A stretch of DNA of 53,679 nt. Source: Wenyingzhuangia sp. 2_MG-2023. Lineage in GTDB: Bacteria > Bacteroidota > Bacteroidia > Flavobacteriales > Flavobacteriaceae. Under the pieces are notes generated by a model. It worked only from the letters and a program-made list of their open reading frames with translations. It was not told the origin of the DNA and ran no database searches. Position numbers and translations under genes: made by a program. The stretch spans positions 1-53,679 of the forward strand of contig NZ_JAUOSB010000018.1 in NCBI RefSeq assembly GCF_030548295.1, written 5' to 3'. This document shows positions 1 through 53,679 of the stretch, piece by piece; within the stretch, counting starts at the first letter, position 1, and every line of letters starts with the position of its first letter.

Positions 1-212
1 GCATCTCCAATTCCATCATTATCAGCATCTTCTTGATTTGGATTCGCTGTATTCACACAGTTGTCTACGTCATCAGTAATTCCGTCGTTATCTGCATCGT
101 CATCACAAGCATCTCCAATTCCATCATTATCAGCATCTTCTTGATTTGGGTTTACAGTATCAATACAATTATCTACGTCATCACCAATACCATCAGCATC
201 CATGTCATTTTC
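1..212 (-). repeat. Second block of thrombospondin type 3 coding repeats, cut by window edge
   Basis: About two further units of the 36-codon calcium-binding repeat, nearly identical in DNA to the 964-1290 block (for example the NPNQEDADNDGIGDACDDD segment). The first unit is slightly divergent (DADGIGDDVDNCIDTVNPNQ). The array continues past position 1. Confidence 0.8.
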
Positions 213-2750
213 TGGTATAGGTGCTGGTGCATTTGCACATCTTGCTCCATCATTTGAGCTAGCAGCCGGTCCGTGAGCAAATAAGAAAGAAATCATATTA
301 CTTCCCGCACTCAATTGATCGGTATATTTTATTCTGTATATCTCACCATCATTTGAAGCCACATAAAAATCTCCAGCTACATCAAAATATACAGCTCCAT
401 AAGCTTCATTTTTTCCAGAAAGAATTGGCACCTGTCCAATGTTCTCAACAATCCCTGTACCCGGATCTATTCTATACAATTTGTTTGTACCTCTTTCTAC
501 AGTATACAACATATTATCATTAGAATTGAAAGCCCAATCATGATGGGTTATATCTACTGAAAGATTAAAACTTCCTAAATAATCTAGATACGTAGCAGAA
601 CTTGGATTCAAGTCTACTTTATAAACTGTAGTACTATTCCCTCTTTTAAAGTAATATATACCATTCGCATCCACATCCCCTACATAACTATTACTTGCTG
701 CATTGGGCAAACCTGAAATTGTATATTCTGTAGCTTGATAATCAGATGTAATTTTAACAATCTTTGTAGTTTCATCTGTTAAAATTCCCCAAGTATTTCC
801 ATCAATCATATTGAAACCAGTAGCATTAATAGAACTATTAGTAATATTTTCTGCAACTAACTCATAATCACCCGAAGCTAGATCTACAACATAAATATCA
901 TTGTACTGAAATAAGTACCCATCAGGACCACAAACTACTACTGAGTCATCCTTATCATCACAAACATCTCCAATTCCATCATTATCTGCATCTTCTTGAT
1001 TTGGATTCGCTGTATTCACACAGTTGTCTACGCTATCTACGATTCCATCGTTGTCTGCATCGTCATCACAAGCATCTCCAATTCCATCATTATCTGCATC
1101 TTCCTGATTTGGGTTTGCTGTATTCACACAGTTGTCTACGTCATCAGTAATTCCGTCGTTATCGGCATCATCGTCACAAGCATCTCCAATCCCGTCATTA
1201 TCGGCATCTTCCTGATTTGGATTCGCTGTATTCACACAGTTGTCTACGTCATCAGTGATTCCGTCGTTGTCTGCATCGTTACTAACAGCTCCACCACAAT
1301 TTAAAACTGTTGTAAATTCAGCAACCGTGAATGTAGCTATTTGTGTATAGTTATTCCCTGCTTTAGCTAAAAAGTCTTGATCTTGTAGAGATTGTAATGT
1401 ATAAGTCATTGTAAAAGAACCTGCTTTACCATTTCCTATACCTCCTACATTGTCTAATTTAAATCCATCAAATGGATCATTGTTTCCTAAAGACAATTCA
1501 ACATCACCTGTTGTACTTCCTGAAACAGAATTCCAACTTACGTTTGAAAATGAATTCGAGTTATCTACTTCGACAGAAAAATGACTTAAATCTTTACAAT
1601 TTTTACCACTACAACCATCATGAGAAACTTCAATCTGAATTGTATATGTATTATCTGAATTTTTCACTACCGAATTAACTCTAGTAGAAAAACCTCCTCC
1701 GTTTTCTTTATAATCAGTCTCACAATCTTCACCGTCTCCAGAACCTCCAGTGCTTTCAGTTACCACATCATTTTCAAATGTATGATGATGTAATTCACCA
1801 CCTTTCATATAGAAAGATTTCACAATTACCTGACCGTCTATGTTACTAGATGATTTTTTTTCAAAATCAGCAAAAGGAGCATAAACAGTTCCTTTTACCG
1901 TACGTGCACTGCTATTAAACTCTAAAGAAGTAGTATTATAAAAGTTAAACAAGATATATTCTCCTTCACTATCTCCAATTCCATTAAAGTTAAACATCTG
2001 CGTACTAAAAGATCCAGAAGCATCTACATTGATAATTACCGGCTTGCTGCTTGATGGCGTTCCTCCTTCAAATTGCAAAGCACTCAAACTATTAAGAACA
2101 GTTCCTGTAGTATTGATAACATTGACACCATCTTGTAGCGTAATTTTACCCGTCCCGTAAGAATCATTGATTGTTCCTGTGGCAGTCATTTGACTCATTT
2201 GAGTTGAGTATGACTCAAACTTTGTAAAAGCATCATCAAAATCTATCAACCCACTTTGGTTCACAGAACTCGCTGATTGCTTTACATTTAAAATAATCTT
2301 TGGATTGGTATCAATACTATTTGGGTCTTGATTAACTCTAGTGTTAATTGTTTGGGAAGGATTCCCAGGCATTGACTCATGAATAGTTACATTAGAAGCA
2401 TCACCAACTTTTAAATAAGTATTACTATTGATATTGATATCTCCATTTACAGAACCAAAGATGATCTCTCCATCTACATACAAACCTACTTGAGTAGTCT
2501 CAGCATTTGCGGAATCAGAAAAACCTCCATCCACATCGTGAGCGAAGCTGTAATTGTAATCAAAAGTTGCATTCCCTCCTATAGCTCCAGTTCCTTGAGA
2601 ATGACCTCCTCCAAGAAGAGCATCACCTTTCACAAATAGATCAAATCCTTGCGCAGGTTCTGTTGGGCTAATTTGGCTAATTCCAGCTTTTGTTACAAAA
2701 ACACTTAGTAGCAAAAACAAAAACAGGGTAGTTTTAGTAATTTTAGTCAT
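1..2750 (-). CDS. Secreted choice-of-anchor A / thrombospondin type 3 repeat protein (partial, 5' part)
   Basis: The reading frame is open from an ATG at 2750 to the window edge, so the C-terminus is missing (at least 916 residues). A signal peptide (MTKITKTT then a Leu/Phe-rich core) is followed by a choice-of-anchor A-like domain over roughly residues 25-330, with an early GAIGGNATF motif and a later TVYAPFADF motif. Three Asp-rich calcium-binding thrombospondin type 3 units (NPNQEDADNDGIGDACDDD type) are encoded at 964-1290. They are followed by a DUF6923-like propeller region (240-950) and then more type 3 units (1-210). Known members are secreted or cell-surface proteins. In Flavobacteriaceae such proteins often end in a type IX secretion tail, which cannot be seen here. 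The exact role (adhesion, matrix) is inference. Confidence 0.85.
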   Translation of the reverse strand, partial: MTKITKTTLFLFLLLSVFVTKAGISQISPTEPAQGFDLFVKGDALLGGGHSQGTGAIGGNATFDYNYSFAHDVDGGFSDSANAETTQVGLYVDGEIIFGSVNGDININSNTYLKVGDASNVTIHESMPGNPSQTINTRVNQDPNSIDTNPKIILNVKQSASSVNQSGLIDFDDAFTKFESYSTQMSQMTATGTINDSYGTGKITLQDGVNVINTTGTVLNSLSALQFEGGTPSSSKPVIINVDASGSFSTQMFNFNGIGDSEGEYILFNFYNTTSLEFNSSARTVKGTVYAPFADFEKKSSSNIDGQVIVKSFYMKGGELHHHTFENDVVTESTGGSGDGEDCETDYKENGGGFSTRVNSVVKNSDNTYTIQIEVSHDGCSGKNCKDLSHFSVEVDNSNSFSNVSWNSVSGSTTGDVELSLGNNDPFDGFKLDNVGGIGNGKAGSFTMTYTLQSLQDQDFLAKAGNNYTQIATFTVAEFTTVLNCGGAVSNDADNDGITDDVDNCVNTANPNQEDADNDGIGDACDDDADNDGITDDVDNCVNTANPNQEDADNDGIGDACDDDADNDGIVDSVDNCVNTANPNQEDADNDGIGDVCDDKDDSVVVCGPDGYLFQYNDIYVVDLASGDYELVAENITNSSINATGFNMIDGNTWGILTDETTKIVKITSDYQATEYTISGLPNAASNSYVGDVDANGIYYFKRGNSTTVYKVDLNPSSATYLDYLGSFNLSVDITHHDWAFNSNDNMLYTVERGTNKLYRIDPGTGIVENIGQVPILSGKNEAYGAVYFDVAGDFYVASNDGEIYRIKYTDQLSAGSNMISFLFAHGPAASSNDGARCANAPAPIPENDMDADGIGDDVDNCIDTVNPNQEDADNDGIGDACDDDADNDGITDDVDNCVNTANPNQEDADNDGIGD
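964..1290 (-). repeat. Tandem 108-bp thrombospondin type 3 coding repeats (3 units)
   Basis: Three near-identical units of 36 codons encode DDVDNCVNTANPNQEDADND and the following GIGDACDDDADNDGIT. Differences are mostly synonymous, which suggests recent duplication or homogenisation. A related block lies at 1-212, on the other side of the propeller-like domain. Confidence 0.85.
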
Positions 2751-2778
2751 AGTTTAACACAGTTTTAGTGTGAGCGCA

Positions 2779-2812
2779 CAAAGTTAGATTTTTTAATCAA
2801 GACCCGCAACAA
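2779..2812 (-). promoter_or_regulatory. Bacteroidota-type promoter for the type 3 repeat protein
   Basis: On the minus strand a perfect -7 box TAACTTTG (2779-2786) lies 20 nt downstream of a TTG (2807-2809, preceded by another TTG). The box ends about 28 nt before the ATG. This fits the TTTG/TAnnTTTG consensus for the primary sigma factor of this phylum. The rest of 2751-3099 is AT-rich and shows no gene. Confidence 0.6.
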
Positions 2813-3067
2813 TAAGACACTGTATTAAAGACACTTACGTGCTTTTCTAAATATTTGTTAACGGGGCAGGGTATTGACTAAACCATCTAAAGTGAGGTAG
2901 CACTCATCGGTTTCTTTAAATTTACAAAAAAATCTAATCAAACAACGCATTCGCATATGGTATTCTCAAAAAAAAGCCTTTTGTTGTGAATTTTTCATTT
3001 TATCCCCTACTATTTTATTTATTTTGATTAAAATCAACTATAAAGTTTTTATCAATTAGTAATTTAA

Positions 3068-3075
3068 TAAATTTG
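3068..3075 (+). promoter_or_regulatory. -7 box of rlmN promoter
   Basis: TAAATTTG matches TAnnTTTG exactly and lies 24 nt before the rlmN ATG. The -33 region (T-run around 3046-3050) is weak. Confidence 0.45.
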
Positions 3076-3099
3076 TGAATCCTATTTTACACACAAAAC

Positions 3100-4134
3100 A
3101 TGTCCAAAAAAGATATTAGAGCACTTACAAAAGACCAACTAAGAGATTTTTTTGTTTCTCAAGGAGACAAAGCATTCCGTGGAAACCAAGTTTACGAATG
3201 GTTATGGAGTAAATCTGCTCATTCTTTTGCAGACATGACAAACATCTCTAAACAAACAAGAGAAATGTTGGAGGCAAATTTTGTCATCAATCATATCAAA
3301 GTTGACAACATGCAACGCAGTAACGATGGTACTGTAAAGAATGCTGTAAAATTACACGACGGACTTATTGTAGAATCCGTATTGATTCCTACAGACTCTA
3401 GAACCACTGCTTGTGTATCTAGTCAGGTAGGCTGTAGTTTGGATTGTGAGTTTTGTGCAACCGCTCGTTTGAAACGCATGAGGAATTTAAATGCGGATGA
3501 AATTTACGACCAAGTAGCTGCGATCAATCAAGAAAGCTTGCACTACTACAATCACAAACTCTCTAACATTGTATATATGGGAATGGGAGAACCTTTGATG
3601 AATTACAATAACGTAATCAAATCTATAGAAATGATTACCTCGGAAGAAGGCTTAGGAATGTCTCCAAAAAGAATTACCGTTTCTACTTCTGGTTTACCAA
3701 AAATGATTAAAAAACTTGCAGATGATGAAGTGAAATTCAATTTGGCAGTTTCTCTACACTCCGCTATTGAAGAAACCAGAAACAAAATAATGCCTTTTTC
3801 AAAAAACTTCCCACTTACTGATTTAAAAGAAGCTCTAGAATATTGGTACGCAAAAACAGAGAGAAGAATCACTTATGAATATGTAATATGGAAAGGCATT
3901 AATGACAAACAAGAAGACATTAATGCATTGGTGAAATTCTGTTCTTACGTTCCATGTAAAATAAATATTATAGAATACAACCCTATTGATGATGGTGAAT
4001 ACCAACAAGCAAGTTCAAAAGCAACAGATGCTTATATGTATACCTTAGAACAAAATGGTATTGTAGCAAACGTTCGTCGCTCAAGAGGTAAAGATATTGA
4101 TGCTGCTTGCGGACAATTAGCTAATAAAAGTTAA
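3100..4134 (+). CDS. rlmN: 23S rRNA (adenine(2503)-C(2))-methyltransferase RlmN
   Basis: This 344-residue radical-SAM enzyme methylates A2503 of 23S rRNA at C2; the family also modifies A37 of some tRNAs. The radical-SAM cluster motif CxxxCxxC is at C112, C116 and C119 (GCSLDCEFCA). The conserved catalytic cysteines are expected at C105 (TTACVSS, in the family position near the radical-SAM motif) and C337 (AACGQLANKS, the C-terminal methyl-carrying Cys). The MGMGEPLMNY motif and full family length support an intact enzyme. It is a single gene with its own -7 box, ending 2 nt from the convergent SemiSWEET gene. Confidence 0.97.
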   Translation: MSKKDIRALTKDQLRDFFVSQGDKAFRGNQVYEWLWSKSAHSFADMTNISKQTREMLEANFVINHIKVDNMQRSNDGTVKNAVKLHDGLIVESVLIPTDSRTTACVSSQVGCSLDCEFCATARLKRMRNLNADEIYDQVAAINQESLHYYNHKLSNIVYMGMGEPLMNYNNVIKSIEMITSEEGLGMSPKRITVSTSGLPKMIKKLADDEVKFNLAVSLHSAIEETRNKIMPFSKNFPLTDLKEALEYWYAKTERRITYEYVIWKGINDKQEDINALVKFCSYVPCKINIIEYNPIDDGEYQQASSKATDAYMYTLEQNGIVANVRRSRGKDIDAACGQLANKS

Positions 4135-4136
4135 AA

Positions 4137-4394
4137 CTACTTATACTTCACCTTTAACATTAACAACAACAAAGCCCCGAGTGTAAAAAAACTATTGGTC
4201 ACATAAATAATAGGATCATCTTTAAAGACTCCATACATCAACCAAAAAAAACCATTTAAAGCTCCTACGCATAGTCCAATCCAAGACAAACTACTAGTAT
4301 CCTTTTGCTTATAAGATTTCCATACTTGCGGAAAAAACATACTACTAGAAGTAATTCCTCCCAATACTCCAAAAACAGAAGCTATAGTAATCAT
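4137..4394 (-). CDS. SemiSWEET / PQ-loop family small transporter
   Basis: This 85-residue protein has three predicted membrane segments, the size of a bacterial SemiSWEET half-transporter, which works as a dimer to move sugars across the inner membrane. A PQ motif follows the first helix (MFFPQVWKSYKQKDTSSLS), and the Asn-rich GALNGFFWLMYG and IYVTNSF segments fit the family. The substrate cannot be read from sequence. It is convergent with rlmN, with a 2-nt gap and no terminator between them, and has its own promoter. Confidence 0.85.
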   Translation of the reverse strand: MITIASVFGVLGGITSSSMFFPQVWKSYKQKDTSSLSWIGLCVGALNGFFWLMYGVFKDDPIIYVTNSFFTLGALLLLMLKVKYK

Positions 4395-4413
4395 TTTATT
4401 TTTATTTAAGTTG

Positions 4414-4421
4414 CAAAGATA
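4414..4421 (-). promoter_or_regulatory. -7 box for the SemiSWEET gene
   Basis: On the minus strand TATCTTTG matches TAnnTTTG exactly, about 19 nt before the ATG at 4394. No clear -33 element was seen. Confidence 0.45.
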
Positions 4422-4512
4422 ACTAGTTCCTAGTTTACTTATTGAATTTCATATAGCAATTCAACACATTTAAATTCCATCCTTACATTTTATCATATCC
4501 ACATAATTATTG

Positions 4513-4520
4513 TACATTAG
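4513..4520 (+). promoter_or_regulatory. Possible -7 box for the thiamine operon
   Basis: TACATTAG is close to TAnnTTTG and ends about 10 nt before the TPP aptamer, where a -7 box would be expected. The match is imperfect. Confidence 0.35.
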
Positions 4521-4530
4521 TACCCGATAA

Positions 4531-4618
4531 GCTTTAGGGGTGTTTTGTAATAGTCAAATCCACAAAACTGAGAGTTACCCTTTGAACCTGAATAAGTTAG
4601 AACTTACGTAGGGAAAAG
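4531..4618 (+). promoter_or_regulatory. TPP riboswitch (THI element) of the thi operon
   Basis: The sequence holds the diagnostic THI-box blocks in order: AGGGGTG, then CTGAGAGTTACCC, then TTTGAACCTGAATAAG, then a terminal CGTAGGGAA. It lies in the 340-nt leader before thiS and senses thiamine pyrophosphate. A terminator-like hairpin follows at once, so control by premature termination is likely. Confidence 0.93.
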
Positions 4619-4640
4619 TGAGGTCATAGACCTCTTTTGT
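4614..4640 (+). terminator. Riboswitch expression platform: intrinsic terminator
   Basis: GAGGTC (4620-4625), loop ATA, GACCTC (4629-4634), then TTTT, extended by an AAAAG/TTTT pairing. It lies directly after the TPP aptamer and about 95 nt before thiS, so it fits a TPP-dependent terminator. The competing antiterminator fold was not worked out. Confidence 0.6.
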
Positions 4641-4733
4641 TATTAGCATAGCAACGCAATTCTTAGCGTACTATTTTAATCAAGTTTAAGTAGACATCTG
4701 TCTGCAAAGGTTATCACCAAAATATTTTGAATA

Positions 4734-6912
<2,179 letters not shown>

Positions 6913-6929
6913 TATAAGTCGGGAGTTTC

Positions 6930-6993
6930 TTTAGATGGACATCGATCGGTGGTTACAGAGCGTAGTCGAAGTAAGTCGAGATGTCCATCTAAA
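6930..6993. repeat. Palindromic intergenic repeat (thiC - thiE-like spacer)
   Basis: A perfect 14-bp stem, TTTAGATGGACATC (6930-6943) and GATGTCCATCTAAA (6980-6993), encloses a GAGCGTAGTCGAAGT segment. A complementary CTCGACTACGCTCGATCACC lies further down (7029-7048). This resembles a mobile palindromic repeat unit rather than a terminator, since no T-run follows. Confidence 0.65.
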
Positions 6994-7071
6994 GCCGGGC
7001 TTTCGGTACTCGCTTTTTAAAACTACAATCTCGACTACGCTCGATCACCATTTTAAAAGAGCTCAAACAAA

Positions 7072-7695
7072 ATGGCAATCCCTAACTCAATAGTAATTAA
7101 CAATATGATCATTTTAATCTCACCTGAAAACGATGTTCCTAACGAAATTGAAATTCTACATCAACTATTTCAACAAGGTTTAGAATATTATCATTTTAGA
7201 AAACCACAAAAAAACTACCAAGAACATTGTGAGTATTTAAATCAGATCGATAAACAATATCATAACCGAATTGTAGTGCATTATTTTCATGAGTTGGTGA
7301 ATGAATATTCTTTAAAAGGAATTCATTTTCAGGAACAAAAAAGAAAAGATCATTTGGACACTCCTACCGATTATTTTGTCAAACTCAATAATATGTACGG
7401 AAAAACCATTAGCTCTTCTTTTCATGAACCTGAAGATTTAGAAAAATGCACGTTTGAATTTGATTATCATTTACTAAGTCCTGTTTTCTCCTCTATTTCA
7501 AAAGAAGGATACAATGGTAGAGGTTTTGATGTCAATCACATTGACAAAACCATTGTGGGTATGGGAGGTGTTACTACAGAAAATTTAACCAAATTTGATA
7601 AATTAGGTTTTAAAGGAGTGGGTGTTTTAGGAGGTATTTGGAATAGTGAAAACCCTGTGGAAGATTTTAAAAAAATGCAACGTCATTTCGAGTAA
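7072..7695 (+). CDS. Divergent thiamine phosphate synthase / TenI-like protein
   Basis: This 207-residue TIM-barrel protein belongs to the ThiE/TenI family. It keeps the phosphate-binding glycine motifs (GMGGV, GVGVLGGIW) and a FRK where ThiE has QLRxK. Two ThiE catalytic segments are changed. The ND of ThiE is HY here (RIVVHYFHE), HLG is HFQ, and the pyrophosphate-loop TTTK is replaced by SSISKEGYNG. A canonical thiE lies two genes downstream, so this copy may be a TenI-like aminothiazole tautomerase or a specialised paralogue. The ATG at 7072 is used; an internal ATG about 11 codons later would give a start nearer the first strand. Confidence 0.75.
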   Translation: MAIPNSIVINNMIILISPENDVPNEIEILHQLFQQGLEYYHFRKPQKNYQEHCEYLNQIDKQYHNRIVVHYFHELVNEYSLKGIHFQEQKRKDHLDTPTDYFVKLNNMYGKTISSSFHEPEDLEKCTFEFDYHLLSPVFSSISKEGYNGRGFDVNHIDKTIVGMGGVTTENLTKFDKLGFKGVGVLGGIWNSENPVEDFKKMQRHFE

Positions 7696-7714
7696 TTTTG
7701 AGGAACGAAAAATC

Positions 7715-7743
7715 GTATCGAGAAGTACTTAGTTTCTCGATAC
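7715..7743. repeat. Palindromic repeat (thiE-like - thiD spacer)
   Basis: A 10-bp perfect inverted repeat: GTATCGAGAA (7715-7724) and TTCTCGATAC (7734-7743), with a 9-nt loop. It is not followed by a T-run, so it is probably a dispersed palindrome rather than a terminator inside the operon. Confidence 0.6.
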
Positions 7744-7800
7744 AAATTTCACTCATTTACAATCATAAAATTCACTCGAACTGATAACAAATAACACATA

Positions 7801-8598
7801 ATGCAAAAAAATAAAAAGTACATATTAAGTATTGCTGGATTTGATCCAAGTTCTGGAGCAGGAATTACTTCAGATATCAAAACATTTGAGGCACATAACT
7901 TTTATGGTTTATCTGTATGTACAGCGGTTACGGTTCAAAATGACATCGATTTTAAAAACTGTCATTGGATTCCTACTGATCTTATTTTGCAACAAATAGA
8001 AACTTTGTTTGAGCGTTTTGAAATCAACACCGTTAAAATAGGAATCATCCAATCTTGGAGAACATTATTACTTATTTTAGATAAATTACACTCGTTAAAT
8101 TCGGAAATAAAAATCGTTTTAGATCCCATCATCAAAGCAACTGCCGGTTTTGACTTTCACACAGATGAGAACCAAGATTTGTTAGATAAAATTTGGGAGC
8201 AGTGTTATATCATCACTCCTAATTATGATGAAATTCAACTCCTATATCCAAACTTAGACATTGATGACACCCTAGAACATATTTCTAGCAAAACAAACAT
8301 CTATTTAAAAGGTGGACACAGAAAAGATAAAAAAGGTTGGGACGAATTGTATCATAGCGGAATTGTAATGGTAAACATTCCGCCAAACGTAGATTCAGTT
8401 TCAGAAAAACACGGAAGTGGTTGTGTGTTATCATCGTCTTTAGCCTGTCATATTTCTTTAGAACAAGAATTAGAAGATGCTTGTAAATTAGCTAAATATT
8501 ATGTGGAAAGTTTTTTAAACAGTAATGAATCTTTATTGGGAACGCATAAATATAGTAGTCAAGAATTAGATAAGTTAAGTGGTGAAAAAGCTATGTAA
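7801..8598 (+). CDS. thiD: Hydroxymethylpyrimidine/phosphomethylpyrimidine kinase ThiD
   Basis: This 265-residue ribokinase-fold enzyme phosphorylates HMP and HMP-P to HMP-PP. The N-terminal SIAGFDPSSGAGI block, the VLDPIIKA block, the TPNYDEIQLL block and a C-terminal GSGCVLSS anion hole are visible. The final motif reads HGSGCVLSSSLA, with Val-Leu where many ThiD proteins have Thr-Phe/Leu; the general-base Asp of the usual GTGD/GAGC motif is not evident, and the Cys version is seen in HMP kinases. Length is normal. It lies in the thi operon, 2 nt before the four-helix-bundle gene. Confidence 0.92.
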   Translation: MQKNKKYILSIAGFDPSSGAGITSDIKTFEAHNFYGLSVCTAVTVQNDIDFKNCHWIPTDLILQQIETLFERFEINTVKIGIIQSWRTLLLILDKLHSLNSEIKIVLDPIIKATAGFDFHTDENQDLLDKIWEQCYIITPNYDEIQLLYPNLDIDDTLEHISSKTNIYLKGGHRKDKKGWDELYHSGIVMVNIPPNVDSVSEKHGSGCVLSSSLACHISLEQELEDACKLAKYYVESFLNSNESLLGTHKYSSQELDKLSGEKAM

Positions 8599-8600
8599 CT

Positions 8601-8972
8601 ATGGATAAAAGCAAAAGTTTTGAAGATTTATTGGTTTGGCAAAAGGGACATGAATTTGTTTTAGAAGTCTATAAAATCACCAAACAATTCCCAAAAGAAG
8701 AAATCTATGGACTAACATCACAATTTAGGAGAGCCGCAGTTTCTATTACAGCGAACATAGCCGAAGGTTACAAAAGATTAAGCTCAAAAGAGAAATTACG
8801 ATTCTACAACATTGCACAAGCATCATTGGAAGAGTGTAAATATTTTCTGATACTCGCTAGAGATTTACAATACACAAATCAATTTCAAAAATTGAATAAT
8901 TTAATAAATGAGGTGAGTAAAATGTTAAACGCGTATTGTAGAAGTATCGCTAATAAGAACAATTATTCTTAA
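8601..8972 (+). CDS. Four helix bundle protein (23S rRNA intervening-sequence / S23 family)
   Basis: This 123-residue, mostly helical protein matches the S23/IVP-like four helix bundle family: SFEDLLVWQKGHEFVLEVYK at the start, then FPKEEIYGLTSQFRRAAVSI, TANIAEGYKR and a final NAYCRSI. Family members are often encoded in 23S rRNA intervening sequences or scattered as small single genes in Bacteroidota; their biochemical function is unknown. Here it sits inside the thiamine operon, 2 nt after thiD and 34 nt before thiE. It interrupts a normally contiguous biosynthetic set and looks like a later arrival. Confidence 0.9.
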   Translation: MDKSKSFEDLLVWQKGHEFVLEVYKITKQFPKEEIYGLTSQFRRAAVSITANIAEGYKRLSSKEKLRFYNIAQASLEECKYFLILARDLQYTNQFQKLNNLINEVSKMLNAYCRSIANKNNYS

Positions 8973-9003
8973 CTCCTTAAATTCTCAACTTCTAAAATTC
9001 ATT
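8968..9003 (+). repeat. Short intergenic repeat word before thiE
   Basis: TTCTTAACTCCTTAAATTCT followed by CAACTTCTAAAATTC. The same word (TTCTTAACTCCT) recurs at 9708 and near 10590, and in inverted form (GGAGTTA) near 10530-10560, in the other spacers of this operon. Confidence 0.55.
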
Positions 9004-9006
9004 AAA

Positions 9007-9648
9007 ATGATCATCAACAAACTACATTATATTTCACAGGGAGCTACACCTAAAGAACATTTAGAAAATATTCAGAATGCTTGTCAATCGGGTGCTGAAT
9101 TGGTACAACTTCGTTTGAAAGACTTATCTGATAAAAAAATGTTAAAAACAGCTTTAGAAGCTAGAGAAATTACCAATCATTTTCAGACTCGTTTAATTAT
9201 CAACGATCATTATAAAATAGCCAAAGAAGTAAAAGCTGACGGGGTTCATTTGGGAAAGTCTGATGCTTGTCCTACCGAAGCCAGAAAACATTTATACACT
9301 TGGCAAATTATTGGAGGTACGGCAAACACTTTAGAAGATTGTAAAAATTTAATCAATAAAGAGGTTGATTATATTGGTTTGGGACCTTTTAGATTCACTA
9401 CTACCAAAGAAAATTTAAGTCCTGTTTTAGGATTAGATGGATATTCTTTAATTATAGAAGAATTAAAAACAGAAACTCCCGTTATTGCCATTGGAGGAAT
9501 TACAGAAAATGACATCGATGACCTTTTAAAATCAGGAGTTTCGGGGATTGCCATGTCTGGAGAAATTACTCGTGATTTTAATAAAATTAGAACCTTTAAT
9601 AAACTATTACAAGCAGGAAATAGCGAAGAACAAAAGTATGAGTTTTAG
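9007..9648 (+). CDS. thiE: Thiamine phosphate synthase ThiE
   Basis: This 213-residue TIM-barrel enzyme joins HMP-PP and thiazole phosphate to give thiamine phosphate. Catalytic blocks are intact: VQLRLKD (HMP-PP binding), LIINDH, GVHLGKSD, GLGPFRFTTTKEN (pyrophosphate loop) and AIGGI. It is therefore the functional thiE of the operon, in contrast to the divergent paralogue at 7072. Confidence 0.96.
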   Translation: MIINKLHYISQGATPKEHLENIQNACQSGAELVQLRLKDLSDKKMLKTALEAREITNHFQTRLIINDHYKIAKEVKADGVHLGKSDACPTEARKHLYTWQIIGGTANTLEDCKNLINKEVDYIGLGPFRFTTTKENLSPVLGLDGYSLIIEELKTETPVIAIGGITENDIDDLLKSGVSGIAMSGEITRDFNKIRTFNKLLQAGNSEEQKYEF

Positions 9649-9654
9649 ATATTC

Positions 9655-9727
9655 AGAATTTAAAGAGAGTGAGTAGAATACTCAACACAACTACTTAAAT
9701 TATTGACTTCTTAACTCCTAAAAAATA
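9655..9727. repeat. Intergenic inverted-repeat element (thiE-thiG spacer)
   Basis: The left arm CAGAATTTAAAGAGAGTGAG and the right arm ending TTGACTTCTTAACTCCTAAA are imperfect inverses. The element shares its words with the spacer at 10512-10618. Confidence 0.5.
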
Positions 9728-9731
9728 AATA

Positions 9732-10502
9732 ATGAACGATATCTTAAAAATAGCAGACAAAGAATTCAATTCTAGACTGTTCACCGGAACAGGAAAATTT
9801 AGCTCGAACCATTTAATGTCTGAAGCCTTAATTGCTAGTGATAGTGAATTAATTACTGTTGCTTTAAAACGTGTAGATGTAGATAACGAACAGGATAAAA
9901 TGCTACAAAGCATTCTACGTCCAAACGTGAATTTATTACCTAACACCTCTGGAGTAAGAGATGCTAAAGAAGCTGTTTTTGCAGCACAATTGGCCAGAGA
10001 AGCTTTGGAAACCAATTGGATTAAATTAGAAATTCACCCAGATCCTAGGTATTTATTACCAGATCCTATAGAAACCTTAAAAGCCGCCGAAGAATTGGTA
10101 AAACTAGGTTTTGTAGTAATGCCATACATTCATGCTGATCCAGTTTTATGTAAAAGATTGGAAGATGTAGGAGTGCAATGCGTAATGCCTTTAGGAGCAC
10201 CAATTGGAACCAACAAAGGAATTAAAACAGTTGATTTTTTAGAAATTATTATAGAACAAAGTAATGTTCCTGTAATTGTAGATGCTGGAATTGGAAGTCC
10301 ATCTCATGCAGCTTATGCTATGGAATTAGGTGCTGATGCTGTTTTGGTAAATACAGCCATTGCCGTTTCTCAAAATCCAGTACAAATGGCCAAAGCTTTT
10401 AAAATGGCTGTGGAAGCAGGTAGAATGGCTTACAATGCAAAGTTAGCTAGTGTTAAAAAACATGCAGAAGCGAGCAGTCCGTTAACGAGTTTTTTACAGT
10501 AG
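9732..10502 (+). CDS. thiG: Thiazole synthase ThiG
   Basis: This 256-residue TIM-barrel enzyme forms thiazole phosphate from deoxyxylulose 5-phosphate, dehydroglycine and ThiS thiocarboxylate. The start ([16 protein letters not shown]), the Schiff-base lysine block (TVALKRVD) and the late [20 protein letters not shown] and VLVNTAIA blocks are all typical. Dehydroglycine would come from ThiH, encoded next. Confidence 0.97.
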
Positions 10503-10511
10503 TAATGTATA

Positions 10512-10618
10512 TAGTAGTTCAGAATTTAAGGAGTTAGAACTCACAAGTGAGCAGGAGTTAAGGAGCAGGTTACTAAAGTAATACTCAAAATTCTTAACTC
10601 CTCATATTCTTAACTACT
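10512..10618. repeat. Intergenic inverted-repeat element (thiG-thiH spacer)
   Basis: Left arm CAGAATTTAAGGAGTTAGAA; right arm CTCAAAATTCTTAACTCCTC with a further ATTCTTAACTACTAA. It is the most complete copy of the element type also seen at 9655-9727 and, as a half, at 8968-9003. Confidence 0.6.
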
Positions 10619-10632
10619 AAAAATAAAAAAAT

Positions 10633-11745
10633 ATGAACAACACATTTCAAAATCAATTTGACACCTACAACTGGGATGAAACTTTAGCAAACATCAATGC
10701 AAAAACGACTCAAGATGTTGAATATGCGCTTTCTAAAAACAAGCGAGATTTAGAAGATTTTAAAGCATTAATCTCTCCTGCTGCTGCTCCTTATCTAGAG
10801 CAAATGGCACAATTGAGTATGGCAAGTACTAAAAAACGTTTTGGAAACACCATTCAAATGTATGTGCCTATGTATTTGTCTAACGAATGTCAGAACATTT
10901 GTACGTATTGTGGTTTTAGTATGACGAATAAAATTCCTCGTAGAACATTAACGGATGACGAAATATTAAAAGAAATTGCCTTTATAAAATCTAAAGGATA
11001 CGATCATATTTTATTAGTTACAGGTGAAGCTAATAAAACGGTTGGGGTTCCGTACATCAAACATGCCATGGAATTGATTAAAGATCAATTTTCTAACATT
11101 ACCATTGAAGTTCAGCCACTAGATCAACATGAATACGAAGAGTTGATTGAAGCCAATTTATATGCGGTTTTGGTGTATCAAGAAACGTATCATAGAGATG
11201 AGTACAAAAAACATCACCCTAAAGGTAAAAAATCTAATTTTGATTATCGATTAGATACTGCTGATAGATTGGGAAAAGCTGGAGTTCATAAAATAGGATT
11301 AGGAGCTTTATTTGGATTAGAAGATTGGAGAGCCGATAGCTTTTTTACTGCTTTGCATTTAAAGTATTTACAAAAGACCTATTGGAAAACAAAATACTCT
11401 ATCTCCTTCCCTAGATTACGTCCACACAGTGGCGGATTGGAACCTAAAGTAGAAATGACGGACAAACATTTGGTACAAACCATTTGTGCGTTTAGATTGT
11501 TAGATGAAGATGTAGAATTGTCAATGAGTACTCGTGAAAGCGAAGTTTTTAGAAACAACATTGTACATTTGGGAATTACTTCTTTAAGTGCCGAATCTAA
11601 AACAAATCCTGGAGGTTATGTGGTAGAACCACAATCTTTAGAACAATTCGAAATTTCTGACGAAAGACCTACCGAAGAAATAGCTTTGATGTTAGAAAAC
11701 CAAGGCTTAGAACCTGTTTGGAAAGATTGGGAAGCGTTTAAATAA
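10633..11745 (+). CDS. thiH: 2-iminoacetate synthase ThiH
   Basis: This 370-residue radical-SAM lyase cleaves tyrosine to dehydroglycine (2-iminoacetate) and p-cresol, supplying ThiG. The CxxxCxxC motif is at C86, C90 and C93 (CQNICTYCGFS). Later family blocks are seen (VTGEANKTVGVPYI, QPLDQHEYEEL, YSISFPRLRPHSGG, SMSTRESEVFRN). Using ThiH rather than the oxygen-dependent ThiO is usual in this phylum. Confidence 0.96.
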   Translation: MNNTFQNQFDTYNWDETLANINAKTTQDVEYALSKNKRDLEDFKALISPAAAPYLEQMAQLSMASTKKRFGNTIQMYVPMYLSNECQNICTYCGFSMTNKIPRRTLTDDEILKEIAFIKSKGYDHILLVTGEANKTVGVPYIKHAMELIKDQFSNITIEVQPLDQHEYEELIEANLYAVLVYQETYHRDEYKKHHPKGKKSNFDYRLDTADRLGKAGVHKIGLGALFGLEDWRADSFFTALHLKYLQKTYWKTKYSISFPRLRPHSGGLEPKVEMTDKHLVQTICAFRLLDEDVELSMSTRESEVFRNNIVHLGITSLSAESKTNPGGYVVEPQSLEQFEISDERPTEEIALMLENQGLEPVWKDWEAFK

Positions 11746-11756
11746 AAAACATATTA

Positions 11757-12017
11757 ATGAAAATATCCGTAGAACTTACCTTAACTCCTTTACAAAACGA
11801 GTTTGAACAACCTATTATTGATTTTATCATCAAACTAAGAGCCTCAGGATTAACCGTTCTTGAAAATCCGTTAAGTACTCAGGTGTATGGAGATTATGAC
11901 AAGGTGATGAACTTAATAACTTCTGAACTTAAGAATACCTTTGATTTAATTGACAATGGAATTTTATTCATGAAAATTGTAAAATCAGATCGTAGTGACT
12001 ATGAGCCATTTTTTTAA
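11757..12017 (+). CDS. Thiamine-binding protein, YkoF/MTH1187 family
   Basis: This 86-residue single ferredoxin-like domain resembles the thiamine-binding MTH1187/YkoF family (old DUF77): ISVELTLTPLQ at the start, then a LSTQVYGDYDKVMNLI segment. Family members bind thiamine or HMP in the cytosol and usually accompany thiamine transport genes. It lies 11 nt after thiH and overlaps the downstream transporter gene by 17 nt, so the two are probably translationally coupled. Confidence 0.8.
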   Translation: MKISVELTLTPLQNEFEQPIIDFIIKLRASGLTVLENPLSTQVYGDYDKVMNLITSELKNTFDLIDNGILFMKIVKSDRSDYEPFF

Positions 12018-12639
12018 CCTCTTATTTGGTCAATACGCTGCTTACGAAACTTTAGACATTAGCTTAGAAATTATTGCCGTTTTTTTTGGATTGATTTCCG
12101 TTTTGTACTCTAAAAAAAACAGCATTTTAGTATTTCCTACAGGAATTATCAGTACTTCAATTTTTGTTTATCTTTTATACAAATGGCAGTTATTAGGAGA
12201 TATGATGATCAATGCATATTATTTTATCATGAGTATTTATGGTTGGTATTTATGGACCCGAAAAAGCAATGACAAACCCGAAAATCCAATATCTAAAACA
12301 ACATCAAAAGAAAAGAAGCAAAGTGTATTTATCTTTGTTTCCACATTAATATTTGTGTACGCTGTTTACACCTTTTTTGACAAATGGACACACTGGACAG
12401 CGTATGTAGACACCATTACTACGGCTATCTTTTTTGTTGGAATGTGGTTAATGGCAAAAAGAAAAATTGAAAATTGGATTTATTGGATTGTTGGAGACAT
12501 TATTTCTATTCCTCTTTATTTTTACAAAGGATTTACGTTTACTAGTTTTCAGTATCTAGTATTTACATTAATAGCCATTTCAGGATATTTAGCATGGAAA
12601 AAACACTTGAACAACACCCCTCGAACATCATTAAAATAG
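12001..12639 (+). CDS. pnuT: PnuC-family transporter, probable thiamine transporter PnuT
   Basis: This 212-residue integral membrane protein of the PnuC family has about seven predicted helices, with typical blocks such as YGWYLWTRK, KIENWIYWIVGDIISIPLYFYKG and YLVFTLIAISGYLAWKK. PnuC carries nicotinamide riboside, but TPP-regulated PnuC-like proteins of Bacteroidota (PnuT) are assigned to thiamine uptake. The position in a TPP-riboswitch operon favours PnuT here; this is inference from context. The ATG at 12001 was preferred to an upstream GTG at 11995. A downstream NadR-like kinase keeps the nicotinamide riboside option open. Confidence 0.75.
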   Translation: MSHFFNLLFGQYAAYETLDISLEIIAVFFGLISVLYSKKNSILVFPTGIISTSIFVYLLYKWQLLGDMMINAYYFIMSIYGWYLWTRKSNDKPENPISKTTSKEKKQSVFIFVSTLIFVYAVYTFFDKWTHWTAYVDTITTAIFFVGMWLMAKRKIENWIYWIVGDIISIPLYFYKGFTFTSFQYLVFTLIAISGYLAWKKHLNNTPRTSLK

Positions 12640-13169
12640 TTTTATTTGGTCCCGAAAGCACAGGTAAAACTACGTTGTCTAGAGAATTAGCAAAACACTA
12701 CAAAACAAATTGGGTTCCAGAATTCGCCAGAAATTATTTACAAGATAAATGGAAGACTCAAAAATTAATTTGTGAACTTAAAGATATTGTACCAATAGCA
12801 ATAGGACAAATACAACTAGAAAACAAACTAGCTTTAACAGCCAACAAAGTGTTAATTTGCGATACCGATTTGTTAGAAACAAAAGTATACAGCCAACAAT
12901 ACTACAATGGAGTGGTACCTAAAGAACTTGAAAAAGCCATCAGCCAAAACGCTTACGATTTATATTTCTTAACCTATATTGATACTCCTTGGGAAGCGGA
13001 TGATCTACGTGACAAACCCGAAGAAAGAGAAGAAATGTTTAATGCTTTTGAAGAAGCTTTAATTACCCACAACAAACCTTATCTACTCTTAAAAGGAGAC
13101 AAAGAAACTCGTTTACAAACCGCTATTCATACTATTGATAAACTTCTAACAACAAAGTCTTTAAAATAA
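12594..13169 (+). CDS. NadR-like P-loop kinase (ribosylnicotinamide kinase-type domain)
   Basis: This 191-residue AAA_28/NadR-type kinase has a Walker A motif LFGPESTGKTTL near residue 18 and a CDTDLLETKVY block (Walker B-like). It resembles the C-terminal ribosylnicotinamide kinase domain of NadR, without the adenylyltransferase domain. It overlaps the PnuC/PnuT gene by 46 nt, a tight coupling that suggests trapping of the transported substrate by phosphorylation. In NAD metabolism the substrate would be nicotinamide riboside. In this thiamine operon a vitamin B1-related substrate is possible. No choice can be made from sequence alone. Confidence 0.8.
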   Translation: MEKTLEQHPSNIIKIVLFGPESTGKTTLSRELAKHYKTNWVPEFARNYLQDKWKTQKLICELKDIVPIAIGQIQLENKLALTANKVLICDTDLLETKVYSQQYYNGVVPKELEKAISQNAYDLYFLTYIDTPWEADDLRDKPEEREEMFNAFEEALITHNKPYLLLKGDKETRLQTAIHTIDKLLTTKSLK

Positions 13170-13184
13170 AACAGAGCGGTTTGG

Positions 13185-13215
13185 TTTATTTATCCAACTT
13201 TACGCTCTAACTTTG
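13185..13215 (+). promoter_or_regulatory. Bacteroidota-type promoter for the thiamine TonB receptor
   Basis: A perfect -7 box TAACTTTG (13208-13215) has TTTA 19 nt upstream (13185-13188). Transcription would begin about 7 nt later, just before the TPP aptamer. This separates the receptor from the upstream operon. Confidence 0.6.
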
Positions 13216-13224
13216 CAGTGTTCT

Positions 13225-13300
13225 CATAAAGGGGTGCCTATTATCGGCTGAGATCATACCCAACGAACCTAGAACAGGCAATGCTGTTTAGGGAAATAAA
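13225..13300 (+). promoter_or_regulatory. Second TPP riboswitch (THI element) of the TonB receptor
   Basis: The THI blocks AAAGGGGTGCC, GGCTGAGATCATACCC, AACGAACCTAGAACAGG and TTTAGGGAAA appear in order. The aptamer ends about 70 nt before the preferred receptor start. No T-run terminator follows, so the output may be at translation or by another fold. Confidence 0.93.
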
Positions 13301-13368
13301 TGTTACAAAACTATAACTATTCAAAACAACCGAATAATTACCTCTTTTTATTCATTTTATTTAAAAAA

Positions 13369-15720
13369 ATGAAACTAAACTTAGCCTTTACAAAAGGAGC
13401 ATCAATAACCTTTTTCTTTTTATTGATGAGCTTAGCTATACAAGCGCAAACTGTTTTAACAGGAAAAGTAACAAATCAAAACTTAGAGCCTTTATCTGGT
13501 GCTACTGTTTTTATTAAAGAATTAAACAAAACAACAATTACAGATCTAGATGGTTTGTTTGAAATCCGTTTAAAGGAAGGAAGCTATACTTTACAGGCAT
13601 CTTACATTGGATATTCTAGTGTTACCAAACAAGCAAACTCATCAAAAAACAACCTTACGTTTGTATTAAAAAACCAAACTCATCAACTAGATGAAGTATT
13701 GGTTTCTGCAGTTAGAGTACAAGAAAACTCACCTGTAACCCACTCTAATTTAAACAAAGAAGAAATTGCCAAACGTAATTTAGGACAAGACATTCCTATT
13801 TTAATGAACTACATGCCGTCTGTAGTAACAACATCTGATGCTGGTGCTGGAATAGGATATACAGGAATTCGTGTTCGTGGTTCAGATGCTTCTCGTACCA
13901 ACGTCACCATTAACGGAATCCCTTACAACGACTCTGAAAGTCAAGGAGTTTACTGGGTAAATGTAAATGATATTGCATCGTCTACACAAAGTATTCAATT
14001 GCAACGTGGTGTGGGTACTTCTACCAACGGAGCAGGAGCTTTTGGAGCTAGCCTAAACTTATTAACAGACAACGGTGCTAACCAAGCTTTTGGTGAAGTT
14101 TCTACCTCAGCCGGTTCTTTTAACACTAAAAAAATAACTACAAAATTAGGAACAGGTTTGTTAAATAATCACATCAATTTAATTGGTAGAGTTTCTAAAA
14201 CTACTTCTGATGGATATGTAGATAGAGCTTCTTCTGATTTGACTTCTTATTTTTTACAAGGAAGTTATAAAGATGACAACACTTTAATTAAAGCTTTAAT
14301 TTTTGGAGGTCATGAAATTACTTATCAATCTTGGAATGGTGTTGATGCGGCTACGTTAGCTAGCGATCGTACTTTTAATTCCGCTGGAGCAAAATATGAT
14401 AATGCTTGGAATGTAACAGGATATTATGACAACGAGGTGGATGATTATGAACAAGATCATTTACAACTACACTGGAACCAGAAGTATGACAACCACTTCT
14501 CATCAAATATAGCATTACACTATACTTTTGGTCGTGGATTTTATGAACAATACAAGCAAGGTGCTAATTTTTCTGACTACAATTTAACTCCTATTACTAT
14601 AGAAAGCACAACTATTAATACTACGGATTTAGTCCGAAGAAAATGGTTAAGTAATGATTTTTATGGGGTTACTTACAATTTAAACTATAAAACAAAACAA
14701 TTAGACTTTTTAATTGGAGGAGCTTTAAACAAGTACGAAGGAGATCATTTTGGAGAAGTAGTATGGGCTAGAAATGCATCTGATAGTGAAATTAGAAATC
14801 GTTATTACGACAATTATGGAAACAAAACAGATGGAAACATTTATGCAAAAGCTACTTATAAACTAAACAATCAACTTTCTTTATTTGGAGATTTGCAATA
14901 CAGAGTTGTAAATTATGAGGCAAATGGTGCACAAACCAACCTTGTTGATGATACTTTTAAATTCTTAAATCCTAAAGCAGGAATTACTTATTTAGTAAAC
15001 ACTAGCAATAGTGTATACGCATCTTATGCTCGTGCCAACAAAGAACCTAACCGCACAGATTACGAAAACGGAAATCCAAAACCAGAACAATTAGACGATT
15101 TTGAACTAGGGTGGCGTTACAAAACAAACAAATCTAAAATTAACACCAACATTTATTACATGTTCTACACAGATCAGCTTACTTTAACTGGGCAGGTAGA
15201 TAATATTGGATCTCCTATTAAAACCAATTCAGGTGAAAGTTATCGTTTAGGACTAGAGGTAGATGCTAGTTTTTACATCAATAAATATGTAACAATTTCT
15301 CCAAATGTAACTTTTAGTCAAAACAAAAATGTAGACTATAAAGAAACGGATGGAACCACTATAACGGATTTAGGAAATACAGAAATTTCTTATTCACCAA
15401 GTATTGTAGCGGGTAACATGATTACAGTAACTCCTATAGACCAATTATACATTAGTCTTTTATCAAAATTTGTAGATACTCAATACATGAGTAATACCGA
15501 ATTAAAAGCATCAAAATTAAAAAGCTATTTTGTTAGTGATTTAAACTTAAACTATAGTTTTCACCCTAAATCAACCTTTAAAGAAATTACACTAACAGGT
15601 TTGGTAAACAACATATTTAACAAAGAATACGTTTCTAATGGTTATATGTGGGGAACAACTCCGTACTATTTTCCACAAGCAGGAACTAACTTTTTAGTAG
15701 GAGTTACTTTTAAATTGTAG
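13369..15720 (+). CDS. TonB-dependent outer membrane receptor, probable thiamine transporter
   Basis: This 783-residue protein has a signal peptide (MKLNLAFTKG, hydrophobic core, ending IQAQ), a carboxypeptidase-regulatory-like domain (about 25-110), a TonB plug (VRVRGSDASRTNVTINGIPY region) and a 22-strand-type barrel ending in the aromatic VGVTFKL. The TPP riboswitch directly upstream makes thiamine, or its phosphates or precursors, the likely substrate. A longer frame begins at 13300, but that start touches the aptamer's 3' end and would put 23 extra residues before the signal peptide, so 13369 was chosen. Confidence 0.92.
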   Translation: MKLNLAFTKGASITFFFLLMSLAIQAQTVLTGKVTNQNLEPLSGATVFIKELNKTTITDLDGLFEIRLKEGSYTLQASYIGYSSVTKQANSSKNNLTFVLKNQTHQLDEVLVSAVRVQENSPVTHSNLNKEEIAKRNLGQDIPILMNYMPSVVTTSDAGAGIGYTGIRVRGSDASRTNVTINGIPYNDSESQGVYWVNVNDIASSTQSIQLQRGVGTSTNGAGAFGASLNLLTDNGANQAFGEVSTSAGSFNTKKITTKLGTGLLNNHINLIGRVSKTTSDGYVDRASSDLTSYFLQGSYKDDNTLIKALIFGGHEITYQSWNGVDAATLASDRTFNSAGAKYDNAWNVTGYYDNEVDDYEQDHLQLHWNQKYDNHFSSNIALHYTFGRGFYEQYKQGANFSDYNLTPITIESTTINTTDLVRRKWLSNDFYGVTYNLNYKTKQLDFLIGGALNKYEGDHFGEVVWARNASDSEIRNRYYDNYGNKTDGNIYAKATYKLNNQLSLFGDLQYRVVNYEANGAQTNLVDDTFKFLNPKAGITYLVNTSNSVYASYARANKEPNRTDYENGNPKPEQLDDFELGWRYKTNKSKINTNIYYMFYTDQLTLTGQVDNIGSPIKTNSGESYRLGLEVDASFYINKYVTISPNVTFSQNKNVDYKETDGTTITDLGNTEISYSPSIVAGNMITVTPIDQLYISLLSKFVDTQYMSNTELKASKLKSYFVSDLNLNYSFHPKSTFKEITLTGLVNNIFNKEYVSNGYMWGTTPYYFPQAGTNFLVGVTFKL

Positions 15721-15740
15721 TTTCAAAATTCAACTCACAC

Positions 15741-15767
15741 AAAAGCAGTCATTAGGCTGCTTTTTTT
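15741..15767 (+). terminator. Intrinsic terminator after the TonB receptor
   Basis: Stem AGCAGTC / GGCTGCT with loop ATTA, followed by a run of seven T. Confidence 0.8.
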
Positions 15768-15800
15768 AGCAATCGTATTCTCTAAAATTACAAATGGTTG

Positions 15801-15808
15801 TAATTTTG
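15801..15808 (+). promoter_or_regulatory. -7 box for thiF
   Basis: TAATTTTG matches TAnnTTTG exactly, 33 nt before the thiF ATG and after the receptor's terminator. This suggests separate transcription; no TPP aptamer is seen here. Confidence 0.45.
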
Positions 15809-15840
15809 CACTATAATTCATGAACACTTAATTAGAAAAT

Positions 15841-16893
15841 ATGGCTTTAAACAACAACGAAAAAATACTTTACAGTCGTCATTTGCTATTAAGTGAGATA
15901 GGGTTAGAAGGTCAAGAAAAAATAAAATCAGCTAAAGTATTGATTATTGGTGCTGGTGGTTTGGGCTGCCCTATCCTCCAGTATTTAACTGCTGCTGGTG
16001 TTGGAACCATAGGTATTGTAGATGGAGACACCGTGGATGTTACCAACTTACAACGTCAAGTTTTATTTTCTATTGATGATGTAGGAAAATCAAAAGCTAG
16101 GGCAGCAACAAACAGAATGAAGCTATTGAATCCTTATGTGAAATTTAATGTGATTGATTCTTTTTTGACTGTTGACAATGCTATTGATTTGTTTGAAAAA
16201 TATGATATTATTGTAGATGGTTCTGACAATTTTCAAACAAGGTATTTATGCAACGATGCTGCTGTACTAGCGAACAAACCTTTGGTGTTTGGATCTATTT
16301 TTAAGTTTGAAGGACAAATCTCTGTATTCAATTACAACAACGGCCCCACATATCGTTGTTTATATCCTACTCCGCCAAAAGAAGGTTCTGTTCCATCTTG
16401 TTCAGAAATTGGAGTTTTAGGTGTTTTACCAGGAATTGTAGGATGTTATCAAGCAAATGAAGTAATTAAAGTTATTTGTGAGATTGGTGAAGTTTTATCA
16501 GGAAAACTATTGACCATCAATACACTTAACAATCAAAATTTTGTGTTGAGTTTTCAAAAAAATGAAGCTATCAAAATAACTAAATTAATAGATTATGATT
16601 TCTTTTGCAATGTCATGAATCAAGCAAACATTCCTACTATAGAATATAAGGAATTGATGCTCTTATTAGAAAAAAATGAAGTAGAATTGATTGATATTAG
16701 AACATCCGAAGAAAGAGAAATATTTGATATTGGAGGGAAACACATTCCAGAAAAAGAAATCCGAAACAACCCTTTATTGCTACATGATAAAAAACAAATA
16801 GTCTTGTATTGCCAAACAGGAAATCGAAGTGCACAATTGATTCAGGAATTAAATTTACCTGTAAAATCTCTAAAAGGAGGAATTCGTCAATAA
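15841..16893 (+). CDS. thiF: ThiF/MoeB-family adenylyltransferase with rhodanese domain
   Basis: This 350-residue E1-like enzyme would adenylate the C-terminus of ThiS (or MoaD) before sulfur transfer. The nucleotide-binding GAGGLGCPILQYL is at about residue 38, followed by GDTVDVTNLQRQVLF, the DGSDNFQTRYLCND loop and GVLGVLPGIVGCYQANE. A C-terminal rhodanese domain (about 265-350) has an active-site loop CQTGNRS. One CxxC-type zinc site may be degenerate; only some Cys pairs are visible. Next to the thiamine genes, thiF is the natural name, but a MoeB role is not excluded. Confidence 0.85.
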   Translation: MALNNNEKILYSRHLLLSEIGLEGQEKIKSAKVLIIGAGGLGCPILQYLTAAGVGTIGIVDGDTVDVTNLQRQVLFSIDDVGKSKARAATNRMKLLNPYVKFNVIDSFLTVDNAIDLFEKYDIIVDGSDNFQTRYLCNDAAVLANKPLVFGSIFKFEGQISVFNYNNGPTYRCLYPTPPKEGSVPSCSEIGVLGVLPGIVGCYQANEVIKVICEIGEVLSGKLLTINTLNNQNFVLSFQKNEAIKITKLIDYDFFCNVMNQANIPTIEYKELMLLLEKNEVELIDIRTSEEREIFDIGGKHIPEKEIRNNPLLLHDKKQIVLYCQTGNRSAQLIQELNLPVKSLKGGIRQ

Positions 16894-16907
16894 AAATAAT
16901 AATGCAT

Positions 16908-16939
16908 AAAAAAAGCATCACAAACGTGATGCTTTTTTT
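16908..16939. terminator. Bidirectional intrinsic terminator
   Basis: Stem GCATCAC (16915-16921) / GTGATGC (16926-16932) with AAAC loop, flanked by seven A on one side and seven T on the other. It serves thiF (+) and the convergent hypothetical gene (-). Confidence 0.85.
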
Positions 16940-17426
16940 ATATCGAAAATATATGATTAAATCCGTCTGCTCTTGTGGCCTTATGGATTTTATCGTCTGT
17001 TAAGAATCTTTTTAAATTCTTAATCTGACCTTCTTTCTTACTTTTTTTATAGTGCAACGCATATAAATTTTTCCCGCCTTCTGGTGTCCTATATTCTATA
17101 AACACAACATCATATATACATGTAGTCCCAAACTTCGTTGTAAAAGATTCACTTGTGTTTTTTTTTACAATTGGAGAACCTCCAGTACGAATTTTAACCA
17201 TGTTTTGACTACAGTTGATCTCTATATTTTCGTACAAAGCTTTAGACTTGTAATCATTTGTCAAAAAATATCCACTATACTCTTCAAAATAGCCAACAAA
17301 AACAACCTTAAGGATGTCATTCCATTCTATGACATCTTTCTGACCTTTAACATCTAACACCTCAAGTCCATGGGGATCAAACGTTAAAAAATTTCTAAAA
17401 CCAAATCTGGCTAATAACTTTTTCAT
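16938..17426 (-). CDS. Hypothetical cytosolic protein
   Basis: This 162-residue protein has no signal peptide or membrane segment. It is mixed and strand-rich in its first half (FDPHGLEVLDVKGQKDVIEW, DILKVVFVGYFEEYSGYFLT), with a basic C-terminal part (YKKSKKEGQIKNLKRFLTDD). I do not recognise the family; the pattern could be a PH-like or stress-response domain, which is only a guess. It is a single gene with a -7 box immediately before the ATG. Confidence 0.75.
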   Translation of the reverse strand: MKKLLARFGFRNFLTFDPHGLEVLDVKGQKDVIEWNDILKVVFVGYFEEYSGYFLTNDYKSKALYENIEINCSQNMVKIRTGGSPIVKKNTSESFTTKFGTTCIYDVVFIEYRTPEGGKNLYALHYKKSKKEGQIKNLKRFLTDDKIHKATRADGFNHIFSI

Positions 17427-17430
17427 AGTG

Positions 17431-17438
17431 CAAATATA
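17431..17438 (-). promoter_or_regulatory. -7 box directly before the hypothetical gene
   Basis: On the minus strand TATATTTG (perfect TAnnTTTG) is followed by only CACT before the ATG at 17426. If it is used, the mRNA would be leaderless, or the true start would lie further inside. Confidence 0.45.
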
Positions 17439-17550
17439 AATAACACGATTAACGTAATGAGTCTATTTACCTTAAAATAAACCTTCTATTTAACAAAAAT
17501 CATTATTCTAACTTATATGAAATTGTATTGATGTTCGTTTTTATTTCATA

Positions 17551-20500
17551 CTATTTTTTCATAATTACTCTCACATTCATTTCTTCTACTTTTTTAGTAG
17601 ACAATTTAGAAGGAGATTTAAATAATAAATCTTCAGAACTTCCTGTTTTAGGGAAAGCCATCACCTCTCTAATAGAAGCTTTTTTCTCTAAAATCATCAT
17701 CAATCTATCTACTCCCCAAGCAATTCCACCATGTGGTGGTGCTCCATAATGAAACGCTTCATACATCGTGCCAACACTCTTTAACATCTCTTCTTTATTG
17801 TAACCCATATTTTTATAGGTTGCTTCTAAAATTTCTGGTTTATGAGCACGAACAGATCCTCCACCTATTTCATAACCATTTAAGATTAGGTCATATTGTT
17901 GAGCGATAATCGTTCCTATTTCCTCACCTTCTCCATTCATGTGTTTATCCAAATCATAAATAGCTGGCATTGAGAATGGATTGTGTGTAAACGTCCATCT
18001 TCCTTCATCCGTTTTCTCAAACATTGGGAAATCTACTACCCAAGCAGGTCTCAATTCCTTAGGATTGATTAATCTTAACATAGCTCCCAATTCCTGACGA
18101 ACAGCATCTAAAGCTTTATTAGCTGTAGAATAATCTGCTGCAGAGAAATAAACAATATCTCCCACTTGAGCATCTGTTACATTAATAATGTTCTGAGCAA
18201 TTTCTTCACCTAAGAATTTGATAATTGGTGATTGTAAATCATTTTCATTAACAATAATATAGGCCAATCCACCTAATCCATGTTGTTGTGCAATAGAAGT
18301 TAACTTTTCAATCTGTCCTTTAGACATACGTTTTCCTCCTTGTTCCTCAGCAGAAACCTTGATACATTTTACAATTCCACCATCTTCTATAGGCTTAGAG
18401 AACACCTGGAACGTAGTATCTTTTACAATATCTGTAATGTCTTGCATTTGCAATCCAAAGCGTAAATCTGGTCTATCACAACCATATTTATCCATCGCAT
18501 CTTTATAGGTAATCACTTCAAACGGACGTAGAATCCATTTGTTACCATATATTTTCTTTACAATAGTATTAAACATCTCTGTATTCAAATCAATGATTTG
18601 TTGCATAGATGCATAAGCCATTTCTATATCTAACTGTGTAAATTCTGGCTGACGATCTCCACGAGAATCCTCATCACGGAAACAACGAGCTATTTGGAAA
18701 TACTTTTCAAAACCACCTACCATCAACATTTGCTTGAACTGTTGTGGTGCTTGTGGCAACGTATAAAATGCTCCGGGCTCTTTACGAGAAGGCACAATAA
18801 ATTCTCTTGCTCCTTCATCTGTTCCTGCAGTTAAAATAGGTGTTTCTACCTCTAAGAAACCATCTTCATCTAATAGGTCACGAAGTAATTTAATTACTTT
18901 ATGACGGTTGACAACTGCCTTACGAACGTCTTGATTTCTATGATCTAAAAATTTGTATTCAAAACGAACCGCTTCGTTAGAGCGTGTGGCTTTTTTAATT
19001 TCAAAAGGTAAGGTTCTAGATAAATTTAAAATATCTAAATCCGTAGCTTCTAATTCAATTTTACCGGTTCTCAAACCTGCATTGTAATCACTCTCACTAC
19101 GTTGTACTATTTTACCCGAAACGGCAATCACAGATTCTGGTTTTAACCTCACCAACTCATCTAAGTTAGGGAAAGATTCTCTAGACAAACGTACTTGAAT
19201 TACTTCGTAAGAAGAATCTCGTAAATCAATAAACATCAACTCTCCATGATCTCTTACTGAACTCACCCAACCTGACAAACCAACGGTTCCATCAATATTA
19301 TCCTCAGTAATCTGAGTAATCACATGAGTTCTATATTCTTCTTTAATGATGATTGGAATTTTCGGAAGTTCTTCTTTTTCCTTAGTATTAAGTACTGAGT
19401 CTTGAGTATTAAGTTCTCCCTCTGACTTTGTACTTTGTACTTTAGACTCTGTACTCGCTGAAAGCGTAGCCAAAATCATTTCACGAACTATATTTCCTGG
19501 AGCTCCTTTTCCAATCTTTCCAATTACTTTTCCTACTAAAACTCCTGCTTTTCCTTTGTTACCTGCTTTGATATCATTAGCAATCGCTTCGTTTTCAGTA
19601 ATAGCAGCATTTACCGCATCTTGAATTTGATTTTCAGAAATGCTATTGTCTGCAAAGTATTTTTTATAATCAAATTTAGCATCTGCTAATAAAGATTCAA
19701 TCGCTTTTTGAACCAATACATTGGTTACTTTTCCATCTTTGAAAGATTTAAATATAGAGCTTAAATCTTCTATATTTTCAATCTTATCGTAATCTTCTGC
19801 TTTTAAATTATTGGTTAATGTTTTAGCAACAAAAGCAACATCTCCAATGGCATCAATTAAAGTCATTACGGTTTTAGAACGCAAAGCATCTGCCGTAAAA
19901 AACTTAGCATCTTGAGGTAAAACTCCACCTTCAATCAACTTAGATTCTACAAAATAAGGCAATACTTTAGGATCTACTGAAATACTATCTACCACATCTT
20001 TAATGGCTACAAAAGGTAAGTCTGGCTCAGAAATATAACGATAATCTGCATCGTATTCTTTCTTACGCATCACCTTGGTTTGCTTTAAAGCTTCATCCCA
20101 TAAAACTGTAGTTTGATCTGGTCTAAATTCTTTATGCTCTAAAAAGTAGTTTAATTGCTTTTCTATTTCTTCTTTTAAAGCCTCTACCATAAACTTAAAC
20201 GAGTTTAAGTTTTTAATCTCGGTACGAGGGTTTAAAACATCTGTTCCTTTGATACGTAAAGAGACAGATACATCAGATTTAAACTGACCTTTATCTAAGT
20301 TAGCTTCAGAAATCCCTAAGTTTTGTACAATACGTTGAATATATTGTGCATAAGTAGATGCATCTTCTATATTACGAATACACGGCTTGGTAACAATTTC
20401 AATTAATGGAACTCCTCCTTTGTTAAAATCTACCAAAGAAATGTTTTTCTCGTGCACCAATTTTGCAGCATCTTCTTCAACATGCACCTGCTCAATTTGT

Positions 20501-20889
20501 ACGGTAAATTGAGAACCATCATTACGATAACAAGCCACTTCTCCGTCTGGAATGATAGGATTGTGAAACTGTGTAATCTGAATATTTTTTGGATTGTCTG
20601 GGTATTCATAATGTTTACGATCCCAAGAAATTACTTCGTTAGAAAACGTAGAATTTACCGCTTTACCAAAATAAATAGCCTTTGTGATTGCTTCTTTATT
20701 AATAGCTGGCAACACTCCCATTTGACCTGTACATACCGGACAAATATTTACGTTTGCTTCTTCACTTTCTTCGTTAGCACATCCACAAAATAATTTTGAT
20801 TTTGTGTTTAATCGTACGTGCGTTTCTATCCCTGCAACTAACTCTATGTTGTTTTCTTCTAATAGAGCATTTAATCTATCTAATTCCAT
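17551..20889 (-). CDS. gatB/aspS: Fused GatB amidotransferase subunit / aspartyl-tRNA synthetase
   Basis: One 1112-residue frame joins two full enzymes. Residues 1-476 are GatB (VAGIETHVRLNTKSKLFCGC with the zinc/ammonia-domain cysteines, then a YqeY-like tail ending GKGAPGNIVREMI). Residues about 518-1112 are a bacterial AspRS: an OB-fold anticodon domain (GLSGWVSSVRDHGELMFIDL), the class II motif 2 region CFRDEDSRGDRQPEFTQLD, and motif 3 GIAWGVDRLMMIL. Residues 477-510 are a polar Ser/Thr/Glu linker. GatCAB amidates Asp-tRNA(Asn) and Glu-tRNA(Gln), so the fusion couples charging to amidation. The start overlaps the gatA stop (TAATG). Fusions of this kind are known in some Flavobacteriia. 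Whether this AspRS is non-discriminating is not settled here. Confidence 0.93.
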   Translation of the reverse strand: MELDRLNALLEENNIELVAGIETHVRLNTKSKLFCGCANEESEEANVNICPVCTGQMGVLPAINKEAITKAIYFGKAVNSTFSNEVISWDRKHYEYPDNPKNIQITQFHNPIIPDGEVACYRNDGSQFTVQIEQVHVEEDAAKLVHEKNISLVDFNKGGVPLIEIVTKPCIRNIEDASTYAQYIQRIVQNLGISEANLDKGQFKSDVSVSLRIKGTDVLNPRTEIKNLNSFKFMVEALKEEIEKQLNYFLEHKEFRPDQTTVLWDEALKQTKVMRKKEYDADYRYISEPDLPFVAIKDVVDSISVDPKVLPYFVESKLIEGGVLPQDAKFFTADALRSKTVMTLIDAIGDVAFVAKTLTNNLKAEDYDKIENIEDLSSIFKSFKDGKVTNVLVQKAIESLLADAKFDYKKYFADNSISENQIQDAVNAAITENEAIANDIKAGNKGKAGVLVGKVIGKIGKGAPGNIVREMILATLSASTESKVQSTKSEGELNTQDSVLNTKEKEELPKIPIIIKEEYRTHVITQITEDNIDGTVGLSGWVSSVRDHGELMFIDLRDSSYEVIQVRLSRESFPNLDELVRLKPESVIAVSGKIVQRSESDYNAGLRTGKIELEATDLDILNLSRTLPFEIKKATRSNEAVRFEYKFLDHRNQDVRKAVVNRHKVIKLLRDLLDEDGFLEVETPILTAGTDEGAREFIVPSRKEPGAFYTLPQAPQQFKQMLMVGGFEKYFQIARCFRDEDSRGDRQPEFTQLDIEMAYASMQQIIDLNTEMFNTIVKKIYGNKWILRPFEVITYKDAMDKYGCDRPDLRFGLQMQDITDIVKDTTFQVFSKPIEDGGIVKCIKVSAEEQGGKRMSKGQIEKLTSIAQQHGLGGLAYIIVNENDLQSPIIKFLGEEIAQNIINVTDAQVGDIVYFSAADYSTANKALDAVRQELGAMLRLINPKELRPAWVVDFPMFEKTDEGRWTFTHNPFSMPAIYDLDKHMNGEGEEIGTIIAQQYDLILNGYEIGGGSVRAHKPEILEATYKNMGYNKEEMLKSVGTMYEAFHYGAPPHGGIAWGVDRLMMILEKKASIREVMAFPKTGSSEDLLFKSPSKLSTKKVEEMNVRVIMKK
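19381..19461 (-). repeat. Intergenic-type repeat captured in frame as the GatB-AspRS linker
   Basis: The DNA for linker residues about 477-503 is made of the words AGTATTAAGTACTGAGTC, ACTTTGTACTTTGTACTTTA and CTCTGTACTC in inverted arrangement. These match the words of the non-coding thiS-thiC spacer element (4942-5047). The encoded linker (STESKVQSTKSEGELNTQ and on) is low-complexity and stop-free. Confidence 0.65.
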
Positions 20890-22286
20890 TATTGCACTTG
20901 GTTTAAGAAGTTAGCAAACTGTAAAATAGTTTGTTCTTTGTTTTTAGCTCCTGTTACTTGAATTCCAGTTTCTGTTCCAAACGGACATGTTAACGTTGGT
21001 AACTGTCCTAAACTGAAACCAACCGTATAAGCATCCGACAAATACATGGCATGTGGATTGCTTAATACTTCTCCTATTTTAGGAACAGGTCCTGGTGTTA
21101 CAGGTGATAAAATAATATCTACATTGTTAAAGTCTGCTTCAAAAGCAGCTTCAATCTCTTTTCTTAATTCTTGACCTTTTAAATAAATAGCATCGGAGAA
21201 TCCTTGAGACAATACTTGGTTACCTCCTACAATTCTACGTTTGGTTTCTTCTGTAAAGTTTTCCGAACGAGTCACCATGTAAGTTTCTTTCAAGTTTTTA
21301 CCCTCAATACGATCTCCGTAATTGGTACCATCTAATCTTGATAAGTTAGAAGCCGTTTCTGCCATCGCTAACGTATAGTAAGTAGAAACTAAGGTATCTG
21401 CATCAAAGAAATCTAATTCTTGAACTTCGTATCCTGCTGTTTTTATTTTTTCGATGGTTGCTAAAAAGTCAGCTTTTATAGTTGGATCAATTGCATCGTT
21501 CTCTATAAAGTTTTTAAAGTAACCTACTTTAATTCCTTCTGGTTTAGATGCCACTACCTCAGCATTGATTTCTTCAGAAACAATAGATGTTTGATCTTTT
21601 CCATCTTTTCCACTGATGACATTCATCACAATAGCCACATCTTCTATAGATTTTGCCAAAGGCCCTACGGTATCTGTAGACGATGCATAAGCCATCAGAC
21701 CAAAACGAGAAACTCGTCCATAAGTAGGTTTTAATCCGTAAATTTTATTGTATCCTGCTGGCTGACGAATAGAACCTCCTGTATCTCCACCAATAGAAAA
21801 CACCGTATAATCAGCAGCTACGTTTACTGCAGAACCTCCGGAAGAACCTCCTGCAACTAAACTTGTGTCGATGGCATTTTTAACACTTCCAAAAACCGTA
21901 TTTTCAGAAGAAGAACCGTGACCAAAACTATCGCAATTTTCTTTAGCCATGGGAATAGCTCCCGCATCTAACAACTTTTGAATAGCTGTGGCTGTGTAAG
22001 CTGATTTGTAATTTTTTAACAAATCTGAACTTGCAGATGTATAAGTTCCCTGAACCATGTACACATCTTTAATTCCAAAAGGAATTCCTTCTAACAAACC
22101 TATTTCTTCTCCGTTGGCAATTTTAGCATCTACTTTTGCAGCAGCTTCTAAAGCCAATTCTTCTAAAACAGTATTTACCGAATTGTATTTATTTTCTTTT
22201 AGTAAGTCCAATTTTTCTTGTACAAAAGCAGTACAAGTGTATTTTTTCGCTACTAAATCTTGATGTATTCTTTTTATTTCGCTCAT
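20889..22286 (-). CDS. gatA: Asp/Glu-tRNA amidotransferase subunit A (GatA)
   Basis: This 465-residue amidase-signature protein releases ammonia from glutamine for GatCAB. The Ser-cis-Ser-Lys elements are visible: GIPFGIKDVY with the catalytic Lys, VAGGSSGGSAVNVA with cis-Ser, and GGDTGGSIRQPAGY with the nucleophile Ser. The start is MSEIKRIHQDL. It lies between gatC and the gatB/aspS fusion on the same strand; its stop codon overlaps the next ATG by one base. Confidence 0.96.
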   Translation of the reverse strand: MSEIKRIHQDLVAKKYTCTAFVQEKLDLLKENKYNSVNTVLEELALEAAAKVDAKIANGEEIGLLEGIPFGIKDVYMVQGTYTSASSDLLKNYKSAYTATAIQKLLDAGAIPMAKENCDSFGHGSSSENTVFGSVKNAIDTSLVAGGSSGGSAVNVAADYTVFSIGGDTGGSIRQPAGYNKIYGLKPTYGRVSRFGLMAYASSTDTVGPLAKSIEDVAIVMNVISGKDGKDQTSIVSEEINAEVVASKPEGIKVGYFKNFIENDAIDPTIKADFLATIEKIKTAGYEVQELDFFDADTLVSTYYTLAMAETASNLSRLDGTNYGDRIEGKNLKETYMVTRSENFTEETKRRIVGGNQVLSQGFSDAIYLKGQELRKEIEAAFEADFNNVDIILSPVTPGPVPKIGEVLSNPHAMYLSDAYTVGFSLGQLPTLTCPFGTETGIQVTGAKNKEQTILQFANFLNQVQ

Positions 22287-22289
22287 TAT

Positions 22290-22352
22290 TCGCGCTTTTG
22301 GCTTTTAGCTCTTGGCCATTAGCTAAATGCTAACCGCTAAAGACTAAAGGCT
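22290..22352. repeat. Short intergenic repeat (gatA-gatC spacer)
   Basis: The words GGCTTTTAGCTCTTGGCC and TAAATGCTAACCGCTAAAG are near inverse and near direct copies of each other. It is another low-complexity palindromic spacer, different in word content from those of the thi operon. Confidence 0.45.
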
Positions 22353-22356
22353 AGGT

Positions 22357-22623
22357 TTACCCCTCAATTACTTTAGACACCACTAAATACCCATCTTTCT
22401 CTTTTGGAAAGTTTTCTCTAATGATTTGTTTGGTGATTTCTGAACTATTTTCTACAACATCAGCACGTAAGTCATCAATAGACATGGCATTCTTTGCATT
22501 TTGATTTGATGAATTTTGATTGATTTCTGCATTTCTAATTACATCAAACAATTGATCCACCGCCTCAGAAGACTTTGCTCCTTTGATACTAGACAAAATG
22601 TCTACAGGCATTATTTTACTCAT
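22357..22623 (-). CDS. gatC: Asp/Glu-tRNA amidotransferase subunit C (GatC), divergent
   Basis: This 88-residue protein is recognised as GatC by its C-terminal half, SIDDLRADVV (the LReD motif) and a final FPKEKDGYLVVSKVIEG (usually PxxExGyFxVPKVIE), and by its place before gatA. GatC bridges GatA and GatB. The N-terminal half is divergent, with a Asn/Ser-rich stretch (NQNSSNQNAKNA). Slightly shorter than typical GatC. Confidence 0.75.
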   Translation of the reverse strand: MSKIMPVDILSSIKGAKSSEAVDQLFDVIRNAEINQNSSNQNAKNAMSIDDLRADVVENSSEITKQIIRENFPKEKDGYLVVSKVIEG

Positions 22624-22656
22624 TTCTTCTTTGTTTTAAGTCAGACTTCAAGTCCG

Positions 22657-22664
22657 CGAAATTA
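22657..22664 (-). promoter_or_regulatory. Possible -7 box of the gatCAB-aspS operon
   Basis: On the minus strand TAATTTCG is one base from TAnnTTTG, 33 nt before the gatC ATG, with a T-run about 19 nt upstream. Confidence 0.35.
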
Positions 22665-22728
22665 CAAAAGTTTTGACGGAGTAAAAAGGTTTGAAACTTT
22701 AAAGTTTAACTCAACATCTAATCAAATA

Positions 22729-22767
22729 GAAAACAGCCAAATTCCACTTAGGAATCCGGCTGTTTTC
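22729..22767 (-). terminator. Hairpin terminator after the porin gene
   Basis: Stem GAAAACAGCC (22729-22738) / GGCTGTTTTC (22758-22767), with an inner ATTCC/GGAAT pairing. It lies just past the stop of the porin gene at 22794. Confidence 0.65.
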
Positions 22768-22793
22768 ACGAACAACTATAAAAAAAACAACTA

Positions 22794-24050
22794 CTATTTT
22801 ATGGTAATCTGATACTGTAGTACCGCCATACCTTTTCTATCTTTTTCTTTCAAACTTACCTCATCAAAAACAGGTCTGTATTGATACCCTAAACTCAACT
22901 TATTTCCATGTCCGTTTAAAAAGCAATTCAATGTAAAATCATACAAAGTCATTGACTCATTTAAAGCATCCCAATTGGAATGTTGTATTGCTATATTTGG
23001 CTGAAAAATTAGTTCTTTTCCTAAAACTTTTGCTCTAGAAAACGCATATCCAAACTGGGTGTAAAATGTATCTCCCGTACCAATCATTGGAAAAGCAACT
23101 CCTGCTCCATTAAAATCATCTCCGCCAGAAAAACCAGGATTGTTAGCCCCCACATTTCGAATATAATCTTTCCCAAATCCGTAGTGATAATATCCTAGAT
23201 AAGCTGTAATACCATCATCTTTGTTCAAAGGTAAGCTCAAAAAAGAATCTACTGCCCAATGTTTTAAATCGTAATAATTTGTTGAGGAGTCTGATACATC
23301 TCCATCACTCATCGCTTTTTTCTGATACTGAAATCCTGCCCCAATATTCCATACTTTTTTTGTATTGATATAAGTCCCAGTCTGATATGACGACTTGTTT
23401 GACTCTTCTTCCCAAAACTGATATTTTACGTAAGACGACGTTTTAACTCTAGGTCTATTATTGGCAAAATCCGTAGCTCCAGATGGTGCTGTAGTTACCA
23501 TAATAGGGTTGTTAAACACCAAACGATAATCAAACTTAGCCACTTGCCCTTTAAACCAAACTCCTACATTACGACCTAAATCATCCGTTTTATTCACTTC
23601 ATTCAAGGTAAACAATGGAGAATCTAACCCCATTAAACTCTTACTTGATCTAACATTCCAACGATTCAATCCTTGCCATCCTGATTTCCCCACCCCAGCT
23701 TCAAAAGCTTTACTAAAACCATACTCTGCATACAAATCTAAAACCTGTAAAGGAAAATCTTTAGATGATGAAACTCCTATATTGTAATTGTTTCCGCCCA
23801 ACAATGCATAGGCATATATTTTGGGTGTAATTTGAGAAGAAACAGGAATTCTTAATCTACGAATAGACACATCCGCAAAACTTTTTGTGCTTTCTCCATT
23901 CATAGTTGTTCCTTCATTCAACTCTGAATATCGCAACCAAATTTGCGTGGTTAGTGACCAATTCACTTTAGGTTTGAATTCTTTTTCTTGGGCATTAACA
24001 GCAGTTAAAACCAATACAGAAATCAACATTATGTATTTAAATTCTTTCAT
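22794..24050 (-). CDS. Outer membrane porin, phosphate-selective porin O/P-like
   Basis: This 418-residue protein has a signal peptide ending VNAQ and a beta-barrel pattern throughout (alternating aromatic strands, ending VLQYQITIK), of the OprO/OprP-like porin type seen in Bacteroidota. It lies 19 nt after the DASS anion transporter gene, so the pair probably moves the same anion across outer and inner membranes. Selectivity cannot be read from sequence. Confidence 0.8.
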   Translation of the reverse strand: MKEFKYIMLISVLVLTAVNAQEKEFKPKVNWSLTTQIWLRYSELNEGTTMNGESTKSFADVSIRRLRIPVSSQITPKIYAYALLGGNNYNIGVSSSKDFPLQVLDLYAEYGFSKAFEAGVGKSGWQGLNRWNVRSSKSLMGLDSPLFTLNEVNKTDDLGRNVGVWFKGQVAKFDYRLVFNNPIMVTTAPSGATDFANNRPRVKTSSYVKYQFWEEESNKSSYQTGTYINTKKVWNIGAGFQYQKKAMSDGDVSDSSTNYYDLKHWAVDSFLSLPLNKDDGITAYLGYYHYGFGKDYIRNVGANNPGFSGGDDFNGAGVAFPMIGTGDTFYTQFGYAFSRAKVLGKELIFQPNIAIQHSNWDALNESMTLYDFTLNCFLNGHGNKLSLGYQYRPVFDEVSLKEKDRKGMAVLQYQITIK

Positions 24051-24069
24051 TTAATTTTTCTTTATGTCA

Positions 24070-25521
24070 TTAAATCAATCCAAAAAACTGAAAACCTAAC
24101 ACTACCAATACCACTATTACAGGACCTAATAAACCAGCTATCAAACCTCCAAATCGGAAATCTTTTTGCTCTATGAGCCCCGTACTAAAAGCAATTGCAT
24201 TCGGCGGAGTAGAAATAGGGAAAAACAAAGCTGTAGAAGCACTAAACCCAATGACCAATGGTAGAATAATAGGGTTGTCTGTTGCCAAAATAATTGCTAT
24301 TGGAATTAAAATAGTAGTGGTTGCAGTGTTACTCATAAAATTAGACAAAACCACCGTTATGAATGCAAAGACTCCTATCATCATGTAAGGATTCAAATTA
24401 AAATCATTCAACAATCCTACATAGTAAGCTGCAAGTCCCGTTTCTTTAATTGCCAAACCTAAAGACAAACCTCCTGCAACCAGCATTAGCGTATCCCAAG
24501 GCAATTTTCTTACATCTTCAGAATCTACAATTCTAAACATAGTTAACAACATAATAGGTAACATGGAAACCGTAGAAGCCGAAATCCCATGCAATTTACT
24601 TGTCAGCCACAATAACATAGTTACTGCCAAGACCCCCAAAACAAATTTCTTTTTCATCATAAAAATCTCTTCGTTTGATCCTTCTTCTGGTTCTCCTTCA
24701 CTTAAAAATCCTAAATCGATAGAAGATATTCTAGGAATGTATTTCGTTATCAAAATTTTCCAAAAAATCATCACCAAAATAATTGCAACAGGAAAACCTA
24801 TCATCATCCATTCTAAAAAACCGAATTTAATCCCGTTCTGCAACAAACCATCAACCGCCACAGCATTGGGTGGAGAACCAATAATAGTTCCCATACCTCC
24901 AAGTGATGCTGCTGCAGGAATTCCAATCAACAATGCTTTGGTAATTTTTGCTTCTTTTGGTAATGTTTTTAAAAAAGGCAATACGGATGCAATCATCATT
25001 GCTGTAGTAGCCGTATTACTCATAATCATAGAGAAAATAGCCGTTACTAACATAATTCCCAACAAAACAAACCTTGGTTTGGCTCCAAATCTTTTAATGG
25101 TTAATTTAAAAATTGTTTTATCCAAACCTACTTTCTGCATGGCTTCTGCCATAAAAAAACCACCTAACATTAACCATATTACTGAGTTAGACCACGTTTG
25201 CACATATTTTTGTACTATTTTATTAGACGTTGTAGGATCTATATCGTGGTAATGTTTCCCCAGAGCAAAGACCAAGAAACCAAAAATAAAAAGCCCCACC
25301 GTAAAAGGTGGAATAGCCTCTGTAACCCATAAACAAACTGATAATATTAGTAAAAACAACACATAGATTTGTGGTGTATCTAATGCAGGAGATTGTAATA
25401 AATAGGTTCCTCCAAAAGCTACAATAACACTTAATAATAAATTGATGATTCTTCCTTGAAAGCTCACCATATGTTGAATTCTGGAGTATTTTCGGATTGA
25501 GGCGGACCTTGAATCTGACAT
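24070..25521 (-). CDS. DASS (SLC13) family sodium/anion symporter
   Basis: This 483-residue inner-membrane protein has about 11-12 hydrophobic segments and the two family signatures: MSNTATTAMM near the middle and FMSNTATTTILIP late (SNT motifs binding sodium and substrate), plus the GGMGTIIGSPPNA loop and a second FPISTPPNA. Family substrates are dicarboxylates, citrate or sulfate; none can be picked here. It is the first gene of a two-gene operon with the porin. Confidence 0.92.
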   Translation of the reverse strand: MSDSRSASIRKYSRIQHMVSFQGRIINLLLSVIVAFGGTYLLQSPALDTPQIYVLFLLILSVCLWVTEAIPPFTVGLFIFGFLVFALGKHYHDIDPTTSNKIVQKYVQTWSNSVIWLMLGGFFMAEAMQKVGLDKTIFKLTIKRFGAKPRFVLLGIMLVTAIFSMIMSNTATTAMMIASVLPFLKTLPKEAKITKALLIGIPAAASLGGMGTIIGSPPNAVAVDGLLQNGIKFGFLEWMMIGFPVAIILVMIFWKILITKYIPRISSIDLGFLSEGEPEEGSNEEIFMMKKKFVLGVLAVTMLLWLTSKLHGISASTVSMLPIMLLTMFRIVDSEDVRKLPWDTLMLVAGGLSLGLAIKETGLAAYYVGLLNDFNLNPYMMIGVFAFITVVLSNFMSNTATTTILIPIAIILATDNPIILPLVIGFSASTALFFPISTPPNAIAFSTGLIEQKDFRFGGLIAGLLGPVIVVLVVLGFQFFGLI

Positions 25522-27948
<2,427 letters not shown>

Positions 27949-27976
27949 TTGAATAAGCTCTATTTTTCACATCTAT

Positions 27977-28010
27977 AAAGAGATGAGCTATGTAGCTCAT
28001 CTCTTTTTTT
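27977..28010 (+). terminator. Intrinsic terminator of gyrB
   Basis: Stem AGAGATGAGCTA / TAGCTCATCTCT with a TG loop, followed by eight T. Confidence 0.9.
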
Positions 28011-28087
28011 TCGCCTTTAAATAATTGAACAAAAAAGACTATGTATTTTTTGTAACTTCGTAACAACTATAGATTAAAACTAGACTT

Positions 28088-29125
28088 ATGAAAAAACTAA
28101 TTTTATCCATCGCTCTGATTAGTTGCGCATTCACCTCTAAAGCTCAAGACATAGAAGACTTTTTGGTTCTTGGAGAAGATGCAGGAACCATGCTGCAATC
28201 TTATATGGATCCAGCTTTTAAAGGAACCATGTACAACCTTAACAACGGCTGGTACAGAACCGCCAAACCTCATAAACTTTTAGGTTTTGATATCACTTTA
28301 AACGCCACGCTATCTTCTGTCCCTAATAAGGATAAAAATTTTACATTTAGAAACGGAGACTACAACAACGTATACATAAAAGGAACCGATGCCAGCGATG
28401 CAAACGCAAGCACTGTTTTACCAACCTCTTTTGGAGGAAGCACAAACCAAACACTCGTATACGAAGAAGAAGTTAGCTTTCTTGGATTGTCAGAAACTAG
28501 AAAATACGAATTTGATGCTTTGAATGGACTCACAGAAGAATCAGGATTTGACCAAGTGCCTTTGGCCATGATTCAAGCAGGAATTGGATTGCCATTCAAA
28601 ACGGATGTAACTTTTAGATTTGTACCCGAAGTAGGAAGCGACAGCTTTAAAACAGACTTATTTGGTATCGGTATCAAACACAATATCTTACAATATTTAC
28701 CAATCGCAAAACGTATCCCTTTGGTAGACATCTCTTTATTTGGAGGATACACCAAACTAAACTCTCAATACTTACCAGGAGAAGAAGGACAAAGCATTGA
28801 TATGGAAGTAAAAACATTTACAGGTCAACTATTAGGATCCGTAGATTTAAAAATTGTCAACTTTTTTGTGGGTGTTGGATATTCCACAGGAGAATCTTCT
28901 TTGGTTGTAAAAGGAGACTATGAATTTGAGTATGAAATTGAAGGAATTGGAGTTCAATCAAGAGAAATAGACCCAGAGACATTACCACACTTAAAAAATG
29001 ACGTGAGTAATTTTATGACTACCGCTGGTATGAGTTTAAATCTAGCTTTCTTTAAAATATATGGTAGTTACACACTTCAAGAATACAATGCCGTAAACGC
29101 AGGAATCTCTTTTAGCTTTAGATAA
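28088..29125 (+). CDS. DUF6588 family protein (probable outer membrane beta-barrel)
   Basis: This 345-residue protein has a signal peptide (MKKLILSIALISCAFTSKAQ). The start of the mature part (DIEDFLVLGEDAGTMLQSYMDPAFKGTMYNLNNGWYRTAKPHKLLGFD, read in parts) is typical of DUF6588, common in Bacteroidota. The rest alternates hydrophobic and polar residues like a beta-barrel and ends in an aromatic AGISFSFR. The function of the family is unknown. Monocistronic, with terminator. Confidence 0.85.
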   Translation: MKKLILSIALISCAFTSKAQDIEDFLVLGEDAGTMLQSYMDPAFKGTMYNLNNGWYRTAKPHKLLGFDITLNATLSSVPNKDKNFTFRNGDYNNVYIKGTDASDANASTVLPTSFGGSTNQTLVYEEEVSFLGLSETRKYEFDALNGLTEESGFDQVPLAMIQAGIGLPFKTDVTFRFVPEVGSDSFKTDLFGIGIKHNILQYLPIAKRIPLVDISLFGGYTKLNSQYLPGEEGQSIDMEVKTFTGQLLGSVDLKIVNFFVGVGYSTGESSLVVKGDYEFEYEIEGIGVQSREIDPETLPHLKNDVSNFMTTAGMSLNLAFFKIYGSYTLQEYNAVNAGISFSFR

Positions 29126-29150
29126 TCTATCCAATTACAGTCAACCAATT

Positions 29151-29187
29151 AAAAAGTCTATTGTGAACAATCACAATAGACTTTTTT
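29151..29187 (+). terminator. Intrinsic terminator of the DUF6588 gene
   Basis: Stem AAAAAGTCTATTGTGA / TCACAATAGACTTTTT with loop ACAA, ending in a T-run. Confidence 0.9.
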
Positions 29188-29226
29188 GTTTTGTTTCATT
29201 ATCTTTAGCAGAGCTTTTTAAAAACC

Positions 29227-29691
29227 ATGAAAAAAATCATCTACTTATTGTTATGTACCATGCTATATAGCAACGCTTATGCTCAGACATCTAAGGAAAA
29301 AGTCTTAGAAATGATCAAAATAATGCAAGCAGACCAAATCATCAATCAAATGATGGATCAAATGATTCCAATGATGCAGCAACAAATAAAATCTAGTTTA
29401 AAAACAGAAGATCAAAAACAAAAACTAGAAAAAATAAATGCTATTATTATAGAAGAATCTAAACAATACACCAAAGACATCATTAACGGTTCTATGGTTA
29501 CTATTTACGCTAAATATTTTAACACTGAAGACATTGATGCGCTAATTGCATTTTACAAAACTGATGTAGGACAAAAGTTCATCAAACTCACCCCTACCAT
29601 CACCACAGAATTGATGCAAAAAATAATGCAAGATGAAGTACCCAAATTTCAACAAAGAATAGTCAATAGAATGAAAGAAATAGGAATATAA
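29227..29691 (+). CDS. DUF2059 domain protein
   Basis: This 154-residue protein has a signal peptide (ending NAYAQ) and a helical DUF2059 domain, with the Met/Gln-rich IINQMMDQMIPMMQQQIKSS segment and the conserved FYKTDVGQKFIKLTP block near residues 115-130. Members are periplasmic or secreted, with no known activity. Confidence 0.88.
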   Translation: MKKIIYLLLCTMLYSNAYAQTSKEKVLEMIKIMQADQIINQMMDQMIPMMQQQIKSSLKTEDQKQKLEKINAIIIEESKQYTKDIINGSMVTIYAKYFNTEDIDALIAFYKTDVGQKFIKLTPTITTELMQKIMQDEVPKFQQRIVNRMKEIGI

Positions 29692-29819
29692 ACTCCTTTA
29701 AAATCGATCTTTTTAACAAAGAAACAAAGGTTAATGACCTATATCATGTTTCTGTTAAATACAAATCACTACTTTTAAAGTATCAAAAAAGGATTAAACT
29801 CACATAAAAATAATACAAC

Positions 29820-30746
29820 ATGAAAGTAACTGTAGTTGGAGCTGGTGCCGTTGGTGCATCTTGCGCAGAATACATCGCTATTAAAAACTTTGCCTCAGAA
29901 GTAGTCATTGTAGATATTAAAGAAAACTTTGCTGAAGGTAAAGCTATGGACTTAATGCAAACTGCTTCTTTGAACGATTTTGATACTAAAATTATTGGAG
30001 CTACAAATGATTATACTAAAACCAAAGGTTCTGATGTAGCTGTTATCACATCTGGAATTCCAAGAAAACCAGGAATGACTCGTGAAGAATTGATTGGAAT
30101 TAATGCTGGAATTGTTAAACAAGTTTCTGAGAACTTAATCAAACATTCTCCAAACGTTATTATTATTGTCGTATCCAACCCAATGGATACCATGACTTAT
30201 TTAGCATACAAAGCTACAGGTTTACCAAAAAACAAGATTATTGGAATGGGAGGTGCTTTAGACTCTGGACGCTTTAAATACCGTTTGGCAGAAGCTTTAG
30301 AAGCTCCTTTATCAGACATAGACGGAATGGTAATTGGTGGACACTCTGACTCAGGAATGATTCCTTTGACAAGATACGCAACCCGAAACTCCATCCCTGT
30401 TTCTCAATTTATTTCAGAAGAAAGACTAGAAGAAGTTGCTCAAGCTACCATGGTAGGAGGTGCAACATTAACTAAAATGCTAGGAACATCTGCATGGTAC
30501 GCACCAGGTGCTGCTGTATCTGCCATGGTACAAGCAATAGCTACTGACTCTAAAAAAATATTTCCTTGCTCTGCTTACCTAGAGGGTGAATACGGACAAT
30601 CAGACATCTGTATTGGTGTTCCTTGTATATTAGGAGCTAATGGTATTGAGAAAATTGTCAACATCGAATTGAATGAAGCAGAAGCAACTAAATTCAAAGG
30701 CTCTGCAGACGCTGTTAGAAAAACGAATGGTTTGTTAGAAGTCTAA
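29820..30746 (+). CDS. mdh: Malate dehydrogenase
   Basis: This 308-residue NAD-dependent enzyme of the LDH-like MDH class interconverts malate and oxaloacetate in the TCA cycle. The Rossmann GAGAVGAS motif is at residue 7. The substrate-binding arginines R82 and R88 (PRKPGMTR) mark it as MDH rather than LDH. The active-site D148/R151 and H175 (GGHSDSG) are present. Start and length are normal. It is immediately upstream of the integrative element's left junction. Confidence 0.96.
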   Translation: MKVTVVGAGAVGASCAEYIAIKNFASEVVIVDIKENFAEGKAMDLMQTASLNDFDTKIIGATNDYTKTKGSDVAVITSGIPRKPGMTREELIGINAGIVKQVSENLIKHSPNVIIIVVSNPMDTMTYLAYKATGLPKNKIIGMGGALDSGRFKYRLAEALEAPLSDIDGMVIGGHSDSGMIPLTRYATRNSIPVSQFISEERLEEVAQATMVGGATLTKMLGTSAWYAPGAAVSAMVQAIATDSKKIFPCSAYLEGEYGQSDICIGVPCILGANGIEKIVNIELNEAEATKFKGSADAVRKTNGLLEV

Positions 30747-30799
30747 GAGCCACCATAGAAGACTCCTTTATAGAAACCTAGTAATTCTATAGAAAAAGA

Positions 30800-30835
30800 A
30801 AAAAACCAGAGAAGAAACTTTCCCTGGTTTTTTTT
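30800..30835 (+). terminator. Intrinsic terminator of mdh
   Basis: Stem AAAAACCAG / CTGGTTTTT with an imperfect inner GAA/TTTC extension, followed by a T-run. Confidence 0.8.
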
Positions 30836-30888
30836 ACCAACTATTTATTTTATTTTGAAAAACATCTCTAAAAAAATTTCAAAAACAA

Positions 30889-30919
30889 AAAATCCTTACT
30901 AAGCTAATAGTAAGGATTT
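30889..30919 (-). terminator. Displaced original terminator of tRNA-Arg (host side)
   Basis: On the minus strand AAATCCTTACT, loop, AGTAAGGATTT (30890-30900 pairs with 30909-30919), then a T-run. It follows the tRNA 3'-end fragment in attL exactly as a tRNA terminator would, but the rest of the tRNA is now 7.1 kb away. Confidence 0.7.
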
Positions 30920-30937
30920 ATGTGATGGCAGAAGGAT
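30917..30937. mobile_element. attL: 21-bp direct repeat (tRNA-Arg 3' end fragment)
   Basis: TTTATGTGATGGCAGAAGGA plus one further T, identical to 37999-38019. It contains the tRNA's last 15 nt (discriminator included) and a few downstream bases. Sequence past it diverges from the tRNA, so this is the left junction of the element. Confidence 0.9.
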
Positions 30938-31040
30938 CTGTACCTTTACATAAACTAAAACAAGCCACAACACAAAACCCCTATAAACAAAGGGATTATA
31001 GAAATACAAATCCTAAACAGATTGTATAATATTGCATGAA

Positions 31041-31070
31041 AGTGAGAAAAAGTGAGAAAATAGTGAGAAA
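31041..31070 (+). repeat. Left candidate integrase arm sites (3 copies of AGTGAGAAA)
   Basis: Three head-to-tail 10-mers: AGTGAGAAAA, AGTGAGAAAA, TAGTGAGAAA. The last two occur identically at 37928-37947, inside the right end. They end 6 nt before the integrase -7 box, so binding there could also repress int. Confidence 0.65.
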
Positions 31071-31075
31071 CTTAA

Positions 31076-31083
31076 TATATTTG
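31076..31083 (+). promoter_or_regulatory. -7 box of the integrase gene
   Basis: TATATTTG (perfect TAnnTTTG), 27 nt before the chosen ATG. The -33 region is occupied by the AGTGAGAAA repeats. Confidence 0.5.
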
Positions 31084-31109
31084 AAGTGTTCAATGTTTAC
31101 ACTTTTACT

Positions 31110-32432
31110 ATGGCAACAATTAGTTTTTCTTTAAAGGGAAAAAACACCCTTAAATCTATTTACCTAAAATTATACTTCAAAGATGAAGTTGGAACAAAAC
31201 ACAATCTTTATAAAAATACTGGTACACAAATAATCGATAGTGATTGGAATGCTAAAACAAAAAGACCTAAAGCAAATACCGATCACAACAAAGTATTAAG
31301 GAATCAACTAAACAACTTAGAAGATTTTATAATAGATAATTTTACAAAGGACATTGCTAACAATACAATTATCGATAAGGATTGGCTACAACTTCAAATC
31401 GATCTGTTTTTTAAAAGAGTTCATTTAACCTCAACTAGTACCGATTTATTAATTGATTGCATTCAGGAGGTTATTAACACAGCACCTCAACGTCCTAATG
31501 GGAAAAACGGTATAGGACTTTCAAAAGATAGAATTAAACACTACAAACGTCTTAAATCGCTTGTTCAAGAATTTCAAACAGAAACTAAAAAGCAATACAG
31601 AGTAAAAGACGTAAATAAACGTTTTGCAGTTGAGTTTTTAAGTTACCTAACTGAACGTATGTACGCCACCAGTTACCAACAAAAAAAACTATCTGACATT
31701 AAAGTAGTTTGCAACAACGCAAGATCAAACGGTATTGAAATAAGTCCACAATTGCCTGATATTAAAATCACAAGTGTTTCCAATGAATTTATTAATTATT
31801 ACGATGAAAAAGAAATTGCATTAATTGAAAACCTCAATACCAAAAACAAAGCAATGAACAATGCGATAAAATGGGTGTTACTGGGATGTTACACAGGGCA
31901 AAGAGGTAACGACCTTGTAAACCTTACTGAAAAAAACATAGTTGCTAAGAACGGACGTAAATACATTGAAGTGAAACAGGAAAAAACAGGTAAGCCAGTA
32001 TTTATACCTGTACACACTAAGATTGAAAAAATTATAAAAGATGGTTTTCCTTATCATTTAAACATAAACGGAGAACGTGGGTTAAACAAACGCCTTAAAG
32101 AAATTGGTAAACTTGCTGGACTTGATGAGGTTATTAAGGGAAAAAAATACGATAACAGTCTTGAACGTCTTGTACAGGGTAAATATCCTAAATACGAATT
32201 AATGAGAACACATGATTTAAGACGCTCCTTTGCTACCAACCTTTACGGAAAACTACCTACAACTGTGATACGTGCCATTACTGGACACAGCACAGAGCAA
32301 ATGTTATTAAAATACATAGGTAAAACGAATATCGATATGGCTCAACAACTTTCAGAGTACTACGAAAAAGAAGAACTAAAAGCCAATAACAAAGCACCAA
32401 TGACGGTATTAAAAAAAGCGTCAAACAATTAA
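31110..32432 (+). CDS. int: Tyrosine recombinase / site-specific integrase
   Basis: This 440-residue phage-type integrase of the Bacteroidota kind has an N-terminal arm-binding domain (TISFSLKGKNTLKSIYLKLY, residues 3-22), a SAM-like core-binding domain (about 105-210) and a catalytic domain. The full catalytic set is present: R265 (TGQRGNDL), K292 (EKTGKP), H368 and R371 (THDLRRSF), H393 (GHSTEQM) and Y402 (LLKYIGKT). The start was set at ATG 31110 rather than the GTG at 31086, because the -7 box at 31076-31083 would place the transcription start after 31086. It would integrate and excise the element at tRNA-Arg. Confidence 0.95.
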   Translation: MATISFSLKGKNTLKSIYLKLYFKDEVGTKHNLYKNTGTQIIDSDWNAKTKRPKANTDHNKVLRNQLNNLEDFIIDNFTKDIANNTIIDKDWLQLQIDLFFKRVHLTSTSTDLLIDCIQEVINTAPQRPNGKNGIGLSKDRIKHYKRLKSLVQEFQTETKKQYRVKDVNKRFAVEFLSYLTERMYATSYQQKKLSDIKVVCNNARSNGIEISPQLPDIKITSVSNEFINYYDEKEIALIENLNTKNKAMNNAIKWVLLGCYTGQRGNDLVNLTEKNIVAKNGRKYIEVKQEKTGKPVFIPVHTKIEKIIKDGFPYHLNINGERGLNKRLKEIGKLAGLDEVIKGKKYDNSLERLVQGKYPKYELMRTHDLRRSFATNLYGKLPTTVIRAITGHSTEQMLLKYIGKTNIDMAQQLSEYYEKEELKANNKAPMTVLKKASNN

Positions 32433-32693
32433 TAAATAAAAAGCAAAACCTTATTAAAAAAAATAGCTTTAACAAAACATTACCAACAATTATATAATTA
32501 TGTTAATAACGTTTAAGCTTTTTTTATTCAACTATGTTTAGTTAGTATTAAATTTGTTTAAACGAAAAAAGGCACTGTCCTTACCTAAGTAAATCTAATG
32601 CCCTTTAATTTGTACTTCGCACCTACAAAGTTAAGATATTTTAGAAACTAGCAGTAAGGATTTGCCAAATATTATTAATTCAAATCTTTGCCT
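32433..32693. other. Non-coding stretch between int and the HTH gene
   Basis: 261 nt, AT-rich. A perfect -7 box TAAATTTG (32549-32556) could drive the HTH gene with a leader of about 130 nt. An imperfect hairpin (AAAGGCA near 32569, TGCCCTTT near 32600) lies in that leader. Nothing else was seen. Confidence 0.4.
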
Positions 32694-32963
32694 ATGCAAA
32701 CAGTACAATTTATTCAGGTAACACCTGAGCAATTACAAAACGCTATTTTAGAGGGTGTTAAAACTCAACTTTTAGAGTTTAAAAAACAATTTCAACAACC
32801 CGAAGAACTTCTTACTCGAGAAGAAACCGCCAAACTTTTAAAAGTAAACCTCTCAACGTTACATAACTGGCAGAAGCAAAAAAAACTTATTCCTTTTGGT
32901 TTACAAGGTCGTGTTTATTACAAGCGTTCGGATATTATGAAAGCTATTATAAAGCTTAATTAA
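32694..32963 (+). CDS. Small helix-turn-helix protein (excisionase-like)
   Basis: This 89-residue protein has a C-terminal MerR/excisionase-type winged helix: LLTREETAKLLKVNLSTLHN, then WQKQKKLIPFGLQGRVYYKRSDIMKAI. The N-terminal 40 residues are helical. Such HTH_17 proteins in tyrosine-recombinase elements act as recombination directionality factors or regulators. The ATG at 32694 is preferred over a TTG at 32688. Confidence 0.85.
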   Translation: MQTVQFIQVTPEQLQNAILEGVKTQLLEFKKQFQQPEELLTREETAKLLKVNLSTLHNWQKQKKLIPFGLQGRVYYKRSDIMKAIIKLN

Positions 32964-32994
32964 CCAACATAATAAACCCAACAAAACTTAACAT

Positions 32995-33040
32995 CTAGTT
33001 GCAATAAGCGACCTTTTTAAGCACGTCTTATTGTAACTAG
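32995..33040. repeat. Long imperfect inverted repeat upstream of the Rep-like gene
   Basis: CTAGTTGCAATAAG (32995-33008) pairs with CTTATTGTAACTAG (33027-33040), 13 of 14 positions plus a G-T, with an 18-nt loop. No T-run follows, so it is not a clear terminator. Its place before a putative rep gene makes an origin stem-loop or operator possible. Confidence 0.55.
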
Positions 33041-33211
33041 TATTTAAACAGATTAAAGAACCCTTAAAAAAGGTTTTTTAATATCTGAGAGAACAAACAC
33101 GCTTTAATTTCATCAATTTTTACAATAATTAAAACACTAGTAATCATTGATTAAACTTATAAATTAAGCAAATACACCTAGTACATAGTTTCATTATTAA
33201 TCCTAATTTAT

Positions 33212-34207
33212 TTGATAGACTTCGTTAAAATAAAAATAAACAATCCTAACATTAAAAAAATAAAAAGTAATCTTTCACTAGATTTTAGACTTGATGTTTC
33301 TGAAAAAAATGGGGATTGCACACCCAAAGCAGTAGCAACCTATCATTTTTGCAAGATTACTGTTTATGACAATGGTAATGTTTTGTTTACAGGTAGCATA
33401 CACAAGCTATTTAACTCTTTAAAAGGAATAAAAGCACCAAACTACCATCCAAACAATTACAAAGGCTACAATGGCAACATATTCACCCTAGAAAACATTT
33501 CAGAAGTAAGAGGACACTTATATCAATTATTATTTTGCGAACCTCAACAAATGGAGTTTCAAAATATAGAATTTGGTATCAATACAAATCCTTACTTTAA
33601 CCCTCAAACTTTTATTTTGGGTTTATTATATCAAATGGGAAAACCTTTTGAGTTTAAATATGAAAGGAAATACGCACAAGTTGAACACAATAGATACATC
33701 CTAAAAATTTACAACAAATCAAATCAGTACCATATGGAAAACCATACATTAAGAATTGAAATAAAATGTAGAAAAGCTATAGATTTTGCTTGTACTGGTA
33801 TTAAAACTTTTGCAGACGTGAACACCTCAACATTAAACAAAGCTTTAGAACTACTTTTAAAACGTTTTGATGAGGTGGTTTACTATGATAAAACCATTAG
33901 TAAAAAAGGATTAAACAAAGTTCAAAAGAAAAACCTAAACAACTATTCTAATATTACTTACTGGCTAGAAACCTTAAAACCAAATAAAAGAGACGAACAC
34001 AAAAAAAAGCTAAAAAACTTTATTAAAAACAATTCTAGCAATTTACACCAACAACTAAGAGATAATTTAATAAAAAAAGGGGTAATAATTAACCGACCCC
34101 CTAAAGAACAAAAAAGGATAATAATTAACAGTTCTACTATAGAGTTAAACCTTACCTTAAATAAACTAATCACAAACACTAAAAATTTGTTCTCTTTTAA
34201 AACCTGA
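33212..34207 (+). CDS. Putative phage/plasmid replication protein (gene II/X-like)
   Basis: This 331-residue protein begins MIDFVKIKI, has a strand-rich N-terminal half, and has a central block YILKIYNKSNQY then TLRIEIKCRK, resembling the Y-K and LRiEi pattern of phage/plasmid replication initiators of the gene II/X or Rep_trans type. The C-terminal quarter is basic. A catalytic tyrosine cannot be assigned with certainty; VVYYDK is a candidate. It starts with TTG; no in-frame ATG precedes it. It sits between the HTH and R-M genes. I recognise the family only weakly. Confidence 0.5.
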   Translation: MIDFVKIKINNPNIKKIKSNLSLDFRLDVSEKNGDCTPKAVATYHFCKITVYDNGNVLFTGSIHKLFNSLKGIKAPNYHPNNYKGYNGNIFTLENISEVRGHLYQLLFCEPQQMEFQNIEFGINTNPYFNPQTFILGLLYQMGKPFEFKYERKYAQVEHNRYILKIYNKSNQYHMENHTLRIEIKCRKAIDFACTGIKTFADVNTSTLNKALELLLKRFDEVVYYDKTISKKGLNKVQKKNLNNYSNITYWLETLKPNKRDEHKKKLKNFIKNNSSNLHQQLRDNLIKKGVIINRPPKEQKRIIINSSTIELNLTLNKLITNTKNLFSFKT

Positions 34208-34277
34208 AAACAACATAACAACCCTATAATTACATATATTTATAATTCTTATTAATAAAATTGCAACCTGTTATAAA

Positions 34278-37200
34278 ATGGCATTATATCAAAAATCAGT
34301 ACTTAAAAACCATGTTAGTCAACTAGACACAAACAAAGTAGAAAAAGCCTATAAAAAGTACGTTAAACACTTTTTAAACCCTACTATACAGGACAACATA
34401 AGAAAATCTAAAGAAGAAGAATATCAAGGTATCTTTTTAACTGATTTGTTTGTAAATATTTTAGACTATACTTTAAAACCTAATGCCGATTTTAATTTAG
34501 TTGCTGAATATAAAAACCAAAACAATTCAAGAAAGGCAGACGGGGCAATTTTAAGCAATAACAACGCAATTGCAGTTATTGAGTTAAAAAGTACTAAAAC
34601 CAAAGATTTAGAAAGCATACGTAAACAGGCATTTGATTATAAGGTAAACCAAAAGGAATGTATTTACGTAATTACGTCTAACTACGAAAAGCTACGTTTT
34701 TATATTAATGATGCTACAGAGTTTGAAGAATTTAATTTGTTTGAACTAAGTAAAGACCGTTTTGAATTACTGTATTTATGCTTACATAAAGACAACCTTT
34801 TAAACAATTTACCTTTACAAATAAAAGAAGCTTCTATAGTTGTAGAAGAACAAATTACCAACCAATTTTATAAAGATTATTCACTCTTTAAACGCGAATT
34901 ATATAGAGATTTAGTAAAACGTAATGCAAAGCAGTTAAAAAGCAATAGCACTGTTATTGATAAAAATGATATAGAAGCCAAAACAGAACAATTAAAACTA
35001 GAAAAAAATGTAAAACTTACCTTGTTTCAAAAGTCTCAAAAGTTAATAGATAGGTACTTATTTATATTTTTTGCAGAAGACAGGGGTTTATTACCTCCTA
35101 ACAGTACACAACAAATATTAGACAAATGGAAAGCCGATATAGATTTTGGAGACGTAAGACCCTTATACGGACTATTTAAGCAATATTTTACGTTTTTAGA
35201 CACTGGTAGAAAGGGAACAACCGCAAGAGCTGAAATTTACGCTTATAACGGTGGATTGTTTAAACAAGATCCTGTTTTAGATAGTTTAGATATAGATAGC
35301 GAACTACTTTTTAATCATACTAAAAAATTAGCCGCTTACGATTTTGAAAGCCAAGTAGACGTAAACATACTAGGTCATATTTTTGAAAACTCTTTAAACG
35401 AAATTGAAAGCGTTAACGCAGAAATACAAGGGGGCGAATTTGACAAACAAAAAAGTAAGCGAAAAAAAGACGGTGTTTTTTACACTCCTAAATACATTAC
35501 CAAATACATAGTAGAAAACACCATAGGAAAACTATGTACCGAAAAGAAAACCGAACTAGGTTTTAAAGAAGATGAATATTTTAAAGGACGTAAAAACAGA
35601 AACAAAAATACTATAGAAAACTTAGTATCTATTTTAGATATTTATAGAGATTGGTTGCTACAATTAACCATTTGCGACCCCGCCTGTGGGAGTGGTGCAT
35701 TTTTAAACCAAGCTTTAGACTTTTTAATTAAAGAACACAATTACATAGATGAACTAAAGACCAAAATTTTAGGAGGTGGTTTTGTGTTTCCTGATATAGA
35801 AAACACCATATTAGAAAACAATATTTATGGAGTAGATTTAAACGAAGAATCTGTAGAAATTGCAAAACTATCTTTATGGTTGCGAACGGCACAACCCCGC
35901 AGAAAATTAAACGATTTAAGTTCTAATATAAAATGTGGTAATTCTTTAATAGATAACAAATCTGTAGCGGGTAACAAAGCTTTTAACTGGCAAACTCAAT
36001 TCCCTAAAGTATTTGAAAAAGGTGGTTTTGATGTAATTATTGGAAACCCGCCTTATGTTAGAAGCCGTGAATTATTTTCAGAAGATGAAAAAAACTATTA
36101 CCTAAAGAAATACATTACAACATCTTATCAACTAGATTTATACAAACTTTTTATAGAAAAATCCTGTTTATTGATTAAACAAACAGGTAAAATCTCATTC
36201 ATAACTCCATCAGTATTCCTAACTAATGACTATGACAAACCTTTACGAGAATTTATTATTAATAGATATTCATTAGAAATTGTTGCATCTAGTGATAAAG
36301 ATATTTTTAACGATGCGAGTGTCAAGACTGTAACCTTTGTAATTTCATCTTTTAAGGAAAATAATTTTATTGAATTCTATAAAATAGATAAATCAGAATT
36401 TCATTTTGAAAAGAAAATATTGCAAAAATCATTCATAGAACAAGATTACTTAATCAACGAGAAATTAGACAGCTTTGCAATTCCTATTTTAAAGAAATTA
36501 CAAAAGTTCAAAAAAATAGGAGACTATTTTGATATAAAAAATGGTATCAAAGTTCGTAAAGACTTATTGTTTAATTCAAAAAAAGACAGTTTTCATAAAC
36601 CCTTTATTTTAGGAAAAAATATATTTGAATACTACAACACTTATGATGAATTATATATAGACTACAAACCAGAGAACGAAAAAAAATTTACTAACCAAGC
36701 TTTTAGAACAAAAGACATCTTTGAACAAGAAAAACTAATTACTAGACAAATACTAGGTAAAAGGATAATGACTTGTTTTGATGATAAATACTTTTACACG
36801 GATCAAACAACTTATGTTATTAATAAAAAAGATGATAAACAATATCTAAAATATTTATTATGTGTAATTAATTCTAAATTGACTTACTACTATTTTACAA
36901 ACACGTCTTCAGACAACAAAGTTACATTTCCTAAAGTAAAAAGGTCACAATTACTTGAATTACCATATAACCCAATAACAGAACAAAATGCATTCATAAA
37001 GCTTTCCAATGAAAAAATTAATGCAGTTAATACTTTTAAAACAAACAGTGGAAAATTTATAAAATATCTTATTTCTCAATATAGCCTAGAAAAACTATCT
37101 AAAAAACTACAAAACTGGCACGAGTTAGAATTTGGAGACTTTATAAAAGAACTTAACAAAGCCATTAAAAGCAACAATAAAGAACTATTAAAAGCAGACT

Positions 37201-37385
37201 TACAACCAGTACCCGTTTTAACTAAAAAAGATGAATTTGAATGGCTAGACTTATTTGAAGAAAACAAACAAAAAGCACAAGACCTACAAAACCAAATAAA
37301 CCAAACAGATAAAGAAATAGATACTATGGTTTATGCCTTGTATGGTTTAACGGATGAAGAAATACAAATTGTAGAGAACAGTTAA
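34278..37385 (+). CDS. Type IIG (Eco57I-like) restriction-modification enzyme
   Basis: This 1035-residue single-chain R-M protein has a PD-(D/E)xK nuclease domain at residues 40-170 (D88 in RKADG, E102 and K104 in VIELKST). A helical connector (200-390) is followed by an N6-adenine methylase with motif I DPACGSGAF at 467 and motif IV NPPYV at 590. A target-recognition domain (about 700-960) and a coiled-coil C-terminus complete it. It would cut unmethylated DNA and methylate its own site on adenine. It is the cargo of the integrative element and presumably defends host and element against phage. Specificity cannot be predicted. A terminator follows. Confidence 0.93.
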   Translation: MALYQKSVLKNHVSQLDTNKVEKAYKKYVKHFLNPTIQDNIRKSKEEEYQGIFLTDLFVNILDYTLKPNADFNLVAEYKNQNNSRKADGAILSNNNAIAVIELKSTKTKDLESIRKQAFDYKVNQKECIYVITSNYEKLRFYINDATEFEEFNLFELSKDRFELLYLCLHKDNLLNNLPLQIKEASIVVEEQITNQFYKDYSLFKRELYRDLVKRNAKQLKSNSTVIDKNDIEAKTEQLKLEKNVKLTLFQKSQKLIDRYLFIFFAEDRGLLPPNSTQQILDKWKADIDFGDVRPLYGLFKQYFTFLDTGRKGTTARAEIYAYNGGLFKQDPVLDSLDIDSELLFNHTKKLAAYDFESQVDVNILGHIFENSLNEIESVNAEIQGGEFDKQKSKRKKDGVFYTPKYITKYIVENTIGKLCTEKKTELGFKEDEYFKGRKNRNKNTIENLVSILDIYRDWLLQLTICDPACGSGAFLNQALDFLIKEHNYIDELKTKILGGGFVFPDIENTILENNIYGVDLNEESVEIAKLSLWLRTAQPRRKLNDLSSNIKCGNSLIDNKSVAGNKAFNWQTQFPKVFEKGGFDVIIGNPPYVRSRELFSEDEKNYYLKKYITTSYQLDLYKLFIEKSCLLIKQTGKISFITPSVFLTNDYDKPLREFIINRYSLEIVASSDKDIFNDASVKTVTFVISSFKENNFIEFYKIDKSEFHFEKKILQKSFIEQDYLINEKLDSFAIPILKKLQKFKKIGDYFDIKNGIKVRKDLLFNSKKDSFHKPFILGKNIFEYYNTYDELYIDYKPENEKKFTNQAFRTKDIFEQEKLITRQILGKRIMTCFDDKYFYTDQTTYVINKKDDKQYLKYLLCVINSKLTYYYFTNTSSDNKVTFPKVKRSQLLELPYNPITEQNAFIKLSNEKINAVNTFKTNSGKFIKYLISQYSLEKLSKKLQNWHELEFGDFIKELNKAIKSNNKELLKADLQPVPVLTKKDEFEWLDLFEENKQKAQDLQNQINQTDKEIDTMVYALYGLTDEEIQIVENS

Positions 37386-37446
37386 TTAAAATATTTTTCT
37401 TATATTTATAATGTAGTCATAAGACTCTTTAATTAATAGCAAATTT

Positions 37447-37476
37447 AAAACCACCTGATTAAATTAGGTGGTTTTT
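37447..37476 (+). terminator. Intrinsic terminator of the Type IIG gene
   Basis: Stem AAAACCACCT (37447-37456) / AGGTGGTTTT (37466-37475) with T-run. Confidence 0.85.
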
Positions 37477-37556
37477 CTTTTATACTAGCTATCCTACTTG
37501 TTTGCCAAACTTGAATAAACAAGTTTTTTTCAAAGATTATTTACATCGTTTTTCAA

Positions 37557-37735
37557 ACGGTAAAATAAGTAAGTGCTTTTAGAACGGTAAAAAGAGAATT
37601 GCTATTGTTTTCGTATCAATAAAAAAGGAATTATTTTTCGCACGTTAAAAAAGAGAATTACTATTGTTTTTGTATCAATAAAAGGGAGTTGTTCTACCAA
37701 TAGTAAAAAGAGATCCGTTGTTCTTTATAGTGTAA
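37557..37735 (+). repeat. Degenerate direct repeats, unit about 58 bp
   Basis: Two units (37589-37624 and 37648-37683) share AAAAAGAGAATT, CTATTGTTTT and GTATCAATAAAA, differing at two bases. A third unit (about 37705-37735) is degenerate, and a short ACGGTAAAA-type start word appears at 37557, 37583, 37641 (ACGTTAAAA) and about 37700 (ATAGTAAAA). Spacing is about 26, 58 and 59 bp. This could be iterons, an origin or a protein-binding array. Confidence 0.6.
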
Positions 37736-37927
37736 GAAAATTAATTTTAAGGTTTTTTAGGGGTTACAACACGTGCGTAAGCAACTTTAGAACTTAGCAA
37801 AACCTTACTTTTAAAAAAGTTTCATCTATTCAAGCATAAAATAAATTGCTGAGGTACTCTTATTCAATCAATTTTATAAGAATTAAGAACCTTATAAAAC
37901 CTGACATTAAATCAGTAAAAAAGAGAA

Positions 37928-37947
37928 AGTGAGAAAATAGTGAGAAA
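37928..37947 (+). repeat. Right candidate integrase arm sites
   Basis: AGTGAGAAAATAGTGAGAAA, identical to 31051-31070 near the left end and in the same orientation. The distance to attR is about 50 bp. Confidence 0.65.
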
Positions 37948-37967
37948 TCAACCCTATTAAAAACAAA

Positions 37968-38001
37968 AAAGACTTGAAAATCAAATGATTAACAAGTCTT
38001 T
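37968..38001 (-). terminator. Terminator of tRNA-Arg, supplied by the element
   Basis: On the minus strand AAAGACTTG, loop, CAAGTCTTT (38001-37993 pairs with 37976-37968), then a T-run. It lies directly after the tRNA 3' end and differs in sequence from the displaced terminator at 30889. Confidence 0.75.
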
Positions 38002-38004
38002 ATG

Positions 38005-38078
<74 letters not shown>

Positions 38079-38284
38079 TAATATTTTTCATTTTATCTTT
38101 CTGAACTTAGTAAAGAATCACAACAACTTGCTTTCCTTTACGGGATGCAAATATATAACTTCTATTAATATATTTAAAAATAAATTTCATTTTTTTTCAA
38201 AACTTATAATTCAGACAAAATTTAGTCTTTTTTAAAGTAGAGTTACTAAAACAAATTGCTATCTATCTAAACCAAAAATCTTGT

Positions 38285-39808
38285 TTATAAACTGGATATT
38301 TGAAACCAACTATTTACTATTTTTTCTTCTGTATTTGGTTTGCTGATGTGAATAAACTCATTTTTAGAAGTATTATAGTCATAATCTTCACCCCAAGTTT
38401 CATAATGCTCTGCAACAGTTTTAATAGCATCACATATAAAATTAATCTCAGCATTTGTCATTGTTGGATGTATGGACATTCTAATCCATCCTGGACGTTC
38501 CATCAGACAACCTTCTAGTATTTTTTTCTCAATAGCTTTGGATGTTAATTGATCTACGTGTAATAAATAATGACCATAAGTACCCGCACAAGAACAACCA
38601 CCTCGTGTTTGTATACCAAAACGATCATTCAATAATTTTACAATTAAGTTGTAATGTGCATTATCAATATAGAATGAAAAAATCCCCAATCGATCTTCAT
38701 GGTTTGGTGCTAACAGTTTTAAATTATCAATTTCTGAAAGCTTTTCAAAAACAATAGTAGTGAGTTCGTGCTCTCTATCTAAAATATTCTGAACTCCCAT
38801 TTGCTCTTTCAACTCAATAGATAAGGCAATCTTTATCACCTGTAGAAACCCGGGGGTTCCACCATCTTCTCTAGTTTCAATATCATCCAGATAATCATGA
38901 TCACCCCAAGGATTTGTATAACTTACCGTTCCGCCTCCTGGGTTATCTGGCACTAGATTTTTATAGAGTTTTTTATTAAAAACCAAAACTCCAGACGTAC
39001 CTGGACCTCCTAAAAATTTATGTGGAGAAAAAGTAATCGCATCTAAATATGCATCTTCACTTTCTGGATGCATATCAATATCAACATAGGGTGCAGAACA
39101 TGCAAAATCAACAAAACATAGCCCATTATTTTTATGCATGATTTGTGCAACTTCATAATAATTAGTCTGAATACCTGTTACGTTAGAACATCCTGTAATT
39201 GCAGCTATCTTTATAGGCCAATCTTTATATTCCTCCAAGAGCATTTCTAATGACTTGATACATGGCAATCCTTCCTTATTTGATGGAATAACTTTTACCC
39301 TGGCAATAGTTTCCAACCAAGATGTTTGATTAGAATGATGCTCCATATGAGACACAAAAATTATCGGTCGTTTTTCATCCGGAACCACAGTATGATTCTT
39401 TAAATTTTCATTCAATTTAATTCCTAAAATACGCTGGAACTTATTAATAGCCCCTGTCATACCCGTACCTACTGTTATCAACACATCTTCTTTTGAAGCA
39501 TTTACATGTTGTTTTATCTTATTTCTAGCAATATGATAAGCCTGTGTCATCACACTTCCTGTAATAGATGTTTCAGTGTGTGTATTTGCCACAAAAGGCC
39601 CTATTTCATGGGTAAGTGTATCCTCTATAGATTTGTACAACCTACCACTAGCAGTCCAATCAGCATAAATGACTTTTTTTCTCCCATAAGGAGAGTCAAA
39701 ATATTGATCTATTCCAACTATATTTTCTCTAAAAGGTTTAAAATACGCTTCTAAATTTCGAGAATTATAAATATTTTCCTTGTTTATATTTACCGACATC
39801 GGGTTCAT
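38285..39808 (-). CDS. Class V aminotransferase-fold PLP enzyme (cysteine desulfurase-like)
   Basis: This 507-residue fold-type I PLP protein has the PLP lysine at K264 (SPHKFLGGPG), cofactor Asp at D234 (CFVDFACSAP), SHMEHHSNQ at about 153 and a late RGGCSCAGTYGH loop with Cys residues where group II cysteine desulfurases have RxGHHCA. It is longer than SufS/CsdA by about 100 residues. It could release sulfur from cysteine, or act on a related amino acid (kynureninase-type and selenocysteine lyase chemistry use the same fold). It lies 27 nt after dsbD on the same strand. Confidence 0.85.
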   Translation of the reverse strand: MNPMSVNINKENIYNSRNLEAYFKPFRENIVGIDQYFDSPYGRKKVIYADWTASGRLYKSIEDTLTHEIGPFVANTHTETSITGSVMTQAYHIARNKIKQHVNASKEDVLITVGTGMTGAINKFQRILGIKLNENLKNHTVVPDEKRPIIFVSHMEHHSNQTSWLETIARVKVIPSNKEGLPCIKSLEMLLEEYKDWPIKIAAITGCSNVTGIQTNYYEVAQIMHKNNGLCFVDFACSAPYVDIDMHPESEDAYLDAITFSPHKFLGGPGTSGVLVFNKKLYKNLVPDNPGGGTVSYTNPWGDHDYLDDIETREDGGTPGFLQVIKIALSIELKEQMGVQNILDREHELTTIVFEKLSEIDNLKLLAPNHEDRLGIFSFYIDNAHYNLIVKLLNDRFGIQTRGGCSCAGTYGHYLLHVDQLTSKAIEKKILEGCLMERPGWIRMSIHPTMTNAEINFICDAIKTVAEHYETWGEDYDYNTSKNEFIHISKPNTEEKIVNSWFQISSL

Positions 39809-39835
39809 CCTTTTATTATTTAACTAAGAAGTGTT

Positions 39836-41806
39836 TTATTTTAAAAAACTACTATTGAAATTTGAAATCCCTTTTTCTAACCAAGTATTATACAAATCAA
39901 CATCTGGAGTATAAGCAACAGGATCTATCAAGTTTTCCTCATTATGATCCATAAGCACGTACATAGGCTGTGTATTTGTCTTGTATTTTATCGTTTGAAG
40001 TTCACTCCACTTCTGTCCAATATATTTTAATTTCTTACCAGGTTTAAGTTTAGAGTCTACAACTTCACTTGCTTCTAACGGACGCTTATCATCCACATAT
40101 AATGAAATTAGGATAACATCGTTTTTGAGCTTTTCTAAAACTTTCGATTTTACCCAAACATTTTGCTCCATTTTTCTACAATTTACACATGCATACCCAG
40201 TAAAATCTATCATAACTGGTTTTCCTACTTTTTTTGCATAAGCCAAACCTTTATCATAATCATCGAAAGCCAATATATCATGTGGAGGCATTAAATGAGC
40301 TCCTTCAGGAAGGTCATCATGATTTGTTGAACCAGATCCTAATTGGGTATTTCCTACACCGTATGGCGATTCACTATAGTGTTGCGGAGGAGAAAAAGCA
40401 CTAATCAAATTAAGTGGTGCTCCCCAAAGTCCTGGAATCATATAGATTGTAAAAGAAATCACCAACAATCCTAAACCTAATCTACCTACCGAAATATGTG
40501 TTAATGGCGAATCGTGTGGTAATTGTATTTTTCCGAACAGATAAAAAGCTAAAGTTCCAAATACAGCAATCCATATCGCAATAAAAACTTCGCGTTCTAA
40601 CCAATGTAATTGTAAAACCAAATCGGCATTTGATAAAAATTTAAATGCTAATGCTAATTCTAAAAACCCTAAAACAACTTTCACGGTATTTAACCACCCT
40701 CCAGATTTTGGTAGCGAATTTAACCAACCTGGAAAAGCCGCAAATAAAGCAAACGGTAAGGCTATTGCTAAAGAAAACCCAAGCATACCTATAATTGGCC
40801 CTACTTGACTTCCTCCTGCTGCAGCCTCAACAAGTAACGTTCCTACAATAGGTCCTGTGCAAGAAAATGAAACAATAGCTAATGCTAATGCCATAAAAAA
40901 GATACCTATTAACCCTCCCCTATCTGCTTGCGAATCTACTTTGTTTGCCCATGAGTTAGGCAGCATAATTTCGAAAGCTCCTAAAAACGATGCAGCAAAC
41001 ACTAATAACAATATGAAAAATATAATATTAAACCAAACGTTGGTAGATAAAGCATTTAAAGCATCTGCTCCAAATATTAAACTAACCAAAATGCCTAATA
41101 ACACATAAATTACAATAATCGACAATCCATATATAATAGCATTTTTTATACCTGCAGCTTTTGTCTTACTTTGTTTGGTAAAGAAACTTACCGTCATAGG
41201 AATCATAGGGAACACACACGGAGTTAACAAGGCTGTAAAGCCAGAAAGAAATGCGATTAAGAATATTCCCAATAGACCTTTTTTAGAATCTTTTGCATTT
41301 ACATCAACCGTAGCTACTTCTGTTACTTGTAATTTAGAATCATTAGCAACAACATTGCTGTCTGATAAATTAAATTGTAAATCGACTTCTGTAGGCGGTA
41401 AACATCTTGAATCATCGCATACCATAAATTCCACAACACCTTTTAAAGTAGTTTTATCACCTAAAACCTCTACTAATTGTTCGAAAATTGCATTTTTTTC
41501 GAAAAATTTAATTTTCATTTCAAAAATAGGATCGTCAATTGTATGCCCTTCTTCCTCTATCGTATTTCCAACGATTTTGAAAGCACCATTTTCATCATCA
41601 AACATAAACGTTGTTGGAATTGGACCATTTTCTGGAACGTTCTGCGAATACAAATGCCAACCTGCTTCTATATTTGCTTTTGCAATTAACATGTATTTGC
41701 TTTCCGAAATTTTCTCAACAGATGTTTGCCATTTTACAGGTTCTACAATCTGAGAATTCCCAAATGTCACACATAACAAAGAGAATATTAAAATAAGTTT
41801 TTTCAT
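39836..41806 (-). CDS. dsbD: Thiol:disulfide interchange protein DsbD
   Basis: This 656-residue protein has a signal peptide ([19 protein letters not shown]), an N-terminal DsbD-alpha domain with its Cys pair ([16 protein letters not shown]), eight membrane segments including [10 protein letters not shown] and [12 protein letters not shown] (the transmembrane Cys pair), and a C-terminal thioredoxin-like domain with CVNC ([10 protein letters not shown]). It moves electrons from cytosolic thioredoxin to periplasmic substrates. A frameshifted copy of its alpha domain lies directly upstream. The neighbouring TlpA-like protein is a plausible electron acceptor. Confidence 0.95.
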
Positions 41807-41824
41807 TTTTAATGTCTTAATAAA

Positions 41825-42270
41825 TTATTTTATTTCAAAAAATAAATCGCCTTCTGTGGGTGGCAAACATCTAGTATCATCACAGACCATAAACTCTACC
41901 GTTGCATTTACTTTGAACGGGACTTTATTTTTAATTGTATTCGTTGTTTAAATACAGCTTTAGTTTCAAAATATTTAATTTCCATATCAAAAATAGGATC
42001 ATTAATAGTATGTCCTAGACCTTCTTTTGTATTTCCTTTTTTTAAATAATTAGCATTGCTTTTAAAAGAAAAAGTTGTTGGGACAGGTGCGTTTTCTGGC
42101 ACATTTTGAGAATACAAATGCCAATTTTCATCAATAGTAGCAGTTGCAATTAATTGATATTCCTTCTCTGATGTTTTGACTACTTTTGTAGCCCATTTTA
42201 CGAGTTCTAAAATTTGAGAATTACCCATCGTAAAAACTAACAAGGCAAGTAATAAGATACATTTTTTCAT
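41825..42270 (-). pseudogene. Stand-alone DsbD-alpha domain paralogue with a frameshift
   Basis: The frame from 42270 gives a signal peptide (MKKCILLLALLVFTMGNSQ) and a domain very like the DsbD N-terminus ([18 protein letters not shown]), then stops at 41908 after FKQRIQLKIKSRSK. In another frame the missing end is intact: TIKNKVPFKVNATVEFMVCD, then DTRCLPPTEGDLFFEIK and stop at 41825. The shift lies near 41925-41945, in an A-rich run. If the shift is real, the product loses its Cys pair; if it is a sequencing error, this is an intact small periplasmic domain. Confidence 0.8.
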
Positions 42271-42363
42271 TTTTATGATTTATCATAGATCTTTAGAAGA
42301 GCTATTATCATTAAATAACCCTTTTCTTATTTCTTTGAATAACCAACTCTTACGGAGAAACAA

Positions 42364-45240
42364 TTATTTCTTTGGCTTAAAAACAATTTCGTAAGACTCT
42401 ACGTCTTTTAAAAGCGTTTTTACAAAGTCTTGAATATCTTTTACCTTTATAGTGTTTACAATATCTTCAAAGTTTTTAGCATCATTCATATTGTAACCTT
42501 CACGATAAAAATTGGTTAATAAACTCATATCATAGCGATTGTAATCCTTAGAGTGCTTTCGCTCTTTAATATAGTTGGTAAGCGTTTTATTTAAATCTTC
42601 TTCCTTGATATCTCCACTAGAAAACTTATCTATTTCATTATGCACAATGGCAATTAGATTTTCTACTTTATCTGGGTTACAATCAAAATTTACAGAAATA
42701 CTGACTTCTTCTTTAGGTCTTTTAGATACACTTGCATAAGCTGATGCACCATAAGTACCGCCTTCTTCCTCTCTTAACGTTTCGGTATAACGCAGTGTTA
42801 AAATATCTCCTGTCGCACGAGCAATCATTTTATTTTTAAGACTGTACGAAATTTTATTTTTATATGAAACCCTTACTGAACTTTTAGGGTTTTCCATTTT
42901 TAGATAAATGTCTTTATCTATTTTTTTATTCACCCAAACGCTAGAATTATCTTTCCAATTTTCTTTTATATCGTTAGAAGGAATACTTGCAACATATTTT
43001 TCTAGTAATGGTTTTAATACCCCCTTTTTAATATCACCAACAATAAAAAATTCAAAATCTGAAGCATTTTTAAATCTATCATTATAGATACTTTTAATTT
43101 TCTCAAAGGAGATATCGGCAATAAAATCATCGTTTAACAGACGTTGTTTTGGATTTTTGCATCCATAAAGTGTAACAGTAATACTATCTCTCATTTTTTC
43201 GCCAAGATCCTCTTTTCGCCTAATTTTATAATTTTCTAATTGTTCAATAATTTGCTTGTAGCCACTCTCATCAAAACGTGGTTTCACAAATCTAAGATAT
43301 ACCATTTGCAGTAGCGTCTCTGCATCTTTTGTAACAGAAGAGCCATAAACCATTTCAACAAGGTTATTTATATAAATATTTGTATTCGCAGTTTTACCAG
43401 CCATTACTTTTTTAAGATCTGTAGAAGAATAGTCACCAAGTCCTGAATTACCAATAACAGATTTTATGTATTTCGCAGACGGTAAATCGCTATCTTTTAA
43501 AAGTGATAAACCTCCATTACTTACAGCACTAAACGAGACATCATTAGCATTTTTATTAGCAAATTTATAATGTACTTTAACACCATTACTCAAAGTAAAA
43601 GTTGTAGCATCTAAAGTTTCATTTTCTTTTTCAGAAACAATTGTTCCTGCTTTAATATCTAAACCTGAAGTTAAAGTTTTTCCTGCAAAATCATCAGTAT
43701 AAGCAACTATAGAGGCATCATTTTCAACTTCATTTAAAATCTTTAAAGCATCTTCTTGAGTTAAATTGTTATTTCCTTTTACGCCTGTAGCGGTTAAAAA
43801 TCTATTTTTATCTGTATACAGATTTTTGAGAGCCGTATGAATTTCATCAGCTGTTAGTGTACTAAAAATTGATTTCGTGATCTCAAACTCTCCTTCAATA
43901 TCTGTTAATATTTCATTACTCAAATAATCCTGTTGGATTGATTTAGAAATACTCCTGTGAGATTTATCCTCTTTTTTACTTATTTGGTTATCGTAGTAAT
44001 TTGTAAAATTAATAATTGTTCTATCAATTTCTGCTTGGGTAAAACCAAATTTAACAGCTCTATTCACTTCAGTCATGGCAGACTTGAATGCTGCGTGTTG
44101 TTGGTTTGGTTTTGGATATACAGAAACCTTGAATGCTTTTGTAGATCTAGTATCACCACTAAAATTAATAAAAGTAGTTAAAAAAGGAGCATCTGGTTTT
44201 ATAGACAATTCTTGTATTCTAGCAGATAACATGCTAGTAATCATATTATTTATTAAAGAGGTTTTTAAGTTTGAAACCGTACCTTTATTTGAAGGTTGAG
44301 GATGTCTTATTGCAAAAGAAATGCTAGAAGTAGCTACTTCTTCATCCATTGCCATAGAATAAATTAAATTCTGGTTCTCTGGAATTTTTACTACAAAACG
44401 TTCTTTAGGATTTTCTACTACCGGAATTGAAGAGAACATGTTTTTAATTTTTTGCTCCACTTCATCAACATTAACATCTCCCACTATGGCTATAGCCTGC
44501 AAATCAGTCCTATACCAATCATGATAAAAATCGCGTAATGTTTTGTATTCAAAATTCTCTACGATGTCCATTAAACCTATAGGCATACGTTTTGCATATT
44601 TTGAGTTATTAAACATGGTAGGCATATTTTTTTGAAAAACTCTCATACCACCATTTTGGCGTGTTCGCCATTCTTCTTTAATAACACCACGTTCTGCATC
44701 TATTTCTTCATCGGTAAGCAGTAAGTAGTTAGACCAATCTTTTAAAACTAAAAGTCCCGTATCGATAAGCTCTGGAGTTGTTGGTATATTATTAATGTTA
44801 TAAACCGTTTCATCAAAAGATGTGTATGCATTAATATCTCTTCCAAATACCAAACCATGTTTTTGCATGGTGTTTAAAATACCTTTGCCTTTAAAATTTT
44901 CGGTACCATTAAATGCCATATGCTCTAAAAAGTGTGCAAGGCCTTGTTGGTTGTCATTCTCTAAAACTGAACCCACATTTTGTATAATGTAATAACTGGC
45001 TACATCTTTGGTGACATCGGTATTTTTAATATAATAAGTTAGACCGTTTTCTAAAACACCTTTGCGTATAGATTGATCTATTGGCAGTTTTTGATTTAAG
45101 TTTAATGACGATATATTTGTCTCCTCCTTTTCTATTGAAGAATTTTCTAAGGGATTTGTTGACCTGTTTACATTAGTTGTTTTACAACTTATTAATGCGA
45201 CTACTAAGGCCACAGAAAATATTAGGTTACTTTTTTTCAT
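42364..45240 (-). CDS. M16 family zinc metallopeptidase (lipoprotein)
   Basis: This 958-residue protein has a lipoprotein signal (VALISC, Cys19), so it is probably attached to a membrane. Two M16 halves follow. The first has the inverted zinc motif HxxEH at 103-107 (HFLEH) and a distal Glu in EIDAERGVIKEEW. The second half (about 540-958) is the inactive M16C-type partner. The family cleaves peptides inside a closed chamber. It stands between the SusCD/TlpA genes and dsbD, as in other Bacteroidota uptake clusters with M16 enzymes. Confidence 0.93.
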   Translation of the reverse strand: MKKSNLIFSVALVVALISCKTTNVNRSTNPLENSSIEKEETNISSLNLNQKLPIDQSIRKGVLENGLTYYIKNTDVTKDVASYYIIQNVGSVLENDNQQGLAHFLEHMAFNGTENFKGKGILNTMQKHGLVFGRDINAYTSFDETVYNINNIPTTPELIDTGLLVLKDWSNYLLLTDEEIDAERGVIKEEWRTRQNGGMRVFQKNMPTMFNNSKYAKRMPIGLMDIVENFEYKTLRDFYHDWYRTDLQAIAIVGDVNVDEVEQKIKNMFSSIPVVENPKERFVVKIPENQNLIYSMAMDEEVATSSISFAIRHPQPSNKGTVSNLKTSLINNMITSMLSARIQELSIKPDAPFLTTFINFSGDTRSTKAFKVSVYPKPNQQHAAFKSAMTEVNRAVKFGFTQAEIDRTIINFTNYYDNQISKKEDKSHRSISKSIQQDYLSNEILTDIEGEFEITKSIFSTLTADEIHTALKNLYTDKNRFLTATGVKGNNNLTQEDALKILNEVENDASIVAYTDDFAGKTLTSGLDIKAGTIVSEKENETLDATTFTLSNGVKVHYKFANKNANDVSFSAVSNGGLSLLKDSDLPSAKYIKSVIGNSGLGDYSSTDLKKVMAGKTANTNIYINNLVEMVYGSSVTKDAETLLQMVYLRFVKPRFDESGYKQIIEQLENYKIRRKEDLGEKMRDSITVTLYGCKNPKQRLLNDDFIADISFEKIKSIYNDRFKNASDFEFFIVGDIKKGVLKPLLEKYVASIPSNDIKENWKDNSSVWVNKKIDKDIYLKMENPKSSVRVSYKNKISYSLKNKMIARATGDILTLRYTETLREEEGGTYGASAYASVSKRPKEEVSISVNFDCNPDKVENLIAIVHNEIDKFSSGDIKEEDLNKTLTNYIKERKHSKDYNRYDMSLLTNFYREGYNMNDAKNFEDIVNTIKVKDIQDFVKTLLKDVESYEIVFKPKK

Positions 45241-45257
45241 TTAGTTTATTTTAAAAA

Positions 45258-45386
45258 TCATTGTAGTATTGCTTTTTTATTCAATACTTTACTTGAATTG
45301 TTATCACTTCTTTTTTTACAAGAGATTGCACAAAATATTACAAATAATGTAATACAAAGCACTGCTTGTTTAAATAGTTTTTTCAC
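45258..45386 (-). CDS. Small lipoprotein (42 aa, GTG start)
   Basis: From a GTG at 45386, 5 nt past the TlpA-like stop, the frame encodes a basic start, a hydrophobic core (AVLCITLFVIFCAISC, Cys lipobox), and a short polar tail. A longer version of this frame overlaps the TlpA gene in another frame and is not credible. Function unknown; it lies 17 nt before the M16 peptidase gene. Confidence 0.5.
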   Translation of the reverse strand: MKKLFKQAVLCITLFVIFCAISCKKRSDNNSSKVLNKKAILQ

Positions 45387-45391
45387 TATTT

Positions 45392-46435
45392 TTAAAGACC
45401 TTTTTTTGTAAAAAGTTCTATTAGTTTTCCTTCTGAAGGTCTTGGCGCTTGGGCTGAAATAATCTTCCCTTCTGGGTCTAAAAATATAAACCAAGGAATA
45501 CCAGAAATGTTATAATCTTTATAGAACTGTGATTGTGTGTCTTTATCTGCTAACAATTGAACGCCTCCCATATTTTTTTCTTTAATCATCCTTTCCCATT
45601 TGGCTTTGTCCTTTTGTCTATCTACAGAAATACTTAAAAAGACTATATTCTTATCATGGTATTGCTTCTCAACTTTTTCTAAGAAAGGAATCTCTTTCTT
45701 ACACGGGCTACACCATGTTGCCCATAAATCTATATAAACGTATTTGCCTAAAAAATCGTCTAAGGAAGATGTACCTCCATTATAGTTACAATAATCTTTA
45801 AATTTTGGAGATATTTTACCTACCAATTTTGATGGATTATTCTTTCTTTTATTTAAAAATACTGCCTCGGTATCGTCTATGCTTTTTTCTTTATAAGCAA
45901 TGAAAATAGTATCATCAAATTTTAGATTTTTTAAATCTGTTCTTCTATCATCATAGTAGGTCATTACCCTTCTACTATAATCTGAATCTGATAGTGTATC
46001 TAATCCTAACGTAAAACCGATTTTCGAAATATTCTTGGCATCTTCTATTAAGTAGTTATTAACATCTGCTCCAATACCTGTAAACTTTACTGTTTCTATT
46101 TGATTTTCAGCATCAAAAGTCATATTTAAATCATACCCATTTCTTAAGAAAACTCTTAGCGCTAATGATTTTCCATCCATAATGTAGTAGGTGGTAGGAC
46201 TGCTAGAAAATGTTTCTGAGAACGCCCCATCTTTATTAATTTTAATAGACCTCCTCTGTGTACTATCTATACTGTTATACCCAATTAGCATTAAAGAATC
46301 TGAATTATTGTTTATAATTTTGCCAGAAAATGTCACATCGTTTTTAGGTTCTTGTGTTTCTTTTTTACAAGATGTATTTATAACCACTAAAAAAAGTGAT
46401 ACGATACAAACGAGGCTTCGTTTTAATTTATTCAT
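45392..46435 (-). CDS. TlpA/ResA-like thioredoxin lipoprotein
   Basis: This 347-residue protein has a lipobox (VVINTSC). A DUF4369-like N-terminal domain (about 30-130) precedes a C-terminal TlpA-type thioredoxin fold with active site WCSPC (LWATWCSPCKKEIPFLEKVE) and the cis-Pro loop SGIPWFIFLDPEG. It would reduce or handle disulfides in the periplasm, probably re-reduced by DsbD encoded downstream. Confidence 0.92.
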   Translation of the reverse strand: MNKLKRSLVCIVSLFLVVINTSCKKETQEPKNDVTFSGKIINNNSDSLMLIGYNSIDSTQRRSIKINKDGAFSETFSSSPTTYYIMDGKSLALRVFLRNGYDLNMTFDAENQIETVKFTGIGADVNNYLIEDAKNISKIGFTLGLDTLSDSDYSRRVMTYYDDRRTDLKNLKFDDTIFIAYKEKSIDDTEAVFLNKRKNNPSKLVGKISPKFKDYCNYNGGTSSLDDFLGKYVYIDLWATWCSPCKKEIPFLEKVEKQYHDKNIVFLSISVDRQKDKAKWERMIKEKNMGGVQLLADKDTQSQFYKDYNISGIPWFIFLDPEGKIISAQAPRPSEGKLIELFTKKGL

Positions 46436-46567
46436 AATATTAAATTTGTTTTTTTATAGTGATTTGTAAACTGTAGAAGAAATAGTACTTCAACTTTAGC
46501 ATTCTTTATTAATAGTATAATTTCTAAAAGAAGCTAAATAAAAAAATGATAGTCTTTTATTTATTAA

Positions 46568-48013
46568 TTAGTATCCAGGGTTTTGAGGTTCTAAGTTAGG
46601 ATTTAATAATAAATCTGACTGAGGTAAAGGATAGAGTACATCTGTAGCTTCCCAATCGGTATGAGATGGAATGGCACTCATTACATCATCTGCCTGTCCT
46701 GTTCTTACTAAGTCGAACCAACGTTGTCCAGATTCTCCCAATAACTCAATACGTCTTTCTTGCATTATCGCAGTTAATAAAGCTTTTCTTGTTCTTGCTG
46801 GTGTTTCACCTAAAGACGCTCTAGAACGTACCAAATTTAGATCATCTTGTGATCCAGAGATATTATTTAACTGTGCTCTTGCCTCTGCACGGATTAAATA
46901 TTGTTCTGCCAAACGGAATAATTTGTAGCGTTCAATAGTAGCATCTTGAACAGATCCTGATTTATATTTAAAGAGATTCGTTTTGGTAGTAAATGTGGCG
47001 AAATCAAGAATATCAACAGTCCAAGTACTTCGTCTAGAATCGCCAGGTTCAAAAGCTGCAACTGTTTCAAGACTTAAACTATTAGTAACAAGAAACGGAC
47101 TAAGATTAAAAGCGACGCCATGAGGTGTGTTTCTGTTAACTACGGTCTCATCAAATTGCCAAATAGTTCCTGTGCTATTACTTAAAAACACATTATTTAA
47201 ATTTGATTCCCACACATATAATGGGTTGTTAATAACCAAACTACTTTCTATTTCTGCATTTACCCACTCTTCCATAAATATATAGGCTCTAGCTAATAAT
47301 GCTGATGCGGTTCCTTTGTTGGGGCGAACTCTGTTAGAATCATTATAATTATTTTGCATTAAATTTTTTGCTAATAATAAATCCTCGATAATGTTATCAT
47401 AAATATCAGCAATTGGTGTTCTAGAGGCTAAAGCATTTTCTTCAAAATTGGAGCTTTTTAAATAGGGTACATCACCATATAATTTTACTAAATGAAAATG
47501 TGTATATGCTCTACAAAAATAAGCTTCACCTAACAGTTGGTTTCTAGCATCACTATCTGGAATGGAGGAGCTCATAAGACCCTCAATAGCTCTATTGGAA
47601 GCTTGTATAATGTTGTAAGATTCTGACCATGTATTAACAACCACATCACTTTCTGGGTTTAAATCATTTTTGCTTTGATTAATTACAGGAGTACCAAAAG
47701 CTTCGTTATCTAGTCTCAATTCGTCTGAATATAAACCCAAAAATATTGATGTTCCAAAAAAATTATCATCAACAAAAGATTCACTAGATTTCATGAGTGT
47801 GTAAATACCCGATAGGGCTGTGTTTGCGGTGGTTATGCTCTCAAAAATCACATCACCAGCGGCTAGTTGTGGAGGTGTATCTATATCGACAAAATCATCT
47901 TGACAACTAAAAGTTATCACTAAACAAAAAAGTGATACCATTTTAGTGCTTATTAATTTTTGCGTTTTAAAAAAGGTAATTAATCTATCTGTTATTTGTA
48001 TATATATTTTCAT
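46568..48013 (-). CDS. SusD/RagB-family nutrient-binding lipoprotein
   Basis: This 481-residue outer-membrane lipoprotein has the lipobox ITFSC (Cys near 37), then FVDIDTPPQLAAGDVIFES, tetratricopeptide-like helices and the C-terminal QERRIELLGESGQRWFDLVR block of SusD proteins. It caps the SusC channel encoded 9 nt upstream and sets substrate capture. An internal ATG 24 codons in would give a shorter but less basic signal. No carbohydrate-active enzyme is nearby. Confidence 0.95.
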   Translation of the reverse strand: MKIYIQITDRLITFFKTQKLISTKMVSLFCLVITFSCQDDFVDIDTPPQLAAGDVIFESITTANTALSGIYTLMKSSESFVDDNFFGTSIFLGLYSDELRLDNEAFGTPVINQSKNDLNPESDVVVNTWSESYNIIQASNRAIEGLMSSSIPDSDARNQLLGEAYFCRAYTHFHLVKLYGDVPYLKSSNFEENALASRTPIADIYDNIIEDLLLAKNLMQNNYNDSNRVRPNKGTASALLARAYIFMEEWVNAEIESSLVINNPLYVWESNLNNVFLSNSTGTIWQFDETVVNRNTPHGVAFNLSPFLVTNSLSLETVAAFEPGDSRRSTWTVDILDFATFTTKTNLFKYKSGSVQDATIERYKLFRLAEQYLIRAEARAQLNNISGSQDDLNLVRSRASLGETPARTRKALLTAIMQERRIELLGESGQRWFDLVRTGQADDVMSAIPSHTDWEATDVLYPLPQSDLLLNPNLEPQNPGY

Positions 48014-48022
48014 AATATTTTT

Positions 48023-51000
48023 TTAAAATGTAAACTGAGCTCCAAATGTTATGGTTCTATATAAAGGAATGGCACGCTCTGGGTCCCAACCCTCATATTT
48101 GGTAAGCGTTAGTAAGTTTTGAGCCTGTAAATAAACACGTGTTGTAAACGCATTGGTTACTTCTTTAGGTACTGTATAGCCTATAGATAGGTTTTGAAGA
48201 CGTATAAAAGATCGGTCTCCCCATGCACCATCGCTACCTCTAAATATAGTTGCTGCGTCAGTAGCCTCAATATCGTTAGACCTAACTGTTGTTAAACGTT
48301 GTGTGTCTGTAATATCTCCAGGTTGCTGCCATCTGTCTAAAATATCTGTTGTAAAAGCGGTAAGTCCAGGTTGAGAACCTGCGTGTATTAGCGCACCATC
48401 TCTCTTAGTAAAATTAAATGTAAAGCTCGCATCAAAATTTTTGTAATTGATGTTGTTACTCAAACCACCAAAAAATTTAGAATCATTTTTTAGTAGTACT
48501 TGAGCATCATCAATACCAAAACGATCAATTATTCCATTGCCACTAAAATCAGTAAACGTATATAATCCTGTCTGTGGATCTACGCCATTAAACTCAAAAG
48601 CTCTAAATGAATTAATAGATTCTCCGACCACTAAACGGTTTCTAAATGCGTTATTGTTTTCTAAATCAGGAAATTCCAAAAGTTCATTTTTAGGTATGGT
48701 AATGTTAAAATTTGTAGTCCATCTAAAGCTTTCATTTTGAATGTTAATCGTTGTTAACTCTAGTTCTAACCCTTTATTTTGAATTACCGCAGGTAAGTTC
48801 TCTAAAACACCAGTAAACCCAGAAGTTGCAGGTAATGGTCGTAGAAGTAATTGGTTGGTTGTTCTGTTTTGGTAGTACGACGCATCAAAATTTATACGAT
48901 TGTTTAAAAATCCTAAACTAAGACCTACTTCAAATTTATTTACACCTTCCCAAGAATAGTTTGGGTTGGCTAAACCTGCTGGTACATTACCTTGTACTCC
49001 AGAGTAGAAACCAGTTGTGTTTCTATATAAATCTAAATATCCAAAATCACCAATATTGTCACTTCCTGTACGTCCATAACTAGCTCTCAACTTTCCAAAA
49101 CTAAGGGCAGCATTGTTTTTTAGAAAATTTTCTTCGCTAAACACCCAAGCCGCACCTACTGAGCCAAAAGTAGAAAAACGTTTATCTTCACCAAATCGGC
49201 TAGAGCCATCTCTACGTCCACTAAAATTTATGATGTATTTGTCTTTTATGTTATAACCAATTCTACCAAAATAAGCTGCATAAGCATAAGGTATTTCTGC
49301 CTTATCTATTAGAACATCTGCGGCAGAACCTATATTATAAATAAAAGCATCATCTGCAAAGTTTGAGGCTTTCGTAAAATTAGCTACTGTATTACGATCG
49401 TTATAAGTGGCCCCCACTAAAACAGACATTCTCCCTGGTCCAACTTTACCATTCCAGTTCAGCTGAGGTTCAAAATTATAAGATGATGTTTTGCCTGTAT
49501 TTATAAGTAAAGAAGAGTTCGCTGGATTTGCAGAAACAGGGTTCAAAGGATTATTGAAAGACGCTCTATCCGTTCTACTCTCACCAGAAGTGTTTAGATT
49601 ATAGCCTAAGTTTACAGACATTTTTAAATTTGGTAAAAACTCATATGCTATAATTGATGAGGCTATCAAATTCGTTGTAGTGGCATTAAAATCATCTACT
49701 GTTGGCGATAATGGATTAGAATCTACAGCGTCTATAAAAGTTAAATCACCATTTTCATCTATTAAATCAGGTCTATTAGGCACAAGACCTACACCATTTA
49801 TAAAATTGGAAACTGGGTAATTTGCTTCGGTACTCACATAAGAAGCATTAAGAGCTATACTAAATTTATCATCTTCAGACCTGTGGTTAATACTCGATTG
49901 TATTGATATTTTCTCGAAAGTATTATTTTCACCAGGAATAGTAGGCGACTCTGTAGAGAAACCACCACCTATATTAAATTGTGTTCTTTTACTTCCACCG
50001 GAGATGGCTAATTGAGCATTGTTTATTTGCCCTGTATTACCTAAAAAAAAGTCTTGCCAATCAGTATACTTATCTTCAGAGTATGTGCCATTTAAATCAA
50101 AATCACGCGGACCAATTTCTGTTAAAGGAAAACCATTGGCCGTATCAAAAGCTTGGTCATTTGCAAAAGACTCTCGTCTAATTTCTAAGTGTTGTTCTGT
50201 ATTTAAATATGACCTTTTTCTTGTTAAAGCATTAAACCCAGTAAACACATTAACATCGAAAACGGTTTTACCTGCTTTACCTTTTTTGGTTGTAATTAAA
50301 ACAACACCATTAGCACCTCTAGACCCATAAATAGCAGTAGCATCTGCATCTTTTAAAACCTCTATACTTTCTATATTATTAGGATTTATACCTTGTAAAG
50401 GATTTATACCTCCGGGAAGAATAACTTGGCTCGTAAGTCCGTTATCTAAATTAGCACCAGTATTTAAATTTAAAGGCGTACCATCTACAATGTATAATGG
50501 ATCACCTCCATTAAGGCTATTAAACCCTCTTATAAAAATTTGAAAACCGCTACCAGGTGTTGAAGACAATTGGCGGATCTCTACACCTGCCATCCTACCT
50601 TGAATGGTTCCTAAAGGATTTGTAACAGGTTGTTTTTCGATGTCCTTAGAAGACACTTTACCAATATTACCAGTAGAAGTTGAGCGTTCCGTTTTATAGT
50701 AACCACCGTTAATAACGACTTCCTCTAATTGACTTATATCCTCTTTAAGAGTGACATTGATAACCGTTTGGTTACCAACCGTAATCTCTTGAGTATCTGC
50801 ACCCAAGTATGAGAATACCAATACATTCTCTAGGTTTTGTACCGTAATAGAATATTTACCTTCAAGATCTGAAGTTGTTCCTTTGATGGTGCCTTTTATT
50901 AATACGGTTACTCCTGCTATAGCAATACCATCTGTATCTGTAATTCTACCTGTAACACTTCTTTGTTGTTTTGAGGTCTTTTGATCTTTTATGAGTATGG

Positions 51001-51346
51001 TATTATTTTTTGTTAAAATGATATTTAAATCACCACTTTGTAAACACTTTTGTAAAAGTTTATTTAGTCTGATACTCCCTTTTTTAACTTCAATGATAGG
51101 ATAATGATTAAAAACACCCTCTTGATAAATAAATTTGTAATCAGTTTGCTCCATGACAAGATCAAAAACCTGATCTACAGTAAGCTTACTATCCTCTTCT
51201 ATTTTAATTTTAGAATTTTGAGATACTAAATTACTAGGTATAAAACCGAAAACTGTTGTGAAACACAAGAAAATAAATGTTTTCATAATGATTTGTAAAT
51301 ACCTTTCTCTAAACAAGAAAAAGACATTGGTTAATTTAACTTTCAT
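48023..51346 (-). CDS. SusC/RagA-family TonB-dependent transporter with STN domain
   Basis: This 1107-residue outer-membrane channel has a signal region, then an STN (secretin/TonB N-terminal) domain at about 50-120 (KLTVDQVFDLVMEQTDYKFI), a carboxypeptidase-like domain (RSVTGRITDTDGIAIAGVTV), a plug (DADATAIYGSRGANGVVLIT) and a barrel ending TFGAQFTF. STN domains signal to FecR anti-sigma factors, and a FecR gene lies just upstream. A second start at 51286 (MKTFIFLCF) would give a conventional signal peptide; the longer start was kept because similar STN proteins have long N-termini. Confidence 0.95.
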   Translation of the reverse strand: MKVKLTNVFFLFRERYLQIIMKTFIFLCFTTVFGFIPSNLVSQNSKIKIEEDSKLTVDQVFDLVMEQTDYKFIYQEGVFNHYPIIEVKKGSIRLNKLLQKCLQSGDLNIILTKNNTILIKDQKTSKQQRSVTGRITDTDGIAIAGVTVLIKGTIKGTTSDLEGKYSITVQNLENVLVFSYLGADTQEITVGNQTVINVTLKEDISQLEEVVINGGYYKTERSTSTGNIGKVSSKDIEKQPVTNPLGTIQGRMAGVEIRQLSSTPGSGFQIFIRGFNSLNGGDPLYIVDGTPLNLNTGANLDNGLTSQVILPGGINPLQGINPNNIESIEVLKDADATAIYGSRGANGVVLITTKKGKAGKTVFDVNVFTGFNALTRKRSYLNTEQHLEIRRESFANDQAFDTANGFPLTEIGPRDFDLNGTYSEDKYTDWQDFFLGNTGQINNAQLAISGGSKRTQFNIGGGFSTESPTIPGENNTFEKISIQSSINHRSEDDKFSIALNASYVSTEANYPVSNFINGVGLVPNRPDLIDENGDLTFIDAVDSNPLSPTVDDFNATTTNLIASSIIAYEFLPNLKMSVNLGYNLNTSGESRTDRASFNNPLNPVSANPANSSLLINTGKTSSYNFEPQLNWNGKVGPGRMSVLVGATYNDRNTVANFTKASNFADDAFIYNIGSAADVLIDKAEIPYAYAAYFGRIGYNIKDKYIINFSGRRDGSSRFGEDKRFSTFGSVGAAWVFSEENFLKNNAALSFGKLRASYGRTGSDNIGDFGYLDLYRNTTGFYSGVQGNVPAGLANPNYSWEGVNKFEVGLSLGFLNNRINFDASYYQNRTTNQLLLRPLPATSGFTGVLENLPAVIQNKGLELELTTINIQNESFRWTTNFNITIPKNELLEFPDLENNNAFRNRLVVGESINSFRAFEFNGVDPQTGLYTFTDFSGNGIIDRFGIDDAQVLLKNDSKFFGGLSNNINYKNFDASFTFNFTKRDGALIHAGSQPGLTAFTTDILDRWQQPGDITDTQRLTTVRSNDIEATDAATIFRGSDGAWGDRSFIRLQNLSIGYTVPKEVTNAFTTRVYLQAQNLLTLTKYEGWDPERAIPLYRTITFGAQFTF

Positions 51347-51437
51347 AAATTTGTGGTGTTAGTTAGACATTTGATTTAATTAATAGTAACAGAAGGGATT
51401 GAAGCTCGTACTGCCAGGTATATACTTCTTTCCCTTT

Positions 51438-52568
51438 TTATTTTAAAATGATTGTTTTATTATTTATTTCATAGTTATTTATAATACTAGAATTTTTTAT
51501 TGAAGCTAGAATGTCTTCAATAGTTTGATTCCTACCTAAAACACCTCTAAACTTGATTAACTCTAGAGACTTATTTTCAAAAACCACATCAAAATCATAC
51601 CATCTTGATAAAACATTCATAATCTCTTTTAATGCTTTTCCCTTAAAATAGAAATTGCCATCTCTCCAAGATGTTGCGCTTTTAACATCAACAGCATGAA
51701 CAGCTATTTCTTTGCCCCCTATTTTGGTTATAGACTGTTCTCCCGGTTTAAGTACTATTCCATTAAATCTATTGCTTATCGCTACTATCCCCTCAATTAA
51801 GGTTGTGTAAATAGCATCTTCATCTTTATAACCTGAGATATTAAACTCAGTTCCTAAAACTTCTACTTCCTGTGACTCTGTTAATACTTTAAATTTTGCA
51901 CCTTCATGATCTGTACTTGGTGACACATCAAAATATACCTCTCCATAAACCAATTCAACTAATCTGGTTTCACCTTTCTCAAAAGTTACAGGGTATTTTA
52001 TTTGCGATTCGGAATTTAACCAAACCTTTGTACCATCTGATAGCATTATTTGGTATTTACCACCCCTTGGAACGGTCAAATAATTATATGCAATTCCCTC
52101 TTTAGCTTTATTTGATGATTTATAAACTAATTCTTCACCATCACATTCTAAATTTTCAGAAATGTATTGCTTTCCTTTTTCTAAGACCACCACAGTGCCG
52201 TCTTCTAAAGTTAAAAGAGCTTTGTCTGTACCTATTTTGATATTGTTGTTAGCAATAACTGGACTGACAATTTCTTCAATTTTATCCTTTTTCATTAAAA
52301 ACGTAATGGAAATTAATAGTGCAATAGATGCCGCAGCAACATATTTTAAATAACCGGTTTTCTTGGTTGCAACTGATTTAATTTGCTTTTCTATCGATTC
52401 CCAACCCTTTTCAATGTCAATTAAAAAATGCTCTTCTTCATAATTCTCCTTAACCTTATTAAAATACGCTTTATGAAGATCAGACTCGTCATACCATTTC
52501 TGAAAAACAATAGTTTCTTCTTCGGAAAGAGAATTATTTATTTTCTTTACTATTAATTTAAATTCCAT
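51438..52568 (-). CDS. FecR-family anti-sigma factor
   Basis: This 376-residue single-pass protein has an N-terminal cytoplasmic helical part (residues 1-75), one membrane segment (YVAAASIALLISITFLM), a FecR domain (SDGTKVWLNSESQIKYPVTF then VYGEVYFDVSPS) and a C-terminal DUF4974 (VLSRWYDFDVVFENK, DILASIKNSS). It would hold the ECF sigma until the STN domain of the SusC protein senses the substrate. Confidence 0.94.
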   Translation of the reverse strand: MEFKLIVKKINNSLSEEETIVFQKWYDESDLHKAYFNKVKENYEEEHFLIDIEKGWESIEKQIKSVATKKTGYLKYVAAASIALLISITFLMKKDKIEEIVSPVIANNNIKIGTDKALLTLEDGTVVVLEKGKQYISENLECDGEELVYKSSNKAKEGIAYNYLTVPRGGKYQIMLSDGTKVWLNSESQIKYPVTFEKGETRLVELVYGEVYFDVSPSTDHEGAKFKVLTESQEVEVLGTEFNISGYKDEDAIYTTLIEGIVAISNRFNGIVLKPGEQSITKIGGKEIAVHAVDVKSATSWRDGNFYFKGKALKEIMNVLSRWYDFDVVFENKSLELIKFRGVLGRNQTIEDILASIKNSSIINNYEINNKTIILK

Positions 52569-52712
52569 CTTAAGTACCTTATTTACTATGCTTTAACAAT
52601 AAGACAACAATAAAGTAATAATGGGTGACAACAATAAATCAACAACAAGCAATTAGAAGGGTACTGTTTTTAAGTATTTTTAAGAAAAATGGATTAAAAC
52701 CAAAAAAAAGAA

Positions 52713-53279
52713 TCAATATTGATTGACCTGAAATAAAAGAATTAAAATTATTATCATTTCCGTAATTTTATTTTTTGCTCTTTTTAACTGAGTTTTAACT
52801 GTATTTACGGAAATATCTAGTTCTTCAGCAATTTCTGAGTATTTATAATTGTGCAAAAACTTAAACTTTACTACTTGCTGCATCTTTTCAGGAAGACTTT
52901 CAATAATTTTTAAGATTTGATGATACACAATTGTCTTATCCTCTTCTGAAGTAGGATTAGAATTAAAAACATATTCTGTGATTAGATTGACGTTAAAATC
53001 TAGTAGTTCAAGATTATCTGTAATTTTTATCGATTTTAAATAATTAAAACACCTATTTCTAACCATAACATATAAATAACCTCTCAAAGAAGTTTCAATA
53101 TTCAATTTACTGGCATGCTCCCATATATAAATAAAAATCTCTTGCACAATGTCTTCACTAGAATCTTTATCAAAAAGATATCCATTGGCATATACAACTA
53201 GTTCTTCATAATGTTTGTCAAAAAAGTTTTTAAAGACTTTTTTGTTTTTTTTACTTATTTCCTCAAGTATAAGGTTCAT
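52713..53279 (-). CDS. ECF sigma-70 factor
   Basis: From ATG 53279 this is a 188-residue ECF sigma with region 2 (ANGYLFDKDSSEDIVQEIFI) and region 4 (LPEKMQQVVKFKFLHNYKYS then EIAEELDISVNTVKTQLKRA). The open frame continues upstream to 53594, but that part encodes a decayed transposase end and should not be counted in the protein. It heads the FecR/SusCD cluster and would direct its transcription. Confidence 0.92.
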   Translation of the reverse strand: MNLILEEISKKNKKVFKNFFDKHYEELVVYANGYLFDKDSSEDIVQEIFIYIWEHASKLNIETSLRGYLYVMVRNRCFNYLKSIKITDNLELLDFNVNLITEYVFNSNPTSEEDKTIVYHQILKIIESLPEKMQQVVKFKFLHNYKYSEIAEELDISVNTVKTQLKRAKNKITEMIIILILLFQVNQY

Positions 53280-53393
53280 TAAGCAAAGGGAATTTTGTGA
53301 ATTTAAACGACCAAAACTATAAAAAAGAAAATGATTACAAACTGCTAAATAGCAGCAGGCTAAAAGAGGATCAATCGAATCAAATTCAAAAGT

Positions 53394-53594
53394 TGTATCT
53401 TGGCAAAATTTTTTTTTTAATCTAAAGAGGAAGAATTCTACATTTCTAACCCCTCTAAATTGAACTCTAAAAGCTTTAATTTTAGCATTGAAAGATTCAG
53501 CAGCAGCATTGGCGCTTCTATTTACAAAGTAATTTATAGTAATTGTATTTACTACAAATTTAAATTGATTAAATCGTGAGTTCTCTAGAATCAA
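53394..53594 (-). pseudogene. Decayed transposase C-terminus (ISL3-like), in frame with the sigma gene
   Basis: Residues such as NYFVNRSANAAAESFNAKIK, then AFRVQFRGVRNVEFFLFRL, match the C-terminal end of ISL3-type DDE transposases common in Bacteroidota. The normal stop after FRL-xxx-FA has been lost (GCGTAA at the second copy, GCCAAG here), so the frame runs on toward the sigma gene. The rest of the transposase is missing. Confidence 0.75.
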
Positions 53595-53620
53595 GACAAA
53601 TTGGGATCAAGACAAATTGT
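53565..53620. repeat. Direct repeat at the junction of the two transposase ends
   Basis: On the minus strand CAATTTGTCTTGAT occurs twice, 16 nt apart (CC between the copies), just after the stop of the second transposase end. It may be an IS-end or target-site trace. Confidence 0.4.
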
Positions 53621-53625
53621 TGTGT

Positions 53626-53679
53626 TTACGCAAAAATATTGGTTAATCTAAAAAGGAAGAATTCTAGATTTCTAACGCC
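53626..53679 (-). CDS. Transposase C-terminal end (ISL3-like), cut by window edge
   Basis: The last 17 codons, GVRNLEFFLFRLTNIFA, end in a TAA at 53626-53628. This is a second, better preserved copy of the end seen at 53394-53594, in the same orientation. The body of the gene, and whether the element is intact, lies beyond the window. Confidence 0.7.
   Translation of the reverse strand, partial: GVRNLEFFLFRLTNIFA

Follow-up and report, generated by a model that had tools for sequence, protein, structure and literature searches.

The window, by which we mean the whole stretch of DNA analysed, is 53,679 nucleotides long and equals one whole contig (C88) of Wenyingzhuangia sp. 2_MG-2023. The genome around it comprises 3.98 Mb and is 99.99% complete. 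A gatB-aspS fusion gene lies on the minus strand at 17551..20889. It is a single open frame of 1112 residues with no internal stop, by which AspRS and GatB are covalently joined in one polypeptide. GatB takes up residues 1–477, the linker roughly residues 478–517, and a bacterial-type AspRS with a GAD domain residues 518–1112. This division fits that of a preliminary description of the same DNA (GatB 1–476, AspRS about 518–1112), since the GatB profiles of NCBIfam and Pfam span residues 13–477 and the AspRS profiles residues 518–1110. The GAD domain was detected in the AspRS half with Pfam, and it is given as a mark of the bacterial-type enzyme in an earlier account (PMC4206432). The fusion protein matched 24 NCBIfam families, and no GatB-AspRS fusion family was among them. 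Fused GatB-AspRS proteins are presumably named in NCBI annotation. The AlphaFold model of the whole fusion, obtained with 33 input sequences, was poor (mean pLDDT 47.6) and was set aside.

The gatA gene (20889..22286, minus strand) overlaps the fusion gene by one base. Its product of 465 residues matched Pfam Amidase with an E-value of 1.2e-114, and its best NCBIfam match was gatA at 432.8 bits, under the cut-off of 481.1. A divergent gatC-like gene of 88 residues was located at 22357..22623 on the minus strand, with both profile scores below cut-off (Pfam GatC 16.8 bits against 23, TIGR00135 20.3 bits against 47.1). All 80 loci compared, the best 80 of at least 561, have the same order gatC-gatA-gatB.aspS, with a gatC homologue upstream of gatA. 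The 70-base spacer between gatC and gatA (22287..22356) carries an inverted repeat of heptads with TTTAGCN and GCTAAAA units, and these heptads differ from those of the linker. Of the other Wenyingzhuangia loci, four were read at this junction (L028 = L055, L031 = L056, L032 = L057, and L033, but not L029 or L030), and all four have no spacer, the gatC stop being directly next to the gatA start. At this junction, Ochrovirga and four Polaribacter loci do have spacers, but of sequences different from the window's. Judging from these sequences, such elements seem to be gained and lost between genes over times comparable to species divergence.

The linker-coding DNA (19375..19470, minus strand) bears two oppositely oriented, degenerate arrays of 7-base units flanking a short core. 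AGTACAA-type units come first and are followed by units of the TACTTAA/TACTCA type. On the plus strand, GTACTTTGTACT is found at 19430–19441 and AGTACTGAGT at 19391–19400. The spacer at 4938..5049 lies between genes assigned to ThiS and ThiC with Pfam, and its AGTAC heptads form an inverted pair of arrays. It contains GTACTTTGTACT as well, together with AGTACTGAGT as the reverse complement. A 7-base period is present in this spacer and in the linker (19425–19455), and the lag-7 identity of the window's linker is 0.66. The longest stretch found common to both is a 40-nt inverted match with 80% complementarity, 5010–5049 with 19375–19414. The pattern AGTACNNAGTAC has six matches in the window, five in the thiS-thiC spacer and one in the linker, against 0.06 expected, and none of 100 shuffles reached six. 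The preliminary description had claimed that inverted words are common to the linker and this spacer, and the excess bears it out. The fold z value was –3.05 for the linker, with 4 of 200 shuffles folding equally well, and –3.93 for the thiS-thiC element, with 0 of 200.

Further copies of the repeat beyond the window, on which the same description had made its idea depend, are present. Genome-wide, AGTACNNAGTAC has 26 matches against 2 with the reversed pattern. These 26 matches fall in 14 places, and 10 of the 14 overlap no frame of 80 residues or more. By this mechanical test the linker (L009), L001, L010, and L024 do overlap such a frame. On reading, L010 and L024 resemble spacers in which the frame is spurious or too long, and L002 lies within the first codons of a gene; we thus count the 14 places as what look like 11 spacers, the linker and two coding matches apparently due to chance. 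Eight of the 11 spacers, by reading, consist of two opposed 7-base arrays around a core like the linker, and several occupy 80–118 bases between neighbouring frames. The heptad family has many copies beyond chance, mostly intergenic, and the window's linker has the same unit and the same inverted arrangement. The AGTAC word was counted 26, 32, 46, 33, 30, and 42 times in six Wenyingzhuangia genomes (reversed control 1–7) and 30 times in Ochrovirga (reversed control 2). The other 53 of the 60 genomes searched gave 0–9 matches, and their reversed control gave 0–10. Within this set of 60, dispersed AGTAC heptads are thus a peculiarity of Wenyingzhuangia and Ochrovirga. The linker of W. gilva (L032 = L057) is without a strict AGTACNNAGTAC word.

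According to the preliminary description, a dispersed repeat in a former gatB-aspS spacer turned coding and thereby joined the two genes. In size, in repeat unit and in having inverted arms, the linker does resemble the intergenic heptad elements found in spacers of this genome. However, the distribution of the fusion argues against such a joining. The full-length fusion was found in six of seven Wenyingzhuangia genomes, and in the seventh, an 85% complete assembly, the contig stops at the start of the linker. Among the best 80 of at least 561 named loci, the closest relatives by fused protein are three Wenyingzhuangia species (Flavobacteriaceae) with 89–93% identity, and the protein of Ochrovirga pacifica is 90% identical. 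All 80 match nearly the whole query and thus carry the fusion in many Flavobacteriaceae genera, although a set chosen by score is biased towards full-length fusions and is silent on unfused relatives. When 196 genomes were sampled evenly across the order, three gave a whole-query match, the window's genome included and all of one family. Therefore, the fusion is patchy. Within the best 80 of at least 561 loci the ends of the linker are conserved, and the linkers differ greatly between genera. Because the same fusion occurs with very different linkers across genera, the AGTAC repeat is unlikely to have made it. The AGTAC heptads, frequent only in Wenyingzhuangia and Ochrovirga among the 60 genomes, are therefore also younger than the fusion. 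No separate gatB over cut-off was found in 37 genomes (18 fused and 19 unfused), with one weak match of 19.6 bits in G205. The 18 genomes, chosen for carrying the fusion, have only the fused gatB over cut-off, in frames of 1114–1160 residues, and the 19 genomes without the fusion have no gatB over cut-off. An ancestral joining by a different repeat is conceivable, and the 80 loci are a selection by score. Even so, the joining of the genes by a repeat is improbable in our view. What stands of the capture claim is that the linker is built like the dispersed, lineage-specific intergenic heptads of this genome; what does not stand is that the repeat made the fusion. Fused relatives with unrelated linkers, which had been named beforehand as evidence against capture, were found, but many of those linkers are themselves made of repeats. 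The comparisons indicate that the fusion predates the genus and that repeats entered an already existing linker repeatedly, the entry of AGTAC being later than the fusion.

The linkers of the relatives were examined for the 7-base period, and a sequence was scored as positive when its best 35-base stretch had a lag-7 identity of 0.57 or more. Among the best 80 of at least 561 loci, 44 of 80 linkers were positive and 36 stayed below the threshold; of the chunks from the same loci, 27 of 633 were positive in intergenic DNA and 23 of 4421 in coding DNA. With one representative per enzyme cluster, the positives were 40 of 72 at 97% identity and 17 of 32 at 90% identity. Against windows taken from the same gene, p values of 0.05 or less at lag 7 were obtained for 54 of the 80 linkers. 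Linker periods of 7, 14, and 21 stand out and those of 5, 8, and 9 do not. The units, obtained by reading, vary by lineage and include AGTACAA, AAGACCN, ACCAACA, AAAGTTC, AAAAGCC, and AAGAAAC.

Linkers are polar in the sense reading, with 13% VILMFWYC compared with 63% in the antisense reading (orientation counts that are descriptive), and their A content is 0.45 against 0.36 in control windows. The look of a repeat might therefore be a mere by-product of selection for a polar, low-complexity tether. However, selection on amino acids predicts periods divisible by three, and the best period was 7, 14 or 21 in 41 of the 45 linkers that were significant over all periods tried. Period 7 was present in 55% of the linkers, exceeding periods 5, 6, 8, and 9 (0 to 12.5%). 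A period of 7 is not divisible by three, so that the DNA period in itself is a sign that the linker originated from repeats. Selection for a tether also cannot account for the words of 12 to 16 bases that are present elsewhere in the genome, and we regard the by-product explanation as highly improbable.

A more serious alternative is that slippage within a tolerant linker generates the heptad arrays on the spot, without any copying of dispersed elements. The much higher frequency of period-7 DNA in linkers than in intergenic chunks is in line with slippage. The linker of Confluentibacter sediminis is a nearly perfect array with a lag-7 identity of 1.0, and that of Flavivirga aquatica (L070) is the only match to the ACC pattern in its genome; both fit slippage as well. 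On the other hand, the AGTAC unit has its counterpart in a family that is spread through the genome and peculiar to the lineage. Furthermore, five linkers contain a REP-like word, which is no tandem array, and the three of these genomes that were searched have 20, 29, and 15 copies of CTGAGCGNAGTCGAAG, the linker copy included, while the reversed control gave 0 in all 60 genomes. On balance, slippage as the source is somewhat unlikely, though a real candidate. Several genomes without the REP-like word in the linker are equally rich or richer in CTGAGCGNAGTCGAAG, with up to 64 copies. The 11 searched genomes with an ACC linker have 1–37 matches to the ACC units and some genomes without such a linker have 9–19; the reversed control is uninformative here because the reversed pattern matches the same arrays. 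The REP and ACC counts suggest that abundance in the genome may favour, but does not determine, the type of linker. The genome of Ochrovirga is rich in AGTAC heptads, yet its linker has other heptads.

Pairs of relatives were compared at the linker and at the four-fold sites of the same gene. Tamlana sedimentorum and T. laminarinivorans (L077 and L079) have enzymes that are 99.1% identical and four-fold sites that are 90.5% identical, yet their linker DNA is only 51% identical, one linker being of GTT-type heptads and the other having the REP-like word. L068 and L081 have 84.0% identical four-fold sites and 62% identical linkers, and the values for L085 and L098 are 78.3% and 53%. In L065 and L077, 84.8% of four-fold sites are identical and 96% of the linker is in common. 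The linker DNA of L030 and L055 is 95% identical despite four-fold sites of 61.3%, which indicates that some linkers are conserved or exchanged and do not change freely. A tree was made from 83 fused proteins with the linker left out, and repeat-pattern labels were mapped on it. The numbers of label changes per carriers were 13/17 for ACC, 9/11 for AGC, 6/6 for GTT, 5/5 for REP, 4/5 for AAC, 3/3 for the palindrome and 2/5 for AGTAC; the labels came from patterns written after the linkers had been read, and thus these counts are descriptive. The comparisons indicate that linkers are replaced and not only diverging.

Palindromes of the GGGACA[AG]GTC type were noticed in three linkers, L109, L133, and L104, with fold z values of –4.57, –5.25, and –2.22, respectively. 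A hairpin as a general function of the linker was considered and rejected, because z values of –2 or lower were obtained for 10 of 80 linkers and for 24 of 240 control windows. Robustness of the heptads to the reading frame was also rejected, as 0 of 80 linkers are open in all three sense frames.

The routes to Asn-tRNA(Asn) were next surveyed by gene content. GatB and AspRS are over cut-off, GatA is recognised by Pfam, and GatC is recognised by its position and by profiles under threshold, which gives the gene set for tRNA-dependent Asn synthesis. GlnRS was found in 26 of 26 genomes searched, the window's genome included. Therefore, GatCAB is not required for Gln. A search for asnS elsewhere in the genome had been proposed as a check; no AsnRS over cut-off was found in the window's genome, in G001–G005, in Ochrovirga or in Flavicella. 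For this reason, Asn-tRNA(Asn) is very likely made by the fused pair in the window's genome. The gene asnS is present in 45 of 53 fused and 12 of 12 unfused genome handles (65 in total), and the eight without it include one genome twice (G005 = G202). AsnA was found in 0 of 26 genomes. All 8 unfused genomes and none of the 18 fused ones have a two-piece form of AsnB (456–480 bits with neighbours), another AsnB-like protein over cut-off was found in 7 of the 18 fused genomes, and the window's genome has no AsnB over cut-off, the best score being 55.6 bits. The genomes compared for gene content are related and hand-chosen, and for that reason no p value is given. The seven genomes with an AsnB-like protein and the 45 handles keeping asnS imply that the fusion is usually not the sole route. 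In the window's genome, its gene content suggests that the fusion is probably the sole source of Asn-tRNA(Asn). One source names a tRNA(Asn) with a U1-A72 pair as a feature of tRNA-dependent Asn synthesis (PMC4206432). In the window and the 35 loci scanned there is no tRNA(Asn), so the pair was not seen there.

A second, stand-alone AspRS of about 595 residues with 38–39% identity is present in 7 of 7 genomes of the genus. The preliminary description held that the fusion ties AspRS to GatCAB one-to-one; this is right for the fused AspRS and does not hold overall, given the second enzyme. At the position of E. coli Leu30, all 86 fused rows, from 83 distinct loci, have His, and all 7 stand-alone enzymes, which come from this genus only, have Lys. 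At the position of E. coli Lys81, the residue is Asp in 82 of 86 fused rows and Lys in 7 of 7 stand-alone enzymes. The P. aeruginosa enzyme, with the PDB name Asp/Asn, reads RDHG, i.e. it has His at the Leu30 position. We take His at E. coli AspRS position 30 to favour tRNA(Asn), from work on the P. aeruginosa enzyme. The stand-alone AspRS might instead make Asp-tRNA(Asn), with the AspRS half of the fusion as a passive or scaffold domain. However, long blocks of the fused AspRS are invariant across 33 sequences, and this enzyme has His like the P. aeruginosa Asp/Asn enzyme, whereas the stand-alone enzyme has Lys. These residues make the scaffold explanation quite improbable.

Considering all of the above, we favour, with a probability of about 0.7, the reading that the locus encodes a one-polypeptide, two-step Asn-tRNA(Asn) enzyme whose tether has been overwritten by repeats. 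On this reading, the fusion arose before the genus, and no other source of Asn-tRNA(Asn) is visible in Wenyingzhuangia, Ochrovirga, and Flavicella. At first, the fused AspRS half would put Asp on tRNA(Asn). Second, the tethered GatB together with GatA and GatC from the adjoining genes would amidate Asp-tRNA(Asn) to the Asn form. The stand-alone AspRS would meanwhile serve tRNA(Asp). The loss of asnS in Wenyingzhuangia, Ochrovirga, and Flavicella would have left the fusion module as the only visible source there, and in most carriers examined tRNA-dependent Asn synthesis would run alongside AsnRS. The tether of about 40 residues would be free to change as long as it stayed open, flexible, polar and in frame. 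In many lineages it appears to have been overwritten by short repeats, mostly of 7-base period and sometimes with a REP-like word, several of which are dispersed in the same genome. Such repeats in one orientation would satisfy the needs of the tether, and they may have entered by recombination or slippage. The tRNA specificity and the channelling are our inferences, and so is the idea that linkers change through copying of dispersed elements. A bolder form of this reading makes the linker a recurrent in-frame landing site for dispersed repeats, often swapped between sister species and rewritten harmlessly, and makes the fused AspRS a dedicated, not merely relaxed, tRNA(Asn) enzyme that would leave the stand-alone AspRS free to stay strict and would have allowed the loss of asnS and asnB. 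We put this form forward tentatively, as something that may be the case but probably claims too much.

The tRNA-dependent Asn pathway and bacterial transamidosomes are already known. In the Asn-transamidosome of P. aeruginosa (PDB 4WJ3), a bacterial-type AspRS works with GatCAB, and both halves of the fusion match its chains. The enzymes of P. aeruginosa meet via the complex, whereas here AspRS and GatB are joined covalently. An AspRS-GatC fusion (NCBIfam NF009460) is similar in that AspRS is joined to a Gat subunit, but the subunit is a different one; the present fusion scored 480 bits against the cut-off of 1379, with the match over the AspRS part. Rickettsia palindromic elements are dispersed repeats inserted in frame into genes. 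In contrast to them, the case described here concerns one site, the GatB-AspRS linker, with unrelated families by lineage, mostly heptad arrays. Synthesis of Asn on tRNA beside AsnRS is reported for Deinococcus, Thermus, and Bdellovibrio in PMC4206432, where Bdellovibrio genes were used to rescue an E. coli laboratory asparagine auxotroph. According to the same source, Deinococcus radiodurans and Thermus thermophilus resemble the present case in having GlnRS, GatCAB, two AspRS and Asn made on tRNA(Asn), the last of which is presumed here. Their second AspRS is archaeal-type and separate (PMC4206432), whereas here it is bacterial-type and GatB-fused, and AsnRS is gone in the genus. Direct repeats of the heptamer TAACTGA are reported for Beggiatoaceae, cyanobacteria and five Bacteroidetes, and also for Gramella and Aequorivita (PMC4679880). 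They are alike in being 7-base direct repeats, mostly in spacers, with a patchy distribution. Their unit is another one, one set lies within purC near the gene end, and no recurrent protein linker is mentioned in the passages considered (PMC4679880). A laboratory gatC-gatA fusion of Mycobacterium is named in PMC7541841. The titles and abstract openings searched, with subscription journals outside this scope, gave no mention of the GatB-AspRS fusion or its linker. No report was found in the literature searched of a single protein linker being rewritten time and again by heptad repeats.

This system offers a natural experiment on indirect aminoacylation, as the fused two-step enzyme would be accessory in most carriers examined and is apparently essential in the lineages that lost AsnRS. 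Whether a covalent link can stand in for the transamidosome thereby becomes open to direct test. Short dispersed repeats are commonly regarded as spacer DNA; the present case suggests that they can, more than once, provide the linker coding sequence of a central enzyme.

Some other repeats were noticed. In Flavivirga sp. 57AJ16, a long, nearly perfect heptad array (AACACTG / AATACTG) is located at L114:7280–7352, where no frame is listed. Another repeat, which has an 8/16-base period (ATTCTTAACTCC... and words like it), is found in spacers of the window's thiamine cluster at 8965–9006, 10503–10632, and 11746–11994. A 59-bp tandem repeat of about two copies is placed at 37561–37683, in a long stretch without a frame of 150 residues or more. 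At 41477–42275, two long pairs of direct repeats, 206 and 93 nt in length and 71 and 75% alike, lie about 465 bases apart. The start of the window (2–1373), which perhaps encodes a repeat protein, has a 108-bp tandem repeat and 193-nt repeats whose copies are 89, 87, and 63% similar to the first.
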